Origin: Sporosarcina koreensis | Lineage (GTDB): Bacteria > Bacillota > Bacilli > Bacillales_A > Planococcaceae | Direction: 5' to 3' | Length of the DNA: 64,000 nucleotides | Assembly: GCF_001531445.1 (NCBI RefSeq) | Contig: NZ_LQYA01000007.1 | Coordinates: 32,730 to 96,729, forward strand | Shown: piece by piece, positions 1 to 64,000 of the stretch | How the letters are laid out: the number at the start of each line of letters is the position of its first letter | Position numbering within the stretch: position 1 is the first letter of the stretch | Made by a program: the position numbers and the translations under genes | The notes under the pieces: generated by a model | Seen by the model: only the letters and a program-made list of their open reading frames with translations | Told to the model about the DNA's origin: nothing | Databases searched by the model: none

Positions 1-467
1 AGGAATGAAACAGCGATTGCCTCTACGCCTTCATTCTTGAAATGTTCGATGCATTCTTTCACTTCATCCGTACTTAATTCACGTAACACTTCACCTTTAT
101 AATTTACGCGTTCATTTACTTCACGGCGTAAATAGCGTTCGACGAAGGGTGTCGGTTTTTCATAGTTCACATTAAAGAGATCCGGACGGTTTCCTCGGGC
201 GATTTCCAATACATCACGGAACCCCTTCGTTGTAATAAGAGCTGTTTTGGCCCCTTTCCTTTCCGTCAATGCGTTAATAATAACCGTTGTCCCGTGAATG
301 AACATTGAGATGGACGACTGATCTACGCCGCTTTTCTTAATGACATCCAGCACACCCTTTTCAAAGTTCGGTGGGGTCGTACTGCTTTTATCAATCCCAA
401 TAGTTCCATTCTCGTCAACGTACACTAGATCGGTGAAAGTTCCTCCGATATCCGTAGCTACTCTCAT
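1..467 (-). CDS. Hydantoinase/oxoprolinase family protein, N-terminal part (cut by window edge)
   Basis: The reading frame opens at an ATG at 467 on the minus strand and runs off the left edge after about 155 codons. The translation begins MRVATDIGGTFTDLVYVDE, the phosphate-binding ATPase-like start (DIGGTFTD) typical of HyuA/N-methylhydantoinase A and 5-oxoprolinase subunits, and later shows the family block IHGTTVIINAL near residues 62-72. Family members use ATP to open hydantoin, oxoproline or related rings, or carboxylate ketones, usually with a HyuB partner. The gene starts 18 bases after the XRE-cupin regulator gene and is likely co-transcribed with it. The exact substrate cannot be told from this part. 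Confidence 0.85.
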   Translation of the reverse strand, partial: MRVATDIGGTFTDLVYVDENGTIGIDKSSTTPPNFEKGVLDVIKKSGVDQSSISMFIHGTTVIINALTERKGAKTALITTKGFRDVLEIARGNRPDLFNVNYEKPTPFVERYLRREVNERVNYKGEVLRELSTDEVKECIEHFKNEGVEAIAVSF

Positions 468-485
468 GCTGTTCACACTCCTATA

Positions 486-1031
486 TTAGAAAATGATTGG
501 TGTCACGATGCTTAAAACGATACTTTCCGTTGAAAGGGGATTTTCCCATTGGTGAATTAAACTGGAAGGATAATGGATCGTATCTCCTTCGAATAAATGA
601 AACTTCTTTTCATTCAAATAGAAAATAACTTCACCTTTCAACACATAATAGAATTCCTCTCCATTGTGGCTATACGGATGCTGCTCATGCATATGTGGAG
701 GCAGTACAACTTTTAGAGGCTCCAGTTTCCGATTGTTAAATGTACCGGTCAGTCTTGTATACACTTGGCTGCCGGAGCCTGTCGTAAAACTATGGTGCTC
801 GTTCGCACGAACAACGTATTGCTCTTGTGTGTTTTCTTCCAAAAAGAAATAATTAATATGGATCCCGAGTGCATCAGAAATCTTTTTGAGTGAAGTGATG
901 GATAGCGACGATGCACCTCTTTCGATTTGAGATAAAAAACTGAGTGATAATCCCGTTACCTCACTCAAATCCTTAAGCGTTAGGTTGCGCTCCTGTCGTA
1001 AAGCTTTGATCTTAATATGAATTTCATCCAT
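486..1031 (-). CDS. XRE-family regulator with C-terminal cupin domain
   Basis: A 181-residue protein. Residues about 6-62 form a helix-turn-helix of the XRE/HTH_3 type (IKALRQERNLTLKDLSEVTG... then SLSFLSQIERGASS). Residues about 105-175 form a cupin barrel with the metal-ligand-like block PHMHEQHPYSHNGEEFYYVL. Proteins of this build bind DNA through the N-terminus and sense a small molecule in the cupin. The start ATG follows AAAGGAT at a good distance. It lies immediately upstream of the HyuA gene on the same strand, so it probably controls that operon; this is inference from position. Confidence 0.88.
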   Translation of the reverse strand: MDEIHIKIKALRQERNLTLKDLSEVTGLSLSFLSQIERGASSLSITSLKKISDALGIHINYFFLEENTQEQYVVRANEHHSFTTGSGSQVYTRLTGTFNNRKLEPLKVVLPPHMHEQHPYSHNGEEFYYVLKGEVIFYLNEKKFHLFEGDTIHYPSSLIHQWENPLSTESIVLSIVTPIIF

Positions 1032-1172
1032 TACGAATATCCTTTCAGAATTGAAGTATATGTGTAATAGTTATGAATATAGCATAATCATTTTTTAGTT
1101 GCAAGGACTATTAATAATTATCTGCAAACTTTTTTTGGAAGTAGATTATAGTTTTTCCAGTATGAAAATAGT

Positions 1173-1197
1173 AAAAACGCTCAATTTGAGCGTTTTT
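1173..1197. terminator. Strong bidirectional hairpin between divergent genes
   Basis: AAAAACGCTCA, a three-base loop, then TGAGCGTTTTT forms an 11-bp stem with U-runs on either strand. It sits between the divergently transcribed XRE-cupin gene and the dehydrogenase gene, where neither gene needs a terminator downstream. The rest of the 1032-1387 interval contains no other convincing gene. Confidence 0.7.
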
Positions 1198-1387
1198 TAA
1201 CGTTTATTTACTAGCATTATTTTATCCTTAGGTGCTTTTTGAGTTCCTCAAAACAAAGAAAAGGACTCATACTTTAGAAACGAGGTGTTATACTTATTAT
1301 GCAAAATTGTCTGATTTTCAATAAGGTCATCTTCCGTAAACGGGATAGATTGTTATGAACATAGAATCGACTAAAGGAGTGTGTTTC

Positions 1388-2137
1388 TTGAAAGCGAAAT
1401 GCCTCATATTCAATAAATTTGGCAACTCACAAGAAGTGCTTAAGGTTAAATATAAAGATATTCAACCCCAAAAAGAAGACGAGGTACTTGTGCGCATGGT
1501 AGCCAGACCAATTAACCCATCTGATTTAATACCGATAAGAGGTGCCTACTCTCATAGAATTTCATTACCAAATATTCCGGGTTATGAAGGAGTCGGAATT
1601 GTTAAAAACGTAGGTTCCTCGGCATCTCAAAGTCTTATTGGCAAGCGTGTCTTTCCTTTGAGAGGAGAAGGCACTTGGCAAGAGTTTGTTAAAATATCGG
1701 CAGAATATACAGTAGTAATTCCAGATTCTATTGATGACATTACAGCTGCGCAAATGTACATAAATCCAATTACAGCATGGGTTATCTGTACGCAAGAATT
1801 AAAGTTGAAACCAGATGATGTCCTCTTGGTCAATGCTAGCGGTTCAGCTATCGGGCATATTTTTGCTCAATTATCAAAAGTTCTCGACTTCCGATTAATT
1901 GCGATAACCAGGAATGATAAATACTCAAAGGATCTACAAAAGTTCGGTGCTTCTTATGTGATTAATGCCTCTCTATATCCATTGCACGAAACAGTTATGG
2001 ATTTGACTGGTGGAGTTGGAGCTGATGCAGCTATTGATTCGATTGGAGGAGCAGCTGGTAATAACTTAGCATTTTGTGTTCGTCCTGAACGTACTTTTTT
2101 AACCTTAGGTCTCTTATCAGGAATCCAAGTAGACTGA
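1388..2137 (+). pseudogene. Zinc-type/quinone oxidoreductase-like MDR protein, C-terminally truncated
   Basis: The best start is TTG at 1388, eight bases after AAAGGAG (1373-1379), giving 249 residues beginning LKAKCLIFNKFGN. Residues 1-120 match the GroES-like MDR domain (NPSDLIPIRGAY, GYEGVGIV). Residues about 135-240 form the Rossmann domain (LLVNASGSAIGHIFAQLSK, then GGVGADAAIDSIGG). Family members, including the YhdH/QOR-like group, are usually 320-340 residues, so roughly the last 80 are missing. A TGA at 2135 falls where relatives continue with a tryptophan, and 35 more in-frame codons follow to a TAA at 2243, but these do not resemble the family end. I read it as a degraded gene; a functional short protein is possible. 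Confidence 0.6.
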
Positions 2138-2326
2138 TGGAAAGCAGCTGACAGAGCGATAATGGAATTCACCGATGAAAATGACGTCGAATCTAAAGAA
2201 GAAAAACTTAGAGAAGTAATAACGAAGTGGCTGGAAGTCATTTAAGCAGGGGTTTTCTAAATATTATTGTGGAAGCAGACTAAATTGAATGAAAGAACGA
2301 AGAATGCCCGGAAAGCAATATGCCTT

Positions 2327-2355
2327 AAAAAGACGTCCACTAGTATAGGACGTCT
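2327..2355 (-). terminator. Rho-independent terminator of the NTF2-like gene
   Basis: On the minus strand AGACGTCC (2355-2348), a 9-base loop, GGACGTCT (2338-2331), then a run of T. It follows the stop codon of the NTF2-like gene by about ten bases. Confidence 0.85.
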
Positions 2356-2364
2356 CCCCCAAGA

Positions 2365-2724
2365 TCATTTGGGTAATGGACTTAAATGTTCGTGGATAAG
2401 AAGCCATTCATCGGATTCTTTGACGAAGATATTTGTGGCTCTTCCACGACCACTAGCATACTTTCCATTGATGTAGCCTTCATAAAAATATGTATAAGTA
2501 CATGTTGCTGAGTCACTTCCGGCATATATCCACTTCACATCTTGCGCTTGATAGTTTTCTTCTTGAACAATAGACCAAGCGTTTTCAAAGTATGTTTGTA
2601 TTTCTTCATGAGTTGTACAAGTTTGATCTGAAAAGAAATAAACAGCATGAGGATGAAGTAATTTTCTAACCTCATCAAATTTATGAGTATTTGTAGCTTT
2701 AATGTAATTGTGAAGCACCTTCAA
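2365..2724 (-). CDS. NTF2-like/SnoaL-fold protein (YybH/DUF4440-like)
   Basis: A small alpha+beta protein of 119 residues when started at TTG 2724, which has CAGGAG (2738-2733) eight bases upstream; an ATG further upstream at 2811 lacks a good ribosome site and overlaps the repeat element. The pattern of an N-terminal helical segment (NYIKATNTHKFDEVRKLLHPHAVYFF) followed by alternating strands ending in ESDEWLLIHEHLSPLP is characteristic of the NTF2-like cone fold. Such proteins are often enzymes or ligand-binding proteins of unknown substrate. It is a monocistronic unit with its own terminator. Function unknown. Confidence 0.7.
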   Translation of the reverse strand: MKVLHNYIKATNTHKFDEVRKLLHPHAVYFFSDQTCTTHEEIQTYFENAWSIVQEENYQAQDVKWIYAGSDSATCTYTYFYEGYINGKYASGRGRATNIFVKESDEWLLIHEHLSPLPK

Positions 2725-2799
2725 CGTAAACACTCCTGTCTCTTTTATTACCGATAATTGTAGCATGATTTTGTAAGGATAATAGGAGTTGTTATTATA

Positions 2800-2810
2800 C
2801 AGTTCGACCA
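2800..2810 (-). repeat. TGGTCGAACTG intergenic repeat, copy 1
   Basis: CAGTTCGACCA on the plus strand. It lies between the terminator of the CatB-like gene and the NTF2-like gene. Identical copies occur at 4129-4139 and 4738-4748, and a variant at 3755-3765. Confidence 0.6.
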
Positions 2811-2842
2811 AACTGCCAAGTAAGGAGTTTTTACTAAAATAA

Positions 2843-2879
2843 ATAGTCCCTTCTTAATTAGTGATTAAGAAGAGACTAT
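2843..2879 (-). terminator. Terminator of the CatB-like gene
   Basis: A 16-bp stem with one mismatch (2843-2858 with 2864-2879) around a five-base loop, followed on the minus strand by the U-rich stretch TTTATTTTAG. It is about 54 bases past the acetyltransferase stop. Confidence 0.75.
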
Positions 2880-2932
2880 GACACGTATTAAAGTTATTCG
2901 TTTTTATTTAATGAAATAACAAAAATCAAACA

Positions 2933-3589
2933 TTATGGTTTAATTTCCCTTTTGTAAAAGTCATATAATTGGTTAATAGAAGTACTGGACAAGATATGAT
3001 TGGCACGTTCTATTAGCTCACGTTCCCAATCGAACCAACGCATTTCCTTCAACTTTTCGATTTCTTTGTCTGTAAAGCGTTTCTTTATTTCTTTAGCAGG
3101 GTTGCCACCTACTATCGTATATGGTGGGACATCTTTTGCAACGACCGATCCAGCCGCAACAATGGCACCTTCACCAATGGTCACACCAGGCATAATCATC
3201 GCATTCATGCCAATCCAGGCATCACTTTCAATGATTGTATCCCCTTTTGGTTCGTAAGAAGTTTCAATTTTCTCCACAAACGGATACACGGTAATCCATT
3301 CAGGATGATGATTGTTATTTCCGCCCATTAAAATAATGACACCACTTGCAATGCATACGTAATTTCCAATAATCAACTTATCTAAATGCCAACCATAGTC
3401 TTCGATGGGGTTAAATAACTTTCTTGATTTTTCATCTCCCCATAGGTATCTAACGCACCCATCTTCAAAATTTTGATTATCGTAGTAACCAGAAAAGTAG
3501 GAGTACTCCCCTACTTCAATCATTGGGTTTGTGACAATATCTTTTAAATACTTAATTTCAGACCAGTGGTTAAATCGGTTTTGTTTCAT
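2933..3589 (-). CDS. CatB/Vat-type xenobiotic O-acetyltransferase (hexapeptide repeat)
   Basis: A 218-residue left-handed beta-helix acetyltransferase. Family marks are MIEVGEYSYFSGYY near the N-terminus, the region around GGNNNHHPEWITVYPF carrying the likely catalytic histidine, hexapeptide turns (ESDAWIGMNAMIMPGVTIGEGAIVAAGSVV) and the end VPPYTIVGGNPAKEIKKRF. Known members acetylate chloramphenicol or streptogramin A with acetyl-CoA, but many chromosomal relatives have unknown acceptors, so resistance is not implied. GAGGG lies six bases before the ATG. It is a single-gene unit with its own terminator. Confidence 0.88.
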   Translation of the reverse strand: MKQNRFNHWSEIKYLKDIVTNPMIEVGEYSYFSGYYDNQNFEDGCVRYLWGDEKSRKLFNPIEDYGWHLDKLIIGNYVCIASGVIILMGGNNNHHPEWITVYPFVEKIETSYEPKGDTIIESDAWIGMNAMIMPGVTIGEGAIVAAGSVVAKDVPPYTIVGGNPAKEIKKRFTDKEIEKLKEMRWFDWERELIERANHILSSTSINQLYDFYKREIKP

Positions 3590-3754
3590 TTTTTTCCCTC
3601 GCTCCTAAGTAATATAAATCTTTTTTACTTAGAAGCTTAATACAGTAGCAACATTCTTAAACCGTTTCAAACGACGAACCATCGTCCTCATCCTATTCCT
3701 TTTTAATGGGGAGATTGTAACAAATGAATTATCTGTTTGTCAAATCTGACTGCA

Positions 3755-3765
3755 CAGTTCGCCCC
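3755..3765 (-). repeat. Variant copy of the TGGTCGAACTG repeat, copy 2
   Basis: CAGTTCGCCCC on the plus strand, 9 of 11 bases matching the other copies. It lies after the terminator of the small unknown gene and before the CatB-like gene when read on the minus strand. Confidence 0.45.
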
Positions 3766-3777
3766 TAATTGCAAAGT

Positions 3778-3803
3778 AAAAAAGCCCCCTATAAGAGAGG
3801 GAA
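3778..3803 (-). terminator. Probable terminator of the small unknown gene
   Basis: On the minus strand TTCCCT, a seven-base loop and AGGGGG (with two G-U pairs) precede a C and six T. The stem is weak, but the position just after the stop at 3814 fits. Confidence 0.5.
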
Positions 3804-3813
3804 CGTTTCATTA

Positions 3814-4035
3814 CTATAGAGGTTGTTGGTTCTGACAAGCCGGAAACCTATTAATATCCTGAATCATAAAAAAATCATATTGCTTTAAAGCAAATTGTGT
3901 TTGGTACAAGTATTCAATAACAAGAAGTTTACCATCAGAGGTACCGCACAAAACACCTGACGTCCCTTGACCATTTGTAAATGAAACGCCAACAGGTTGA
4001 CCGATCAGATATCTAATTTTAAAATACCATGGCAT
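3814..4035 (-). CDS. Small conserved-looking protein of unknown function
   Basis: The likely start is the ATG at 4035, eight bases after AAGGAG; the ATG two codons earlier is only two bases from it. The 73-residue product (MPWYFKIRYLIGQPVGVSF...) has a beta-rich pattern: the segment GQPVGVSFTNGQGTSGVLCG resembles the start of small Sm-like or spore-coat-associated beta-barrels (DUF2642/YuzF-like) of bacilli, but the likeness is only in pattern. No signal peptide or membrane segment. It stands alone between a terminator and a repeat copy. Function unknown. Confidence 0.6.
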   Translation of the reverse strand: MPWYFKIRYLIGQPVGVSFTNGQGTSGVLCGTSDGKLLVIEYLYQTQFALKQYDFFMIQDINRFPACQNQQPL

Positions 4036-4128
4036 AGTCATCTCTCCTTCAGAGCATTATATAACATCATATTGAAAGAGAAGAAATGGGTGCCTGTATT
4101 GTATAGATGATGTGAGCTGAAAATTTTG

Positions 4129-4139
4129 CAGTTCGACCA
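4129..4139 (-). repeat. TGGTCGAACTG intergenic repeat, copy 3
   Basis: CAGTTCGACCA on the plus strand, identical to copies 1 and 4. It lies between the DinB-like gene's terminator and the small unknown gene. Confidence 0.6.
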
Positions 4140-4175
4140 TTAGGTGCTCTAGATCAGTCACTATAATGCGTACTG

Positions 4176-4201
4176 AAAAAGCCTCTGCCGCTTCCAGAGG
4201 C
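4176..4201 (-). terminator. Terminator of the first DinB-like gene
   Basis: GCCTCTG (4201-4195), a seven-base loop and CAGAGGC (4187-4181), then five T on the minus strand. A clear intrinsic terminator 15 bases past the stop codon. Confidence 0.9.
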
Positions 4202-4215
4202 GTATAGATAATTTA

Positions 4216-4680
4216 CTATCTTTCCATTTTACGAATATATGCTATTTGTCCAATATGGTATGCATTATGAGTTGTGGCATTCGATATTATCGCCCACCAT
4301 TCAGCCTTCACAGGGTATCCATTTACAACAGATAGAAGTTGCTCTTCCTCGATGAGCTCTTGCCATTGAAGTAGTATGTTTAACAACTTTTCTTTTAATT
4401 CAAAGAAAGTAACCTCATCTCTAATCAGAAAAGTATCAGCATTATTAGTCGTTCGTGAACCTGCATTAACATGATTTTCTTTGTACCGTAATTGCCAAGT
4501 TTCATTCCAATATATTAGATGTTGAACAATTTCACCGATACTATAACTTGAATCATCGGGTTTCCAAAATGCTTCTGATTCAGATAGTCCATCAACTGCT
4601 TCATAGAAAGAGACATACCAACTACGATCATTAGCATTTGCAAGAAGTTGATCTAACAATATGGTCTTAGCATCAATCAT
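4216..4680 (-). CDS. DinB/YfiT-like four-helix-bundle metalloprotein
   Basis: A 154-residue protein with the three-histidine pattern of the DinB superfamily: EIVQHLIYWNETW near residue 50 and TTHNAYHIGQIAYIRK near 137-150. The superfamily are divalent-metal four-helix bundles; characterised members are thiol-dependent transferases (bacillithiol or mycothiol S-transferases) and isomerases, but most have no known substrate. AAGGAG lies 12 bases before the ATG. Monocistronic, flanked by the repeat and a terminator. Confidence 0.85.
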   Translation of the reverse strand: MIDAKTILLDQLLANANDRSWYVSFYEAVDGLSESEAFWKPDDSSYSIGEIVQHLIYWNETWQLRYKENHVNAGSRTTNNADTFLIRDEVTFFELKEKLLNILLQWQELIEEEQLLSVVNGYPVKAEWWAIISNATTHNAYHIGQIAYIRKMER

Positions 4681-4737
4681 ACATTATTCATCTCCTTAAT
4701 AATTATAACTTCCTGAATAGTATATCATTTCGATGAA

Positions 4738-4748
4738 CAGTTCGACCA
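4738..4748 (-). repeat. TGGTCGAACTG intergenic repeat, copy 4
   Basis: CAGTTCGACCA on the plus strand, identical to copies 1 and 3. It lies between the GNAT gene's terminator and the first DinB-like gene. Confidence 0.6.
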
Positions 4749-4768
4749 TAGTGCGTCTTCGTAACTAA

Positions 4769-4790
4769 AAAAGAGCTTTAAAGCTCTTTT
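4769..4790 (-). terminator. Terminator of the GNAT gene
   Basis: The palindrome AAAAGAGCTTTAAAGCTCTT TT forms a GAGCT stem with a four-base loop flanked by A and T runs; it would work on either strand and sits two bases past the GNAT stop. Confidence 0.75.
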
Positions 4791-4792
4791 GA

Positions 4793-5269
4793 TTAGACTC
4801 TCAAATGCAAAATATGTTGAGGACCATATGGGCCTTCATAAAATTCGTTTTCGTCTAGAAATCCAGTTTTTAAATAAAGATTATAAGCAGGAGTATTTCT
4901 CTGATTAACACCAAGGACAATTTCGTCAATTCCAGGAAGTTGATTTCTAACAAACTCAGGTAATAGCTGAAGTCCGATTTTTGCTAATCCCTGTCCTTGA
5001 TTTCTTGAATCAATTGAGAAAGCTATAAGTAAACGAGCATTAGGATTTTCACTATACTTTAAAAGTTTTTCGCCACCTTCTAATGCGAAATAACCAACTG
5101 GGATATTGTTTTTCAGAATTAGTATATGCTTAGCGCTATTGGAAATATTAGGACTGTTAATAGTATCCAAAGGCATACTTGTAAATTGGAGTTGTTCTTT
5201 CGGTAAATAGTAGTTCGATAGGTGTTCCTCGTATGAATCGGTATACTCAACCAGTACAACTGAAGCCAT
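4793..5269 (-). CDS. GNAT-family N-acetyltransferase
   Basis: The start at ATG 5269 follows GGGGG by eight bases; the longer frame to 5365 has no ribosome site. The 158-residue product has the GNAT core: KHILILKNNIPVGYFALEGG, then NARLLIAFSIDSRNQGQGLAKIGLQ, where RNQGQGLA is the acetyl-CoA pyrophosphate loop (Q/RxxGxG/A), and the C-terminal NTPAYNLYLKTGFLDENEF. The family transfers acetyl groups from acetyl-CoA to amines; the acceptor is not evident. It is followed by its own terminator. The longer upstream frame would overlap the second DinB-like gene by a few bases. Confidence 0.87.
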   Translation of the reverse strand: MASVVLVEYTDSYEEHLSNYYLPKEQLQFTSMPLDTINSPNISNSAKHILILKNNIPVGYFALEGGEKLLKYSENPNARLLIAFSIDSRNQGQGLAKIGLQLLPEFVRNQLPGIDEIVLGVNQRNTPAYNLYLKTGFLDENEFYEGPYGPQHILHLRV

Positions 5270-5355
5270 TATACGAACCCCCGAATTCATTAGTAATTTA
5301 ATTATCTTTTGATGCATCGTACAATCAAAATGAATTGTAACTAAAGTAACATAAA

Positions 5356-5829
5356 TTAATCCCAAACACGTACTCTTGGAACCCCTGCCGTTCTTAAATA
5401 ATCCAGTAATTGACCGGTATGGACTGATTCATGATAGGCGACTCTTAGCAACATATCACCCAAACTTCTTATGTAACCTGAATCAGAACGATCAATAGTA
5501 ATAGTTGATAAATCTTCTTCTGAAAATGATGTAATCGTTTCTAAGAACTGATTTCTAAATGGTTCTGCAAATTTCAATTCCGCATCTACAGTAGAAAAAG
5601 GTCTATTTTCAAATGGAGAGTCAAATACCGCTAAACTGCCTCGATTTTGGATGGCTAAATGGTAATAATGCTCACTTTCTAGCACATGCCTAATCATCTC
5701 TATACAAGTCATTGCCTCATCATCGGGCTTCCAATTTAGTTTTTCTTGGGGAATCGATGTCCATACTTTAATGCTTCTTCTTCGTGCTTCGTTGAAATTT
5801 AAAAGAATCAAATCAATTGAGTTCATCAT
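5356..5829 (-). CDS. DinB-like metalloprotein, second copy
   Basis: A 157-residue protein with the DinB histidine set: IEMIRHVLESEHYYHLAIQ (residues about 44-60) and LRVAYHESVHTGQLLDYLR (about 127-147). It is only distantly similar to the DinB-like protein at 4216-4680, so a recent duplication is unlikely. AAAGGAG precedes the ATG pair. It ends about 90 bases before the GNAT start with no obvious terminator between, so the two may be transcribed together. Substrate unknown. Confidence 0.86.
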   Translation of the reverse strand: MMNSIDLILLNFNEARRRSIKVWTSIPQEKLNWKPDDEAMTCIEMIRHVLESEHYYHLAIQNRGSLAVFDSPFENRPFSTVDAELKFAEPFRNQFLETITSFSEEDLSTITIDRSDSGYIRSLGDMLLRVAYHESVHTGQLLDYLRTAGVPRVRVWD

Positions 5830-5961
5830 TCATTCTCCTTTCATCGGTATGTATTCAATATACACGAATAAACGTTCGGATGGAAGGGTAGATTTTTGTT
5901 AAAACATTACGTATTAGGTTTGGCAAAAAGCATTTCTTTCTCGTTTTGTCAGATGTATGAT

Positions 5962-5986
5962 AAGAACGTCTACACTGGACGTTCTT
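5962..5986. terminator. Hairpin downstream of the PLP dehydratase gene
   Basis: AAGAACGTC and GACGTTCTT form a nine-bp stem with a seven-base loop. It lies about 20 bases after the dehydratase stop on the minus strand; the better T-run is on the plus strand, so its direction is uncertain. Confidence 0.5.
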
Positions 5987-6007
5987 TTAAAGGTCTATCT
6001 TTTTACT

Positions 6008-6967
6008 TTACTCCGTAATATCTACTAGTAATTGATGAATTTTATCTAAGTCTACATTACCGCCGGAGATGACGGTTACGATGTTTTTTCCTTGGATGTT
6101 AAGCTTATTGAACATAGCTGCGGCTACCGTCGTGGCGCTTGATGGTTCAATCAGTTGTTTTGTGCGTTCCATGACGAAGCTGAAGGCCTGACGGATTTCA
6201 TCTTCGCTGACAAGGACGAGATCGTCTACATATTTCATAAGGACAGGGAAGGTAAGGTCGCCCGGCTGATTGGTTCTTAATCCATCCGCAATGGTAGTGG
6301 TGGAGTCGATTGCGGTGATTTTCTTGTTTTGCAAAGATAGATAAGTATCATTAGCAATCTCGGGCTCTACACCAATCACTTTTATTTTCGGATTCGTTTC
6401 TTTAATGGCTGTTAGGATACCAGAAATGAGGCCACCACCGCCAATCGGGACAATGATTGCATCGATATGGTCCACTTGATCCAAAATTTCTAGGCCAACC
6501 GTTCCTTGCCCAGCCATGATGAATGGATCGTCATAAGGGGGAATGAATACGCCGCTTTCCTGATCGGCAATCGCCTGTGCTCTTGGCAACCGCTCTGCGG
6601 AAGTTGTCCCGCACATTTCGATTTTGCCATTATAAGCCTGGATTGCGTTCACCTTACACTTACTGACATTTTCGGGTACGACAATTGTAGCCGGAATCCC
6701 ATATTTATTGGCAACGTAGGCTACGGCTTGCCCGTGGTTGCCTGATGACGCTGCTGTCACATACTTCGCGCCAATTTCCATCGCATGAATGACTTTATTG
6801 CTGGCTCCTCGTATTTTAAAGGAGCCCGTTTTTTGTAGGTGTTCTGATTTTAATAATAACTGGTTCCCGCATAGGGTAGAGAGTTGCTCTGATTGTAAAA
6901 TCGGTGTTATATGTGCGATATCGCTAATTCGTTCTCTGGCAGCTTTAACATCATTTAAAGAAATCAT
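6008..6967 (-). CDS. PLP-dependent threonine/serine dehydratase family enzyme
   Basis: A 319-residue fold-type II PLP enzyme. The Schiff-base lysine is in KTGSFKIRGA near residue 51, the substrate loop is AASSGNHGQAVAY, and the phosphate-binding glycine loop is VPIGGGGLISG. Length and the lack of an ACT regulatory domain match catabolic threonine/serine dehydratases (TdcB-like), serine racemases and the hydroxyectoine-pathway EutB; the sequence alone does not separate them. Reaction: deamination of L-threonine or L-serine to the 2-oxoacid and ammonia. Monocistronic; the gene upstream is divergent. Confidence 0.85.
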   Translation of the reverse strand: MISLNDVKAARERISDIAHITPILQSEQLSTLCGNQLLLKSEHLQKTGSFKIRGASNKVIHAMEIGAKYVTAASSGNHGQAVAYVANKYGIPATIVVPENVSKCKVNAIQAYNGKIEMCGTTSAERLPRAQAIADQESGVFIPPYDDPFIMAGQGTVGLEILDQVDHIDAIIVPIGGGGLISGILTAIKETNPKIKVIGVEPEIANDTYLSLQNKKITAIDSTTTIADGLRTNQPGDLTFPVLMKYVDDLVLVSEDEIRQAFSFVMERTKQLIEPSSATTVAAAMFNKLNIQGKNIVTVISGGNVDLDKIHQLLVDITE

Positions 6968-7791
6968 GATTCATCCATCCCTTCTTTTTAACAGTCCTAT
7001 CTCTGTATGTAAAGTAAGTAAAGCCTACCGCTATGCATGCTTTCCCCCAATCTACTATTCCTATCTCTAACTTTTGTGTCTATAGTGCCAGCAACGGGCG
7101 CATTTGTTGGAATAGTAGTCTTTCGGTTAGTATCCGGATAGGCTTGCACATCCATTTCCCCACAGTTTCGAGATAAGTCTCCCTTTCCGTGTGTGGTTGT
7201 AAAAAGAGGTTTGTTGCTAGAATAATCTAACTCCTATTATACAACTTGTATATAGATTTCCCTATAGGATTAAGAATTATTTAACCGGGGAATTTCGACT
7301 GCTTATTTCGGGCTGAAACGACATCGAAAATGTATGCTTATTTTCTTGATGAACGCTCATAAAATCCGTAGCTGTGTACATACTTACTTGTTTCTCGCTC
7401 GCTCATAAATTGCACACACAATCCGTAGAACACACACCGATACTCCGGACAATAATGGAGGGAAGAGTCTCCTTCCAGTCCAGCTGTTTTTGGAGTGCAA
7501 TAAAGCTGTTTCTTATGTTATTCTAGTTCATGTGATAGATCCTTATAATTAGGCTTTGGAGAAAACTTCCGAACCTGGTTACAAGGCTTTTTTTATGCAT
7601 TACAAGTTCTAAATCTTCTCAACCCACCAAAATCTCCTTTCTCATTTAGCCATTTACGTGCTGACCTTATACATAATGAATGTAGTAAAATCAGCTGGTA
7701 TAAAATTTTTTTATCGTCTGTTTAAATTTTTTCAATTTCCTTTTTCTAAAAATCTCTTGTACGATTTGTTTACAGAGTATTCGCTCCTCGT
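6968..7791. other. Long intergenic region without recognisable gene
   Basis: About 820 bases separate the dehydratase from the amidohydrolase, which are divergent. No frame here has a plausible protein or ribosome site. It must contain both promoters. The base composition turns AT-rich towards 7690-7790, as expected upstream of a promoter. I could not place -35/-10 boxes with confidence. Confidence 0.5.
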
Positions 7792-7807
7792 GTGAAAGCG
7801 ATTACAA
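7792..7807 (+). promoter_or_regulatory. Candidate cre site (CcpA operator)
   Basis: GTGAAAGCGATTACAA fits the Bacillus catabolite-responsive element consensus WTGNNARCGNWWWCAW at every position but the first. It lies 25 bases before the amidohydrolase start, where CcpA binding would repress the amidohydrolase-transporter operon when preferred sugars are present. Confidence 0.65.
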
Positions 7808-7831
7808 CAAAGAAGGGCAGGAGAGCGATTA

Positions 7832-9022
7832 GTGATGAATAAGGAAGCTTTGTTTCATAAGGTTGAGGAAATGTCACAAGAATTATTGGAGTTAGGTGAA
7901 TTTTTGCATGCGAATCCTGAATTGGGTAATGAAGAGTTTCAGGCAGTGGATCGCATTACAGGGATTTTAGAGCGTGTTGGCTTTTTGGTTGAGAAAGGTT
8001 TGGCTGGCTTGGATACGGCTTTCCGTGCTACATACAAGGTTGGATCTGGAGGACCTGTGTTAGGCCTGTTATGCGAATATGATGCGCTAAAGGATTTGGG
8101 TCATGGCTGCGGTCATAACTTACAGTCTCCATCTGTACTAGGGGCAGCAATAGCTTTGTCCCAATTAGAAGATCTGCCACCTTGTACAATTGAAGTGTTA
8201 GGAACACCAGCTGAAGAAACAACAAGTGGAAAGATCCCTATGGCTCAGCAAGGATACTTTGATCACTTGGATATTGCGTTGATGATGCATGGGGGAGATC
8301 GGACGACTGTGGATGGACGCTCCCTAGCCGTTGATAATTTTGAATTTGTATTTGAAGGCAAGGCTTCCCACGCTGCTGTAGCTCCTGAAAAAGGGGTCAG
8401 TGCTTTGGATGGCGTTCTAATGACCTTTAATGGGATGGAGTATTTGCGGGAGCATGTACGTTCAGATGTTCGAATCCATGGCATCATTACAGACGGCGGA
8501 ATAGCGGCGAATATCGTGCCAGAGAGGGCTGCTGCAAGGTTCTCAATTCGCGCTATCAATCGTCCATACTTGGATACAGTAGTGGAACGGGCATTGAATG
8601 TTGCCAGGGGTGCTGCACTAGCTACAGGAACGAAGGTTCATATCCATCCGAAGAAATCGTTGGAGAGTAAGTTGAACGTTCAAGCGTTGAATGATGTACT
8701 TTTAGAGAATGCCAAATTGGTGGGAGCGAAAAATATTACACCGCCTCGCGAGCAAACAGGGTCCACGGATTTTAGTATCGTTACACATAGGGTTCCAGGT
8801 GCTTGCATCCGCGTTGCGTTTGTTCCGCAAGGCACGCCGAATCATACAAAAGAATGGGTAGCGGCTTCTAATAGCAAAGATGGGAACGAAGCGATCATTA
8901 CAGCGGCCAAGACAATGGGAGCCACTTGCGTAGACGTACTTTCGTCTCCGGAGTTGCTGAACGCTATTAAGGCACAATTTATTGCAGAAAAAGAGATACA
9001 AGAAAACTTGGTTTTACAATAA
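7832..9022 (+). CDS. M20-family amidohydrolase/peptidase
   Basis: A 396-residue member of the M20D group (aminoacylases, AbgA/AbgB-like p-aminobenzoyl-glutamate hydrolases, HmrA). Metal-site blocks are GHGCGHNLQ near residue 95 and PAEETTSGKIPM; a later conserved segment is MMHGGDRTTVDG, and the lid domain is about 185-300. These enzymes hydrolyse amide bonds of N-acyl or aryl amino acids and small peptides. It starts at GTG 7832 or ATG 7835, both behind GCAGGAG. It is the first gene of an operon with a complete peptide-type ABC importer, so it probably cleaves the imported substrate. No signal peptide, so cytoplasmic. Confidence 0.88.
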   Translation: MMNKEALFHKVEEMSQELLELGEFLHANPELGNEEFQAVDRITGILERVGFLVEKGLAGLDTAFRATYKVGSGGPVLGLLCEYDALKDLGHGCGHNLQSPSVLGAAIALSQLEDLPPCTIEVLGTPAEETTSGKIPMAQQGYFDHLDIALMMHGGDRTTVDGRSLAVDNFEFVFEGKASHAAVAPEKGVSALDGVLMTFNGMEYLREHVRSDVRIHGIITDGGIAANIVPERAAARFSIRAINRPYLDTVVERALNVARGAALATGTKVHIHPKKSLESKLNVQALNDVLLENAKLVGAKNITPPREQTGSTDFSIVTHRVPGACIRVAFVPQGTPNHTKEWVAASNSKDGNEAIITAAKTMGATCVDVLSSPELLNAIKAQFIAEKEIQENLVLQ

Positions 9023-9036
9023 GAGGGGGAAGAATT

Positions 9037-10590
9037 ATGGCCAAGAAGATTTTATATTTGATGATGGCGGCTTTAATGGTAGTGCTATCTGCGTGTACGA
9101 CGACGAGCAAGCCTTCCAATCAAAGCAATGATTCAGCATTAGGCGGTAAAGATACGAGTACATTAACGATTTCATTAGGACCAGATATGTTGACTTGGGA
9201 TATTCATAACCATACGACTACGGCTACAGAGACCATTCACGTTAACGTATTTGACTATCTGTTAATGAGAGACACTGAGGGTGAAATTAAACCGCATCTT
9301 GCAAAAGAGTGGAAGCAAGTGGATGACACGACGTATGAATTTACATTGACTGAAGGCGTTAAATTCCACAACGGAGATGATCTGACAGCGGAAGATGTTA
9401 AATTCACGTTAGAGCGCGTTGCGAATGACAATACATTAAAAAGCCACGGTGATTTCGACACGATTAAAGAGGTAAAAGTGCTCGATCCGCTAACTTTCCA
9501 AATCATCACATATGAGCCGGATCCGATGCTGATCAGTCGTATTTCCCGACAAGCGTCAGGTATCCTTCCGAAAAATTATATTGAAGAAAAAGGGATGGAT
9601 GAATTTCTGAAGTCGCCGATTGGTTCAGGTCCATATAAATTTAAAGAGTGGAAAAAGGACAACCAAATCACTTTAGTGAAAAACGATGACTATTTTGGGA
9701 AGAAAGGCGAATGGGATGAAGTTGTATTTAGAGCTATCCCGGAGGATTCGACACGTGTAGCTGAACTATTGACAGATAGTGTCAATATTATTGCCAATGT
9801 TCCGCCAAGTGATTGGAAACGGATCAATGACTCTGAAAATAGTCAAATAGCTAACGGACCGTCCAACCGTACGTATATGCTTTTCCTTCGTACACAAGAA
9901 GGCTGGCCGACGTCAGACGTGAAGGTGCGTCAAGCGATCGACTATGCAATTGACGACAAAGCGTTAGTCGAAAGTTTATTAGACGGCGGAGGAACACCGA
10001 CTTTGACGAGGGTGAATCCTGGTAATATCGGCTTTGAAGAAAGCTTGTATGATAAATACAATTATGATGTTGATAAAGCGAAAAAATTGTTGGAAGAAGC
10101 GGGATATAAGGATGGCTTGACAATTGAGTTGGCCGGTCCAACAGGTAGATATATTAAAGACCGTGAAGTCATGCAATTGATCGCAGGAATGCTTGAAGAA
10201 GCAGGCATTCATACAGAAATGAATTTGTTGCAATGGAGCAGCTTTACGGAGCTAAGAGATCAGGAGAAATTCAAAGAAGGTTACTTGATAGCACTTGGAT
10301 CTTCCTTCTTTGATGCTGGCCAGGCATTAGATTACTACGGTACTGAACGTTCTTCCTCCATTAACGGATATAGCAATAAGGAAATTGATGAGTTGTTGCA
10401 GGAGGCCAATACATCATTAGATCCAGCGGTGAGAACGGCAAAGTACCAGGAAGTGCAGAAGATTGCCAGTGTTGAAATGCCAATCATTCCATTATTCCAG
10501 ATTGACCAGTTCTTCGGTGTAACCGATGGAATTGAATACGCTCCCCGGTTAGATGAGTTAATCTATATTCCGGATGTTCATAAAAAATAA
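9037..10590 (+). CDS. Peptide/nickel-type ABC transporter substrate-binding lipoprotein (SBP family 5)
   Basis: A 517-residue extracytoplasmic binding protein. The signal peptide ends in the lipobox LSAC with the lipid-carrying cysteine at residue 20. Normal SBP_5 order is seen: EIKPHLAKEWKQVDDTTYEF near residue 90, GDDLTAEDVKFTLERV near 115, GSGPYKFKEW near 200, VRQAIDYAIDDKAL near 298, and a C-terminal lobe ending PIIPLFQIDQF. The ligand is likely a short peptide or an N-acylated or aryl amino acid, given the amidohydrolase next door. It sits 14 bases after that gene. Confidence 0.93.
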   Translation: MAKKILYLMMAALMVVLSACTTTSKPSNQSNDSALGGKDTSTLTISLGPDMLTWDIHNHTTTATETIHVNVFDYLLMRDTEGEIKPHLAKEWKQVDDTTYEFTLTEGVKFHNGDDLTAEDVKFTLERVANDNTLKSHGDFDTIKEVKVLDPLTFQIITYEPDPMLISRISRQASGILPKNYIEEKGMDEFLKSPIGSGPYKFKEWKKDNQITLVKNDDYFGKKGEWDEVVFRAIPEDSTRVAELLTDSVNIIANVPPSDWKRINDSENSQIANGPSNRTYMLFLRTQEGWPTSDVKVRQAIDYAIDDKALVESLLDGGGTPTLTRVNPGNIGFEESLYDKYNYDVDKAKKLLEEAGYKDGLTIELAGPTGRYIKDREVMQLIAGMLEEAGIHTEMNLLQWSSFTELRDQEKFKEGYLIALGSSFFDAGQALDYYGTERSSSINGYSNKEIDELLQEANTSLDPAVRTAKYQEVQKIASVEMPIIPLFQIDQFFGVTDGIEYAPRLDELIYIPDVHKK

Positions 10591-10604
10591 GGGATGAGGA
10601 GAAA

Positions 10605-10637
10605 CGGCAGTGGACTGCTTTGTAGCAGACTCTGCCG
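10605..10637 (+). promoter_or_regulatory. Intergenic mRNA hairpin between binding-protein and permease genes
   Basis: CGGCAG pairs with CTGCCG and inside it CTGCT pairs with AGCAG around a TTGT loop, with a small internal loop. No U-run follows. Hairpins in this position commonly protect the upstream mRNA from 3' exonucleases so that the binding protein is made in excess over the permeases. Confidence 0.6.
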
Positions 10638-10659
10638 CCTTCTACAAGGGAGGATTACT

Positions 10660-11577
10660 ATGTGGAGATACTTTATTAGTCGGTTTTTGCAGATTCCAAT
10701 TGTACTTCTTATCATTTCCCTTATGATCTTCGTTCTCGTTTATGTAGCCGGAGATCCAGTGGCCATGATGCTGCCTGCAGAAGCGACACAACAAGAGATC
10801 CAGAATTTACGGATTGCTTTAGGGTTTGACCAACCATTTTACATACAATTTTGGAACTACATCGTCGACTTGGTACAAGGTGATTTTGGAGAGTCCTATA
10901 AATATGGAGTTTCCGCTTTAGGTTTAGTATTGGAAAGACTGCCTGCTACATTGGAATTGGCTACGGCTTCTATGATTATGGCAATCATTATTGCGGTGCC
11001 GCTTGGAATTATTTCAGCTATTAGACCGAATGGCATTATTGATTTGTTCGCGACAGGTTTATCTGCACTTGGAAAAGCGATCCCGAACTTCTGGCTCGGT
11101 ATAATGCTGATTTTAGTTTTTGCAGTTAACTTAAAGCTGATGCCAGTTTCCGGAACGGGAAGCTGGAAACATCTTATTTTGCCTGCGATTACATTGGGGA
11201 CTGCTGTTTCAGCTGAGATTACTAGACTTGTTCGGTCCAATATGTTGGAAATACTTCAGCAAGATTATATTCGGACGGCAAGAAGCAAAGGGCAGAAAAA
11301 AAGTATCATTATCTTCCGTCATGCATTCCGAAATTCTCTGGTGCCTGTAATAACAATTACAATCTTACAAATGGCGAGTTTAGTAGGCGGTTCCTTGATC
11401 ACGGAAATGATTTTCTCTTGGCCGGGTCTTGGACAATTGATCATACAGGCAGTCTACGATAAGGATTTGCCCATTATACAAGCGGCTGTATTTGTAACCG
11501 CCGTCATGATTCTGTTGATGAATCTAGCGACGGATGTCCTCTATCGTTTCTTAGATCCGCGAATCAAATATAGCTAA
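10660..11577 (+). CDS. DppB/OppB-type ABC permease
   Basis: The start is ATG 10660, six bases after AAGGGAGG; the frame to 10594 runs through the hairpin. The 305-residue product has the six-helix DppB form: N-terminal MWRYFISRFLQIPIVLLIIS, the periplasmic segment with ALGFDQPFYIQFWNY and GDFGESYKYG, the EAA loop for ATPase contact around YIRTARSKGQKKSIIIFRHAFRNSLVP (residues about 205-230), and the C-terminal DPRIKYS. It forms the channel with the next permease. Confidence 0.93.
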   Translation: MWRYFISRFLQIPIVLLIISLMIFVLVYVAGDPVAMMLPAEATQQEIQNLRIALGFDQPFYIQFWNYIVDLVQGDFGESYKYGVSALGLVLERLPATLELATASMIMAIIIAVPLGIISAIRPNGIIDLFATGLSALGKAIPNFWLGIMLILVFAVNLKLMPVSGTGSWKHLILPAITLGTAVSAEITRLVRSNMLEILQQDYIRTARSKGQKKSIIIFRHAFRNSLVPVITITILQMASLVGGSLITEMIFSWPGLGQLIIQAVYDKDLPIIQAAVFVTAVMILLMNLATDVLYRFLDPRIKYS

Positions 11578-11593
11578 GAAAGGATTTGACTAT

Positions 11594-12529
11594 ATGAAAT
11601 CAAGCAGCCATGCTGAGGTCGCTGCACTTCCTGTAGATAAGAATGATAGAAGTATAAAAACGAAAAATAAATTCAAAATCTTTCTTACAAAGCTCTCAAG
11701 AAGCAAGACAGGTTCCGTTGGCTTAGTAATTGTTTTAGCGTTATGTGTAATGGCTGTATTTGCGCCCTGGATCGCACCCTACAATCCAGGGAAAATAGAT
11801 ACAACAAATATGTTAGTGCCTCCATTTTGGTCGGATGGAGGGAGCGTGGCCCATATTTTAGGGACCGATAATTTGGGGCGGGATATATTAAGCCGTATTA
11901 TTTACGGTTCACGTATATCATTAATTGTCGGAATACTGTCTGTGCTTGTTGCCGGGGCAATTGGCGTTGTTTTTGGTTTGATTTCAGGGTATTACGGTGG
12001 ATTGGTTGATAATATGATCATGCGTCTTGTCGATGCGTTTTTATCCGTCCCGACGATTCTCTTCTGTATCGTGTTTCTGACAGTTCTTGACCCAGGAATC
12101 CCGACATTAATTATTGTTATCGGTGTGACAAGCTGGGTGCTATATGCGAGGATGATCCGAGGCGAAACACTAAGTCTGAGGGAACGAGAGTATGTGAAGG
12201 CAGCAAGAACAATGGGCGTGTCCGATTTCCAAATTATGAAACGTCACATCCTTCCCAATGTCACCTCTTCGATTATTGTTATTTCCACCTTAAGTGTGGC
12301 AAGCACGATCATTACCGAATCATCCCTAAGCTTTTTAGGTTTAGGAATCCAGCCGCCTATTGTTTCGTGGGGAATCATGTTAAGCGAAGGTAAGGAATAC
12401 GTGGCTACTAGCTGGTGGTTGGCTACGTTTCCTGGAGTTGCCATTACAGTTACCGTTTTAGGAATCATTTTCTTCGGAGAATGGTTGCGCGATTTGCTTG
12501 ATCCGCGTTCTCAAGGAACCAATTCGTAA
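11594..12529 (+). CDS. DppC/OppC-type ABC permease
   Basis: A 311-residue permease with an N-terminal soluble tail of about 40 residues, then LSRSKTGSVGLVIVLALCVM, the hallmark LGTDNLGRDILSRIIYGSRISL near residue 95, the EAA loop EYVKAARTMGVSDFQIMKRHILPN near 200, and SLSFLGLGIQPPIVSWG near 250. It pairs with the preceding permease. AAAGGA lies nine bases before the ATG. Seventeen bases separate it from each neighbour, so it is clearly in the operon. Confidence 0.93.
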   Translation: MKSSSHAEVAALPVDKNDRSIKTKNKFKIFLTKLSRSKTGSVGLVIVLALCVMAVFAPWIAPYNPGKIDTTNMLVPPFWSDGGSVAHILGTDNLGRDILSRIIYGSRISLIVGILSVLVAGAIGVVFGLISGYYGGLVDNMIMRLVDAFLSVPTILFCIVFLTVLDPGIPTLIIVIGVTSWVLYARMIRGETLSLREREYVKAARTMGVSDFQIMKRHILPNVTSSIIVISTLSVASTIITESSLSFLGLGIQPPIVSWGIMLSEGKEYVATSWWLATFPGVAITVTVLGIIFFGEWLRDLLDPRSQGTNS

Positions 12530-12546
12530 CGAGAGGAGGCTTCTGT

Positions 12547-13527
12547 ATGTCGACATTATTAGAAGTAAATGATTTGAAAACCTATTTTTATACGACTAGC
12601 GGAATTGTTCCGTCCGTTGATGGAGTCTCATTCTCCCTGGAATCAGGGCAAACGACAGCGTTAGTTGGAGAATCCGGCTGCGGAAAAAGTGTTACATCAT
12701 TTTCTATTATGCAACTGGTAAACGCTCCAGGGAAAATTGTCGGTGGAGAAATCCTTTTTAAAGGCAAGGACTTGACAGAGTTAAGTGATCGGGAGATGCG
12801 AAAAATTAGAGGCAATGAGATATCCATGATTTTTCAGGAGCCACTTACATCTTTAAACCCCATATTGAAAATCGGGGACCAATTAGACGAAATCCTTTTG
12901 TTGCATCAAACTCTATCAAAAAAAGAAGCGAAAAATAAGAGCGTTGAAATGCTTAAAAAAGTAGGGATTCCACGCGCTGAGCACGTGTATGACATGCATC
13001 CGCATGAACTGAGTGGCGGAATGAGACAGCGGGTTATGATTGCTATGGCATTGTCGTGCAATCCGAGTTTACTGATTGCAGATGAACCAACTACGGCGTT
13101 GGACGTTACAATACAAGCTCAAATTTTAAGGTTGATGAAGAATCTGAAAAAAGAATTCGAGACTTCCATTTTATTAATAACCCATGACTTGGGAGTTGTT
13201 GCAGAGCTGGCAGATAAGGTCATCGTGATGTATGCAGGACAGGTTGTGGAAGAAGCGGATGTCATGTCTTTATACGCTGAACCAAAGCATCCATATACAC
13301 AGGGATTAATTCAAAGCACCCCTAAAATTGACTCGGAAGTGGATACGTTAAATTCCATTCAAGGAAACGTCCCGACCCCAAGCAATAAACCGTCCGGCTG
13401 CTACTTTCATCCGAGATGCCCATTCGCGATGGACATATGCAAAAGCCAAATGCCGGAGTTAAAGACGAATGAACAGAATGGCAATAAAGTAAGGTGTTGG
13501 CTACATGAAAGCCATCAGGAAGGGTGA
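12547..13527 (+). CDS. DppD/OppD-type ABC ATPase
   Basis: A 326-residue nucleotide-binding subunit: Walker A GESGCGKSVTSF near residue 41, signature LSGGMRQRVMIAMAL near 155, Walker B LLIADEPTTALD, and the switch histidine in LLITHDLGVVAE. The C-terminal oligopeptide-transporter domain has the cysteine cluster CYFHPRCPFAMDIC, typical of iron-sulfur-type tails in this family. It forms a heterodimer with the next gene's product. AGGAGG precedes the ATG. Confidence 0.94.
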   Translation: MSTLLEVNDLKTYFYTTSGIVPSVDGVSFSLESGQTTALVGESGCGKSVTSFSIMQLVNAPGKIVGGEILFKGKDLTELSDREMRKIRGNEISMIFQEPLTSLNPILKIGDQLDEILLLHQTLSKKEAKNKSVEMLKKVGIPRAEHVYDMHPHELSGGMRQRVMIAMALSCNPSLLIADEPTTALDVTIQAQILRLMKNLKKEFETSILLITHDLGVVAELADKVIVMYAGQVVEEADVMSLYAEPKHPYTQGLIQSTPKIDSEVDTLNSIQGNVPTPSNKPSGCYFHPRCPFAMDICKSQMPELKTNEQNGNKVRCWLHESHQEG

Positions 13528-13533
13528 GTGGTG

Positions 13534-14541
13534 ATGGTTAATAGTGTACCGGTTCAAACGGAAGAAATCCTTACTGTAAAGAACTTGAAAAAGCACTTTC
13601 CTGTAAACCTACAGCTCTTTAAAAAGGAAAAAGAATACTTAAAAGCGGTTGATGGTGTCGATTTAACTGTATACAAAGGGGAGACAGTAGGGATAGTTGG
13701 TGAGTCGGGCTGTGGAAAGTCTACATTAGGAAATTTAATCATGGGACTGCTGCAGCCGACTGAGGGAGAAGTTTACTTTAATGGAGTAGAAATTTCGAAT
13801 ATGAAAGAGCGGGAACTGAAGAAATATCGGGTAGACTATCAAATGATTTTCCAAGATCCTTTTTCCTCTTTAAATCCTAGAATGCGTGTTTTTGATTTAA
13901 TAGCGGAGCCATTACTTACACACCGGAAACTCACTAAGAAAGAATTAGAGGATGAGGTGCACCGATTGATGATTGATGTCGGGCTTGACCCTTCCTATAC
14001 GCATCGTTATCCACATGAGTTCAGTGGAGGACAACGACAACGTATCGGGATTGCACGTGCTCTTGCATTAAAACCAAAACTCATTATTTGTGATGAGCCA
14101 GTTTCAGCATTGGATGTATCCATCCAGGCGCAAATATTAAATTTACTGGATGAGCTACAGAAGAAATATGATTTAACGTATATCTTCATCTCTCATGGTT
14201 TGCCTGCTTTACGCCATATTAGCGACCGGATTGGCGTCATGTATTTAGGAAATATGGTGGAGTTGGCAACGAAGGAAGCGCTCTTTAAAAAGCCAATGCA
14301 TCCGTATACCAATGGATTACTAGCATCGTTGCCTATTTCCGATCCGCGTTTGCGAAGGGCGGATAAGGATGAAGTAATCCTGGAAGGGGATATGCCAAGC
14401 CCTGTAAATCCTCCTAGCGGCTGCAAATTCCACACTCGTTGTCCGTTCGCACAAGAGAAATGTAAATTGGTCGTTCCTGAGTTTGAAGAGAAAGAAGAAG
14501 GTCGCTTTGTTGCGTGCCATTTCCCGCTGCATCAGGACTGA
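13534..14541 (+). CDS. DppF/OppF-type ABC ATPase
   Basis: The best start is ATG 13534, nine bases after AGGAAGGG; GTG codons at 13528 and 13531 are alternatives. About 335 residues: Walker A GESGCGKSTLGNLIMGL, signature FSGGQRQRIGIARAL, Walker B IICDEPVSALD, and an H-loop IFISHGLPALRHISDR, where the usual HDL is HGL. The C-terminal cluster is CKFHTRCPFAQEKC. Partner of DppD. It is the last gene of the operon and overlaps the convergent LysR gene by 10 bases at its 3' end. Confidence 0.93.
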   Translation: MVNSVPVQTEEILTVKNLKKHFPVNLQLFKKEKEYLKAVDGVDLTVYKGETVGIVGESGCGKSTLGNLIMGLLQPTEGEVYFNGVEISNMKERELKKYRVDYQMIFQDPFSSLNPRMRVFDLIAEPLLTHRKLTKKELEDEVHRLMIDVGLDPSYTHRYPHEFSGGQRQRIGIARALALKPKLIICDEPVSALDVSIQAQILNLLDELQKKYDLTYIFISHGLPALRHISDRIGVMYLGNMVELATKEALFKKPMHPYTNGLLASLPISDPRLRRADKDEVILEGDMPSPVNPPSGCKFHTRCPFAQEKCKLVVPEFEEKEEGRFVACHFPLHQD

Positions 14542-15434
14542 TTTTCATTAAGTTGCTCTTGGATGAAGTTGATGAATTGGCTGACTGTCAAAAGTTCTAC
14601 ATTCGATTTCCTGTAGAAGAGCCATGTTTTACGATTTAGAGGCTTTCCTTTATCATTAATGAGATCATGTGTGAAAAAAGAATCCCTCTCGGTCAAACAG
14701 GATTTTGGGATGATTGAGTAACCCAGGTTTTTATTCACCATCTCTTTACAGGTCTCGACCTTATCCAGTTCCATGCGCACTAAAGGAGGAGCGGAAAAGC
14801 GGTCTTGCCACCAGTTTTCAATCATTTGTGCAAGAGGGTTCGTAGCTTTCTCCCCAGGGCCTTTCTTTTTATTGGGCTGGTACGAAATGAGAGGCAGAAA
14901 AGGAATGTCCTCTAGAATGATTGGGGTTTTGGCAATGATCGTTAACGGATCTTCTGCCAATAATATTTTTTCGTCAAACCAATTGTAGTTCCCAGTGATA
15001 ATTCCAATTTGAATTTCATTTTTATTCAGCAACTGGATAATTTCAGAACTCCATCCGGTCGTTACATTGACTTGTATGGAGTGAGAGTGGTCTACAAACT
15101 GCTTAATGAGAGTTGGCAATTTATATAATGCAAAGTTACTTGAGACGCCAATGCGGATTGTTCCGGTTGCGTCTTTTTTTAATGTCTTCAAGTTTTCTTC
15201 TAATTTATCCAAATCGAGAAGCATTTTTTTAGCGAAATCAACTAAGTATTCCCCTTCCGGAGTGAAAAATAATTTATTCCCTTCCCGAGTGTACAGTTTG
15301 ATCTGATGTTCTTCCTCCAGCTTTTGCAAGCGATAAGTGATGGCTGGTTGGGATGTAAATAATTTTTCAGCGGCTTTCGTGAGATTTTTTTCTTCATATA
15401 CAGAAATAAGCATCAGACAATCTTGCTTTTGCAT
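14532..15434 (-). CDS. LysR-family transcriptional regulator
   Basis: A 300-residue LysR protein. The winged helix is at residues 5-65 (LISVYEEKNLTKAAEKLFTSQPAITYRLQKLEEE), followed by the linker helix and a PBP-type effector domain from about 92 (TIRIGVSSNFALYKLPTLI). GAGGAGG lies seven bases before the ATG. It is convergent with the amidohydrolase-transporter operon, with overlapping 3' ends; it may control that operon, though LysR regulators more often sit divergent to their targets. Confidence 0.92.
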   Translation of the reverse strand: MQKQDCLMLISVYEEKNLTKAAEKLFTSQPAITYRLQKLEEEHQIKLYTREGNKLFFTPEGEYLVDFAKKMLLDLDKLEENLKTLKKDATGTIRIGVSSNFALYKLPTLIKQFVDHSHSIQVNVTTGWSSEIIQLLNKNEIQIGIITGNYNWFDEKILLAEDPLTIIAKTPIILEDIPFLPLISYQPNKKKGPGEKATNPLAQMIENWWQDRFSAPPLVRMELDKVETCKEMVNKNLGYSIIPKSCLTERDSFFTHDLINDKGKPLNRKTWLFYRKSNVELLTVSQFINFIQEQLNENQS

Positions 15435-15726
15435 GAGTGACCTCCTCTATTTTGACGGTTAACGGCTTAGATTACGTTCGTAAAATATGATAAGCACAGT
15501 AACCCGATGGTATCATTTGTTATTTTCAGTAAGTTATCCACTTAATCTATTGTCTCTTGAATCATGAAAAAAATAAATAGAAAAGATTTCAGGTGATTGT
15601 GGATTGGGAGGTTACTCAGATTTGCCCATAAAGGACATTTACTTATAAATAGAAATCGACACTCCTAAAAGGACAGGTGCGTAACCCGGTGAAAACTCAT
15701 TCATCTTTGGAGAGTTCATTAAACGA
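15435..15726. other. Intergenic region upstream of the LysR gene
   Basis: This stretch holds the LysR promoter and separates two minus-strand units. I see no gene, and no repeated or strongly palindromic segment beyond the terminator that follows at 15727. Confidence 0.4.
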
Positions 15727-15782
15727 TAAAAAGAGACCTTTCGAAGTGTTTGCCTTTTAAAAACAACACTTGAAATGTCTCT
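15727..15782 (-). terminator. Terminator of the cupin-Rid-AtoE-GntR-FAH operon
   Basis: An approximately 18-bp imperfect stem (AGAGAC...AAGTGTT with AACACTT...GTCTCT) is followed on the minus strand by five T. It lies about 50 bases past the stop codon of the last operon gene. Confidence 0.85.
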
Positions 15783-15830
15783 CTATTACTATACTTCATA
15801 ATGAAAATGCTCCTTGTCACGGGGGGCCAG

Positions 15831-16697
15831 TCAACAAATTAGATTTCTGATTTCACCGAGTTCAGAAATAGTTACAACGACTATATCATTTTTCTTTAAA
15901 AATAATGGAGGAGTTCTCTTTGAACCTATTCCGCTTGGAGTCCCTGTCAAAATGATATCACCAGGTAATAGGGTCATCCCACACGATAGCTCCGAAATAA
16001 TTTGTTCAATGGAAAAATTCATTAACCCCGTATTGCTAGATTGAACAATTGTATTGTTTACTGTACATGTAATTGATAAATTATGTGGATTGGATATCTC
16101 GTTTTTTGAAAGAATATATGGCCCGACAGGACAAGATTTATCCATGCTTTTTCCTTTAAACCATTGTCCTCCATGATCAAATTGAACGTCTCTTGCAGTG
16201 ATATCGTTCGCACACATATAGCCAAAAACGTATTCTAATGCATTTTCCGGCTTTATATTGATACCTTCTTTTCCGATAACTACAGCTAATTCTGCTTCAT
16301 AATCTAATTTACTTGTAAATGATGCTATGGTTGGAATGTCTTCGTAAGGTCCAGCGATAGTATTAGTTCCTTTTGTGAAGAAAGTTGGCTTTTTTGGTAA
16401 ATCAATATCTTTGTTATGGCGTTCTTCGAAATGTTCTAGGTAGTTCCAGCCCACACAGAAGATATTGCGTATAGGTTTAGTAATCGGAGCTGTTAGGCTG
16501 ACATCCGATAGATGGATGAAATCCTTATTTTTCTCGAGATAAGATTGGATAATATCAATGCTGTCAGGCGTGTTTATGATAGCTAAAATATCGGGAAAGA
16601 TAGGTGATAAATCATAAACATTTTGTTTATCATCTAAAATTCCTACTTTTATATTGCGAATATCGTCTTGTTTGTGAAAAAAAGATATATATTTCAA
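15831..16697 (-). CDS. Fumarylacetoacetate hydrolase (FAH) family protein
   Basis: A 288-residue FAH-fold enzyme starting at a TTG behind GAGGGAGATG. The metal site is visible as KLDYEAELAVVIGKEG (two glutamates) and ANDITARDVQFDHG (aspartate); the closing motifs are LLPGDIILTGTPSGIG and GEIRNLI. Family members cleave or decarboxylate acylpyruvates and hydroxy-muconate-type diacids, or hydrate 2-oxopentenoates, with Mg2+ or Mn2+. It overlaps nothing but starts two bases after the GntR stop, so they are translationally linked. Last gene of a five-gene operon; probably the final step of the degradation of the substrate imported by the AtoE-type transporter. Confidence 0.88.
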   Translation of the reverse strand: MKYISFFHKQDDIRNIKVGILDDKQNVYDLSPIFPDILAIINTPDSIDIIQSYLEKNKDFIHLSDVSLTAPITKPIRNIFCVGWNYLEHFEERHNKDIDLPKKPTFFTKGTNTIAGPYEDIPTIASFTSKLDYEAELAVVIGKEGINIKPENALEYVFGYMCANDITARDVQFDHGGQWFKGKSMDKSCPVGPYILSKNEISNPHNLSITCTVNNTIVQSSNTGLMNFSIEQIISELSCGMTLLPGDIILTGTPSGIGSKRTPPLFLKKNDIVVVTISELGEIRNLIC

Positions 16698-16699
16698 AT

Positions 16700-17377
16700 T
16701 TACATCTCCCTCAAACTTGTTAGTTGATCGAATGACTTTTTGGAAATCTTTTTAATCTCTGAACCTACACGTTCCATATGTTTTAGCATCTTTTCCTGAG
16801 CACTTGTACTATTTTTCTCTTTTAGCAATTTCAAAATAGCATAATGCTCTTCAATAGATTGTTGTATATACGTATCGTTCTTTTCAAACACAGAATCATA
16901 ACGGTTCGCATTTTTCCATAAATCTTCAATTAGCTGAACTAATATATCATTATGGCTCTTGTTGTATATAGTCATATGGAATTCATTGTTCAATTTATTG
17001 AAATTAGTGTAGTCATGTTCATTGTAAGCCTCATCTGCAGTTGACAAAATTTTCTCTAGTTTGTGTATGTCTTCATCTTTTAAATGATCTGTAGCTAAAG
17101 CGGTAGCATACCCTTCCAAAACCTTCCTGACATTAAAGATGTTTTCAATTTCATCTAGAGATAAATGACTTACGATAGCCCCGACATGTGGCTTAAATGC
17201 AATAAGCTTGTCGGATTCAAGTAGACTAAGTGCTTCTCGAACAGGAATATCACTACAATCATACTCTTTTGCAATTCGAGCAATCACAATTTTCTCTCCC
17301 GGTCTATAATGTCCATCGTAAATTTTTTCCTTAATCGACTGGTAAATCATTTCTTTTTTAGTTTGATAATGCTTCAA
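16700..17377 (-). CDS. GntR-family regulator with FCD domain (FadR subfamily)
   Basis: A 225-residue regulator beginning at TTG 17377, eight bases after AAGGAG. The winged helix is at residues 8-75 (GEKIVIARIAKEYDCSDIPVREALSLLESDKLI), and the all-helical FCD effector domain follows from about 85, with metal-ligand candidates in NKLNNEFHMTIYN and SIEEHYAIL. FCD regulators bind small carboxylic acids and usually repress their own operon. It lies within the operon it probably controls; a likely operator is the palindrome at 19845-19864. Confidence 0.9.
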   Translation of the reverse strand: MKHYQTKKEMIYQSIKEKIYDGHYRPGEKIVIARIAKEYDCSDIPVREALSLLESDKLIAFKPHVGAIVSHLSLDEIENIFNVRKVLEGYATALATDHLKDEDIHKLEKILSTADEAYNEHDYTNFNKLNNEFHMTIYNKSHNDILVQLIEDLWKNANRYDSVFEKNDTYIQQSIEEHYAILKLLKEKNSTSAQEKMLKHMERVGSEIKKISKKSFDQLTSLREM

Positions 17378-17421
17378 GACATTCTCTCCTTAAATACATC
17401 CTATTAAATCATGTACATATT

Positions 17422-18759
17422 TTACAATATGAACGGCAATAAATATAATAAACTCCCTGTTATGATCCCGCTAACAATCATCGCAACAATGCAGAACCCC
17501 ATAATATGACGAATTCCTAATCCTGCTAATGCCAATGCCGGTAAAGCCCAAAAAGGTTGTAAAAGGTTTGTCCATGTATCTCCATAAGTAACGGCCATTG
17601 CAACTAACCCTTGTGAAACCCCTAATTGTTCCGCAATTGGCAGGAAAATTGGTCCCTGAATGATGATTTGTCCTCCTGCTGCCGGTATAAATAAATTTAG
17701 TAACCCAGCTGAGATATATGTTAGTAAAGGTAGAGTTTCAGCTGTAGCCATTGAGGCGAAGAATTCTGTTAAAGTTGTTCCCATTCCAGACTCAACGATT
17801 AAATTTGAAATTGCACCATAGATAGGGTAACCGATTAATAAAGGAACAACAGACTGGACTGATTTTCCGATTTCCTCCAAGTATGGTCGTACGCCCTTAT
17901 ATAAGAGTAACCCAACCCCGATCACCAACATGTTGATTGTGTTCAAGTTAATAGAATTTATCCCGCCGATGTAAAAACTATAGCCAAATGATAGTAAACA
18001 GATAGCACCAAGTATTATTGTAATAATCCTGTTATGATCCAATTTAGCAGCAAATGTTTCCCCAGATACTTCCTCAGTGTTTGCGCTTTCATTTTCGTGT
18101 GCCAAAATTTCAGGATCTATTGCAATAGCATATTCTTTAGCCGGAGTCATAAATCTACTTACTAGGGCATACGTAAGCAGCAAAGCTAAGGTGATAATTA
18201 GATTATAACCCGTAAAAATCGTTTCAGTTAAAGGGATTGTCCCATCTACACCGCCAATAGGATGACCCGGAGTGTTTAAGGTTAACGGAATTGAAGAGGA
18301 TAGCCCCGAACTCCATAGTGTAAATCCTATATAGGATGCTGCGATTAGCAAAGGATAATGAGTTCCTTTAACTTGTTTTGCCACTTCTTTAGCAAAAATA
18401 ATTCCCGCAACTAAAGCAATTCCCCAGTTTATTACGCCGACTAAAGAGGTCGTAATTGCAACAAAAAATACTGCTTGAGACGGTGTTTTCGGAATAGAAG
18501 CCAGTTTAACTAATGCTTTCTTTATGCCTTTGGTATTTGCTATTGCAGAACTCGCCAATAACACTAAGGATAGCTGCATAGTGAATGCGAGCATGCTCCA
18601 AAAACCAGTGCCGAAAGATGATAGTAAATCCGCTGGTGAACTCGGTGTAAATAAAAACCCGCTTAACAATACGGCTACTAGCATGAACACTCCTAATATC
18701 AAGGGGTCTGGAAAATATCGTTGAACAAGTGAGTTGAAAAAATTAGTAATTTTTTTCAT
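17422..18759 (-). CDS. AtoE-type short-chain fatty acid/carboxylate transporter
   Basis: A 445-residue membrane protein with about 12 hydrophobic helices, starting LVQRYFPDPLILGVFML. Segments such as GFWSMLAFTMQLSLVLL, NWGIALVAGIIFAKEVAK, FIPAAGGQIIIQGPI and YGDTWTNLLQPFWALPALA are hallmarks of the TIGR00366/AtoE family. The E. coli member imports short-chain fatty acids; here the neighbours suggest a short carboxylate that ends in a FAH-type reaction. AGGTTGA precedes the ATG. Confidence 0.9.
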   Translation of the reverse strand: MKKITNFFNSLVQRYFPDPLILGVFMLVAVLLSGFLFTPSSPADLLSSFGTGFWSMLAFTMQLSLVLLASSAIANTKGIKKALVKLASIPKTPSQAVFFVAITTSLVGVINWGIALVAGIIFAKEVAKQVKGTHYPLLIAASYIGFTLWSSGLSSSIPLTLNTPGHPIGGVDGTIPLTETIFTGYNLIITLALLLTYALVSRFMTPAKEYAIAIDPEILAHENESANTEEVSGETFAAKLDHNRIITIILGAICLLSFGYSFYIGGINSINLNTINMLVIGVGLLLYKGVRPYLEEIGKSVQSVVPLLIGYPIYGAISNLIVESGMGTTLTEFFASMATAETLPLLTYISAGLLNLFIPAAGGQIIIQGPIFLPIAEQLGVSQGLVAMAVTYGDTWTNLLQPFWALPALALAGLGIRHIMGFCIVAMIVSGIITGSLLYLLPFIL

Positions 18760-18823
18760 GTGTTATCAACCTCCACTACAAATTAGTATTTGCAATTTTT
18801 TCTTTGGAGTCCCTGATTTAATA

Positions 18824-18882
18824 GGGAAGTCAGAAGTGCGATTTTTCTGTTGCTTTTTTTCCGTTCTTTTGTCTGACTTCCC
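18824..18882. repeat. Inverted repeat inside the operon, upstream of the AtoE-type gene
   Basis: GGGAAGTCAGA (18824-18834) and TCTGACTTCCC (18872-18882) are perfect complements separated by 37 pyrimidine-rich bases. The interval 18760-18999 holds no gene. The element could be an mRNA structure separating the Rid and transporter genes or a small insertion. Confidence 0.55.
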
Positions 18883-18999
18883 GTATTGAATTCATATTTA
18901 CTCCCTTGATACAGTAGGGGAATTCCGTATGCCGTAGGTTACTTGTATGGCTGAATAAGCCGCTAAATCGGCTGGATCGATTAGGGTATTAATGAAATT

Positions 19000-19398
19000 T
19001 CATGCTTTACCAATGGCGATAGCATCAATTTCAATCAAATGTTCCTTACTAACCATTCTAGAAACTTCTAGCATTGCGCAAGCTGGATATGGCTTGGAAA
19101 AGTAACGTGCACGGACCTCATGTATTTCGCTAAACATCTCCATATCACGTATATAAAGGGTCATCTTTACAATGTCATTTAGCGTTAAATTTGCTTCTTC
19201 CAAAATTGCTTTTATGCTTAACAAAACTGTTTCGGTTTGAAGCTTTATATCATTTTCTCCAACAACGTTTCCTTCTTTATCTCTAGATGTAATACCCGAT
19301 ACAAACACCATTTTTTCAGGATGAATTACCTCGATGGCTTGGGAATAAACCCCTAATGGCTCGCTCAATTGAGTACTTACCAATTCATTTATTTTCAA
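19000..19398 (-). CDS. Rid (YjgF/YER057c/UK114) family protein, non-RidA type
   Basis: A 132-residue protein starting at TTG 19398 behind AGGAGG. The chorismate-mutase-like fold is clear: LSEPLGVYSQAIEV, MVFVSGITSRDKEGNVV, VKMTLYIRDMEMFSEIHEVRARYF and the end LIEIDAIAIGK. At the place where true RidA enzymes have an active-site arginine (about residue 105, usually PARS or similar) this protein has YPACAML, so it is probably not the canonical 2-aminoacrylate deaminase but one of the catabolic Rid subfamilies. Second gene of the operon. Confidence 0.85.
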   Translation of the reverse strand: MKINELVSTQLSEPLGVYSQAIEVIHPEKMVFVSGITSRDKEGNVVGENDIKLQTETVLLSIKAILEEANLTLNDIVKMTLYIRDMEMFSEIHEVRARYFSKPYPACAMLEVSRMVSKEHLIEIDAIAIGKA

Positions 19399-19416
19399 TT
19401 ATAAATACCTCCTAAA

Positions 19417-19815
19417 TTATTTTGCATCCTCGTCATTGTCATAAAAGTCAGGTCGGGAAGGATAATGCGGACCGTCATAAACTTCTAAAAAGATTGTTTC
19501 TTCCAATGCTATTGCAGGGCCATGAAAATGTCCCATTGCATTTGCGTAAAAGTCTCCTTTTTCTAATGTGATTCCAGATGTAGTGTATTGATATTTGCCA
19601 GATAGCATAAACATAAATTGATTCGAAGCATGTTCATGTAAAGTCGGTATTCCTGCTCCTTTTTCAAATTTAATCAACGCAATTGTGGCACCTGTTTCCT
19701 CATTTCTAAATAGCATTTTGTCATATAGACCTTCTAACGATTTCGCTTCCCAGCCCAAGTCATTCGTGTTCACTGTAAATTCGGTTTCCAGTTTTTGATT
19801 CGGATCATGTTTCAT
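19417..19815 (-). CDS. Cupin-domain protein
   Basis: The start ATG 19815 lies eight bases after AAGGGG; a GTG at 19824 overlaps that site. The 132-residue product is a single cupin: motif 1 includes PTLHEHASNQFMFMLSGKYQY (HxHx..., near residue 60) and motif 2 GDFYANAMGHFHGPAI. It may bind a metal and act as a small dioxygenase, isomerase or decarboxylase; the sequence does not say which. First gene of the operon with the Rid, transporter, GntR and FAH genes. Confidence 0.8.
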   Translation of the reverse strand: MKHDPNQKLETEFTVNTNDLGWEAKSLEGLYDKMLFRNEETGATIALIKFEKGAGIPTLHEHASNQFMFMLSGKYQYTTSGITLEKGDFYANAMGHFHGPAIALEETIFLEVYDGPHYPSRPDFYDNDEDAK

Positions 19816-19835
19816 CAAAATCACCCCTTATTTAA

Positions 19836-19864
19836 ATTATAATCATATATCATATATGATATAT
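19836..19864 (-). promoter_or_regulatory. Promoter -10 box with 20-bp perfect palindromic operator
   Basis: On the minus strand a TATAAT (19841-19836) is preceded by the perfect palindrome ATATATCATATATGATATAT (19845-19864), which would fill the space upstream of the -10 box and block RNA polymerase when bound. It precedes the first operon gene by about 25 bases. The GntR-FCD protein of the operon is the natural candidate to bind it (inference). Confidence 0.6.
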
Positions 19865-20153
19865 AGAATGATAAACCATGATACAAGAAAAAACAATAAT
19901 ATTTTTTGAAAGAGTCTAAAAAGGGTAAATGATGCGCAATTTAAACTATCTTTGGGAGGGAGGTTAATGAGAGGATGAGATTGGTTTGTTCGATGTCCCT
20001 TTAGTTTATATTTCTTATCCGCCTCCTTTTAGGTGACTAGATTTTGGATGATATTGATGGTTTACCTTTATCGGGATGTAGAAGGAACAGCTTCGTATCT
20101 AGATTTCTGCTTGTTTTTCGTGTTATTCAAGTATTTACGGTAATTGATTGCAT
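19865..20153. other. Intergenic region between two minus-strand catabolic units
   Basis: No gene or recognisable element is seen other than the flanking operator (19845-19864) and terminator (20154-20201). Confidence 0.4.
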
Positions 20154-20201
20154 AAAAAAACCTTTGTATGAATGACTAGGTGCTCATTCAATATACAAAG
20201 G
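20154..20201 (-). terminator. Terminator of the TrmB-cyclase-symporter-FAH operon
   Basis: CCTTTGTAT plus GAATGA pairs with TCATTC and ATACAAAGG (three-base bulge), followed on the minus strand by seven T. Confidence 0.88.
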
Positions 20202-20286
20202 CTGGAATGGTAAACGTCTGTTTTCACTGGTGCATTCATTATCATCTAGAAGTCATAGGTACTACAATTCATTATCCGTAATCACG

Positions 20287-21195
20287 TTATTCTCCAATGA
20301 GGTTCCGTAATACCCCCAACTCCGTAATCTCCAATTCCACTTCATCACCAGGTTGTAACCACGGATGAATGTCTTGCCCCAACTCTAGTAAACATCCGGT
20401 TCCAACCGTTCCTGAACCGATTACATCTCCGGGATATAATGTAACTCCTGCAGATGCGCGCTCAATCATTTCGCCGAATGTGTAATGGATATCTTTGAAG
20501 TTGCCTGTTGAAAGTAATTTGCCGTTTACTTTGGCAGTCATTTTTAAGTCGTATCGGTCGTGTAAGCGGTAGCTTTCCAACTCATCTTTCGTCACAATAT
20601 ACGGTCCGATGGAAGTAGCGGCATCCTTACCTTTGGCTGGACCAAGTCCGACTTGCATTTCCTGCATCTGTAAGTCTCGGGCAGACCAATCGTTAAAGAT
20701 TGTGTATCCGAAAATATAGTCATCTGCTTCAGCGGCTTTGATATTCTTTCCCTGTTTGCCGATGACTGCTGCAATTTCGAGTTCGTAATCGAACATTTTG
20801 CAATTCGGAGGTATCTCGATTGTTTGATTTGGCCCGTGAATGGATTGGTGGTTGGTAAAATAGAAAACCGGAATCTTATACCATTCAGGGTGAATGGTAA
20901 GACCGCTCTTTTTGGAAGCGTTCAGCAAGTGGTCTTCGAAAGCCATAAAATCTCGAATACTTGAAGGATCCTCCAGTGGTGCCAAGAGTTCCACTTCATT
21001 AATCGAAAACCCATTTTGCTGTTTGCCGGCTAACTGTTGTAATTCACGCATATTGTCTACACTTAATTTGATAAGCGCAGACATTGTATCTGGAAGGTTT
21101 CCACCGCTGCATTCTGCTATCGAATAGACTGTTTGTCCTTCAATCCAGCCAGCTTGCGCTTGTTGGTGCGGCGCTTTAAACGTGACGAGTTTCAT
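20287..21195 (-). CDS. FAH-family protein, second copy
   Basis: Best start ATG 21195, nine bases after AAAGGA; the earlier ATG at 21204 abuts it. About 302 residues. The metal-site pattern is KMFDYELEIAAVIGKQGKNI with two glutamates, NDWSARDLQMQEM with the aspartate, and LYPGDVIGSGTVGTGC; the end is LEITELGVLRNLIGE. Only distantly similar to the FAH protein at 15831-16697. Reactions in this family are hydrolysis or decarboxylation of dioxo- and oxo-acids from ring cleavage. It is the last gene of the operon with the symporter and cyclase. Confidence 0.88.
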   Translation of the reverse strand: MKLVTFKAPHQQAQAGWIEGQTVYSIAECSGGNLPDTMSALIKLSVDNMRELQQLAGKQQNGFSINEVELLAPLEDPSSIRDFMAFEDHLLNASKKSGLTIHPEWYKIPVFYFTNHQSIHGPNQTIEIPPNCKMFDYELEIAAVIGKQGKNIKAAEADDYIFGYTIFNDWSARDLQMQEMQVGLGPAKGKDAATSIGPYIVTKDELESYRLHDRYDLKMTAKVNGKLLSTGNFKDIHYTFGEMIERASAGVTLYPGDVIGSGTVGTGCLLELGQDIHPWLQPGDEVELEITELGVLRNLIGE

Positions 21196-21216
21196 ACTTG
21201 TCATTCCTTTCGAGAA

Positions 21217-23208
21217 TTAATGTACTGCATGCAGCTCTTCAGCCACAGTTGGAGAACTGGTGTATTTCTTTAAAATATCTTTTCCAGACGTGCTAAGGCT
21301 TACTTTTCTTCTCCATAAACCGGATTCGACTAGAAACCCTTGCTTAATGAGCTTTGAAAGAATAGCAGATGCTTTTAACGAGTCAAAGTTGTTTTCCTGG
21401 AGATGTTTATTCAACAGGACAAAACCGCTCTCTAACTTCTCAAGGAATAAATAATCTTCTTCTGTCAGTTGATCGCTGGCAAACTTGCCTCCCATTTCCT
21501 TTAAATAGAGATGAGGAGAAACGTTTGATGGAATATAGAATGTGTAAAATCCTGGACCTGAATATTTGCGTCTACGGATTACATGTTGCTTGTCTAGATC
21601 TTCGATAATTTTGTTGCTTATAGAAGAATCTACACCTAGCATGTCACTAATTTCCGCCATCGTATTGTAACCGTAATGAATGAGTGTCAATACTTCTTTC
21701 TCATCATCTGATAACGAAGTCGGAAGACGGAGATCTTCATTCCAATTCTTCTTTGTATAATAATCCGACTCACTCATCAAACTCACAACTACAGTCGTAA
21801 TAACCGTAACTGCTAGACCGACAACACCAACATGAGTGTATTGACCTAGGGGGATCAGTTTGGTCAAGTCAAGAATTGTAAAGAGGGCTGTCGCCGAGAT
21901 TCCGAAAACCGCGCCATAAAAAGCGCCCTTTTTCGTTGTACCTTTCCACCACATGCCTAAGAAGACGAGAATGGATGGTGCACCGAGCCAAGCCGTGGAG
22001 AAGGCGAATAGATAGAGCGGTCCGCCAGGGTAGAAGCATAATGCCCAAACAATCAGCCCTAGCCCTAATGTGATGACTTTTGAAGGTAACGTTAATTCTT
22101 TAGAAGTTGCATTCGGCCGATAGTAACGTTGGTAAAGATCACGTACCGCCGTACTGGAAGCTCCAATAAGAGCTGTGGTTGAAGTTGATATTGATGCAGC
22201 CAATGCACCAAGTAGAGCAAAAGCGGCGACGACGATTGGCAGCGCCTTCAAAACAACTCCAAATGCCGCCATTGGGTCAACGGTTCCGTATGGAAGGAAC
22301 TGATCTCCCATGGCAGATCCTGCATACAAGCCTGTTAACGCTAAAATCAAGATAGGAACGAATACTAGGAGCAGTGCGCCAAAAACGAATGAAAGCTTAG
22401 CAGTCCGCTCACTTCGAGTCGATGAAACGCGTAGCCAGTAGTAATTGTTGCCCCACACAAGGAAACAGGCGAATAAGATGATGAAAGTCAAACCACTTGG
22501 ATATTGAAAAGAGAGTAACGGCAACTGTCCACCTGCTATTCCACTCGTCCAGTAGCTTCCATTCCCAGGCCAATTACTTCCTATGAAATCAAACCCGCCA
22601 AACTTGGAGATAATCGTAATGAGCATAACGGGTAAAGCGATTAGGCCAATACACATTTGAATGAAATCTGTCAGTGTAACTGCCCAAAATCCGCCGATAT
22701 ACGTAAATAGAAGGAACATCGCAAAAATGACAGACAATGTGCCGATCAGCGACCATCCTGTAAAGCTTGTTGTTACAATTGCCATGGACATAACGTTATT
22801 TGCCATAATGCCCAGCAAGCCCAGTATTGTCGCAATCGTCACTAGCGTTCTAGTTCTCTTGTCGAAACGCATTTCTAGCCATTCGGATAAAGTATGTGCT
22901 CCGGATCGGCGAATATATGGAGCGAAAAAAAGTCCATAGAGCGCAAGGCCGCCTATTCCGTATATGACGCCGAAGCCGAAAGAGCCCCAGAAACCAGTTA
23001 AAATTGCGAGACCTGGTCCTAGTGTAATAATAGTTCCGGCAAAACCGATTGCGGCGACCCCGAAAATATTCACAAGCAATCCAATTTCTCGACCAGCGAT
23101 AAAATAGTCATTTGAACCGGTAACCCATTTTCTAGTTACCCATCCCCCTAATAAAAGAACTACTACAAATGCTGCGAAAAAGATTAAGAAAACACCATTG
23201 AAGCCCAT
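21217..23208 (-). CDS. Sodium:solute symporter (SSS) with C-terminal tandem winged-helix-like domains
   Basis: Start ATG 23208, six bases after GAGG. About 663 residues, against 480-520 for ordinary SSS proteins. Residues 1-480 contain about 13 hydrophobic helices with the family starts GSNDYFIAGREIGLLVNIFG and the loop TLSEWLEMRFDKRTR, and LAASISTSTTALIGASST, which resembles the Na+ site segment. From about residue 495 a soluble part begins: SLSDDEKEVLTLIHYGYNTMAEISDMLGVDSSISNKIIEDLDKQ looks like a winged helix-turn-helix, and a second similar unit follows (TEEDYLFLEKLESGF ... ASAILSKLIKQGFLVESG). Such a tail should be cytoplasmic. It may regulate transport or bind DNA or a partner. Imports the substrate of the cyclase and FAH enzymes. 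Confidence 0.85.
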   Translation of the reverse strand: MGFNGVFLIFFAAFVVVLLLGGWVTRKWVTGSNDYFIAGREIGLLVNIFGVAAIGFAGTIITLGPGLAILTGFWGSFGFGVIYGIGGLALYGLFFAPYIRRSGAHTLSEWLEMRFDKRTRTLVTIATILGLLGIMANNVMSMAIVTTSFTGWSLIGTLSVIFAMFLLFTYIGGFWAVTLTDFIQMCIGLIALPVMLITIISKFGGFDFIGSNWPGNGSYWTSGIAGGQLPLLSFQYPSGLTFIILFACFLVWGNNYYWLRVSSTRSERTAKLSFVFGALLLVFVPILILALTGLYAGSAMGDQFLPYGTVDPMAAFGVVLKALPIVVAAFALLGALAASISTSTTALIGASSTAVRDLYQRYYRPNATSKELTLPSKVITLGLGLIVWALCFYPGGPLYLFAFSTAWLGAPSILVFLGMWWKGTTKKGAFYGAVFGISATALFTILDLTKLIPLGQYTHVGVVGLAVTVITTVVVSLMSESDYYTKKNWNEDLRLPTSLSDDEKEVLTLIHYGYNTMAEISDMLGVDSSISNKIIEDLDKQHVIRRRKYSGPGFYTFYIPSNVSPHLYLKEMGGKFASDQLTEEDYLFLEKLESGFVLLNKHLQENNFDSLKASAILSKLIKQGFLVESGLWRRKVSLSTSGKDILKKYTSSPTVAEELHAVH

Positions 23209-23222
23209 GGTCATCCTCCCCT

Positions 23223-23984
23223 TTATTCGAAAATGGCGACTGGTCTTGCCCAGCCGGCACTTCCGTCTTTGACCTTGATAGGAAATGCAGCAACTTTGAA
23301 TCCGTGTTTTCTAGGTAACTGATCTAAGTTTGCAAGTTTCTCAATTTGGCAATACTCCGCCTCTTTGCCGACATAATGGGCAGCCCATAAAATGTCTTCC
23401 CGTGGATTTTCTCGAAAATGCTGTGCTTGGAGAGGAAGCGGAATGTCCCAACCCCATGCATCGATGCCCATGACTTTAATACCTTTATCAATAAGCCATC
23501 TAGTTGCATTCGCTGACACTCCGGCATGGCAAAATGCATATTCATCATCGTAATACTTCTTATCGGCATCAGTGCGAACGAGTACGATGTCGAAAGGTTG
23601 TAGTTCATAATTCATTTCAACTAGCTTTTCTTTGAAGTCTTCGACCTGCAGTTCATATCCCGCCGCTTTATCACTGAAATCAAAGACTACGCCATTTCCG
23701 TAAAACCATTCAACTGGCAGTTCATCAATCGTCCTGGATTTCTTACCTGCTGTCATATCGGCATAATGCCAAGGCGCATCTACATGGGTACCAGTATGGG
23801 TCGTTAAAGTTACGGTTTCGACAGCCCATGCTTTGCTGTCAGGGAAGTTCTCTTTCTCCAAACCTAAAATAGCTGCAGCTTGTTCAGCTCCCTTTTCATG
23901 TGTCTCATATTCAATTGTTGGTGGAAAAGGTTCTTTCGCATTACTGTCCATCGGTACACTTAAATCGATAATTTGAGCTCCCAC
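23223..23984 (-). CDS. Cyclase-family hydrolase (kynurenine formamidase/isatin hydrolase-like)
   Basis: Start GTG 23984, eight bases after AAAGGGG; the frame extends to 24086 without a better site. About 253 residues of the PF04199 family. The metal-binding motif HxGTHxDxPxH appears as HTGTHVDAPWHYAD, with later residues in FDIVLVRTDADKKYY and MGIDAWGWDIPL. Known members hydrolyse N-formylkynurenine, isatin or related cyclic amides using Zn2+ or Mn2+. With the FAH-family enzyme and a symporter in the operon, ring opening of an imported amide or lactone is likely (inference). Confidence 0.86.
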   Translation of the reverse strand: MGAQIIDLSVPMDSNAKEPFPPTIEYETHEKGAEQAAAILGLEKENFPDSKAWAVETVTLTTHTGTHVDAPWHYADMTAGKKSRTIDELPVEWFYGNGVVFDFSDKAAGYELQVEDFKEKLVEMNYELQPFDIVLVRTDADKKYYDDEYAFCHAGVSANATRWLIDKGIKVMGIDAWGWDIPLPLQAQHFRENPREDILWAAHYVGKEAEYCQIEKLANLDQLPRKHGFKVAAFPIKVKDGSAGWARPVAIFE

Positions 23985-24082
23985 TCTCAAAACCCCTTTC
24001 GAAATTGGACTAATATAAAAACGGCCAACGATCCTCCTTTCTCCCCCTTTTTTATAATTAACGATAAATCGGTGATACCTTC

Positions 24083-24889
24083 TCAAAAAATATCTAAAAG
24101 CCCTCCAAAATTTTCACCATATTTAGCTGCTAATTCATCATGGAAGTGGTTCACAACTTGATTGATATAAATATCGTGTCGAATATAGTTGAGCGTAGTA
24201 CGCGTTAACGCTGTATGACTGGATATAATGGCATGTGCATTTCCTTCAGCAGAATGAAGTATAAAGACACTTTTTTCATCTAATACACATGAAAGTTCTC
24301 CCGTATGCCTGCGGTCGGAGAATTCACCTTGGTGATGGGTGAAATGTAACCATGGAATCTTCTTTTCAGTGCCATCGAATAGAATGGAGATTACTCGAAC
24401 CCCCTTCTTAAACGCTTCAAGTAAGTCATCCCATAAAAGCTCCAATTCACTGTTCCAGCAACTAAGGTAAATTGTTTGTTCTGTAGATTGGATCATATTC
24501 CTTAAAGAATCAATGGAAGATACATATCCATCCAAATGATAAAGTTCCGACCAATCTGGTTTCATCTGATTGGAGATCACTTTAAATTGGCTTTCCATAA
24601 AAGCGGTATCGTTTTGGAAGTCCAATTCTATCTTTCGTAATAGCTCCTTATAAGGAAGGGGAGAATATAATTTTTTAGTTGTATAATTGCCGTCTAAAAC
24701 CGGAAAGACTACTTCTTTTTCACACATTCGATTTAGATTTTCGTACACTTTCGGACTAGGAACGCCCGATTTAATAGCGATTTCATTTCCGTTTAATGGA
24801 TTAGATTGTAATAAAGCAACATAGATTTTAGCTTCATATTCCGTAAATCCATATCTTTTTAGAGTTGAGTTTGTTTTGTCAATATTCAT
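24083..24889 (-). CDS. TrmB-family transcriptional regulator
   Basis: The likely start is ATG 24889. The 268-residue protein has an N-terminal winged helix (residues 8-75: KRYGFTEYEAKIYVALLQSNPLNGNEIAIKSGVPSPKVYENLNRM), a coiled-coil-like linker, and a C-terminal domain (about 110-260) resembling the phospholipase-D-like sensor domain of TrmB proteins (TEQTIYLSCWNSELELLWDDLLEAFKKGVRVISILFD). TrmB regulators respond to small ligands. It overlaps or abuts the cyclase gene's frame and heads the operon, so it is probably its regulator. Confidence 0.88.
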   Translation of the reverse strand: MNIDKTNSTLKRYGFTEYEAKIYVALLQSNPLNGNEIAIKSGVPSPKVYENLNRMCEKEVVFPVLDGNYTTKKLYSPLPYKELLRKIELDFQNDTAFMESQFKVISNQMKPDWSELYHLDGYVSSIDSLRNMIQSTEQTIYLSCWNSELELLWDDLLEAFKKGVRVISILFDGTEKKIPWLHFTHHQGEFSDRRHTGELSCVLDEKSVFILHSAEGNAHAIISSHTALTRTTLNYIRHDIYINQVVNHFHDELAAKYGENFGGLLDIF

Positions 24890-24909
24890 TTTTATCACCT
24901 GGATTAATA

Positions 24910-24930
24910 TTACTACCATGGTTGTAGTAA
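24910..24930. promoter_or_regulatory. Candidate TrmB-type operator TTACTAC-N7-GTAGTAA
   Basis: A perfect seven-base inverted repeat with seven-base spacer, 21 bases upstream of the TrmB gene start. TrmB-family operators contain TACT-N-AGTA-type half sites, so autoregulation of the operon is plausible. Confidence 0.6.
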
Positions 24931-25333
24931 GTCAATTAGAATTTTCCGCTTATTTGAATTATAAGGTCGAAAATAAACTTTGAAAGTGTGTAGGAGGCTT
25001 TTGAATAAACAAACAAAGCGCCAAAATCACATTCAATCCGTAAATGGGTGAATGTGGCTTGACGCTTTCTTTTATTTCAATTATTTTCCTGATCGAAAAT
25101 TCATTTCATACTGCCTGCCATTATCGACAAACAACAGCAATTGGTAGAATATTCTCCGTGCCAGGGCCTGGGGAGCAATTTACTTTATCGATTCTTGTCC
25201 TCGATTATAGTGTCATTATGGGAATTACACTTTTCTATAGGGCGCTATTCATATCAGTCGTCTTAATCATCTTAATCATTGGCATTCTTTACGGGTTCTT
25301 GGATCAAGCGGCAAGGAACCATCCCCGCCACCA
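24931..25333. other. Intergenic region with bidirectional hairpin and an unconvincing open frame
   Basis: Apart from the hairpin at 25015-25072, a plus-strand open frame spans 25044-25391 with one hydrophobic helix near its end (IMGITLFYRALFISVVLIIL). It has no ribosome site, begins inside the hairpin and overlaps the 3' end of the regulator gene, so it may be a decayed membrane gene rather than a live one. Confidence 0.4.
25015..25072. terminator. Bidirectional terminator-like hairpin
   Basis: AAAGCG with CGCTTT, CAA with TTG, and TCACATTCA with TGAATGTGG form an interrupted stem of about 18 bp, flanked by T-rich sequence on both strands. It could terminate transcription leaving the LuxR/MalT-like gene, although it is about 260 bases past that stop. 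Confidence 0.6.
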
Positions 25334-27847
25334 TCATTTATATTTTAGAAGAATCGCCTTAGAGCGTGAATCCACCCCTATTTTACTGTAAATGGAGGTC
25401 AGATAGACGCGTACTGTTCCTTCCGATAAGAAAAGCTGTTCTGCAATTTCCCGATTGGTGATGCCGTCTGCTAATAGGTTGTAGACTTCTTTTTCCCTTG
25501 GTGTGAGCAAGTGATGTACTTGGTTTTCTTCGAGTGTGCTTTCAATGATTTGAAAGTGATCTAGATAATGCGTGGAAATGGAGCTTCGTAATCTTTCATC
25601 CTTTTTATGCAGTTGGCGGATTTTATTCAGTAACGGATAGATTTCCTCCTCATCTAAAAATGTACGAATATAGTAATAGGGGGCGGCTGCTTTCAATGCT
25701 TCCTGTAATGTATTGAGCGCCATTTCCGTATCGCCTAGTCTTTCATGGCAAATTGCTTCTAAAACGGTTGCTTCGATAATTGTTGCGATTTGCATCTCTT
25801 GCAAGGCTTTCGTTTTTGTTTGAATCAAAATGCCTAAGGCGCTGTCGGGTTGTTGTTTCGTCAGCAGAAGCCGAGCACGGACGAGCATCCAGAAAGGGTG
25901 GCTAGACTTTTCTGCTTGTAATTCTTTTTCTGCATTTACAATGTCGCCATCTGCTATATGACAAGCGGCTTGCATGATGCTCAATGTTGTAAGCCAATGC
26001 TTTTCGGTGACCAATTCTTTCGCCTGCGTAAGTAAGGCGAGCGCGGATGTGATTTTTTTTTCGGCTACATAGATTTTCGACTGCAATACATACATCGGGA
26101 TGAATATGCCGGGGTCTTGGAGTTCGTGTCCCTGTTGCATCGCAACGGCAAGCTCTCCTTTTGCGTAATCCAATAGATTGCGCTCATATAAGGATTCAGC
26201 GGAAGTTCCATAGGAATAGGCCGCAATCCCTCTTGTTTGATAAAACGGCTTGCGAAAAATTTCTGCGATTGCGATGCCATCTTCCATAGATGGCATTTTG
26301 CCTTTTGAGCCAATGCTTGTCCTCAATAATTTATATTCGAAAATATTGAAACGCATATGAACCTTATCCCATCGAGATGGTATATCTCCATTGTTGAGCT
26401 GTTTTTCAACGATAGCTTTTGCTGTTTGCAAGTCTCCGCCGGCGGAGACGATCGCCATTGCTTTCGCATGCTCGTAAAGGAACACCAATGCTGCATGTTC
26501 TTCCTTCTGCATCCACTGATCAGTGATTTCCCGGGTTTCGAGTTCCTGCATTAGTGAATTTGCAGTATCGGTATCTAATGATGACATCGACGCAATGACG
26601 CCAATGACAAGAAATTCATAAGGGACCGCGTCGTGGTGAGCGCGCAATTGATGCAACCATCTCAAGAAGGTTGAGATTCGTCCTGAAGTAAAGAACGAAA
26701 CTAGATGCTCGGAAATCCAAGACACCGCTACGTCATAAAGACTGTATTGCAAGGAGAGTTCGATTGCTGCGGTGATATCCCCTCGTTTATACAGCACGAA
26801 TGCAGTTTCTTCTATTAAAATAGAAACTTCATCAGCCATTAAGCGCCTTTTGATTTCTGATCGTAAAGCTTCCGCAAATAAATGATGATAGCGGAAGACA
26901 GGGGTATTTGATTGGAGACGGATGATGAATAATCCTTTTTCTACTAATGATTCAAGCAACTGATAGCTGTCTGTCCTGTTTGTAAGTTCATTGCAGAGGG
27001 AGGGCTCCAATTCACGAATCAAAGATGTACGTAAGAGGAATTCTTGGGTGGATGTTGGGAGCGGGACCATGATTTCCTGCAGTAAAAAGTCGAATATAGT
27101 TGAACGCGAAGTGTCGGCCCAATCCTCCGGAAATCCGTGGTTGGGCGTCAGACATGCCAACTGGAGTCCGGCAATCCAACCTTCCGTCTTTTTTAACATA
27201 AGACCTAACTGGGCTTGATCTGGCAAAGGTAAGTTTTTCATGGAGTAAAACTGCTGCAGCTCTTGGCGTGTAAATCGTAGTTGTGAGGCATCAAGTTCAT
27301 ATACCCATTGCTTAGCATGCCATTTCGCGATGGGCAAGTGTAACTCTGTCCGAGTGGATATATAAAGATGTACATGCTCCGGTGACTGTTCGATCAATTT
27401 CGTCATCATTTGGTGAATAACTGCGTTTTCAATAAGGTGGTAATCGTCAAACACGATATGTAATAGCTTGTCTGTACCCATCATTTCATGAATAAAGGAT
27501 TCAATCAGAAAGTCATTCCCCGCATTGTCGGAGGCATGCAAAAGTGGGGCTAATGCCTGATCGATATCCAATTGGCACGCTTTCGAAACAGCGTGAAAAA
27601 CATATGCCCAAAAGCGGGATGAATCGTTGTCAGAAGGGTCGATGGCTAGATAGGCGATCTGATCGTGTTGCAAGGTTTTTAGCCATTGACTAAGCAGCGT
27701 TGTTTTCCCATAGCCTGCAGGAGCCCGTAGAATGGTCACTTTTTTGAATATGCCATTATGAAATTTGTTATGCAATCTCGTCCTGTTAACGCTATCCGAA
27801 AGGGGTTGTGGTAACGTTGTTTTTGCAGCAAGAAGAACCGTCGTCAT
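25334..27847 (-). CDS. LuxR-family regulator of the MalT/LAL (STAND ATPase) type, paralogue 1
   Basis: An 837-residue protein in the size range of MalT (about 900). Walker A is RAPAGYGKTTLLSQW near residues 41-55, Walker B-like LLHIVFDDYHLIEN near 135, then winged-helix and TPR-like helical repeats (about 350-750), and a C-terminal LuxR helix-turn-helix: LTPREKEVYNLLADGITNREIAEQLFLSEGTVRVYL (about 772-810). Such regulators bind ATP and an inducer, oligomerise and activate transcription. AAGGAGG precedes the ATG. It lies downstream of a NarL-type regulator gene but behind a terminator. A paralogue is at 40182-42737. Target genes cannot be seen. Confidence 0.9.
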   Translation of the reverse strand: MTTVLLAAKTTLPQPLSDSVNRTRLHNKFHNGIFKKVTILRAPAGYGKTTLLSQWLKTLQHDQIAYLAIDPSDNDSSRFWAYVFHAVSKACQLDIDQALAPLLHASDNAGNDFLIESFIHEMMGTDKLLHIVFDDYHLIENAVIHQMMTKLIEQSPEHVHLYISTRTELHLPIAKWHAKQWVYELDASQLRFTRQELQQFYSMKNLPLPDQAQLGLMLKKTEGWIAGLQLACLTPNHGFPEDWADTSRSTIFDFLLQEIMVPLPTSTQEFLLRTSLIRELEPSLCNELTNRTDSYQLLESLVEKGLFIIRLQSNTPVFRYHHLFAEALRSEIKRRLMADEVSILIEETAFVLYKRGDITAAIELSLQYSLYDVAVSWISEHLVSFFTSGRISTFLRWLHQLRAHHDAVPYEFLVIGVIASMSSLDTDTANSLMQELETREITDQWMQKEEHAALVFLYEHAKAMAIVSAGGDLQTAKAIVEKQLNNGDIPSRWDKVHMRFNIFEYKLLRTSIGSKGKMPSMEDGIAIAEIFRKPFYQTRGIAAYSYGTSAESLYERNLLDYAKGELAVAMQQGHELQDPGIFIPMYVLQSKIYVAEKKITSALALLTQAKELVTEKHWLTTLSIMQAACHIADGDIVNAEKELQAEKSSHPFWMLVRARLLLTKQQPDSALGILIQTKTKALQEMQIATIIEATVLEAICHERLGDTEMALNTLQEALKAAAPYYYIRTFLDEEEIYPLLNKIRQLHKKDERLRSSISTHYLDHFQIIESTLEENQVHHLLTPREKEVYNLLADGITNREIAEQLFLSEGTVRVYLTSIYSKIGVDSRSKAILLKYK

Positions 27848-27965
27848 TTTTTCCCTCCTTGTATAATTATATAATAGTAGGCTATAATTACCTGCTATTC
27901 CTTACTTTACACTTCCATCAATTTGTTGTCTACATGCTATTCTTGAAGGTCTGTCTCAAAAAACG

Positions 27966-27991
27966 GAAAAAAGAGCCCGTGGATCGGCTCT
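27966..27991 (-). terminator. Terminator of the NarL-type regulator gene
   Basis: AGAGCC (27991-27986), an eight-base loop and GGCTCT (27977-27972), followed by six T on the minus strand. It separates the response regulator from the LuxR/MalT-like gene. Confidence 0.8.
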
Positions 27992-28016
27992 CTGTTGTCA
28001 TCTACCTATCACGCTA

Positions 28017-28670
28017 TCAAACAGGCAGATCAAACTGGTATTGCACTAATCCAGTCTCGTTTGCATAAAGTGCGGCCCGTGTGCGGTCGCCAAGACAAAG
28101 CTTGGCCAAGATTTGGCTGACATGTTTCTTTACTGTGTGCTCCGTAATGAACAGGCTGCTGGCAATTTGTTTATTGGAGAATCCCATCCCTAACTTTTCC
28201 AATACTTCCTTTTCCTTCACGGTCAATTGTTCGAGTGGATGGTTGTCTACTAGCGGCTCCCTCTGTGACTGGATCAGCAAATCAATCATATCGGGATCAT
28301 AATACTTCCTTCCCCGCTGAATCAGATGAAGGGCGTAAATAAGTTCGTCGGGATCTGCTTGTAACGAAATGAAGCCATCGACACCCATTTTCCTTGCATG
28401 ATTAAACAGGAGAAGGTCCTGTAAATCGGTCAAGATTGCAAATTTGCAGGCAACATTGAGCCGCTTCGCTTCAGCGATTACTTCCAATCCGCTTTCGTGC
28501 CCTAACTTGAAATCGATAATCAGCAAATCGGGTTGTTCTTTTCTAAGTAACTGAAGCGATTCTTGCTTATTTTTTGCTTCTCCAACCACGTCGAACCCGC
28601 TTGGCAATGACAGGGTCAGGACGAGCCCTTTGCGAATGAGCAGTTGATCATTAGCCAATACAATTTTCAT
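28017..28670 (-). CDS. NarL/FixJ-type response regulator with atypical receiver
   Basis: A 217-residue protein: receiver domain 1-120 and LuxR helix-turn-helix about 145-205 (LTVKEKEVLEKLGMGFSNKQIASSLFITEHTVKKHVSQIL). The phospho-acceptor aspartate is in DLLIIDFKLGHESG near residue 53. However the acidic pair after strand 1 is ND (VLANDQLLIRKG) rather than DD, and the conserved lysine of the GYLLKDAS loop is replaced: GFISLQADPDEL. These changes are typical of receivers that work without phosphorylation. No histidine kinase gene is adjacent. GGGAGGGGG precedes the ATG. Confidence 0.9.
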   Translation of the reverse strand: MKIVLANDQLLIRKGLVLTLSLPSGFDVVGEAKNKQESLQLLRKEQPDLLIIDFKLGHESGLEVIAEAKRLNVACKFAILTDLQDLLLFNHARKMGVDGFISLQADPDELIYALHLIQRGRKYYDPDMIDLLIQSQREPLVDNHPLEQLTVKEKEVLEKLGMGFSNKQIASSLFITEHTVKKHVSQILAKLCLGDRTRAALYANETGLVQYQFDLPV

Positions 28671-28749
28671 CGATAAAAGCCCCCTCCCTTAAAACATAGG
28701 AACATTAAAAATGCCACGATGAAACAGGGGCGGTTGCACCACTGACTCC

Positions 28750-28781
28750 CTATATCCAAGGTGCCCACATAAAGGATATAG
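28750..28781. promoter_or_regulatory. Inverted repeat upstream of the response-regulator gene
   Basis: CTATATCC and GGATATAG (16-base spacer) lie about 80 bases upstream of the ATG at 28670. It could be a regulator site; nothing else supports it. Confidence 0.35.
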
Positions 28782-28826
28782 TTCATCGTCTCCTATGTAC
28801 GTATTTTTCTTATAGGTTGATATTGC

Positions 28827-28983
28827 ATTGAAAAGGGATTCCACTTCAGGCGGACGCTTTCCGAGGGCACGGCTTCAGCCTCCTCACTTCGCTACGCTTC
28901 GTTCCGGGGTCTTCTGCTCGTGCTGGTCCCGCTGGAGTCGCCGCCTTACGCCCCAATCCCAGAGAAATGTGAAACTTTTCAAT
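28827..28983. repeat. GC-rich intergenic repeat with 9-bp terminal inverted repeats
   Basis: The 157-bp block is much richer in G+C than its surroundings. It is bounded by ATTGAAAAG (28827-28835) and CTTTTCAAT (28975-28983), exact inverted complements. The interior (GGCGGACGCTTTCCG, GGGGTCTTCTGCTCGTGCT, GGAGTCGCCGCC) matches a widely dispersed intergenic repeat that I recall from Bacillaceae and Planococcaceae genomes. It has no convincing gene; a 62-codon open frame inside it is a by-product. It looks like a MITE-like non-autonomous element. Confidence 0.7.
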
Positions 28984-29112
28984 ACATTCCATCTAAGTAT
29001 TCGCAATCCTTACATTTAGTATAGGGACGTCTTTGAATGTTGAATACTGAGGAATGTTAATATTCATAAATTCTGTTTGTTTCATGAACATTCCACGCGC
29101 GATAATGAGCAC

Positions 29113-29162
29113 AAAAAGCCTCTTGTATACTTGTGTCATGCGACTGACGTATACAAGAGGCT
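29113..29162 (-). terminator. Terminator of the fused-ATPase operon
   Basis: AGCCTCTTGTATAC and GTATACAAGAGGCT form a perfect 14-bp stem (29117-29130 with 29149-29162), followed by five T on the minus strand. It is about 33 bases after the stop of the unknown gene at 29195. Confidence 0.92.
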
Positions 29163-29194
29163 ATTCCTGGTTCTATTCATATCAGCAGCTCAAA

Positions 29195-29638
29195 TCATCT
29201 GCCGTTCAGTATGGTAATTTTTTTTGTTTCATCTTCTGTTTCTAGCGGTAATTCCGTAATTGTCCAGTTTTGTGAGAGGAACTGCTTCAGCGTTTCTAAC
29301 TCACTCTCACTCACTTTCAACTGTTTCATGCCCTCATCTGTCAACGAGTAATCTTTCCCGGCGGTTTTTTTGAATTTCAATTCCAAAAGCCCTTGAAGCC
29401 CTCTTATGGTAATGAACTTCACTTGATATCCTTCCGTTAGAATGGATGTAAATGCATTTTTATCTTGCTGATAAAGTGAAATCAAATCACCATAACTATA
29501 ATTCGGATTGATGCGTACCCAAGAGCTGCTGTCCCCTTGCTCGAGCTGAGTTAGCAGCTCCTCATTTGATATGCCATTGCTGCGTAGTGTTTCAATCATA
29601 TACGCTTCCATTAATGTAACTTTATTAGTAGTCCCCAT
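29195..29638 (-). CDS. Small protein of unknown function in the fused-ATPase operon
   Basis: Start ATG 29638, six bases after GGGAGGA, gives 147 residues (MGTTNKVTLMEAYMIETL...). It begins with a helical stretch rich in acidic residues and includes a segment (SLTDEGMKQLKVSESELETLKQFLSQNW) that resembles a winged-helix tail; the middle ITIRGLQGLLELKFKKTAG is beta-like. No signal peptide or membrane segment. I do not recognise the family. It follows the double-ATPase gene by a short gap and is terminated by the strong hairpin, so it is part of that transcription unit and may be a regulator or accessory factor of the transporter. Confidence 0.7.
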   Translation of the reverse strand: MGTTNKVTLMEAYMIETLRSNGISNEELLTQLEQGDSSSWVRINPNYSYGDLISLYQQDKNAFTSILTEGYQVKFITIRGLQGLLELKFKKTAGKDYSLTDEGMKQLKVSESELETLKQFLSQNWTITELPLETEDETKKITILNGR

Positions 29639-29670
29639 CCCGCATCCTCCCAAGTCTATGTAATTGCTTA

Positions 29671-31407
29671 TTAGTTGACGGGCATTGCTACCCAATGTCC
29701 TTTTGAAATCTCCACAAACTCCGATTGTTGTAATCGGTATTTATCTGTTTCATGTTGCTCATCCATCATGACTCGCTTTTTCTTTGCCTCAACCTTTGGA
29801 TCAGGAATCGGGATTGCAGCTAACAGCGACTTAGTATATGGGTGCTGTGGATTTGAATAAAGCTCTTCGCTTTCCGCCAGTTCAACTATTTTGCCGGCAT
29901 ACATAACCGCCACTCGGTCACTAATATGCTTTACCATGGACAAATCATGGGCGATAAACAAATAAGTCAAGCCCAATCGGTGTTGAAGATCTTCTAACAA
30001 GTCTACAACTTGCGACTGGATGGAAACGTCAAGCGCAGATAAAGGCTCATCACACACAATGAACTTAGGTTCCACTGCGAGTGCGCGTGCAATACCTATC
30101 CGTTGCCGCTGACCACCCGAGAATTCGTGAGGATATCGCATTGCATGCGATGGCAAGAGTCCTACCATATCTAAAAGCTCTTCAACTCTTTTCCTACGTT
30201 GTGCTTTACTGCCGCTCAGCCCGTGTATATCGAGGGCCTGACCGATAATATCCAACACTTTAAACCGCGGATTCAGTGATGAATAAGGATCTTGGAAAAT
30301 GAGTTGCATATGGCGTCTCATTGTTTTCATTTCACTTTTAGACAAACGATTGATCGCCATCCCTTGGTAGAGTACATCGCCATCCGTCGGTTCATTCAAT
30401 CGTAAGATCGCTCTACCTGTCGTTGACTTTCCAGACCCTGACTCTCCCACAAGGCCAAGTGTCTCGCCAGGTTGAATATGGAAACTAATATTGTCAACGG
30501 CCTTCAACAACTTTCCCTTTCCTAAATCAAAATGTTGTTTAAGTGACTTTACTTCAATAAGAGGCGTATTGCTGGTATCTGTCATGATCAATGGCGTGCG
30601 TTTAGGCTTCTTCTTCTCATGTAATTTTGGAAGTGAATTTAGTAGTTTCAGTGTATACGGGTGCTTCGGACTCTCGAAAATCTCCTCAGTTGTTCCAGTC
30701 TCAACAATTTCTCCGCTCTTCATGACAACAACACGGTCGCACATTCCAGCGACTACACCCAAATCATGGGTGATCAGAATAATGGATGTGCCGAAACGCT
30801 TTTGCATATCCTTCATCAAATTTAAAATTTGTGCTTGTATTGTTACGTCCAATGCTGTTGTAGGTTCATCCGCGATTAACAAAGTCGGACGGCAAGCAAG
30901 TGCAATTGCAATCATGACGCGTTGCAGCATGCCACCTGAAAACTCATGAGGGAATTGATTATATCGAGTCTCCACATCCCGGATTCCCACAAGTTTCAAG
31001 ATTTCGAGCACTTGCACTTTAGCTTCTTTCTTTGACAGTTTCTGATGTTTAATTAAACTTTCAGCAATTTGTTTTCCTATTCTTATTGTTGGGTTCAGTG
31101 AGGTCATCGGGTCTTGGAAGATCATACTTATATCGCGGCCGCGTATGCTTTCCATTTCCTTCTCTGTTTTAGCACCCAAATTTTCACCAAGAAAATTAAT
31201 GTCCCCGTTTTTCATATGTGAAGGCGGTGAGGGTAATATCCGCATTATACTTCGAGCCGTGACACTTTTACCGCTTCCCGACTCTCCTACGATTCCTAAT
31301 GTTTCACCCTTTTTAACTTCAAAACTAACGCCTCGAACTGCGTCGAATTCCTCATCTCTGGTCTGAAAAGAGACGTGCAGATCCTTCACTGTTAATATTA
31401 TTTCCAA
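29671..31407 (-). CDS. Fused double ABC ATPase of the peptide-transporter type (DppD-DppF in one chain)
   Basis: Start is probably TTG 31407 behind GGTGGA, giving about 578 residues; the longer frame starts at 31467. Two complete ATPase domains are in tandem. First: GESGSGKSVTARSIMRI, FSGGMLQRVMIAIAL, LLIADEPTTALD. Second, after a linker near residue 275: GESGSGKSTTGRAILRL, FSGGQRQRIGIARAL, IVCDEPLSALD. Fused GsiA-like ATPases are known in other bacteria; here the two domains serve the divergent permeases and binding protein. It is transcribed divergently from them, sharing a short promoter region at 31408-31523. Confidence 0.92.
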   Translation of the reverse strand: MEIILTVKDLHVSFQTRDEEFDAVRGVSFEVKKGETLGIVGESGSGKSVTARSIMRILPSPPSHMKNGDINFLGENLGAKTEKEMESIRGRDISMIFQDPMTSLNPTIRIGKQIAESLIKHQKLSKKEAKVQVLEILKLVGIRDVETRYNQFPHEFSGGMLQRVMIAIALACRPTLLIADEPTTALDVTIQAQILNLMKDMQKRFGTSIILITHDLGVVAGMCDRVVVMKSGEIVETGTTEEIFESPKHPYTLKLLNSLPKLHEKKKPKRTPLIMTDTSNTPLIEVKSLKQHFDLGKGKLLKAVDNISFHIQPGETLGLVGESGSGKSTTGRAILRLNEPTDGDVLYQGMAINRLSKSEMKTMRRHMQLIFQDPYSSLNPRFKVLDIIGQALDIHGLSGSKAQRRKRVEELLDMVGLLPSHAMRYPHEFSGGQRQRIGIARALAVEPKFIVCDEPLSALDVSIQSQVVDLLEDLQHRLGLTYLFIAHDLSMVKHISDRVAVMYAGKIVELAESEELYSNPQHPYTKSLLAAIPIPDPKVEAKKKRVMMDEQHETDKYRLQQSEFVEISKGHWVAMPVN

Positions 31408-31523
31408 TTCGATTCCACCGCCATTTATTTTAATCTTAATAGTGTTTTTAAAAATATAACTTGTCACTAACTTCAGATTATACTATTATGTGTATTATTA
31501 ATCAATGAGAAAGAGGGAGAGAC
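31408..31523. promoter_or_regulatory. Divergent promoter region between fused ATPase and permease genes
   Basis: Only about 116 bases separate the two starts. The sequence is AT-rich with TATACTATTATG near 31477-31490, but I could not define boxes with certainty. Confidence 0.45.
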
Positions 31524-32969
31524 ATGGAGGTAAAAGCATCTACCAGAGATGGTAATCGGTTGTTATGCATAATGCAGAATTCTTACGACAAGATGCATCA
31601 AAGAAATTCCTATAATTGTATAATAATGATTTTAGGACTTCCGGTTCACTTATTCCTGTTTATGTTTTATGTATGGAGAAAGAGGGACAATACATACTCT
31701 TCTTTACTTGAGGATAGTAAAAGGTCTCTTGCGGATGAAGGTTTTAAAGAGAAATTACGGCTTGAATTTAGGAACCAGTTGATTCGAAAATGTGAATTTT
31801 TTGGACAGCATGTCAACGAATCAGAACTGGAAAAACAGGTGGAAAATTTAGCGGAAGAACGATTTCTAAAAATAGCACGGGAGAAGACGGATAAAAGGTT
31901 GCTAAAAGAAGGGAAAACGAAATCGAGTTACTCGAATTTCTTCCGTTCGTTACTTTCACAACCGCTTTTCTTTTTCTTGACATTACTTCCAGGCTTGCTG
32001 ATGTATCTATTTATCTTCATGTATAGTAATCCATTTGTTAAGTATGTATTCGAACGACTGGTAATCAGTGTTTTCGTCGTCATTGGTGTTGTAATCCTTG
32101 TGTTTTCTATTTTGTATATATCACCATTTGAACCTGCCGCCAATATAATTGGTGAAACGGCGACGCCAGAACAAATTTCAGCTTTCAACCGATTACATGG
32201 CCTTGATTTACCTTACCTTGCGCAATTATGGGAGGCGATCAAAGGGATTGTCACGTTTGATTTGGGTGCATCCTACGCAGGCAATGAAGATGTCATTACG
32301 AGCATTGCGAAAAAGTTCCCGATTACGTTGATCATCTCATTGTTATCGTTAGTCATGGCTGTACTGATCGCAGTACCTATCGGAATTATTTCGTCCACAA
32401 AACCAAATTCTTTTTTTGATTATACATTTATGTTTATTGCCTTACTCGGTTTGTCGATCCCCAACTTTTGGCAAGGGTTAATATTCATTTTGAACTTTTC
32501 GATTAAATTACAGTGGTTGCCTGCTACTTACAATCCACAAAATTGGTTATCCGTGATCATGCCGATTATAGTCCTCGGAACAGCATTAACAGCATCCGTC
32601 AGTAGAATGACTCGCTCATCCATGCTGGAGATTATTAATGAAGACTATATCATCACGGCAAAAGCGAAAGGTTTAAATAAACGGCAAGTGCTGTGGAAGC
32701 ATGCCGTTGGTAATGCAATGATTCCTGTCATTACTGTCATCGGCCTGCTATTCGGTGGGATGCTCGGTGGTGCTGCTGTAACAGAGAAGGTTTTCAATAT
32801 TAGTGGTATCGGCAGCTATATTGTAGATAAGCAGTTTATTCCTGATATTCCAAGTATTTTGGGCGGGGTTGTCTACGTGGCTATCACCATTTCACTAATC
32901 AATGTAATTATTGACATTTTGTATGCATACCTTGATCCGAGAATTCGTTCGAAGATTAAACAATACTAA
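31524..32969 (+). CDS. DppB-type ABC permease with long N-terminal extension
   Basis: A 481-residue permease, about 170 residues longer than the 305-residue copy at 10660. The extra N-terminal part has one hydrophobic helix (IIMILGLPVHLFLFMFYVW, about 33-52), then a charged helical stretch of about 90 residues (SLADEGFKEKLRLEFRNQLIRK ... NLAEERFLKIAREK) and a second hydrophobic helix (LFFFLTLLPGLLMYLFIFMY), before the normal DppB start NPFVKYVFERLVISVFVVIG. The core has TPEQISAFNRLHGLDLPYLAQ and the EAA loop DYIITAKAKGLNKRQVLWKHAVGN. Start ATG 31524 follows AGAGGGAGAGAC. Confidence 0.88.
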   Translation: MEVKASTRDGNRLLCIMQNSYDKMHQRNSYNCIIMILGLPVHLFLFMFYVWRKRDNTYSSLLEDSKRSLADEGFKEKLRLEFRNQLIRKCEFFGQHVNESELEKQVENLAEERFLKIAREKTDKRLLKEGKTKSSYSNFFRSLLSQPLFFFLTLLPGLLMYLFIFMYSNPFVKYVFERLVISVFVVIGVVILVFSILYISPFEPAANIIGETATPEQISAFNRLHGLDLPYLAQLWEAIKGIVTFDLGASYAGNEDVITSIAKKFPITLIISLLSLVMAVLIAVPIGIISSTKPNSFFDYTFMFIALLGLSIPNFWQGLIFILNFSIKLQWLPATYNPQNWLSVIMPIIVLGTALTASVSRMTRSSMLEIINEDYIITAKAKGLNKRQVLWKHAVGNAMIPVITVIGLLFGGMLGGAAVTEKVFNISGIGSYIVDKQFIPDIPSILGGVVYVAITISLINVIIDILYAYLDPRIRSKIKQY

Positions 32970-32979
32970 AGTAGGTGCA

Positions 32980-34524
32980 ATGATGACACAAATAGAAATG
33001 GAGAATAAGCAGGCTTTAAAGCCGAAGTCACAAATGAAGTCTGATCATAAGAAAATATTGAAGCTGTCGCCTGAATATACACAATCCAGTTTTGCTTGGA
33101 TAACGTCTCTAGCACTTACGATTGTTTTTTTGCTCAACTGCTTCGATTTTTCAACAAAGACCATTAAGCCATTCGCATTTAGTGCATTTCTGGCATACAG
33201 CCTTTTCACTTTGATTCAGATCGGGCTTACAGTAGCCATACGAAAAGATATTCTAACGAGCGGAACCATAAGAAAAACGACTAGAAAACTAGGTTTCATA
33301 CAACTATTAGGCGTCTTCACAGGGAATGTCTTTGTTGTTTCGTTTGCATTCAATGTAATTAAAGAGAAAAAGACTCCGGAGTATATGTTTGCGGTCTATA
33401 TGGTGATGACCCAATTTTTTATTATTGCAATATCCTCTTTGAATTTGTTTAAACCGTATGTTTCGAATACATTTTTACTAGCCATGACCCTATTAGTAGC
33501 TATTTTAGTGTTCCAGCTAGCGGCAACGTTATTAGTCGCCAAGCACGTAACGAATCAAAGCACTAAGCGTTGGATGACATGGATTGCGATTCCGCTCATT
33601 CTAACAGCGGCAACCGGAAACCTGTTTGCGCTCATACTAGGATACGGCTTGCTAATGAAGGGAAGAAGTAATGATTTATCGAGGATCGATAAATGGGATA
33701 CGATGTGGGGGAAAATAACAAGAAATACTACGGCGACATTAGGGTTGTTCTTTATCATATTTATGTTCTCCATATCAGTTTGCAGCAACTTCACTTTCGA
33801 TTACAGTATGGCGGTCGAAAACAACTATAGTGCGCTTCTTCAACCGCCAAGCATCAGCTATCCGCTTGGAACAGATGATTTCGGAAGGGATTTATTCACC
33901 AGAATTATTTTTGGAGCAAGAATATCCTTAGTCGTCGGTTTCATTTCGACGATCATTCCAGCAGTTGTTGGTGGAGCACTTGGTGCAATTGCAGGTTATT
34001 ATGGCCATCGCACAGATAATATCGTCATGCGTTTACTCGATGTGCTATATGCGGTACCAGGAATATTGTTAGCGATTGCCATCATCGCTGCTTTTGGAGC
34101 GAATATTACGAACTTGATCATCGCATTAAGTGTTGGTTCCATTCCAACCTACGCCAGAACGATGAGGGCGAACGTCCTTATGGTTTCAAATTACCAGTTT
34201 GTTGAATCTGCCCGTGCGCTCGGTTCAAGCGACCTTTCAATTATCTTCAGGCAGGTTATACCGAATTCCCTAGCCCCGATGATCGTAAAGGCTACGTTAA
34301 CAATTGGCGGCGCGGTCATAGCCACAAGCAGTTTAAGCTATCTTGGACTTGGTGTAGAACCCCATATTCCAGAATGGGGGAATATATTGAAGTTAGGAAG
34401 TACGTATCTTGAAACGCATTCTTATTTAGCGATTTATCCCGGGCTTGCCATTATAGCACTCGTGTTGTCCTTCAACTTCTTAGGTGACGGGCTTCGTGAT
34501 GCAATGGATCCAAAGCTGGATTAA
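32980..34524 (+). CDS. DppC-type ABC permease with extra N-terminal membrane domain
   Basis: Start ATG 32980 or 32983. About 514 residues, compared with about 300 for normal DppC. Residues 1-40 are soluble; about 45-240 contain six additional hydrophobic helices (for example SLALTIVFLLNC, FSAFLAYSLFTLIQIGLTVAI, FIQLLGVFTGNVFVVSFAF, WIAIPLILTAATGNLFALILG). The DppC core follows: LGTDDFGRDLFTRIIFGARISLV, the EAA loop YQFVESARALGSSDLSIIFRQVIPN and SLSYLGLGVEPHIPEWG. It starts 10 bases after its partner permease's stop. The role of the six helices is unknown. Confidence 0.88.
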   Translation: MMTQIEMENKQALKPKSQMKSDHKKILKLSPEYTQSSFAWITSLALTIVFLLNCFDFSTKTIKPFAFSAFLAYSLFTLIQIGLTVAIRKDILTSGTIRKTTRKLGFIQLLGVFTGNVFVVSFAFNVIKEKKTPEYMFAVYMVMTQFFIIAISSLNLFKPYVSNTFLLAMTLLVAILVFQLAATLLVAKHVTNQSTKRWMTWIAIPLILTAATGNLFALILGYGLLMKGRSNDLSRIDKWDTMWGKITRNTTATLGLFFIIFMFSISVCSNFTFDYSMAVENNYSALLQPPSISYPLGTDDFGRDLFTRIIFGARISLVVGFISTIIPAVVGGALGAIAGYYGHRTDNIVMRLLDVLYAVPGILLAIAIIAAFGANITNLIIALSVGSIPTYARTMRANVLMVSNYQFVESARALGSSDLSIIFRQVIPNSLAPMIVKATLTIGGAVIATSSLSYLGLGVEPHIPEWGNILKLGSTYLETHSYLAIYPGLAIIALVLSFNFLGDGLRDAMDPKLD

Positions 34525-34549
34525 ACGAATCAATTTTAGGAGGGATTTT

Positions 34550-36367
34550 ATGTTGAAAAGGTTTTTGGTGCCGATTGTATTAGTAGTTGTTCTTGTTATG
34601 TCGGGATGTGTCAAAACAAAATCAGATGTTGAAGAAGGTGCGAAGCCCGGGAACGACGGGAAAAAAGATCTATCCAAAGTGCAAGTGGAACTTCTTGGGA
34701 TGAGTAGTGGAGAGTCCGATTTAAACATTGTCCGTGACCAACTAGTGAAAAACGGATTTGATGTGAAACTTAATTTGCAACCGGATTATGGTAGTTTCAA
34801 AGCACAACAAGATGCTGGCAACTATGATATCGCATTGTCGGGATGGACGACTGTTACAGGGAACCCTGATTATGCAGTTCGTTCACTCTTTAAAACAGGC
34901 GGAGATTACAGCATCATGTCCGATTCCGAAATCGACAGTCTTATTGACCAAGCAGGTACTGAGACGCCTGATGAATACCAAGCTACTTATAAGAAATTTG
35001 AGGAACGTCTAGTATTTGACAAAGCATATATTGTTCCGCTTTATACTTCGTATAAAACACAAGCAGTGAACAAGGATATCTTGAATTTAGATTCAGTTCG
35101 ACTCTCTAAATCGCGTTCCCTTCCATGGGAAGAAATCGAATTCAATGATGCATCCAAAAATGCAACGGATCCTTTGGTTTTGTCACAATCGATGTCTACA
35201 TTAACGTCACTTGATCCCATTAAAGGGAATGACGGATCGATTAATATCATTAATACAAATATGCATGTACGTTTAGTGAATCTGACAGATGATGATCAAA
35301 TCACCTCTGAAGGCTCCCTATCGCTTAACCATAGTATCGCAGAAGGTAATTCAGAGTATTACTTCTTGCTGAGGGATGATATCAATTTTGCCAAAGTAGA
35401 CAGTAAAAAAGCTGTCGACTCTGGCGAACGGGTAGGGGCAGATGACGTTATCTTTACGTTAAATCGCGCTAAAGACAAAGACTCTGTACCTGATCACCGC
35501 ACATACACTCTTCATGAACATATTAAAGATATTGAAGTCATTACAGATTTAGGTTCACTTGAAACGATCAAGCAATCCGGAAGTGACGAAACGGTTAAAG
35601 CGGCACTGGAAAAAGGGCTTGGCAATACAATCAATTCTCTCGTGGATGATAAAACGAAAGCAAATAGTGAAGAAGGAATGTACCAAGTCGTAAAAATAAC
35701 AACAACAGAGCCGTTCCCACAAGTGTTAAATTATTTGGCGCACCAATCTGCGGGTATCGTTTCAAAGAAGCAAGTGGAAAGCATCAATACATTCGATGTC
35801 GCATCATTTGATGTCAATAAAGACATTCCTTATGGCGATCAAAATACTGTAACAGAAGGCAGCCAGTACAATAATACGTTATACACGAGCGGCCCTTACA
35901 TTTTGATTTCTAAAAATGACTACGAAGCGGAGTTCCAAAAGAACCCGGGGTATATGACAGGAACGAAACACGAGCCGAAGATTTCAAATGTGACAATGCG
36001 TTTTATAAAAGACCCGGACAGCACACTTGCAGCACTTAGAAATAATGAAATCCATTTATTTTACGCTGTACCCGAAACTAAATACGATGTGGTAGAAAGC
36101 GATAGTAAACTGTCATTACAAAGCATTGAGAGTAATGCAGTCAGCTATTTGCTCTTCAATACGAAGAACCGAGAAGTCTCAGAAAGTGAAGATCTCCGAA
36201 AAGCAATTCTATACACAATTAATCAAGACGACTTCATCAGCTTTTACAAAGGAAATAAAACCAAAGCGTTCTCAACTTTAAGCCCAATCGTCAAAACAGG
36301 TAATGAACTTGTGGCTGATCCAGCAAAAGCAAAAGAATTTTTGAACAAGTATCAGGAAACTAAATAA
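34550..36367 (+). CDS. SBP_5-type substrate-binding lipoprotein with apparently circularly permuted domain order
   Basis: Start ATG 34550 behind AGGAGGG; 605 residues. The signal peptide ends with lipobox MSGC (cysteine near residue 20). Residues about 44-195 look like the C-terminal lobe of SBP_5 proteins (QDAGNYDIALSGWTTVTGNPD, SEIDSLIDQAGTETPDEYQATYKKFEE, AYIVPLYTSYKTQAVN). The canonical N-terminal parts come after: LVLSQSMSTLTSLDPI near 206, DVIFTLNRAKDKDSV near 305, SGPYILISKND near 445, and LRKAILYTINQDDFISF near 549. In the copy at 9037 the last motif is at residue 298 of 517, with the C-terminal lobe following. So the C-terminal part has moved to the front. Ligand unknown. Confidence 0.82.
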   Translation: MLKRFLVPIVLVVVLVMSGCVKTKSDVEEGAKPGNDGKKDLSKVQVELLGMSSGESDLNIVRDQLVKNGFDVKLNLQPDYGSFKAQQDAGNYDIALSGWTTVTGNPDYAVRSLFKTGGDYSIMSDSEIDSLIDQAGTETPDEYQATYKKFEERLVFDKAYIVPLYTSYKTQAVNKDILNLDSVRLSKSRSLPWEEIEFNDASKNATDPLVLSQSMSTLTSLDPIKGNDGSINIINTNMHVRLVNLTDDDQITSEGSLSLNHSIAEGNSEYYFLLRDDINFAKVDSKKAVDSGERVGADDVIFTLNRAKDKDSVPDHRTYTLHEHIKDIEVITDLGSLETIKQSGSDETVKAALEKGLGNTINSLVDDKTKANSEEGMYQVVKITTTEPFPQVLNYLAHQSAGIVSKKQVESINTFDVASFDVNKDIPYGDQNTVTEGSQYNNTLYTSGPYILISKNDYEAEFQKNPGYMTGTKHEPKISNVTMRFIKDPDSTLAALRNNEIHLFYAVPETKYDVVESDSKLSLQSIESNAVSYLLFNTKNREVSESEDLRKAILYTINQDDFISFYKGNKTKAFSTLSPIVKTGNELVADPAKAKEFLNKYQETK

Positions 36368-36372
36368 CATAA

Positions 36373-36412
36373 AAAACAGGAGATACGGAAAATAAACCCG
36401 ATCTCCTGTTTT
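36373..36412. terminator. Bidirectional terminator between convergent genes
   Basis: AAAACAGGAGAT and ATCTCCTGTTTT form a 12-bp stem with flanking A and T runs. It serves the permuted binding-protein gene on the plus strand and probably the FecR-domain gene (stop at 36463) on the minus strand. Confidence 0.88.
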
Positions 36413-36462
36413 ATTGTCTTCATTGAGACAGCTGTTTTGAATGGTAGTAGTGGAGAAATGAT

Positions 36463-38319
36463 TTATTGAAATAGTAAGCTGTCTGTAGTTGTTGGGATTA
36501 TGTCGGATAAGGATTCAGACTCCGGTATTGTAATGTTGATTAGATTGCTGATTGCAGCTGGATTGTCGTCACCCTTTCTTCTGAATTCGACAAATAGTTC
36601 ATACTCCGTATTCGCTTGCAGTGTCGTTAAGGTTGCGCTTGTGTTTTCGAAATCAATGTCTTCGGATGTTTGCCAAACTGGTTCGTAATTTGCAAAAACA
36701 CGGATATCATCATATTCTTCAGGGTTTTCCCATGATAAAATGACCGTTGTGCCTGATACTTCGACTGTGATGTTAACTAAAGGTAGTTTTTCGAGATTCT
36801 GGATAGCCATTAAGATGGCAGCTGTTTTCTCGATTTTCTCTGCATCTGTTTCTTCTGGCATCTCCATCGCTTCATAAAGTGCCTCCTGGCTATCCATTGT
36901 GTAGAAGTACCAGTAGTCTGGCGGTATGCTATCGAATGCGGCGGCTAGTTTTTCGTCAATGGTCTGGCTAGGTGGCTCCGGATTTGGCTCCGGTTCTGGT
37001 TCCGGATCTGGCTTTGGACCTGGCTCCGGGTCTGGTGTCGGAGTTGGTTCCGGCCTTGTGACTGGACTCGAATCAGGCTCAGGTGTTGGGACAGGGGTTG
37101 GTTTAGATTGCCCTTCCGCTCTTTTTGCTGCTTCGTCCTGTCGTTGTCTTTCCGCCTCTTGTTTCCGTAAAGCTTCAGTGAATGCGTTACGTTCACTCTC
37201 GCTGATTTGAGCACTAAATGCTTCCTCTGCACGACGCTTGGCTTCTTCTGCCGCTTTTCTCTGCTGTTCAATTTGTAGTTCTCGTTTCTCCTGCAATCTT
37301 TGCAGAAGCTGCTGTTCTCTATTTTGCTGTTCCTCTCTCTTTTTTTGCATTTCTTCCGCTTGCTGCTTGCGCAATTGTTCCAAGCGATTACGCATTTCTA
37401 TCTCAGCCGTGCTTAATTGCCATTCCTCAACAATTTCATTCAGCCTAAGCAATTCTTCGGGAATGGGGCTACCTGATTCCACCGCTTTACTTGCAATGAG
37501 CGAAAGCAAACCTTTCAACCTTTTTTCCATTTCACGCAACTCGTCGGCCGTAGCTGCTGAATCGGGAGAGGGTACATTGCTTTCCATATTTTGTTTCAAT
37601 TCTTCGACGAGTCGCTCATTTTCCCGATCGATCTTCTCTTTATTCTTAAGCAACTGTTCCATAATATGTGAGTTTCGGATGGCATCCGATCCGTTTAAAT
37701 TGGCCGGTTCTATATAGTCATCTAGATTTGGAATGCCAGGTTGCATATGAAGTTGTTGCGCTGGTAAGATCGGAACGGGCAAATTATTTGTTCCTTCATT
37801 ATTTGACGCATTCACAATGCCCGATGCGACAAAAATAGATGTGTTTGAGTTGGCAGGGTCAACTTGGACGAAAAAATTCGTCCCTTTCGCAGCAATATGC
37901 TGTCCAGGCGTATTGACTTCGAAAATATCCCCCGTTTTTCTGTCCGGATTGGCACTGGCCAGCACGAGGCCTGACCAAACAGTAAGTCTCGTGACCGCAT
38001 TTCCGGACTCTTTGCGCAGATCGGCCAGGACGAGTCTTGCATTCTCAGCGATGGTCAATTCGTCTTGCGTATCCTCTATCCGTAGGCTGATGCTGGCAAA
38101 AGCATCAGTCGCCACAAGGTCGCCTTCCTGCAATGTCATCTCTGGATAAGCCCGCACCGACAAATGTCCGCCTGCTTTTGTTATCCAAACGGTGCCCCTC
38201 ACATCGCCAATTGTTGCAGACCGATTAGTTGCAGCTTTGACAGGTTGTCCTACTCCCGACAGTAAAAGGATGACTGCTAATAAGCTAGCAAACCATTTTG
38301 TGAAACAGTTTGTTTTCAT
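36463..38319 (-). CDS. Secreted FecR-domain protein with coiled coil, Pro-rich linker and fibronectin-like end
   Basis: A 618-residue exported protein: signal peptide WFASLLAVILLLSG...KAA (residues 9-30), a FecR-type domain about 35-175 (GTVWITKAGGHLSVRAYPEM, EVNTPGQHIAAKGTNFFVQV), a long charged coiled coil about 215-400 (rich in EQLRKQQAEEMQKKREEQQ), a proline-rich linker with PEP and PTP repeats about 405-455, and a fibronectin-like end about 515-600 (EVSGTTVILSWENPEEYDDI). No membrane anchor follows. Gram-negative FecR senses iron citrate; Gram-positive FecR-domain proteins are surface or matrix proteins of unknown role. It starts at ATG 38319 inside the stop of the SLH gene, so it is translationally coupled. 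Confidence 0.85.
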   Translation of the reverse strand: MKTNCFTKWFASLLAVILLLSGVGQPVKAATNRSATIGDVRGTVWITKAGGHLSVRAYPEMTLQEGDLVATDAFASISLRIEDTQDELTIAENARLVLADLRKESGNAVTRLTVWSGLVLASANPDRKTGDIFEVNTPGQHIAAKGTNFFVQVDPANSNTSIFVASGIVNASNNEGTNNLPVPILPAQQLHMQPGIPNLDDYIEPANLNGSDAIRNSHIMEQLLKNKEKIDRENERLVEELKQNMESNVPSPDSAATADELREMEKRLKGLLSLIASKAVESGSPIPEELLRLNEIVEEWQLSTAEIEMRNRLEQLRKQQAEEMQKKREEQQNREQQLLQRLQEKRELQIEQQRKAAEEAKRRAEEAFSAQISESERNAFTEALRKQEAERQRQDEAAKRAEGQSKPTPVPTPEPDSSPVTRPEPTPTPDPEPGPKPDPEPEPEPNPEPPSQTIDEKLAAAFDSIPPDYWYFYTMDSQEALYEAMEMPEETDAEKIEKTAAILMAIQNLEKLPLVNITVEVSGTTVILSWENPEEYDDIRVFANYEPVWQTSEDIDFENTSATLTTLQANTEYELFVEFRRKGDDNPAAISNLINITIPESESLSDIIPTTTDSLLFQ

Positions 38320-40034
38320 TTTTCTGTCCCTCTTTCAAATGTAAGTTGATAGATGCGATTGTCTTCGTTATCCGCTATAAATACATTTCCGTTAGAATCT
38401 GTAGTTATACTGACTGGATTTTTAAACCCGTTTGAAATTGTCCTAACTTTTCCATCCTTGAAAGAACGGACCGATTTATTGACACTGTCTGCAATTAATA
38501 ACCCATGTGTTTCAGAATAGGATAATCCTTTCGGAAAGTTGAATGCTGCATTGTCAGCAGGTCCGTCCATAAGATTTCCAGTTGTATAAAGGAGCCCCGG
38601 TTTTGGTGCTGCATACTTTCCGGCGATTGTGGAAACTGTATTTTCTGCGAAGTCGATATACCGGATCAATTGATTGCCAGAGTCACTTACAAATAAGTTT
38701 CCTTTTGAGTCGATGGCCAGCCCTGATGGTTCGTTGAATTTTGCATCTTCCAGCAAACCATCCTGAAAGTCGCCCGCCCATTCAACAACACCTGGAGTTA
38801 TTTGCACGATCCGATCGGATGGGGTATTCAGTGTAGTTACATTGCCATCCACTGTGATTTTGCGGATGACGTGATTCAATGTGTCCGCAACGAATAGTGT
38901 TCCGTTTTTGTCTATTACGATTGATTGCGGGGAATGGAACCGTGCGTCTTCGCCTGTGCCATCTTCATTTCCAACTAAACCATTACCTGCAATCGTACTT
39001 ACTTGCCCGTCGATGCCAATTTTTCGGATTGCATGATTGAGCGTGTCTGCAATGAATACATTCCCTTCGGCGTCAACTGCAATTCCAGTAGGACTTTGAA
39101 AAAATGACCTTTCTTTGTCACCATCGTAAAGACCCCCAAGTGGCAAACCAGAATCATCGATTTCCAATGTCATGCCTGCAAAAGTAGTCACTTCCTCATT
39201 TTGGACTTTCCTAATTAAATGATTTTCGCTGTCTACAATTAACAATGAACCATCTTGTGAAATCGCCATTCCGGCAGGGGCACGGAACGAGGCGCTTATT
39301 GCCCTGCCATCTGCATACGCAAAATAGCTGTTACCCGCAAACAGGATTTTGTCTATCAATATTTCTTTATCTTGAATTGTCACGGCTGCACTTTTCGCGA
39401 GAAATGATGCAAGCTGTCCCTGTGTTATTACTTCTTTGGGTTGGAAGTAGGGCGCGGATGGGTCGATAATGTTGAAGTAGTCAAGGATATCAATGAAAGG
39501 GCGGGCCTCTGCCTTTGCTTGACCGTGATCAGCTACGGTACTCTTAAAATCTTGGTCGCGGATGTAGGAGGTGAAATCTATGTTGTGTATAGCATGGTAG
39601 GCTCGTCCTAAAACAATTGCCGTATTTTCTCGGGTCATCCTTTCTTGAGGATTCAAATTGCCATCTGGTGAACCTATAATGATTCCGTAATCTTTCAGCA
39701 TGGCGGCATATTGTAACAGCTCGTCATGGGACGAAAATGTCAGGTCTGAAAATCTTGGCTTTGATTTGTAGTCATGGGGTATTTGGAAATCGAGTGTTTC
39801 AAGCCATTTTCCCATTATCATGATTACATCTGCTCGTGTTAATGGTTGGTCCGGTCTGAAGGTACCATCGGAATAGTCTTTGATAATGCCTGTTTGTAAA
39901 AGTGCATGGATGGCCTCCTCTTGTGAATCATCAATCGTATCTGAAAACCCCGCTCCCTCTGCCGGAGCTGCTGCAACGTATGGCAAAAGTAAAGCCGAAG
40001 TTGCGAAAAACATGAAATTCTTTTTATTGCTCAA
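38316..40034 (-). CDS. Surface protein with SLH domains and NHL-type beta-propeller
   Basis: Start TTG 40034, eight bases after AAAGGAGG; about 572 residues. After a signal peptide (FMFFATSALLLPYVAAAPAEG), two to three S-layer-homology repeats occupy residues about 30-215 (TGIIKDYSDGTFRPDQPLTRADVIMIMGKW; YGIIIGSPDGNLNPQERMTRENTAIVLGRA; NIIDPSAPYFQPKEVITQGQLASFLAK). From about 235 to the end there are at least five NHL-like blades, such as FHSPQSIVIDKNGTLFVADTLNHVIRKI, giving a beta-propeller. SLH repeats bind pyruvylated cell-wall polymers, so the protein is displayed on the surface. Its stop overlaps the FecR gene start (ATGA), suggesting the two proteins work together. Confidence 0.9.
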   Translation of the reverse strand: MSNKKNFMFFATSALLLPYVAAAPAEGAGFSDTIDDSQEEAIHALLQTGIIKDYSDGTFRPDQPLTRADVIMIMGKWLETLDFQIPHDYKSKPRFSDLTFSSHDELLQYAAMLKDYGIIIGSPDGNLNPQERMTRENTAIVLGRAYHAIHNIDFTSYIRDQDFKSTVADHGQAKAEARPFIDILDYFNIIDPSAPYFQPKEVITQGQLASFLAKSAAVTIQDKEILIDKILFAGNSYFAYADGRAISASFRAPAGMAISQDGSLLIVDSENHLIRKVQNEEVTTFAGMTLEIDDSGLPLGGLYDGDKERSFFQSPTGIAVDAEGNVFIADTLNHAIRKIGIDGQVSTIAGNGLVGNEDGTGEDARFHSPQSIVIDKNGTLFVADTLNHVIRKITVDGNVTTLNTPSDRIVQITPGVVEWAGDFQDGLLEDAKFNEPSGLAIDSKGNLFVSDSGNQLIRYIDFAENTVSTIAGKYAAPKPGLLYTTGNLMDGPADNAAFNFPKGLSYSETHGLLIADSVNKSVRSFKDGKVRTISNGFKNPVSITTDSNGNVFIADNEDNRIYQLTFERGTEK

Positions 40035-40085
40035 TTTAGCTTCCTCCTTTTGTCGATAGACTCTAATTCTTGTGGTAGTAGGTTC

Positions 40086-40126
40086 AGAAAACCACACCTA
40101 CCCTTACTGTAAAGGGAGATGTGGTT
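40086..40126 (-). terminator. Terminator of LuxR/MalT-like paralogue 2
   Basis: AACCACA with TGTGGTT, and inside CCCTT with AAGGG, followed on the minus strand by TTTTC. It is about 56 bases after the regulator stop, before the SLH gene. Confidence 0.75.
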
Positions 40127-40181
40127 ATATACTATATTGAGGAATGTTAATAGTTATTGAGGATGATCTGATTGCATTTGC

Positions 40182-42737
40182 TCATAACTCCCGTTCTCTC
40201 GCGAATAGAACGGCCTGTGTTCGTGAATTTACACCAAGTTTTTGATAGATATTTGTTAAATATACACGCACGGTACCTTCTGTCAGCCCCAACTCGCTGG
40301 CAATTTCAATATTAGAAGCACCGCTAGATAGTAGTATAAGGACTTTCCGTTCGCTTAGTGTTAGCATCTTTAGGGCGGGATCCTGCTCCTCTTCCTCTGG
40401 AACACTCTCTAACAAATGCTCTACGTAAGCTAGGGGGACCGTATCCCATACATCCCGATGCTCCCTTTTACGTTTTTTTACATATTTCCTTAGTAATGAA
40501 GGTACTTCGGGTTCATCAAGAAACGTGCGTACATAGCCGTATAGGGATCCATGCTCTAACGCTTCGTGCAGTGCCGGTAGTGCAGTATCCGCATTTAGCA
40601 GTTTCATTTGACAGATCGCCTCAAGTACTGCAGCTTCCACAATTGTTGAAATTTGACCTTCCGAGAGTGCTTTCTCTTTTACTTGGATTACAATCCTTAT
40701 CGCATCTTCCAGTAATCCTTTTGCTATCAAGATCCGCGTATGCACAAGCAGCCATAACGGATTTCCAGACTGGACACTTTCATTCGTCATCTTGTAGAGT
40801 GCCTGCTCGGCTTCTCTTGCACTTCCTTCCAATAAAAGATACTGCGCTTTGACAGCATATACATTAGTAGACCAATGCCAATCCTTCACCATATCGATTG
40901 TATAATCAAGCAGGGCATGCGCTTGGACAAACTGTCTTCTTGTTACATAGATACGGCTTTTCATTATATACATCGGGACGAATAAACCCGGATTTTGGAA
41001 GCGATGACCGTATCGAAGCGCTTCTTCCAACTCAGGCAATGCGTCATCTATCTGGTTTTTTTCATAGAGTGTTTCTGCTCGCAGTCCGTAGCTGAAACCC
41101 GTCATGTTTTGATCTTTATAGGCGGATGTCCGGAACAGCTCATAAAAAGGAAGCACCTTTTCATCGGGCCACAGCTTCCCCAAGGAGCCGATGCTTGTCC
41201 GGAGAAGCTTGGGCTCGACGCGATTATATTGTACGGGAATTCCATCCCATTTGGAGTTGACAAGTCCGCCTTTCAGTTTCTCGCGCATCAGCTCAATCGC
41301 TTCTTCAAGATTTCCGCCGCCCGCAAACAGCACATACACTTTCACCGTCACCCAGCCGCGCGAAACGATTTTATACACAGGCTGGTCCATCCACTGATCG
41401 GTTTCATGCCTATTTGCCAAGCTCTCAATCACTTGACTTGCAGATTCCCATTTTCCTGATAACGCCAATGTAAATGCATACATCACGAGTGTTTCGGGAT
41501 GTAGGGGACAATCAGCCCGCTGCAACGTCCGTATCCATCGGATGAAAGTTGATGTTTGGCCCGAGAAGAAAAGTTCCACAATATGTATATGAATCCAAGC
41601 TTCCGCGTCTGCATAGGAATGTCCGTTCAACGCAAGTTCAATTGCGGAATGAATATCTCCTAATTCATACAAAATCGTGGCGGCTTTTTTGTATATGGAA
41701 GTAATCATTTCTTGAGAGTACCGTTTTCTGAGCTCTGCCTGCAAGATATCGGTAAACAAATGATGATAGCGGAATACGGACGTAGCTGTATGCAGCCGAA
41801 TTATAAATAGCCCGTTCTTTTCAAGTTCCAGCAGCATTTCCTCGCTATCCGAACGATGGGTAAGCGCGTCACAAACTGCGGGCTCAAGCTGATGCAAAAT
41901 TGACGTGGTGATCAGGAAGTCTTGTGTGGACTGCGGAAGCCGTGAGAGGATTTCTTTTAAGAAGATATCGGAGATGAATGCATGGCTTTCAGTAAATGAA
42001 TTCATCTTCCAATTATCCTTAGAAGAAGCTTCCATAGAAAGGCCGGCCAATTGAATACCAGCTGCCCAGCCCTCTGTTTTTGCAAGGATTCGTTGAAGCT
42101 GCTCATCGTCCTTGATGACAAGTTTTCTCATTTCATAGTAGCGTGCAGTCTCTTCGATGGTGAAGAGAAGTTCCTCCATATTGATTTCGGTAAGCCACCC
42201 CTTGACTGCCCATTTGTATATGGGAAGAGATGAATCAGCGCGGCTCGCTATGTACACATGTACATGTCCTGGCAGGTAATCGATGAATCGTGTCATCATT
42301 TCATGGATTCGCTCATTGTTGATCAAGTGATAGTCATCCAGGACAATACGGATTGTTACTTGCACTGCCATTAGTTCATTCAAAAAGGAGTCGACGAGCA
42401 TGTCCAAAGGAAGCTGGGGCTGGGACTGCAATAATGACGATAACTTTCTATCCATATCCCCTTGAAGACTGTCTGACACGGCTCTTATTACATACTTCCA
42501 AAATCGAATCGGATCACTATCCGCTTCATCCAATGACAGCCATGCAATCCAATCCTCTGATAGATTGGCCCACTGGCTTAGCAAAGTTGTCTTGCCATAT
42601 CCAGCTGGGGCACGCACAATCGTCAACTTTGACCGTTCACGTTGCTTTAGCAAATCCATTAACGGTCTTCTTTCAATCGCCTCCTTCGACACGGTAGGCA
42701 CAGTTATTTTTGAACGCAGCAAAACCGACTGCATCAT
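40182..42737 (-). CDS. LuxR-family regulator of the MalT/LAL type, paralogue 2
   Basis: An 851-residue paralogue of the protein at 25334-27847, with the same layout: RAPAGYGKTTLLSQW (Walker A) near 41-55, TIRIVLDDYHLINNERIHEMM near 130, helical repeats, and a C-terminal LuxR helix-turn-helix, LTLSERKVLILLSSGASNIEIASELGLTEGTVRVYLTNIYQKL near 787-830. Sequence identity over the length appears high at several blocks, so duplication is likely. It lies upstream of the SLH-FecR gene pair but behind a terminator, so it may regulate them rather than be co-transcribed. GAGGAAAG precedes the ATG. Confidence 0.9.
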   Translation of the reverse strand: MMQSVLLRSKITVPTVSKEAIERRPLMDLLKQRERSKLTIVRAPAGYGKTTLLSQWANLSEDWIAWLSLDEADSDPIRFWKYVIRAVSDSLQGDMDRKLSSLLQSQPQLPLDMLVDSFLNELMAVQVTIRIVLDDYHLINNERIHEMMTRFIDYLPGHVHVYIASRADSSLPIYKWAVKGWLTEINMEELLFTIEETARYYEMRKLVIKDDEQLQRILAKTEGWAAGIQLAGLSMEASSKDNWKMNSFTESHAFISDIFLKEILSRLPQSTQDFLITTSILHQLEPAVCDALTHRSDSEEMLLELEKNGLFIIRLHTATSVFRYHHLFTDILQAELRKRYSQEMITSIYKKAATILYELGDIHSAIELALNGHSYADAEAWIHIHIVELFFSGQTSTFIRWIRTLQRADCPLHPETLVMYAFTLALSGKWESASQVIESLANRHETDQWMDQPVYKIVSRGWVTVKVYVLFAGGGNLEEAIELMREKLKGGLVNSKWDGIPVQYNRVEPKLLRTSIGSLGKLWPDEKVLPFYELFRTSAYKDQNMTGFSYGLRAETLYEKNQIDDALPELEEALRYGHRFQNPGLFVPMYIMKSRIYVTRRQFVQAHALLDYTIDMVKDWHWSTNVYAVKAQYLLLEGSAREAEQALYKMTNESVQSGNPLWLLVHTRILIAKGLLEDAIRIVIQVKEKALSEGQISTIVEAAVLEAICQMKLLNADTALPALHEALEHGSLYGYVRTFLDEPEVPSLLRKYVKKRKREHRDVWDTVPLAYVEHLLESVPEEEEQDPALKMLTLSERKVLILLSSGASNIEIASELGLTEGTVRVYLTNIYQKLGVNSRTQAVLFAREREL

Positions 42738-43023
42738 CTTTCCTCACCTTTCTTCCAATCTGCTACGTACTAGTTTCTATAAAGCTCAGCATTCTCCTCT
42801 ATTTTTCGATCTGCGAAAGCTACTTTCTTTTGGCTATTCATACAATCAAAAACGACTAGCAACTCTTTCATTTGTCTGATCAGACTTGTCGGTTACTACT
42901 ATTTGGATACTTGATGAGACGTGTTATTATGATCTATAAATTTTACTAGTAGCAATTTCCATGTGGAATTGTATTTAGAATGCCATTTTCGAATGTAGCT
43001 TTTTAGTCGAGCTGTTGAAGTCC
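42738..43023. other. Intergenic region upstream of paralogue 2
   Basis: About 285 bases hold the regulator promoter and the TetR terminator follows. No gene or further structure is recognised. Confidence 0.4.
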
Positions 43024-43060
43024 GAAGAAGCCAACAATTAATTTGATTGTTGGCTTCTTC
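43024..43060 (-). terminator. Terminator of the TetR-family gene
   Basis: A perfect 15-bp stem (43024-43038 with 43046-43060) with a seven-base loop. The T-run is better on the plus strand; because no plus-strand gene precedes it, it is assigned to the TetR gene. Confidence 0.65.
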
Positions 43061-43103
43061 ATTATTTTAAAAGTTAGTTTCTGATATGAATCTTCACGTA
43101 TTA

Positions 43104-43697
43104 TTACTTCTTTAATATACCATTTAAAAATATATCTCTAAAATAATGATCTTTAATTTTTTGCCTCTCTTCAAAGTCAGTAATATTATGCTCACGAAAG
43201 TAATTGTGGATCGTAAACATTGAAGTGGTAAATAAATAAAAGACAAAATCTAAATTCAAATCCTCTTTCAGCTTATTGGCATTTTTATACTCCATTAGTT
43301 CTTCACCTAAAAAGGAATGTAGCTTTTTACTATACTCGCCAAAGTAAAATTTCTGCATAACAAGCATCGGAACGTTGTACCAAGTTTCATTAAATTCTAC
43401 TTCTTCCTCGGTGCACACATCCTCTATCGGAATGATTCTATCACTAAATAAAATATCTTGATCGAGTTCTTTTTGTTTCATCATGTACTTCATCTCTACT
43501 TCGGTAAAAAAATGTAAATATAAATCCTCTTTATCATAAAAATATTGATAAAAACTTCCGATAGAAATATCAGATTTTCTTGCTATTTCTCTAATATGTA
43601 CCTCTTCATAGTCCATATTGATAAATATTTCATAGGTCGCTTTACGAATCCTCTCCTTTTTTTCATCTGACAAATTGTAATACGTTTGCTTAGGCAT
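43104..43697 (-). CDS. TetR/AcrR-family transcriptional regulator
   Basis: A 197-residue protein. The N-terminal helix-turn-helix runs from about 10 to 60 (EKKERIRKATYEIFINMDYEEVHIREIARKSDISIGSFYQYFYDKEDLYLHFF), followed by an all-helical ligand domain. GGAGGG lies six bases before the ATG. It is divergent from the peptide-transporter operon starting at 43846, with palindromic sites between them, so it is probably the repressor of that operon and of itself. Confidence 0.9.
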   Translation of the reverse strand: MPKQTYYNLSDEKKERIRKATYEIFINMDYEEVHIREIARKSDISIGSFYQYFYDKEDLYLHFFTEVEMKYMMKQKELDQDILFSDRIIPIEDVCTEEEVEFNETWYNVPMLVMQKFYFGEYSKKLHSFLGEELMEYKNANKLKEDLNLDFVFYLFTTSMFTIHNYFREHNITDFEERQKIKDHYFRDIFLNGILKK

Positions 43698-43717
43698 ATT
43701 TTCCCTCCGAAATGACT

Positions 43718-43735
43718 GATATAAAATATTATATC
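43718..43735. promoter_or_regulatory. Palindromic operator GATATAA-N4-TTATATC
   Basis: A perfect seven-base inverted repeat with four-base spacer, 21 bases upstream of the TetR gene start. A likely TetR-family binding site for autoregulation. Confidence 0.6.
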
Positions 43736-43755
43736 AAAGATTCTAAAAATAGTTA

Positions 43756-43784
43756 TTGACATGAAAATTTGTGCTTGATATGAT
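43756..43784 (+). promoter_or_regulatory. Sigma-A type promoter of the third peptide-transporter operon
   Basis: TTGACA (43756-43761), 17 bases, then TATGAT (43779-43784), close to the vegetative consensus. It reads toward the permease gene at 43846, whose start is about 62 bases downstream of the -10 box. Confidence 0.7.
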
Positions 43785-43801
43785 TCAAATTATAATATGA
43801 A
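43784..43801. promoter_or_regulatory. Near-palindromic operator overlapping the start of transcription
   Basis: TTCAAATTATAATATGAA pairs at eight of nine positions. It starts at the -10 box and covers the expected transcription start, where a bound repressor would block initiation. The divergent TetR-family protein is the candidate. Confidence 0.5.
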
Positions 43802-43845
43802 CAGGTTCACATTGAAAGAAAAATATTGTAAAAGGTGGGGGTAAG

Positions 43846-44808
43846 ATGAAAAAGTACGTTACAAAACGAGTGCTTATGGGTGTGCTGACAATTTTCGTAG
43901 TCTTCACGATAAATTTTCTCATCATACGATTAGCCCCAGGAAGCCCGATCTCTACAATAATGGGGAAAGACAACGACGATCCACTATTACGAGCTGCCTT
44001 GGAAGCAAAATACGGTTTTGATCAACCGCTAATATTACAGTATTTCATTTATCTAAAAAACGCGTTCTCTGGCGATTTAGGGTTGTCCATTATTTACAAT
44101 AAAGAGGTTTTGTCCATCATTTCGGAAAGACTTCTGCCAACGCTCTTATTAGTTTTGACAGCAGCCTTACTAGCTGTTGTGATCGGAACTTTTATGGGCA
44201 TGTATGCAGCAAAGCACGAAGGTTCGAGAGTGGATGTGTTCTTTTCCGGCATTTCGTATATGTTCAACTCAATGCCGGCCTTTTGGTTAGGACTCATATT
44301 GATTATCATCTTTTCTTCCGTATTAGGCTTGTTGCCCTCCTACGGGATGATTAATTCTCGAACATCGTTAACCGGTGTGGACTATTACCTCGATGTCATA
44401 CGACATATGATTCTTCCGGTAAGTACATTGGTGCTTGTCGAAATTCCAATTTATTTCCGCATTGCCAAATCTTCAATCGTCCAAACGTTGAACGAAGATT
44501 TCATCGTAACGTTGAAAGCTACTGGTATGAGTGAAAGAAAGATTTTCAATAAATATGTACTTCGAAATGCGATTTTACCTACCATCACAATTTTTGGTAT
44601 CTCAATGGGGTATTTGATCACAGGGGTTGCCTTGATTGAAATTGTATTTGCGTGGCCGGGGACGGGAGATCTTATGCTGACCGCCATTAACCAAAGAGAT
44701 TATCCGACTTTGATGGGGATTTATTTGATCATGTCAGTTTCTGTCGCTCTCGTGATGGTGGTCGTTGATATTATCTACGCTACATTGGATCCGCGAATCA
44801 GATTTTAA
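43846..44808 (+). CDS. DppB/OppB-type ABC permease (third transporter)
   Basis: A 320-residue permease with the usual six helices: MKKYVTKRVLMGVLTIFVVF at the start, RLAPGSPISTIMGKD, KYGFDQPLILQYFIYLKN and GDLGLSIIYNKEV in the extracytoplasmic part, the EAA loop DFIVTLKATGMSERKIFNKYVLRNA near 220, and the end LDPRIRF. First gene of an operon driven by the sigma-A promoter at 43756. GGTGGGGG lies before the ATG. Confidence 0.93.
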   Translation: MKKYVTKRVLMGVLTIFVVFTINFLIIRLAPGSPISTIMGKDNDDPLLRAALEAKYGFDQPLILQYFIYLKNAFSGDLGLSIIYNKEVLSIISERLLPTLLLVLTAALLAVVIGTFMGMYAAKHEGSRVDVFFSGISYMFNSMPAFWLGLILIIIFSSVLGLLPSYGMINSRTSLTGVDYYLDVIRHMILPVSTLVLVEIPIYFRIAKSSIVQTLNEDFIVTLKATGMSERKIFNKYVLRNAILPTITIFGISMGYLITGVALIEIVFAWPGTGDLMLTAINQRDYPTLMGIYLIMSVSVALVMVVVDIIYATLDPRIRF

Positions 44809-44823
44809 AGGGGGGATGTAATC

Positions 44824-45714
44824 ATGGTGACGTCAAAGAAGGGTTTGTATGTAGGAAGAAATGAAAACAAGAAATTCAATAGGACTTTATTGAAAATAAA
44901 AAGCGATACGGAATTGAAGTTTGGATTAACCGGGTTAACCATTTTAGTATTTGTCGCTGTATTTGCTTCATTGCTTGTTCCGTTCGATCCTTATTTTTTC
45001 GGTCCTGATATTTTAAATAAACTCGGTGAGAATCAGCATATTTTAGGCACGAACCACCTTGGCCAAGATATATTCAGCATGATTATTTACGGGGTGCGAA
45101 CGTCTCTCATGGTTGCTGTCGGTTCTGCCTTGATATCAGCGGTTATCGGTATATTGATAGGTGGGATTGCCGGATATTTTGGTGGGAAGATAGATTTAGT
45201 CATTACGGAATGCATCAATGCTTTCATGATGGTGCCGACATTCTTCCTCATCCTTTTAATCATTGCTCTTTTTGACAGCAGCATCACAAATGTCATGATT
45301 GTCATCGGTTTAACGACTTGGCCGAGCAATGCGAAATTGATAAGGGCCCAAGCTCTTTCCATTCGGGAACGGACATATGTAAAAAGTGCAGTTGCCATGG
45401 GAGAGACGAATTTACAGATTCTATTCAAATACATTATTCCGAACGGCATCTTTCCTGTTTTGGCAAATACGACAATTGGTATGTCCAATGCCATTTTGAC
45501 GGAAGCGAGCTTAAGCTTTTTAGGTTTAGGCGATCCGAATGTCATTAGCTGGGGTCAAATGATTTTTATGGGGAAACAGTATTTGACTTCGGCTTGGTGG
45601 ATTTCAACATTTGCGGGAGTCGCAATTGTCTTCACGGTAACGGTCTTCTACTTGTTGGGGGATGGGCTGAATCATGTGTTAGATCCTAAGCATAAATCCA
45701 GAAAGGGTGCTTAA
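44824..45714 (+). CDS. DppC/OppC-type ABC permease (third transporter)
   Basis: A 296-residue permease with LGTNHLGQDIFSMIIYGVRTSLMV near 85, the EAA loop RTYVKSAVAMGETNLQILFKYIIPNG near 190, SLSFLGLGDPNVISWGQM near 230 and HVLDPKHK at the end. It begins 15 bases after the previous gene and overlaps the GTG alternative start of the next. Standard partner of the preceding permease. Confidence 0.92.
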   Translation: MVTSKKGLYVGRNENKKFNRTLLKIKSDTELKFGLTGLTILVFVAVFASLLVPFDPYFFGPDILNKLGENQHILGTNHLGQDIFSMIIYGVRTSLMVAVGSALISAVIGILIGGIAGYFGGKIDLVITECINAFMMVPTFFLILLIIALFDSSITNVMIVIGLTTWPSNAKLIRAQALSIRERTYVKSAVAMGETNLQILFKYIIPNGIFPVLANTTIGMSNAILTEASLSFLGLGDPNVISWGQMIFMGKQYLTSAWWISTFAGVAIVFTVTVFYLLGDGLNHVLDPKHKSRKGA

Positions 45715-45715
45715 A

Positions 45716-46732
45716 TTGGACAAAGTTCTGGAACTTAAAGATTTCAATGTCACGTATAAAAATAAAAGCAAAAAAGTGTATGCAGTGAAAGACATAAATT
45801 TAGTCATTAACAAAGGTGATTCGCTAGGAATCGTTGGGGAATCTGGTTCCGGAAAATCGACTTTAGCGATGGCGTTATTGCGGCTATTGCCTGAAAAGAA
45901 TACTGACATTAACGGAAGCTCGAATTTTGCCAATATGGATTTAGTCCAGGCGAGTGAAAAAGAATTAAAAGAAATCCGGTGGAAGGAATTATCCGTTGTT
46001 TTTCAAAAATCGATGAATGCGCTAAGTCCAGTTCACCGGATTGGAGAACAAATAGAAGATATTTATAGGGTGCATAAACCAAATGCACGGAAGGATGAAA
46101 TACTTGACCGGATCAAAGCTTTACTGAAATTAGTCAATCTCTCAGATAGGGTCATTAAGATGTACCCGCATGAATTATCAGGTGGAATGCTGCAAAGGGT
46201 TGCCATCGCAATCAGTTTGATACATGACCCGAAGCTCTTAATAATGGATGAAGCAACTACTGCGCTGGATGTCGTTACACAAGGGCAAATTCTTGCGGAA
46301 ATCGTGAAGATGGAACAAACATTGGATGTTACGCGAATTATGATAACCCATGATATTTCTGTCGTTGCAACGACTTGCAATAAAATCGCAGTTTTATATG
46401 CCGGGGAGCTGATGGAGGTCGGGTATGTCAAGGATATTTTAAAAGATCCGAAACACCCCTATACAAAGGGCTTACTAGCATCTATCCCATCTTTAAGCGG
46501 AGAAAAGGAAACGCTGACTGGCATACCAGGTCATTTGCCTGATCTCTCCCAAAAATACGAGGGATGCATTTTCGCACCAAGATGCAAGTTCGCTATGGAG
46601 CAATGTGAAAAAAGTAAGCCTTCCGAAGTGCAGTTGTCGGCTGAAAATCGTGTTTGGTGTCATCTATATTCACATCTTGATAGAGATGAACAGCTGGAGA
46701 GCAGAGAAGATCTAGTGGAGGTGAACAGATAG
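45716..46732 (+). CDS. DppD-type ABC ATPase (third transporter)
   Basis: TTG 45716 follows GAAAGGGTG by six bases and is preferred over GTG 45707, which lies in that site. About 338 residues: Walker A GESGSGKSTLAMALLR, Q-loop VVFQKSMNALSPVHRIG, signature LSGGMLQRVAIAISL, Walker B LLIMDEATTALD (alanine in place of the usual proline) and H-loop ITHDISVVA. The C-terminal cysteine cluster is CIFAPRCKFAMEQC. Partner of the next gene. Confidence 0.92.
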   Translation: MDKVLELKDFNVTYKNKSKKVYAVKDINLVINKGDSLGIVGESGSGKSTLAMALLRLLPEKNTDINGSSNFANMDLVQASEKELKEIRWKELSVVFQKSMNALSPVHRIGEQIEDIYRVHKPNARKDEILDRIKALLKLVNLSDRVIKMYPHELSGGMLQRVAIAISLIHDPKLLIMDEATTALDVVTQGQILAEIVKMEQTLDVTRIMITHDISVVATTCNKIAVLYAGELMEVGYVKDILKDPKHPYTKGLLASIPSLSGEKETLTGIPGHLPDLSQKYEGCIFAPRCKFAMEQCEKSKPSEVQLSAENRVWCHLYSHLDRDEQLESREDLVEVNR

Positions 46733-47725
46733 GTGGAAGCGAAAAAGTCGTTTGTGAAAATCAATAATATTTCCATGTGGTATCCACAAAAAAATAAAAC
46801 ATTGTCGCAAGTGTTCAAAAAAGAACAGCAATGGGTGAAGGCAGTGGATAACGTATCACTTGAATTGGCCAAGGGAGAGATTTTAGGCGTAATCGGCGAA
46901 AGTGGCTGCGGCAAATCGACTTTGGGAAGAGCGTTAGCGAGATTGGAAAATCCCACGCAAGGCGATGTGTTTATCAACGATATTTCAACACAAAACCTAA
47001 TCAAAGAGGATCAAAGGAAGTTCAGAAGAACCGTCCAGATTGTATTTCAAAATCCCTTTGATACATTCACTCCACGGGACACGATTGAAAAAATATTAAT
47101 GAGACCGCTTAAACTGCATGGGATTGAAAAAAACGATGAGGAAAGGAGGAAAAAGTGCATTGACCTATTGGAGTCGGGAGGGCTGAAACCAGCAGAGGAA
47201 ATTATGAAAAGATATCCTCATGAACTATCTGGAGGGCAATTGCAGAGGATTTCCATCTTACGTTCCATGCTATTTAATCCTCAATTTATAATAGCGGATG
47301 AACCTGTTTCGATGTTGGATGTTTCGGTAAGGGCGGAAATCATTAATATGCTATTAACATTAAGCCGGGAAAATGATGCAACTGTCGTTTTCATTAGCCA
47401 TGACATAGCTCTCACAAGATATATTTCAGATAAAATTGCTGTCATGTACTTAGGAAAAGTGATTGAATATGGAGATTGTGAAACGATTATTAATCGTCCT
47501 CAACATCCTTATACGCAAGCATTGATTTCGAATACGGCTTCAATCGATCCCGATGAAGAAAGAGAAATCATTAAAGTGGAGGGGGAGCCACCAACCCCTG
47601 TGAATCCGGGGCCTGGTTGCTATTTTGCACCGCGGTGCTTTAAAGCGACGGAAAATTGTTTTAAACAGTATCCGGAAACAGTCGAGTTCGAATCGGGGCA
47701 TTTCGTCAGCTGTTCAGAGATTTAA
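46733..47725 (+). CDS. DppF-type ABC ATPase (third transporter)
   Basis: Start GTG 46733, nine bases after GGAGGTG; 330 residues. Walker A GESGCGKSTLGRALARL, Q-loop QIVFQNPFDTFTPRD, signature LSGGQLQRISILRSM, Walker B IIADEPVSMLD, H-loop FISHDIALTRYISD, C-terminal CYFAPRCFKATENC. Completes the ATPase heterodimer. It directly abuts the DppD stop. Confidence 0.93.
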   Translation: MEAKKSFVKINNISMWYPQKNKTLSQVFKKEQQWVKAVDNVSLELAKGEILGVIGESGCGKSTLGRALARLENPTQGDVFINDISTQNLIKEDQRKFRRTVQIVFQNPFDTFTPRDTIEKILMRPLKLHGIEKNDEERRKKCIDLLESGGLKPAEEIMKRYPHELSGGQLQRISILRSMLFNPQFIIADEPVSMLDVSVRAEIINMLLTLSRENDATVVFISHDIALTRYISDKIAVMYLGKVIEYGDCETIINRPQHPYTQALISNTASIDPDEEREIIKVEGEPPTPVNPGPGCYFAPRCFKATENCFKQYPETVEFESGHFVSCSEI

Positions 47726-47776
47726 TCTAATTCTAGTTTTTATTGACTAAAAATTCAAAATAGGGGTGTTGGTAGT

Positions 47777-49345
47777 ATGAAAAAGAGAATGTTTGCTTCG
47801 ATTTTTTTCAGTCTATTGGTAGCTATTTTTGTTGCGGGCTGTTCGGATTCCGGTGCCTCAAGCTCAGGAGGGGATGGTGAGAATGTTCTTATTGTAAGGG
47901 CAACAGGTGATCCGATGTCCTTTAACCCGGATACAACAGCTGATGATAATGCATATGCGATTGTGCAGAACTTGTTTAACCGGCTTGTGAAGCTAGACGC
48001 TTCTAAACAAGTTATCCCGGATCTTGCGAAGGATTGGGAGGTTAGTGAGGATGGATTGGCAATTACCTTCTATTTAAATGAAAACGCCAAATGGCATGAC
48101 GGTGAGCCGGTCACGAGTGAAGATGTAAAATATACATTCGAAACGATCCAAGCGAACAAAACGTATTACTTCAGCTCTAGATTAGAAATTGTTGATTCGA
48201 TTGAAACGCCGGATGATCATACGGTTGTCTTTCATATGAAGTCCCCGGATGTGTCATTCATAGCGGATCTCGGTTGGTATGCAACGTTTATCCTGCCTGA
48301 ACATGTTTTTAACACGGATGTGTCATGGGAAGATAATGCTGCATCGAAGGAACCGATTGGGTCGGGGCCATTCAAGTTTGGAGAGTTTAAGCAAGGTGTG
48401 AACGTAACTTTGGTGCCGAACGAAGATTATCATGAAGGGAAACCGAAGATTGATAAATTAGTGTTCTCCATTATTCCAGATGAGCAAACAGCTATTCAAG
48501 CATTGATCAATGGAGAAATCGATGTGTTTGAAAATGTCCCTTCATCCAGCGTAGAGCAATTAAAGAGCAGAGATAATGTTCGACTGGAGCTTAATGAATA
48601 CCCATCACCTGCAAGAATTATTTTCAACCTGACAAAAGAAGAAGTGGCGGATGTCAACGTCAGACAAGCAATTGCAACAGCTATCGATAAGGAAGAAATA
48701 TCGAAAAAAGTGTATAGCGGCATTCAGAAGCCTGAATATAGCATGTACCCTTCTTTGATTGACTGGGCGGCGAATACGGAAGATACCTCACCTGAATTCA
48801 ATATTGAAAAGGCGGAGCAAATCCTTATAGATGCAGGTTATGAAAAGGATGCAAACGGATTTTACGTTTCAGGAATTCCATTGGAAGTATTCGAAGGCAG
48901 CGGTTATCCCGACATGGCTAATCTTATGAAAGCGACATTGGCAAAGGCGGGAATCGGCATAGATATTAAAGTGAGCGAATTTAATGCATGGAACCAAAAG
49001 ATAACTGTGGATAAAAACTTTGTACTGGAATTGCAAGGCGGATTTATGGGGCCAGACCCTGCTGCTTTGGCAAAAAGATATGGCACTGGAGTAGGCAGCA
49101 ACTATGGAGCATATAGCAATTCTAAATTTGATGAATTGACGAAAAAAGCGGCTTCCACGGGTGACCAAGAATTAAGAGCTCAATACTATAAAGAAGCTCA
49201 GGCGATCTTAGCTGAAGACTTGCCATTCATCCCGATCGTTACATTTGCAGGATACGATGCGAATAATAGCTCGTTCGTCAACTTGCCAATTGATGGAGCT
49301 GGTAAATGGGGATGGGCAGAGTATACGTTTACAGAACGTAAATAA
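47777..49345 (+). CDS. Peptide-type substrate-binding lipoprotein (third transporter)
   Basis: A 522-residue SBP_5 protein with lipobox VAGC (cysteine near residue 22). Normal motif order: VIPDLAKDWEVSEDGLAITF, EPVTSEDVKYTFETI near 115, GSGPFKFGEFKQG near 195, VRQAIATAIDKEEI near 295, then the C-terminal lobe ending LPFIPIVTFAGY. Ligand unknown, probably a peptide or a capped amino acid because an M14 carboxypeptidase gene follows. It is the canonical-order reference against which the permuted protein at 34550 stands out. Confidence 0.93.
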   Translation: MKKRMFASIFFSLLVAIFVAGCSDSGASSSGGDGENVLIVRATGDPMSFNPDTTADDNAYAIVQNLFNRLVKLDASKQVIPDLAKDWEVSEDGLAITFYLNENAKWHDGEPVTSEDVKYTFETIQANKTYYFSSRLEIVDSIETPDDHTVVFHMKSPDVSFIADLGWYATFILPEHVFNTDVSWEDNAASKEPIGSGPFKFGEFKQGVNVTLVPNEDYHEGKPKIDKLVFSIIPDEQTAIQALINGEIDVFENVPSSSVEQLKSRDNVRLELNEYPSPARIIFNLTKEEVADVNVRQAIATAIDKEEISKKVYSGIQKPEYSMYPSLIDWAANTEDTSPEFNIEKAEQILIDAGYEKDANGFYVSGIPLEVFEGSGYPDMANLMKATLAKAGIGIDIKVSEFNAWNQKITVDKNFVLELQGGFMGPDPAALAKRYGTGVGSNYGAYSNSKFDELTKKAASTGDQELRAQYYKEAQAILAEDLPFIPIVTFAGYDANNSSFVNLPIDGAGKWGWAEYTFTERK

Positions 49346-49387
49346 AAGTGGACTGACGATAAAAATACAGATTAACGGGAGGAAACT

Positions 49388-50788
49388 ATGAATAAAATCT
49401 TTGAAGAGGTTGTACAAAATATCCCCAATTACACGGAGTTTTTGACTGTGGACGAAATGGATGCAAGCAGCCGTAAACTAGCTGAGGAGTATCCTAACGC
49501 TGTAGATTTATTTGAAATCGGCCGTACACGAGAGAACCATCCGTTGTATTGCTTGAAAATCGGGGAAGGGTCAAAAAATGCACTTATGTTTGGCCTCCCG
49601 CATCCCAATGAACCAATTGGCGCCATGATGCTGGAATACTTTTCTCGGGAGCTGGCCTCGAATGAAACATTGAGAAATGAGCTTGATTATACGTGGTATA
49701 TCATCAAGGCGTGGGATGCAGATGGAACAAAGTTGAATGAAGGCTGGTTCAAAGGTCCATTTACTTTATACAATTACGCAAGAAACTTTTTCAGACCTGC
49801 CGGACATCAGCAAGTAGATTGGACGTTTCCGATTGAATACAAAAAACTGAATTTCAATGATTCCATACCGGAAACAACGGCGATGATGGAATTGATCGAC
49901 AGAATTAAACCTGAATTCATTTACTCATTGCATAACGCGGGGTTCGGCGGTGCTTATTGGTATATCACCCATGAAACAAGCGAGGTCTATGATGAATTGC
50001 GCCAAACAGCAATAAAACACGGTGTCCCCCTTAGTTTAGGGGAGCCTGAAGCGCCTTTTTGCGAGGCGTATTCTCCGGCGATTTATCAAAGTTTAGGGAT
50101 TCGTCAAAACTATGATTACCTCGAAAAATACGGCGTGGAAAACCCGCAGGAACATATCAATGTAGGGACATGCAGTGCGGATTATGCCATGGAGAAGTAT
50201 GACAGTTTCACTTTACTGACAGAGCTGCCCTATTTCTATGATGAAAGAATAAAAGATTTATCAGAATCTGCTATCAGCAGGCAAGAGGCTGTTCTTAAAA
50301 GCCTGGCGTTCTCAGAGGAATCCGATGCATTCATTCTACAAACATTGGAAGACATAAAAGAATGTACAAGCAAGGATAACCCTTTCCGTTTAGCATTGGA
50401 AGCATTCACTGACAATAAAGAAGGAAATGCTGCCACAAGAGAAATGGTGCTTGCAGACCCTACATTTGCTAGAAAAGCGACTGTCGCCGAGGAGTTCGAC
50501 AACTTGCTCGTATCTAAGTTTTATAAGATGTTGTCTTACGGGATGCTGGTACGATTGAGCGAATCGGAATTAACAAAGCTGAAAGCGAATCCTGAAGTAG
50601 ATGCAGAGAAAAAGGCAGAATTGGAAAGAACTTATGAAACTGCCTTGGCACATTTGAAAGAACTTAGCGATAGGCTGGAAAAAGAGATTAATTATCAAGT
50701 CGTGCCTATTCAAAAGCTTGTAGCAATCCAATTGGAATGCGGCCTGATCTTGGCAGATCATTTTCAAAAAAATAAAGTCACTAAATAA
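49388..50788 (+). CDS. M14-family zinc carboxypeptidase-like protein
   Basis: A 466-residue protein without signal peptide. Zinc ligands are in GLPHPNEPIGAMM (HxxE, about residue 77) and the histidine of YSLHNAGFGGAY (about 181). The catalytic glutamate is probably in SFTLLTELPYF (about 280). From about 300 the tail is helical and not part of the M14 core. The family removes C-terminal amino acids or cleaves gamma-glutamyl and amide bonds. GGGAGG lies before the ATG. It follows the transporter, so it probably processes imported peptides in the cytoplasm. Confidence 0.86.
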   Translation: MNKIFEEVVQNIPNYTEFLTVDEMDASSRKLAEEYPNAVDLFEIGRTRENHPLYCLKIGEGSKNALMFGLPHPNEPIGAMMLEYFSRELASNETLRNELDYTWYIIKAWDADGTKLNEGWFKGPFTLYNYARNFFRPAGHQQVDWTFPIEYKKLNFNDSIPETTAMMELIDRIKPEFIYSLHNAGFGGAYWYITHETSEVYDELRQTAIKHGVPLSLGEPEAPFCEAYSPAIYQSLGIRQNYDYLEKYGVENPQEHINVGTCSADYAMEKYDSFTLLTELPYFYDERIKDLSESAISRQEAVLKSLAFSEESDAFILQTLEDIKECTSKDNPFRLALEAFTDNKEGNAATREMVLADPTFARKATVAEEFDNLLVSKFYKMLSYGMLVRLSESELTKLKANPEVDAEKKAELERTYETALAHLKELSDRLEKEINYQVVPIQKLVAIQLECGLILADHFQKNKVTK

Positions 50789-50842
50789 GATTTCGCTATC
50801 GGAAATTGTTAAAGGAAAGCGACTCTCTGTTGGAATGTCAAT

Positions 50843-50880
50843 GAAGGCCTTGATGCATGTGAAAATGCGTCAGGCCTTTC
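50843..50880 (+). terminator. Terminator after the carboxypeptidase gene
   Basis: AAGGCCT-TGATGCAT pairs with ATGCGTCA-GGCCTT, with a short T-rich tail. It ends the transporter-carboxypeptidase unit; the esterase gene downstream has its own ribosome site and may have its own promoter. Confidence 0.65.
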
Positions 50881-50926
50881 ATCTTAATTCGGCAGGAATA
50901 TACATTGACTTGAAGGAGGTAGAAAC

Positions 50927-51874
50927 ATGGTGGATCCACAGGTAGAAGAGGTTTTGAGCAGGCAAGCTAATTCAGGAAATGATTCAACGGAAACAACGTC
51001 TGTTGCTGAAGCGAGAAGAATGTTTTCGGAATCTCGAACTAACTTTAAGGAAATAGTGAAAGAAGTTGCGTCAGTTACAGATGTAGTGCTAGATAGTCCT
51101 AACGGCAAGATACCGATTCGAATATATACACCTGAGGGCAATGGGCCATTTCCTGTACTAGTCTTCTTTCATGGTGGCGGTTTTGTTCTTGGCGATTTAA
51201 ATACGACACATAATATTTGCAATTACCTAGCGAATGGTGCTGAATGTATCGTTGTATCTGTCGATTATAGATTAGCACCTGAGCATAAGTTCCCTGCAGC
51301 TGTTGAAGATGCATACTTTGCAACACAGTGGGTCGAGGAGAATGCTTATACTTTTATGGGTGACCCGTCACGAATTGCTGTAGGCGGGGAAAGTGCAGGG
51401 GGTAATTTAGCAGCGGTTGTATCGATAATGGCTAGGGAGAATAAAACCCCAGCTTTAAAATTCCAATTACTTATTTATCCATGTGTACAATTTGGGATGG
51501 AAACAAAGTCAATGATTGAGTGTGGCGAAAAATATAATTTAACCGTCAGTGAAATGAAATGGTTTGGTGATCATTATTTCTCAGATAAGAGCCAAATGAC
51601 AAACATATTCGCTTCACCGCTGCTTGCTGAAAACTTGGAAGGCCTTCCTCCGGCACTAGTCATCACAGCAGAATTTGATCCCCTTCGAGATGAAGGAGAA
51701 GAGTATGCCGATCGGTTGGCTTCTTCTGGTGTTCCGGTAAGAAAAAAATGCTACCCAGGAATGGTTCATAGCTTTTTTAACTATTCGGGTGAAGTGGATC
51801 AAAGTCAAATTGCGTTGGATAAAACGGTTATGGAGCTACGAGAAATTTTTTATTCATCAGTAATGAAAAGCTAA
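50927..51874 (+). CDS. Alpha/beta hydrolase of the hormone-sensitive-lipase type
   Basis: A 315-residue esterase: oxyanion loop FFHGGGFVLGD near residue 80, nucleophile elbow GGESAGGNLAA (Ser near 157), acid in FDPLRDEGEEYADRL, and base in KCYPGMVHSFFNY. HSL-family esterases cleave short-chain esters of varied alcohols; no lid or signal peptide is seen. AAGGAGG lies before the ATG. It is followed by the PaiB-like gene after 16 bases. Confidence 0.9.
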   Translation: MVDPQVEEVLSRQANSGNDSTETTSVAEARRMFSESRTNFKEIVKEVASVTDVVLDSPNGKIPIRIYTPEGNGPFPVLVFFHGGGFVLGDLNTTHNICNYLANGAECIVVSVDYRLAPEHKFPAAVEDAYFATQWVEENAYTFMGDPSRIAVGGESAGGNLAAVVSIMARENKTPALKFQLLIYPCVQFGMETKSMIECGEKYNLTVSEMKWFGDHYFSDKSQMTNIFASPLLAENLEGLPPALVITAEFDPLRDEGEEYADRLASSGVPVRKKCYPGMVHSFFNYSGEVDQSQIALDKTVMELREIFYSSVMKS

Positions 51875-51889
51875 TGAGATAGGAAAGTA

Positions 51890-52516
51890 GTGATACCTAT
51901 TTATATTCCAGAATACTACAAGGAAATGGATTTAAATAGATTGGTGGCGTTTATGAAGGAATTTGATTTTGCTACGATAATCAGTAGTGTTGATCAAAAG
52001 CCCATTGCGACTCACTTGCCATTTCTTATAGAACAAAAAGGTGACATGGTAGAGATTACAAGCCATATGGCGAGAGCCAATGAACAATGGAAAAGCTTTA
52101 ACGAAACTGAAGAAGTTCTTATTATATTTCAGGGGCCTCATAGCTATATATCCCCAAAATTTTATGATAGCAACAAAAGCGTCCCTACTTGGAACTACGC
52201 TTCTGTTCATGTGTATGGAACTCCGTATATCGTGACGGAGGATAGTTCAACGTTTGATTTATTGAAAAAGACCATTGTGAATTACGAGCCAAGCTTTGAA
52301 CATGCATATAACCAAATCCCGATGGAGCATAAAAGTAAATTAGTGAAGGAACTAGTTGGGTTTGGAATACACGTCACAAAAATTGAAGGTGCCTTTAAGC
52401 TCAATCAGGATAAATCAACACAAGAGCAAGAAAGAATAGCAAAAGCTTTGTTGCGTAGTGAAGACAACACAATCTCAGGAATTGGGAAATTAATGAGAGA
52501 AAACCTTGGTTTGTAA
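51890..52516 (+). CDS. PaiB-like FMN-binding domain protein
   Basis: Start GTG 51890 behind AGGAAAG; 208 residues. The pattern MIPIYIPEYYKEMDLNRL, DFATIISSVDQKPIATHLPF, GPHSYISPKFYD and NYASVHVYGTPYIV matches the PaiB family, a split-barrel FMN-binding fold. B. subtilis PaiB was described as a negative regulator of sporulation and protease genes, but biochemical evidence favours a flavin-binding or reductase-like role. Co-transcribed with the esterase; ended by the terminator at 52561. Confidence 0.88.
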   Translation: MIPIYIPEYYKEMDLNRLVAFMKEFDFATIISSVDQKPIATHLPFLIEQKGDMVEITSHMARANEQWKSFNETEEVLIIFQGPHSYISPKFYDSNKSVPTWNYASVHVYGTPYIVTEDSSTFDLLKKTIVNYEPSFEHAYNQIPMEHKSKLVKELVGFGIHVTKIEGAFKLNQDKSTQEQERIAKALLRSEDNTISGIGKLMRENLGL

Positions 52517-52560
52517 ATAAAAGGGTTGTCGAGCAACTATAAAATCATAATAGAAAGGAG

Positions 52561-52589
52561 CCAATCAGATTATCTCTGGTTGGTTTTTT
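52561..52589 (+). terminator. Terminator of the esterase-PaiB unit
   Basis: CCAATCAG (52561-52568) and CTGGTTGG (52576-52583) with a seven-base loop, then six T. Confidence 0.9.
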
Positions 52590-52682
52590 GTTGCGAATAA
52601 CACTCTAACTAAGCTCATTATCTAACAACCAACCATACAGTCATACCATCTGAAGTAATCTCGTATAATACTGTAGAGTTAG

Positions 52683-52712
52683 ATTTGAAATAATCTTTAC
52701 ATTATTTGAAAT
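52683..52712. promoter_or_regulatory. Candidate operator of the sugar operon
   Basis: ATTTGAAATAAT, six bases, ATTATTTGAAAT: 11 of 12 positions pair. It lies about 55 bases upstream of the symporter start. The ROK-family repressor encoded in the operon is the candidate, as such repressors bind AT-rich inverted repeats. Confidence 0.5.
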
Positions 52713-52765
52713 GTATGATACTTTTTATTTAGTCATAGACTATGATTAAAAGGAGGAAAGGGAAA

Positions 52766-54247
52766 ATGGCGTTTCTTGATTGGGGTGCAGTTGCTTTATT
52801 CTTTGTTGTCATGGTAGCGATTGGTTTATGGTCTTACAAAAAAGTCAGTGGTTCAGAAGACTTTTTTGTGGCTGGGGGGAAGCTTCCTTGGTGGTTGTCG
52901 GGGATTTCACATCACGTTTCAGGTTACAGTGGGGCAGTATTTGTAGCATATGCAGGACTGGCCTACACGCATGGTTTTAGCATCTATATTTGGTGGGCAG
53001 TTACAATCACCATTGCAGTAATTGTAGGCGCATTTACTTTGGCGCCTAGATGGGCCAGGCTACGGATCAATTATAATATCGAGTCTCCTACTGAATACTT
53101 GTCAACTCGTTATAATGTGCCGACTCAGCAGTTAATGGCTTGGTGTGGAGTGCTATTGAAATTGTTTGACGTAGGAGCGAAGTGGGCCGCCATTGGCATT
53201 TTACTTAACATCTTTACGGGAATGCCAATTATTTATGGGATTATCGCTTCAGGGGTTGTTTCTTTAATCTACATTACGATTGGTGGGCTATGGGCGGATG
53301 TGTGGACAGACTTCGCACAGTTTATCGTCCAGATTGTGGCGGGGCTTGTCATGTTTTTCGTAGTTATGAATCTATTAGGCGGGCCGAGCTCGCTAACGGG
53401 CATTTGGGAGCAACTGCCAAAGGAAAATTCCGATCTATTCAGAGATCCTTATACGGTCTGGTATGTATTCTTCTACTTCTTTGTTGTGTTTTTGAGCTAT
53501 AACGGAGGTACTTGGAATTTGGCTACGCGCTATATTTCTTCACCTTCGGGTAAGGATGCAAAGAAGAGTGGTATTTTATCGGGTGCTCTGTATCTCATCT
53601 GGCCATTGTTTTTGTTCTTCCCTATGTGGGCAGCGCCTATCATCATGCCAGGTTTAAGTGACCCGACACAATCTTACGGATTAATGGCTCAAGAATTGTT
53701 GCCGGCAGGCTTAGTCGGTTTGGTGCTAGCAGGATTGTTTGCGGCAACTATGTCGATGACGTCCTCAGATGCAAATACGATATCAGCAGTTATTACCCGT
53801 GATATTCTGCCAGTGATGTCTGCTAAATATAAGGGGATGTCACAAAAAGAATCACTTAGAATTGCTCGCATAACGACGTTCACTTTTACATTCGTTACAT
53901 TAATTATCGGAATTCAAGCTGAAAGTTTTGGAGGCGTGTTGGGGTTGATCATCTCCTGGTTTGGTGCATTAATCGGTCCGATTTCCATTCCGATGTTGTT
54001 GGGGCTATTTCCACAATTCAAGCATTCTGATTCCAAAGCGGCGATTTCCTCTATACTTGCTGGTTTAGCTACAATTGTTATTACTAAATACTTTGTGACA
54101 GTGCCTTTGTCATTATCCGTCGGTCTTCCTGTGCTTGTTTCTGGAATCGTTTACATCGGCATGGGGCTTTTAAATCGAAAAACTCCAGTTGCGCCTGAAG
54201 TAGAGGCTTTGATTGCTGCAGTAAGCACTGACGAACAAAAAGCGTAA
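52766..54247 (+). CDS. Sodium:solute symporter (SSS family), sugar-type
   Basis: Start ATG 52766, nine bases after AGGAGG; 493 residues with about 13 hydrophobic helices. Family features: VSGSEDFFVAGGKLPWWLSGIS near the start, SPTEYLSTRYNVPTQQL, and LAGLFAATMSMTSSDANTISAVITRD near 330, the Na+ site segment. Unlike the symporter at 21217 it has no C-terminal domain. As first gene of the amino-sugar/uronate operon it is likely the substrate importer. Confidence 0.9.
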   Translation: MAFLDWGAVALFFVVMVAIGLWSYKKVSGSEDFFVAGGKLPWWLSGISHHVSGYSGAVFVAYAGLAYTHGFSIYIWWAVTITIAVIVGAFTLAPRWARLRINYNIESPTEYLSTRYNVPTQQLMAWCGVLLKLFDVGAKWAAIGILLNIFTGMPIIYGIIASGVVSLIYITIGGLWADVWTDFAQFIVQIVAGLVMFFVVMNLLGGPSSLTGIWEQLPKENSDLFRDPYTVWYVFFYFFVVFLSYNGGTWNLATRYISSPSGKDAKKSGILSGALYLIWPLFLFFPMWAAPIIMPGLSDPTQSYGLMAQELLPAGLVGLVLAGLFAATMSMTSSDANTISAVITRDILPVMSAKYKGMSQKESLRIARITTFTFTFVTLIIGIQAESFGGVLGLIISWFGALIGPISIPMLLGLFPQFKHSDSKAAISSILAGLATIVITKYFVTVPLSLSVGLPVLVSGIVYIGMGLLNRKTPVAPEVEALIAAVSTDEQKA

Positions 54248-54262
54248 GGAGATGTTTACACC

Positions 54263-55495
54263 ATGGGGTACGAGGAGATAAAGCAATTTTACACTACACA
54301 ATTAAACACGAGCTTCATCCCTTATTGGGAAACGAAAATAGATTTCCAGTACGGTGGTGTTTTCTCTTGTATCCAAAATGATGCCGATGAGATTGTAAGT
54401 CAAGACAAATATATATGGTCTCAAGGAAGATTTTTATGGATTGCAAGTAAGCTATTAGAGAAAAAAGAACGGTATGTATTGAACGGCAAATGGGAAGATG
54501 CCGCAGAAAAGACTTATACCTTTTTACGGAAAAATGCTGTAATGACAAACGGTCACATCGTCAATGCAGTAGCGAAAGATGGAACGCATTTGGAAGACGA
54601 GATGGACAATAGTATTTTCGCAGATTGTTTTTATGTCCTTGGCTGTAATGCATATGCGCAGTTTACAAAGGATAGTGCAATCTATGAACATGCAAAAAGT
54701 GTATATAAGCAGATTAAGAGAAGAATAGAGGAAGATACATTTCAATCAGAACCTTATCCTATTCCTAAAGGATTTCAATCCCACTCTATTCCAATGATAT
54801 TGATTAATGTCACCGATGAGCTCTATAGCTCATCGGTGCAATTCAACGATCCTGAAAGCGAACAGATCAGGGAGCATGTTAAATTGCTGTTTCTGCAAAT
54901 CACCCAGAAGCACATTAAAGAAAAAAGGATTGTTGAAATGATGCCGAATCATTCCGAAGATGAGGACACGTTGCTCTATCGGCATATCAATCCGGGTCAC
55001 ACATTGGAGTGTCTTTGGTTTTTAAACGAAGCTCTACAGCATTTTCCGAATGAGGAAAAAAAGGCACTTTCACATGAATTTATACGGTTGATAAAAGATA
55101 CAGTGGAAATTGGCTGGGATCAGCAATTCGGTGGATTGTTTCGTTTCGTCGATGAAACGGGGGGGATTCCAAAAGGAAGATGTATTGATGACCGTTTTGA
55201 GCAATTAATCTTGGATACATGGGATACAAAGCTATGGTGGCCGCATTCTGAAGCTCTTTATACTGTATTACTTTACAGTATCCAATCTGACGATGAAGAG
55301 TTAGAACGATGGTATGAGAAAATAGAAAAATATTGTTTTGAAATTTTCCCTTCCCCGGATGGGCTTGAATGGATTCAAATACGCAGCCGTGCGGGCGAAC
55401 CGGTTCGAAAGACGGTTGCATTGCCTGTAAAAGATCCATTTCATATTATGCGTAACTTCATTAAGATCATCGACTTGGTTGAAGGAGTACAGTAA
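54263..55495 (+). CDS. AGE-family epimerase/isomerase
   Basis: A 410-residue (alpha/alpha)6-barrel protein of the N-acylglucosamine 2-epimerase family. Likely active-site segments are YRHINPGHTLECLWFL near residue 240 and KLWWPHSEALYTVL near 330, with LEDEMDNSIFADCFYVLGCNAY around 110. The family interconverts N-acylmannosamine and N-acylglucosamine, or epimerises mannose, cellobiose and similar sugars. GGAGATG precedes the ATG. The stop TAA shares its last base with the next start (TAATG). Confidence 0.88.
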   Translation: MGYEEIKQFYTTQLNTSFIPYWETKIDFQYGGVFSCIQNDADEIVSQDKYIWSQGRFLWIASKLLEKKERYVLNGKWEDAAEKTYTFLRKNAVMTNGHIVNAVAKDGTHLEDEMDNSIFADCFYVLGCNAYAQFTKDSAIYEHAKSVYKQIKRRIEEDTFQSEPYPIPKGFQSHSIPMILINVTDELYSSSVQFNDPESEQIREHVKLLFLQITQKHIKEKRIVEMMPNHSEDEDTLLYRHINPGHTLECLWFLNEALQHFPNEEKKALSHEFIRLIKDTVEIGWDQQFGGLFRFVDETGGIPKGRCIDDRFEQLILDTWDTKLWWPHSEALYTVLLYSIQSDDEELERWYEKIEKYCFEIFPSPDGLEWIQIRSRAGEPVRKTVALPVKDPFHIMRNFIKIIDLVEGVQ

Positions 55496-56715
55496 TGCGG
55501 TTGACCGTTAAGGAAATCGATATTACCCCTTCTACACCAATCAGCTTGGCCGGTTTCGCACATCGAGATACCTATACGGAAACTGTATATGCTCCCATTC
55601 TTTTGAAAATGTTTTATTTTACGGATGATAAAAATCAGTTTCTATTGTTCGTTGCGGACTTGATTTGGTGGGATGATCAATTTGTTGAAGATATGAGTGT
55701 CAAGATAAGCAAGGATATTGGTATCGATGCAAATAATATTTGTTTCCATGCGACTCACAATCATTCAGGACCCCAAACCTCGAACAAGTTTAGTAAGGAG
55801 CTCGGGATTTTGGATGAAGGGTATATAAAGTATTTATATAACACAATCCTGAGAAATACGCATGAATTGCTAATGAAAATCGGCGAGCTAGTAACGGTCA
55901 AAGTATACAAGGGTTACTCTGACATAGGTATTTATCGAAGGAAGAAGCACGAAGGTCAAATCTTGATGAAGCCAAATGAAGATATACCTAACGATTCTGA
56001 GCTTACATTCATCGCTTTTATCGGTATGGATGAATCGATGAAGGGAGGTTTGATTCACTTCGCATGCCATCCTACAAGTACCGACATAAATGAAATTTCG
56101 AGCGAGTTCATAGGGGCATGTTGCCGAAAAGTAAGTAACCGTTTCAATGGAGTGCCTGTTGCTTTCTTACAAGGTTTCACAGGAGATATCCGGCCAAATC
56201 TCGTGGCAAATGGCGATTTCTTCAGGGGAACCGCACTCCATATGGAAGAACTGGGCGAACGATTGGCGGAGGATGTCATTCGAATCATGGCTAATCCCTC
56301 ACAAAGATTCACAAATTTTACGTTGACGAGTTCGATGGATTCGTTGCCATTGTATTTTGACGAGTCCCATGATGGACATCCTGCTTCTGAAATGCTCGAT
56401 GAATGGCGGAGTTTAAAACTCCAAAAGTTCATGCTTAATGATCAATTAGTCTTTTTGTTTTGTAACGCTGAAATGGTACAGTCCTACGGATTATTCGCCA
56501 AGCAATACGGTCAGTTTGTATTGCCCGTCGGCTATAGCAACGGGATGATCGGTTATGTCGCGAATGATTGCCAATTACGGAATGGTGGTTATGAGGCTGA
56601 ACAGTTTATCAACTATTTTAATTTGAAGGGAAAACTTAGGGCTGGAAGCGAAGTGTTGATCAAGATACAACTGAAAAAGATTATGGAAGAGGTGCACAAT
56701 GAAAGCGATATTTGA
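55495..56715 (+). CDS. Neutral-ceramidase-like hydrolase, N-terminal domain only
   Basis: A 406-residue protein matching the N-terminal domain of neutral/alkaline ceramidases (DITPSTPISLAGFAHRD, FHATHNHSGPQTS with zinc-type histidines near 90, FACHPTSTD near 185, PVAFLQGFTGDIRPN near 225). True ceramidases are about 700 residues with a C-terminal domain; short versions occur in carbohydrate operons of Firmicutes and probably hydrolyse an amide or N-acyl bond. No signal peptide, so it acts on an imported product. It overlaps AGE (one base) and NagB (17 bases). Confidence 0.82.
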   Translation: MRLTVKEIDITPSTPISLAGFAHRDTYTETVYAPILLKMFYFTDDKNQFLLFVADLIWWDDQFVEDMSVKISKDIGIDANNICFHATHNHSGPQTSNKFSKELGILDEGYIKYLYNTILRNTHELLMKIGELVTVKVYKGYSDIGIYRRKKHEGQILMKPNEDIPNDSELTFIAFIGMDESMKGGLIHFACHPTSTDINEISSEFIGACCRKVSNRFNGVPVAFLQGFTGDIRPNLVANGDFFRGTALHMEELGERLAEDVIRIMANPSQRFTNFTLTSSMDSLPLYFDESHDGHPASEMLDEWRSLKLQKFMLNDQLVFLFCNAEMVQSYGLFAKQYGQFVLPVGYSNGMIGYVANDCQLRNGGYEAEQFINYFNLKGKLRAGSEVLIKIQLKKIMEEVHNESDI

Positions 56716-57466
56716 AGGAAGAACAGATCAACTAGAGTATAAAGTATTTAATAACAGAGAGGGAATGGGTGCTTATTCCGCATCCGTCGCAGCAAAGAAA
56801 ATCCTAGATGTATTGAAGGAAAAGGAAGAGGTGCGGATCATATTTGCTTCTGCCCCTTCTCAAAATGAGTTTATGAAACATTTGACTGCTGTAGAAGAAA
56901 TAGATTGGTCTCGAGTCGTAGGCTTCCATATGGACGAATACATCGGCCTTCCGGAGGATTCCGATCAGTGGTTCAAAAATTACATTGAATCACATTTGTT
57001 CGCTAAAGTGTCTATGAAAATGTTTCATTTCATCGACGGGACAAAAGATCCCGAAGCGATGATAGAAGAGTATGGATTATTATTAGCTGAAAATCCGATT
57101 GATCTTGTCTGTTTGGGTGTTGGAGAGAATGGACATATCGCATTCAATGATCCACCAGTAGCGGACTTTGACGATCCCTTTCCAATAAAGAAAGTGGAAC
57201 TGGACCAATTCAGCCGACAACAGCAAGTTAATGACGGTTGCTTCGAAACTTTGGAGAAAGTGCCGACACATGCACTCACACTTACGATTCCTACTCTACT
57301 GAGAGGAGACATGATGGTATGTACCGTCCCGGGAGCCACCAAGCGTTCGGCAATCAAGAAAGTATTAAATGACCCAATATCAACAGATTGCCCAGCTACA
57401 ATTTTACGGACCCATGGCAATGCTTACTTAGTAATGGATAAGGGTGCCTATGGAGACTTCCAATGA
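56699..57466 (+). CDS. nagB: Glucosamine-6-phosphate deaminase
   Basis: A 255-residue protein of normal NagB length. Signature blocks: GFHMDEYIGLPEDS near residue 78, LVCLGVGENGHIAFNDPP near 137, and THALTLTIPTLLRGDMMVCTVPGATKRSAIKKVL near 190. It converts glucosamine-6-phosphate to fructose-6-phosphate and ammonia. It overlaps the ceramidase-like gene by 17 bases and the NagA start by four (ATGA), so translation is coupled. Confidence 0.92.
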   Translation: MKAIFEGRTDQLEYKVFNNREGMGAYSASVAAKKILDVLKEKEEVRIIFASAPSQNEFMKHLTAVEEIDWSRVVGFHMDEYIGLPEDSDQWFKNYIESHLFAKVSMKMFHFIDGTKDPEAMIEEYGLLLAENPIDLVCLGVGENGHIAFNDPPVADFDDPFPIKKVELDQFSRQQQVNDGCFETLEKVPTHALTLTIPTLLRGDMMVCTVPGATKRSAIKKVLNDPISTDCPATILRTHGNAYLVMDKGAYGDFQ

Positions 57467-58617
57467 GGGTAATTCAAGGAAACCTATTGGGTGGCGGTAA
57501 TCGTTCGGTAGAGATAACCGTTGCCGATGGGCTAATAAAAGAAATTGTAGCTATTGAGTATGATAGTTCGCTGTCCTATATTACACCGGGGTTAGTTGAT
57601 TTACAGGTGAATGGTTATATGAACATTGATTTTAATAATGAACCGTTGTCGCCGGAAGAGTGGAGAACGATTACTCGTGAATTATCTAAGAACGGTGTGA
57701 CGACATTCTATCCGACTATCATTACAAATAGCATTATTAATTTGCAACGGATATTTGAAGGGAATTTGGAGTCGTTGAAAAAAGAACCCGATGTACTGAA
57801 ATACATTGGAGGGTTCCATTTAGAAGGCCCTTATTTATCCGATGAAGATGGTCCAAGGGGAGCGCATGATAGGGAATTTATCAAAAAGCCTGATTGGGAA
57901 GAATTTAAGTTGCTTCAGCAAAAAGCAGAAGGATTAATAAAAATCATTACTTTGTCTCCTGAATGGGAGGAGTCAGAGGCTTTTATACAAAATGCTGCCA
58001 AGTCAGGAGTAAAAGTTGCTATCGGTCATACTGCATCCACTACCGACCAAATTAAGAAAGCGGTCCAGTCAGGGGCTACGTTTTCAACCCACTTAGGGAA
58101 CGGTGCCCACTTACAGTTACCCCGCCATCCGAATTACATTTGGGATCAGCTGGCCGAAGAAAAATTATGGGCTACAGTAATAGCTGATGGATATCACCTC
58201 CCGGAAAATGTATTGCGTGTTATCAAGGAAGTAAAGAAGGACAAGATGGTGCTTATAAGCGACAGTGTCGCTTTAGCCGGAATGCCGGCAGGGGATTATC
58301 AAACAGCAGTTGGCGGTGAAGTGACTCTTACGCAAGAGGGACGTTTGCATTTGAAAGGAAATCCCGCTCTTCTCGCGGGGGCCGCCCAAAGTCTTTGGGA
58401 AAGTATACAACAGTACGTTGATAATGGGATTGGCAGCATGATAGATGCGATACGGAGAGGGTCAGTTTTACCTTCGGATCTAATGGGATTGCCACAAAAA
58501 GAAGGTCTATCAATTGGTGCCCCTGCGGACCTTTTGAAGATACGTGTGGATGATGGCGGTTGGAAAATTGAATCAGTCTACAAATATGGGGAACGGGTGA
58601 GTTCATGTCTACCTTAA
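57463..58617 (+). CDS. nagA: N-acetylglucosamine-6-phosphate deacetylase
   Basis: A 384-residue amidohydrolase-fold enzyme. The metal-dependent pattern of NagA is present: ITPGLVDLQVNGYMNIDF near 45, GGFHLEGPYLSDEDGPRGAHD near 122, KVAIGHTASTTDQIKKAV, STHLGNGAHLQLPRHPN near 212 and LISDSVALAGMPAGDY near 265. It yields glucosamine-6-phosphate, which NagB deaminates. Its 3' end overlaps the SIS gene by 13 bases. Confidence 0.92.
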   Translation: MRVIQGNLLGGGNRSVEITVADGLIKEIVAIEYDSSLSYITPGLVDLQVNGYMNIDFNNEPLSPEEWRTITRELSKNGVTTFYPTIITNSIINLQRIFEGNLESLKKEPDVLKYIGGFHLEGPYLSDEDGPRGAHDREFIKKPDWEEFKLLQQKAEGLIKIITLSPEWEESEAFIQNAAKSGVKVAIGHTASTTDQIKKAVQSGATFSTHLGNGAHLQLPRHPNYIWDQLAEEKLWATVIADGYHLPENVLRVIKEVKKDKMVLISDSVALAGMPAGDYQTAVGGEVTLTQEGRLHLKGNPALLAGAAQSLWESIQQYVDNGIGSMIDAIRRGSVLPSDLMGLPQKEGLSIGAPADLLKIRVDDGGWKIESVYKYGERVSSCLP

Positions 58618-59360
58618 TGATGCAATACTATGAGGAGATTACTAAGTATTTGCAAGAGATAACGACCGATGAACAGGAAAATATAGTAAACGCGGCTAAA
58701 GTTTTAGCCGACCATATTAAAAAGGATAAAATCTTCTTCGTGTATGGTCCCGGCGGACATTCCAACTTAGCCGCCCAAGAGGTCTTTTTCAGGGCAGGTG
58801 GTTTAATGCATGCGAGTGCCATTTTGGATGAAGGTACGTTGCTTAGCGGCGGAGCCCTTCGATCAATGGCTATTGAACGCACACCAGGTTACGGCCGGAT
58901 TGTTATCAATGATTATGGTGTTGATAAGGGAGACTTGCTGATCATTGTAAATGCCTATGGAATAAATACAGCTACTATTGACGCCGCACTTGAAGCGAAG
59001 TTGAGGGGAGCTTTTGTCATAAGTGTAAGCTCTCATGGTCATGCAACCGAGACACCAGATAATCATCCAGCTCGCCATCCATCCAAATCAAATCTTCATG
59101 ACCTCGCTGATATCAGTATCGATTCAAAGGTGAAGGTGGGAGATGCGGTCATGACAATTGAAGGCCAAGAGCAAAAGGTAGGCGCGATTTCCACTTTCGT
59201 CAATGCTTTCATATTAAATAGTGTAGTCATCGAAGCTGTACAAATTCTGGCGAATGATGGGATCAGTCCACCGATATGGAAAAGTGGAAATGCCATAGGC
59301 GGGGATGAATGGAATAACCAATTTATCGCAAAATTCAAAGGGGAAATAAAAAAACTATAA
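58605..59360 (+). CDS. SIS-domain sugar-phosphate-binding protein
   Basis: A 251-residue SIS-fold protein: IFFVYGPGGHSNLAAQEVFFRAGGLMHASAI near 45 is the phosphosugar-binding P-loop-like segment, followed by DKGDLLIIVNAYGINTATIDAALEAKLRGAFVISVSS. Related unassigned proteins occur next to nagA and may be sugar-phosphate isomerases, etherases or sensors. Start ATG 58605 behind GGGTGAG; an ATG at 58617 is possible. The substrate cannot be stated. Confidence 0.82.
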   Translation: MSTLMMQYYEEITKYLQEITTDEQENIVNAAKVLADHIKKDKIFFVYGPGGHSNLAAQEVFFRAGGLMHASAILDEGTLLSGGALRSMAIERTPGYGRIVINDYGVDKGDLLIIVNAYGINTATIDAALEAKLRGAFVISVSSHGHATETPDNHPARHPSKSNLHDLADISIDSKVKVGDAVMTIEGQEQKVGAISTFVNAFILNSVVIEAVQILANDGISPPIWKSGNAIGGDEWNNQFIAKFKGEIKKL

Positions 59361-59413
59361 AAATCATATATAATGGAAGGGAGTTGGTTCATTAACAGTT
59401 AGGAGAGCAAACG

Positions 59414-60556
59414 ATGATAAAAGGCACTGGTCTATTACGGGAAAAAAATAAAAGAACGTTATTGTCTCATGTTCGAAAGCTCGGAGAAACATCAAGACAA
59501 GAATTAGTGAAGCTAATGAACGTGAGTAAAAATACTGTATCACTTATCGTAGAAGACATGATAAAAGAAAATATTCTCGTTGAAAAAGGAATTAAGGAGC
59601 CGGGGAGGAAAGGACGTCCCAGAATACGGATTCAAATTAATCGGGACAATTTCCTGGCGGTTGGTTTTTCTGTCAGCAAATACAATCTCCATTATATTGT
59701 GGTCAATTATTACGGGGAACAGGTGGAGCAAAATACTTTTACAGTCGACGGTTCATCATCAGACCTTGTGGTGGCTATGATTTATGATATAGCAGAAAAT
59801 CTTATTCAGCGTTATAAAACGCTTATCGGCATTGGAATTGGTATACCAGGGATAGTGGACGTGGATCGGAAAATCGTCTTGACGTCTACTCCTTTAAACT
59901 GGCGTGATGTGACATTTACTAAGTTCGAACAAATCGGTGTACCTGTCCACCTTCACAATAGCGTAAATATGGGAGCCTTGGATGCTATTAATAGGAACGG
60001 GTTTACAGAGGGGGAAGAGACGTTTTATGTCCGCATTGGCGAAGGAGTAGGCGGAGCGTACATCTATGAGAATGACATACTAAATGGAGCAAGTTGGACT
60101 GCTGGAGAGATTGGCCACTTATCTATTGAAGCTACAACTGAGCGTTGCAGATGTGGCCAATTTGGTTGTCTGGAAATGTTAATCAATCATGTGTCGTTCC
60201 TAGATAAGCTGCAGCATACCGAATACCGAATTCCTAAAGCAAGGGAGAATATTACGTTCGCGGAGGAGTTGCTTCATTCCGGGCAGATTCAAAAAATTGT
60301 TGAACAATATGGATGTTATTTAGGAAAAGCAATTGTCCAAATCATCCATATTATAAACCCAAAATATATTTTAATTGATTCGTCATATAATGCATTCCCA
60401 CAGTTTGTCGATGCTTGTAGCAAAACGGTGCGGCAAAATGCATTGGAAGCATCCATCCAGAATATGACGATAACGTATGAGAAAAAACGAAGTCAACTTT
60501 ACAGGGGTGCTGCACTTTATTCAATCTTACATTACGAGCAGCTGTTTGATCATTAA
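59414..60556 (+). CDS. ROK-family transcriptional repressor (NagC/XylR type)
   Basis: A 380-residue protein. Winged helix at about 10-60 (KRTLLSHVRKLGETSRQELVKLMNVSKNTVSLIVEDMI), then a ROK sugar-kinase fold with the zinc motif CRCGQFGCLEML near 256. At the place of the catalytic aspartate of ROK kinases (NDAN) this protein has HNSVNMGAL, so it should not phosphorylate sugar: it is a sensor-repressor. It probably binds the operator at 52683 and responds to an operon intermediate. AGGAGAGC precedes the ATG. It splits the amino-sugar and uronate gene blocks. Confidence 0.9.
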   Translation: MIKGTGLLREKNKRTLLSHVRKLGETSRQELVKLMNVSKNTVSLIVEDMIKENILVEKGIKEPGRKGRPRIRIQINRDNFLAVGFSVSKYNLHYIVVNYYGEQVEQNTFTVDGSSSDLVVAMIYDIAENLIQRYKTLIGIGIGIPGIVDVDRKIVLTSTPLNWRDVTFTKFEQIGVPVHLHNSVNMGALDAINRNGFTEGEETFYVRIGEGVGGAYIYENDILNGASWTAGEIGHLSIEATTERCRCGQFGCLEMLINHVSFLDKLQHTEYRIPKARENITFAEELLHSGQIQKIVEQYGCYLGKAIVQIIHIINPKYILIDSSYNAFPQFVDACSKTVRQNALEASIQNMTITYEKKRSQLYRGAALYSILHYEQLFDH

Positions 60557-60579
60557 TTGTAATTGGGGAGGGATTGGCT

Positions 60580-61635
60580 TTGCAGATGAGCTTTAGGTGG
60601 TACGGGGAAGGGGATCCGATCAGCCTAACCGACATTAAACAAATTCCTAATATGACAGGTATCGTAACCGCTATATACGACATTCCCGCAGGCGAGGTAT
60701 GGCCTGTAGAACGTATAAAGGAATTAAAAAAAGCTGTTGAAAAGGAAGGCATGGAGATTGCAATTATAGAAAGTGTACCAGTGCACGAAGATATTAAGAT
60801 GGGTGCAGCAAAGAGAGATCATTGGATTGCGAATTACCAACAAACCATCCGTAATTTGGCTTCTGTTGGCATAAACCGCATTTGTTATAACTTTATGCCA
60901 GTATTTGATTGGACAAGAACCTCGTTATCCGCTCCACTGTCAGACGGCTCGAATTCTTTGGCGTATGATGAAAAAGTGGCGGGGAATATAGATCCGCTTA
61001 GTGGAGAACTCGTTTTGCCAGGTTGGGATCTATCTTATCAGATCGACGATTTGCGAAGGATCATGGATATATATAAGGATATGCCGGAACAACAGCTATT
61101 CGATAACTTGATCTACTTTTTGGAGAAGATAATACCGGTTGCGGATGAAGAGAAAGTGTATATGGCGATACATCCTGATGATCCGCCATGGTCGATTTTC
61201 GGATTACCCCGAGTCGTTATAAATAAGGATTCTATTGCAAAAATTATAAGCAGCGTGGACAGCAAATATAATGGCATTACGTTTTGTACAGGTTCATATG
61301 GAGCTGATCGGAACAATGAACTATGTGAAATGATTGAGGCGGCAAAAGGAAGAATACACTTTGTCCATGCCAGAAATATTAAATGGACAGGGGAGAAATC
61401 ATTCCAGGAAACTTCCCATTTATCAAGGGATGGTTCGCTTGATATGGTAGCCATCCTTAAGAAGTTGGTCGAAGTTTCGTTTGATGGTCCTATTCGACCT
61501 GATCATGGCAGGATGATATGGGGTGAGAAGGGGCGACCTGGATATGGTTTATATGACCGCGCTTTGGGGGCCACTTATCTTAATGGGATTTTAGATACGA
61601 TTTACCACCATACTGAGGAAGGTGTTGAATCATGA
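60580..61635 (+). CDS. uxuA: Mannonate dehydratase
   Basis: The preferred start is TTG 60580, seven bases after GGAGG; TTG 60574 touches the ribosome site, and ATG 60586 is too far. About 351 residues of UxuA: MSFRWYGEGDPISLTDIKQIP at the start, IPAGEVWPVERIKEL, SVPVHEDIKMG, MAIHPDDPPWSIFGLPRVV near 205, HFVHARNIKWTG and RPDHGRMIWGEKGRPGYGLYDRALGATYL. It dehydrates D-mannonate to 2-keto-3-deoxygluconate (KDG). Overlaps the next gene by four bases (ATGA). Confidence 0.93.
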   Translation: MQMSFRWYGEGDPISLTDIKQIPNMTGIVTAIYDIPAGEVWPVERIKELKKAVEKEGMEIAIIESVPVHEDIKMGAAKRDHWIANYQQTIRNLASVGINRICYNFMPVFDWTRTSLSAPLSDGSNSLAYDEKVAGNIDPLSGELVLPGWDLSYQIDDLRRIMDIYKDMPEQQLFDNLIYFLEKIIPVADEEKVYMAIHPDDPPWSIFGLPRVVINKDSIAKIISSVDSKYNGITFCTGSYGADRNNELCEMIEAAKGRIHFVHARNIKWTGEKSFQETSHLSRDGSLDMVAILKKLVEVSFDGPIRPDHGRMIWGEKGRPGYGLYDRALGATYLNGILDTIYHHTEEGVES

Positions 61636-62465
61636 CATTAGATTGTAATTTCTCGAAAGAGGTTGTTGTAGTAACAGGTGGCAGCGGTGTCATTGGCAGC
61701 ACCATATGCAGGAAACTGGCAGAGTTAGGTGCGAGCGTTGCGATTTTGGCAAGAAACAAAGATAAGATTGAGAGTTTGGTTCATGATATTAGAAATTTGG
61801 GTGGTAACGCTCAAGGCTACTCTGTCGACGTTTTGGATGTGGATCGATTGCATGAAGTGAAAATGAGGATTGAACAAGACCTCGGTGAATGTACGATATT
61901 GATTAATGGTGCAGGCGGAAATAATCCAAAGGCAACGACATCTGATGAATTTTTCAGTGTGGAACAAACTGAAAGGGATTTCTTTCAGTTAGACGGAGAA
62001 GCGGTCGGTCATCTGTTTGACTTGAATTTCTTAGGAACACTGCTGCCAACTCAAGTCTTTGCACAGGGCATGGCCAAACGTCAAAAGGGCACGATATTGA
62101 ATATCTCATCAATGAATGCTTACACACCATTAACGAAAATACCTGCTTACAGTGGCGCTAAAGCCGCCATCAGCAATTTTACGCAGTGGCTGGCCGTTTA
62201 TTTTTCAAAATCAAACATAAGAGTCAACGCGATTGCACCAGGTTTTTTTCTTACGGAACAAAACCATTCTTTGCTAATAAAGGAAGACGGAGAGTTGTCT
62301 CAGAGGGCAGAAAAAATAATAGGTCAAACTCCAATGGGACGTTTTGGCGAACCGGAAGAACTACTTGGAGCTATCATTTGGTTGCTGAATGAACGGGCTT
62401 CAAGTTTTGTCACAGGCGTAGTCATTCCGATTGATGGGGGTTTTTCAGCATATAGCGGAGTTTAG
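61632..62465 (+). CDS. D-mannonate oxidoreductase, SDR type
   Basis: A 277-residue short-chain dehydrogenase: VVVTGGSGVIGSTICRKLAELGAS (NAD(P)-binding, TGxxxGxG-like), NGAGG near residue 95, catalytic Ser in LNISSMNAY, Tyr and Lys in YSGAKAAI. Similar to B. subtilis UxuB (YjmF), which reduces D-fructuronate to D-mannonate, and unlike the E. coli UxuB family. Its position next to UxuA and KDG genes supports the role. Four-base overlap with UxuA. Confidence 0.85.
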   Translation: MTLDCNFSKEVVVVTGGSGVIGSTICRKLAELGASVAILARNKDKIESLVHDIRNLGGNAQGYSVDVLDVDRLHEVKMRIEQDLGECTILINGAGGNNPKATTSDEFFSVEQTERDFFQLDGEAVGHLFDLNFLGTLLPTQVFAQGMAKRQKGTILNISSMNAYTPLTKIPAYSGAKAAISNFTQWLAVYFSKSNIRVNAIAPGFFLTEQNHSLLIKEDGELSQRAEKIIGQTPMGRFGEPEELLGAIIWLLNERASSFVTGVVIPIDGGFSAYSGV

Positions 62466-62475
62466 GAGGAGTACC

Positions 62476-63114
62476 ATGCAACGCTACCATACACTGAACA
62501 AGTTAATCGATTCAAAACTAACAGTTGTCATTCGCGGTCAATCGGTTGAAGAGAGCGAGATAATTTGCGAAGCCTGTATCGCTGGAGGCATTAAATCGTT
62601 AGAAGTGACATTCACGATACCAAATGCTACACAATTACTTTTAGAATTGAAGAAAAAACATCCAGATGTTTTAGTAGGTGCTGGAACTGTTTTGGATAGT
62701 GAAACAGCCCGAACAGCAATCATTGCGGGAGCGGAATTTATCGTTAGTCCATCGTTTGATAAGAAGGTTGCTAAGCTTTGTAATAGGTATGGAATCACTT
62801 ACATACCAGGTTGCATGACAATCAATGAAATCGTTGACGCCTTGCAATATGGTGTATCGCTCGTGAAATTGTTCCCTGCTGACGAGTATAAGCCGTCCTT
62901 CATTAAAATTGTGCAAGGGCCGCTCCCACATGTCTTGATCATGCCTACTGGCGGTGTGAATATTGATAACGTTACGGATTGGCTTGAGGCGGGTGCTGCA
63001 GTAGTAGGGGTAGGTGGAGAAATCACTAGGCCGATAAAAGAAAATAATAGGGAACAAATTACACTGAACGCCCAAAATTTCCTGACAGAGATTGAAGGTC
63101 ATCGACATGGGTAG
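62476..63114 (+). CDS. eda: KDPG/KHG aldolase
   Basis: Start ATG 62476 behind AGGAGGAG; 212 residues. The class I aldolase catalytic pair is visible: Glu in GGIKSLEVTFTIPNA near 43 and the Schiff-base Lys in GVSLVKLFPADEYKPS near 131. PGCMTINEI and MPTGGVNIDNV are further family blocks. It splits 2-keto-3-deoxy-6-phosphogluconate to pyruvate and glyceraldehyde-3-phosphate. It overlaps the KDG kinase start by eight bases. Confidence 0.93.
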   Translation: MQRYHTLNKLIDSKLTVVIRGQSVEESEIICEACIAGGIKSLEVTFTIPNATQLLLELKKKHPDVLVGAGTVLDSETARTAIIAGAEFIVSPSFDKKVAKLCNRYGITYIPGCMTINEIVDALQYGVSLVKLFPADEYKPSFIKIVQGPLPHVLIMPTGGVNIDNVTDWLEAGAAVVGVGGEITRPIKENNREQITLNAQNFLTEIEGHRHG

Positions 63115-64000
63115 GGTAGTAGCTTTCGGAGAGGTTTTAATGCGGTTAACGCCGCCTGACCACAGGCATATTAGCCAAACCGATTGTTTAAACGTACATT
63201 TTGGTGGAGCTGAAGCGAATGTCATGGTCAATCTATCCAACCTCGGGCATGATGTGCGTCTGCTGACTTCTTTACCGGGCCATTCGGTAGGGGATGCAGC
63301 GATGAAACATCTACAAGCCCACCGAGTCGATACTTCATTTATTCAACGAATAGATGGAAGACTTGGCATCTATTATTACGAATCTGGCTATTCACTTAGA
63401 CAGGCGAAGGTCATTTATGATCGGCATAGCTCTAGCATCCAGTTGTTAGATGAAGAGATGATCAATTGGGACTTGCTGTTGGAAAATGTCCAGTTGTTTC
63501 ATCTGACGGGCATCACCCTCGCTCTTGGACCGGTCGTCCGGCAGATTGCTCTTAGAGCCCTCGAGGAAGCGAAGAAGCGGAATATCTCTGTAAGCTTTGA
63601 TTTCAACTACAGAAGCGCTCTATGGTCAATTGAAGAAGCGAAGATTGAATTTCAAAAGGTCTTGCCATACGTGTCGATTTGTTTTGCGGGATACAAAGAC
63701 TTTCGTGCCAGTTTGGACATGGAGGGACCTGAAGAGTTCGACGAAGAAGAGCTGAAGGGCTTCTTTAAACTCGCAGCTGATCGTTACGGAATGAGAGCTA
63801 TTGCATGCACGAATCGCGTCGTCCACCAATCAAACGATCACCAGCTGCAAGGATTCCTATATATGGATGGTGTAACAGTTCAAACTAAATCCTTCCGTTT
63901 TGCCATCGTTGACCGGATCGGCGGAGGTGATGCATTCGCTAGCGGAATATTGCACGGCTTGTTAATCAAGAAAACCGCAGAAGAAACGGTCCAGTTCGGA
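63107..64000 (+). CDS. kdgK: 2-keto-3-deoxygluconate kinase (PfkB family), cut by window edge
   Basis: The frame opens at ATG 63107 and has 298 codons before the right edge. Translation starts MGRVVAFGEVLMRLTPPDH and includes FGGAEANVMVNLSNLGHDVRLLTSL, DFNYRSALWS near 167, and IVDRIGGGDAFASGILHGLL near 267. The Gly-Gly-Gly-Asp motif is the PfkB anion hole and catalytic aspartate. It phosphorylates KDG for the preceding aldolase. The C-terminal 30-40 residues lie beyond the window. Confidence 0.9.
   Translation, partial: MGRVVAFGEVLMRLTPPDHRHISQTDCLNVHFGGAEANVMVNLSNLGHDVRLLTSLPGHSVGDAAMKHLQAHRVDTSFIQRIDGRLGIYYYESGYSLRQAKVIYDRHSSSIQLLDEEMINWDLLLENVQLFHLTGITLALGPVVRQIALRALEEAKKRNISVSFDFNYRSALWSIEEAKIEFQKVLPYVSICFAGYKDFRASLDMEGPEEFDEEELKGFFKLAADRYGMRAIACTNRVVHQSNDHQLQGFLYMDGVTVQTKSFRFAIVDRIGGGDAFASGILHGLLIKKTAEETVQFG

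Follow-up and report, generated by a model that had tools for sequence, protein, structure and literature searches.

The window (the whole 64,000-nucleotide stretch that was analysed) contains an open reading frame at positions 34550-36367 of the forward strand. It has 605 codons and a stop codon, and its ATG is preceded by AGGAGGG. Based on its sequence, phmmer, Pfam and profile comparisons, we suggest that it encodes a permuted GisD-type binding lipoprotein. The gene is the last of a set of four. A double ATPase (GisA-type, start codon uncertain) is encoded divergently at 29671-31467 on the reverse strand. Two permeases follow on the forward strand, one GisB-type with approximately 170 extra N-terminal residues (31524-32969) and one GisC-type with approximately 235 (32980-34524). 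These three genes were assigned by NCBIfam matches and comparison of loci, the permeases also with Pfam. The permease extensions (31524-32036 and 32980-33690) contain two and six hydrophobic segments, respectively, ahead of the conserved core and had no Pfam match at E <= 0.01. The set has the GisABCD layout, with a double ATPase gene pointing away from the genes for two long permeases and a lipoprotein binding protein.

The gene after the binding protein begins at 36463 on the opposite strand, so the operon contains no ggt. The adjoining region (36463-40097, reverse strand) encodes a FecR-domain protein with fibronectin type III and an S-layer-homology protein with NHL repeats. Directly after the ATPase gene lies a frame for a small protein of unknown family (orf166; 29195-29695, reverse strand), which had no Pfam match. 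Relatives of this small protein are found beside the same operon in locus L102 (57% identity) and beside an operon remnant in locus L106 (63%).

The binding protein begins with a signal peptide and a lipobox, LVMSGC, ending in Cys20 (34550-34609, forward strand, as are all its segments), as seen in the sequence and in an alignment of relatives. The lipid anchor thus remains at the front, as had been predicted; Cys20 is invariant in 53 of 53 rows of the alignment. A linker (residues 21-42; 34610-34675) leads from the anchor to the first folded strand, and model confidence is low up to residue 40. Profile alignment and a PDB search match residues 43-181 (34676-35092) to the C-terminal third of normal SBP_5 proteins. 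In the profile and relatives' alignments, residues 182-202 (35093-35155) bridge the former C- and N-termini, with S188, R189 and W193 of this bridge invariant in the 53 rows. Residues 203-605 (35156-36364) match the first two thirds of such proteins, according to the profile alignment, the PDB search and a structural model in which a helix (591-604) closes the protein.

Circular permutation of the binding protein

We found that the two parts of the 605-residue protein match normal SBP_5 proteins in swapped order. On a profile made from 15 SBP_5 proteins of normal order, residues 40-181 matched profile positions 367-511 (E = 4.8e-16) and residues 203-599 matched positions 41-356 (E = 3e-38), both far above chance. 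The cut lies between normal profile positions ~356 and ~367, and the old termini are joined by approximately 20 residues. The alignment places the cut inside the C-lobe. The Pfam family SBP_bac_5 (PF00496) matched with 137.1 bits (gathering score 32.4) in two stretches, the better of which aligned residues 262-600 with profile positions 11-275 of 368. Judged by these matches, the protein belongs to a permuted subgroup of SBP_bac_5 and departs from the normal order of that family.

Matches to single PDB chains gave the same picture. With phmmer, query residues 290-334, 420-570 and 43-168 corresponded to residues 86-131, 152-296 and 341-467 of 5isu. The alignments to 5f1q and 5u4o, the other two chains examined in this way, were likewise swapped, with several of the pieces weak alone. 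Used alone, residues 43-205 matched 14 distinct PDB sequences (E <= 0.01) at chain residues 361-541, in every case the C-terminal part of what is named a family 5 binding protein. The second half alone matched 39 distinct PDB sequences, 38 of them at chain residues 145-366 and one at 56-111. The matches of both halves were family 5 binding proteins as named, or carried no name.

Using hhalign, we aligned a profile built from 53 relatives to one built from the 15 normal proteins (two of them from the window). In natural order the score was 255.8, and normal residues 43-353 of 522 were covered. When the block from residue 43 was moved to the end, with cuts at 180-220, the score rose to 334-336 and the alignment covered normal residues 42-501, or nearly so. 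It was then single and collinear, spanning nearly the whole normal protein. Cuts elsewhere gave lower scores, down to 178. Three normal proteins, rotated as a control, scored best in natural order and lost on rotation. From the single collinear alignment and the PDB matches of the halves we infer that the halves should together make one complete fold, with no part doubled and nothing large missing.

The swapped order was found throughout the family. Searched with the profile of normal proteins, each half giving E below 0.01, it was present in 104 of 104 permuted-family proteins and in 0 of the 15 normal proteins, each of which was left out of the profile in turn. The 104, some of which are near-duplicates, comprise the window protein, 79 from 80 named loci and 24 from 27 further loci, three of which had only fragments or none; L150, with a shorter frame, was excluded.

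The original prediction had held that a block resembling the C-terminal lobe comes first and the N-terminal blocks follow; the profile swap, the scan of cuts and the family-wide counts bear this out, and the search that it had proposed for other proteins with the rearranged order succeeded in the same 104 proteins. The motifs on which it relied are where it had placed them: NYDIALSGW at 91, SEIDSLIDQA at 126, AYIVPLYTSY at 159 and LRKAI at 549. In the two other SBP_5 proteins of the window, the VRQAI motif lies at 297 of 517 and 295 of 522 residues, again as described. Taken together, these sequence comparisons indicate that the lipoprotein is almost certainly a cluster C (SBP_bac_5) binding protein in circularly permuted form.

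AlphaFold2, given the 53-row alignment, returned a confident model with pLDDT 88.2 and pTM 0.84, poor at residues 1-40 and 229-231. All 50 rows listed by Foldseek were binding proteins of the SBP_5 fold. Their query TM-scores were low (0.29-0.46), as expected from an aligner that follows chain order and thus does not test permutation. GsiB (1uqw) was the first row, and GbpA with GSSG (3m8u) had the highest query TM-score among the rows listed (0.46; 0.54 by target).

Distribution and conservation

Relatives at E <= 1e-40 were present in 107 of 261 genomes of the family, representing 11 of 19 genera. In the class, 35 of 398 genomes matched at E <= 1e-13, including one with a fragment. In a sample of the phylum, 4 of 398 genomes had a match at E <= 1e-30: the window's own genome and three of the same class. 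A tblastn scan of named genomes gave 328 relatives. The best 80 of these, which we examined, include Staphylococcus, Oceanobacillus, Bacillus, Neobacillus, Cytobacillus, Lederbergia, Paenibacillus, Sporosarcina and Ureibacillus.

All four genes were present in the same layout at 79 of these 80 named loci. One locus (L182) is truncated where its contig stops, and some genes in two others (L155 and L163) are broken into two frames. The same layout with one ATPase frame was found at 23 of the 27 further loci. Locus L086 (6895-13804) has a variant operon in which two separate ATPase genes share a strand with the permease genes and the gene for the permuted binding protein. The window's genome has a second complete set (L099; G000 contig C185, 1274-7917), whose binding protein is 67% identical to that of the window. 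The swapped order is real and conserved: with the protein in 107 of 261 family genomes and the four-gene set at 79 of 80 named loci, it is no artefact.

The extension of the second permease follows the permuted protein closely. It was detected at E <= 1e-4 in 31 of 398 class genomes, all among the 35 with the permuted protein. The permuted protein occurs without an extension match in three Staphylococcus genomes (G291, G516 and G556), in which the extension has diverged, and in G583, which has only a 229-residue frame of the permuted protein. We sought a normal-order sister with the same long permeases by way of this extension and found none among the 398 class genomes. Across Bacilli, the swapped form is conserved, accompanied by a single kind of long permeases and by one double ATPase.

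In a quick tree of 83 proteins, Staphylococcus forms a long branch. The window copy stands apart from seven other Sporosarcina proteins, among them the second copy of its own genome, which groups with Sporosarcina thermotolerans. This position suggests that the window copy was acquired from another lineage, the nearest fork having a support of only 87. Copies with 86% and 78% identity to the window protein are present in two genomes of the same genus that the tree does not include.

Viral contigs contained no relative, and just two plasmid records did, one of them labelled S. aureus; a mobile or viral origin was thus rejected. In the S. aureus "plasmid" record NZ_CP077929.1 (L222), the importer locus is partly repeated and inverted and the binding-protein frame is short; it looks like a faulty assembly. 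GisD-type fragments with no operon nearby lie at G249:C1:3091821-3092141, which has several stop codons, at G230:C10:1534536-1534757 and at L084:8144-8830. These isolated fragments are remains of lost copies.

Link to glutathione and alternative readings

We found a ggt-cluster gene beside all four Staphylococcus loci among the best 80 of the 328 relatives. The S. simiae locus was the one of the four scanned with the gamma-glutamyltransferase family TIGR00066. Its ggt frame scored 503.6 bits and starts no more than 20 bases from where the binding-protein gene ends. Other conserved neighbours of the 80 named loci had no common theme. The Staphylococcus loci, S. simiae included, have the swapped order too. 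A partial S. aureus record, which carries no gis label, has the same gene order, with 74-78% identity to S. simiae in the parts present, and its binding-protein frame of approximately 250 residues starts with the same swapped block.

Because ggt after the binding-protein gene in Staphylococcus reproduces the GisABCD-Ggt layout, we call the protein GisD-type, and the importer is very probably a GisABCD-type system. S. aureus GisABCD-Ggt was found, according to the text consulted, through mutants with weak growth on GSH or GSSG, including a mutant of the binding-protein gene, and a complete Gis system was reported in S. simiae (PMC10355420). In the portion consulted of a second paper, S. aureus requires Gis to grow at GSH concentrations of up to 250 uM, as examined with a gisD mutant (PMC12510641). 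Among the other subunits, the best NCBIfam family was GsiA for the ATPase (658.7; cut-off 1077) and GsiD for the second permease (272.6; cut-off 484), both of them glutathione families, and for the first permease it was Opp2B (nickel by name), with GsiC second, both under their cut-offs.

By analogy with these systems, glutathione or GSSG is a likely ligand of the window copy. The protein had originally been called a peptide-transporter binding lipoprotein; its part as the SBP_5 binding lipoprotein of an importer stands, and its substrate class is probably glutathione, of the Gis type. We are less sure of the ligand than of the importer type because the window protein is only approximately 40% identical to the Staphylococcus proteins and because of Val102. 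This residue stands opposite Asp436 of 5f1q in the phmmer alignment and is Val in 53 of 53 rows; the title of entry 8z1z refers to the position of Asp436. We take the Asp that meets the amino group to be Asp408 of mature DppA. In DppA and GbpA, the sections consulted describe an Asp that pairs with the amino group of the ligand (PMC3295651). An Asp of this type is absent from the permuted protein, which has Val102 instead.

These points also bear on a reading in which the topology is as described and members outside Staphylococcus, the window copy included, import another short peptide or thiol compound. The identity of only approximately 40% would allow this, no ggt-cluster member flanks the remaining 76 of the best 80 loci, and residues 103, 105 and 107, beside the invariant WTTV, are F, D and N in Staphylococcus and T, N and D elsewhere. 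However, the four genes, their layout and the long permeases are common to Staphylococcus and the other loci, and the genome of the window copy has two ggt-family genes away from the operon, one over and one under the cut-off. We regard a different ligand as possible, and less probable than glutathione.

Two further readings concern the chain itself. It might be a chimera, in which a C-lobe-like block from a different SBP_5 gene was placed before a truncated one, a reserve that the authors of the TpMglB-2 study raised for their own protein in the text consulted (PMC4990184). The top PDB relatives of the halves do differ (5u4o and MppA for the first half, GbpA and DppA for the second). However, 5u4o, SapA and GbpA occur in the lists of both halves, relative rank at such distance being uninformative, and the halves together should give one complete fold, with no part doubled or missing. 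We consider a chimera unlikely, and one made within the family would still yield the same permuted topology. It is extremely improbable, with nothing found in favor, that the front block is an unrelated extra domain or that the frame reflects a split gene or a faulty assembly. The first of these had been named at the outset as the case that would overturn the prediction; it is ruled out, since residues 43-205 match C-lobes only and the remainder has no second C-lobe, the natural-order comparison stopping at normal residue 353 of 522. A split gene or assembly error is ruled out by the independent genomes and the second full copy in the window's own genome. We therefore favor, with a probability of roughly 0.8, the complete reading: a permuted cluster C lipoprotein acting as the GisD-type subunit of a GisABCD-type ABC importer.

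Proposed mechanism and comparison with known systems

In the GisD-type reading, an ordinary two-lobed clamp would fold from the permuted chain. With the signal peptide and the lipidated cysteine now ahead of the C-lobe, this lobe would be tethered and the N-lobe free. The cleft would take glutathione or a related small peptide and the clamp would close on it; the loaded protein would then dock on the two permeases, and ATPase activity would empty it. Compared with normal relatives, the tethered and free lobes would be exchanged, and the crossings between the lobes would be the same. The original prediction had the anchor and hinge both placed differently. The change of anchor holds, as it now leads into the C-lobe, and the hinge in three dimensions is probably unchanged: with the cut inside the C-lobe, both crossings should be the usual strands, as in normal proteins. 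We placed the crossings with what we take to be the domain limits of OppA. The C-lobe provides 13 of 18 ligand contacts in GbpA, in the part of the report consulted (PMC3295651), so the tethered lobe would be the first to catch the ligand.

A functional role for the permutation is a tentative extension of this mechanism, and we think it doubtful. Gis importers might be a mechanistic class of their own, with a C-lobe-tethered binder and permeases with extra N-terminal membrane segments. In that case the permease extensions and the swapped anchor would have evolved jointly, and they would govern how the binder is held at the transporter or docks on it.

The finding means that the binding protein of an importer already studied by mutation has a rearranged chain, with relatives in many Bacilli. 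Family models read such a chain as two partial matches, which may have led to poor naming and to complete Gis systems being reported only near S. aureus. The protein is also a natural example on which to ask, as has otherwise been done with engineered proteins, if attaching a clamp protein to the membrane by one lobe or by the other makes a difference.

The closest known system is GisABCD-Ggt of S. aureus, in which a lipoprotein likewise stands next to a pair of long permeases and a divergent double ATPase; in the text consulted, GisD is called a predicted binding protein (PMC10355420). The window system differs in its approximately 40% identity to the Staphylococcus proteins of the loci compared and in its operon without ggt. 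The string "permut" occurs 0 times in the main text of the two Gis papers (PMC10355420, PMC12510641). As far as we searched, outside subscription journals and most preprints, a permuted Gis-type binding protein has gone unremarked, and TpMglB-2 was the sole other natural permuted ABC binding protein among the matches listed.

GsiB of E. coli and GbpA of Haemophilus share the SBP_5 fold; both are normal-order glutathione binders, and the amino-group Asp of GbpA is Val102 in the window protein. TpMglB-2 (Tp0684), as described in the sections consulted, is likewise a natural circular permutation in a lipid-anchored ABC binding protein, conserved in its family, Gram-positives included (PMC4990184). 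It is a Type I, cluster B sugar binder, whereas the window protein belongs to cluster C, with listed PDB and profile matches that are all SBP_5 and none of the Type I, cluster B fold. In TpMglB-2 it is strands of the N-lobe that are permuted, adding a fourth hinge crossing (PMC4990184), in contrast to the window protein, whose chain is cut inside the C-lobe.
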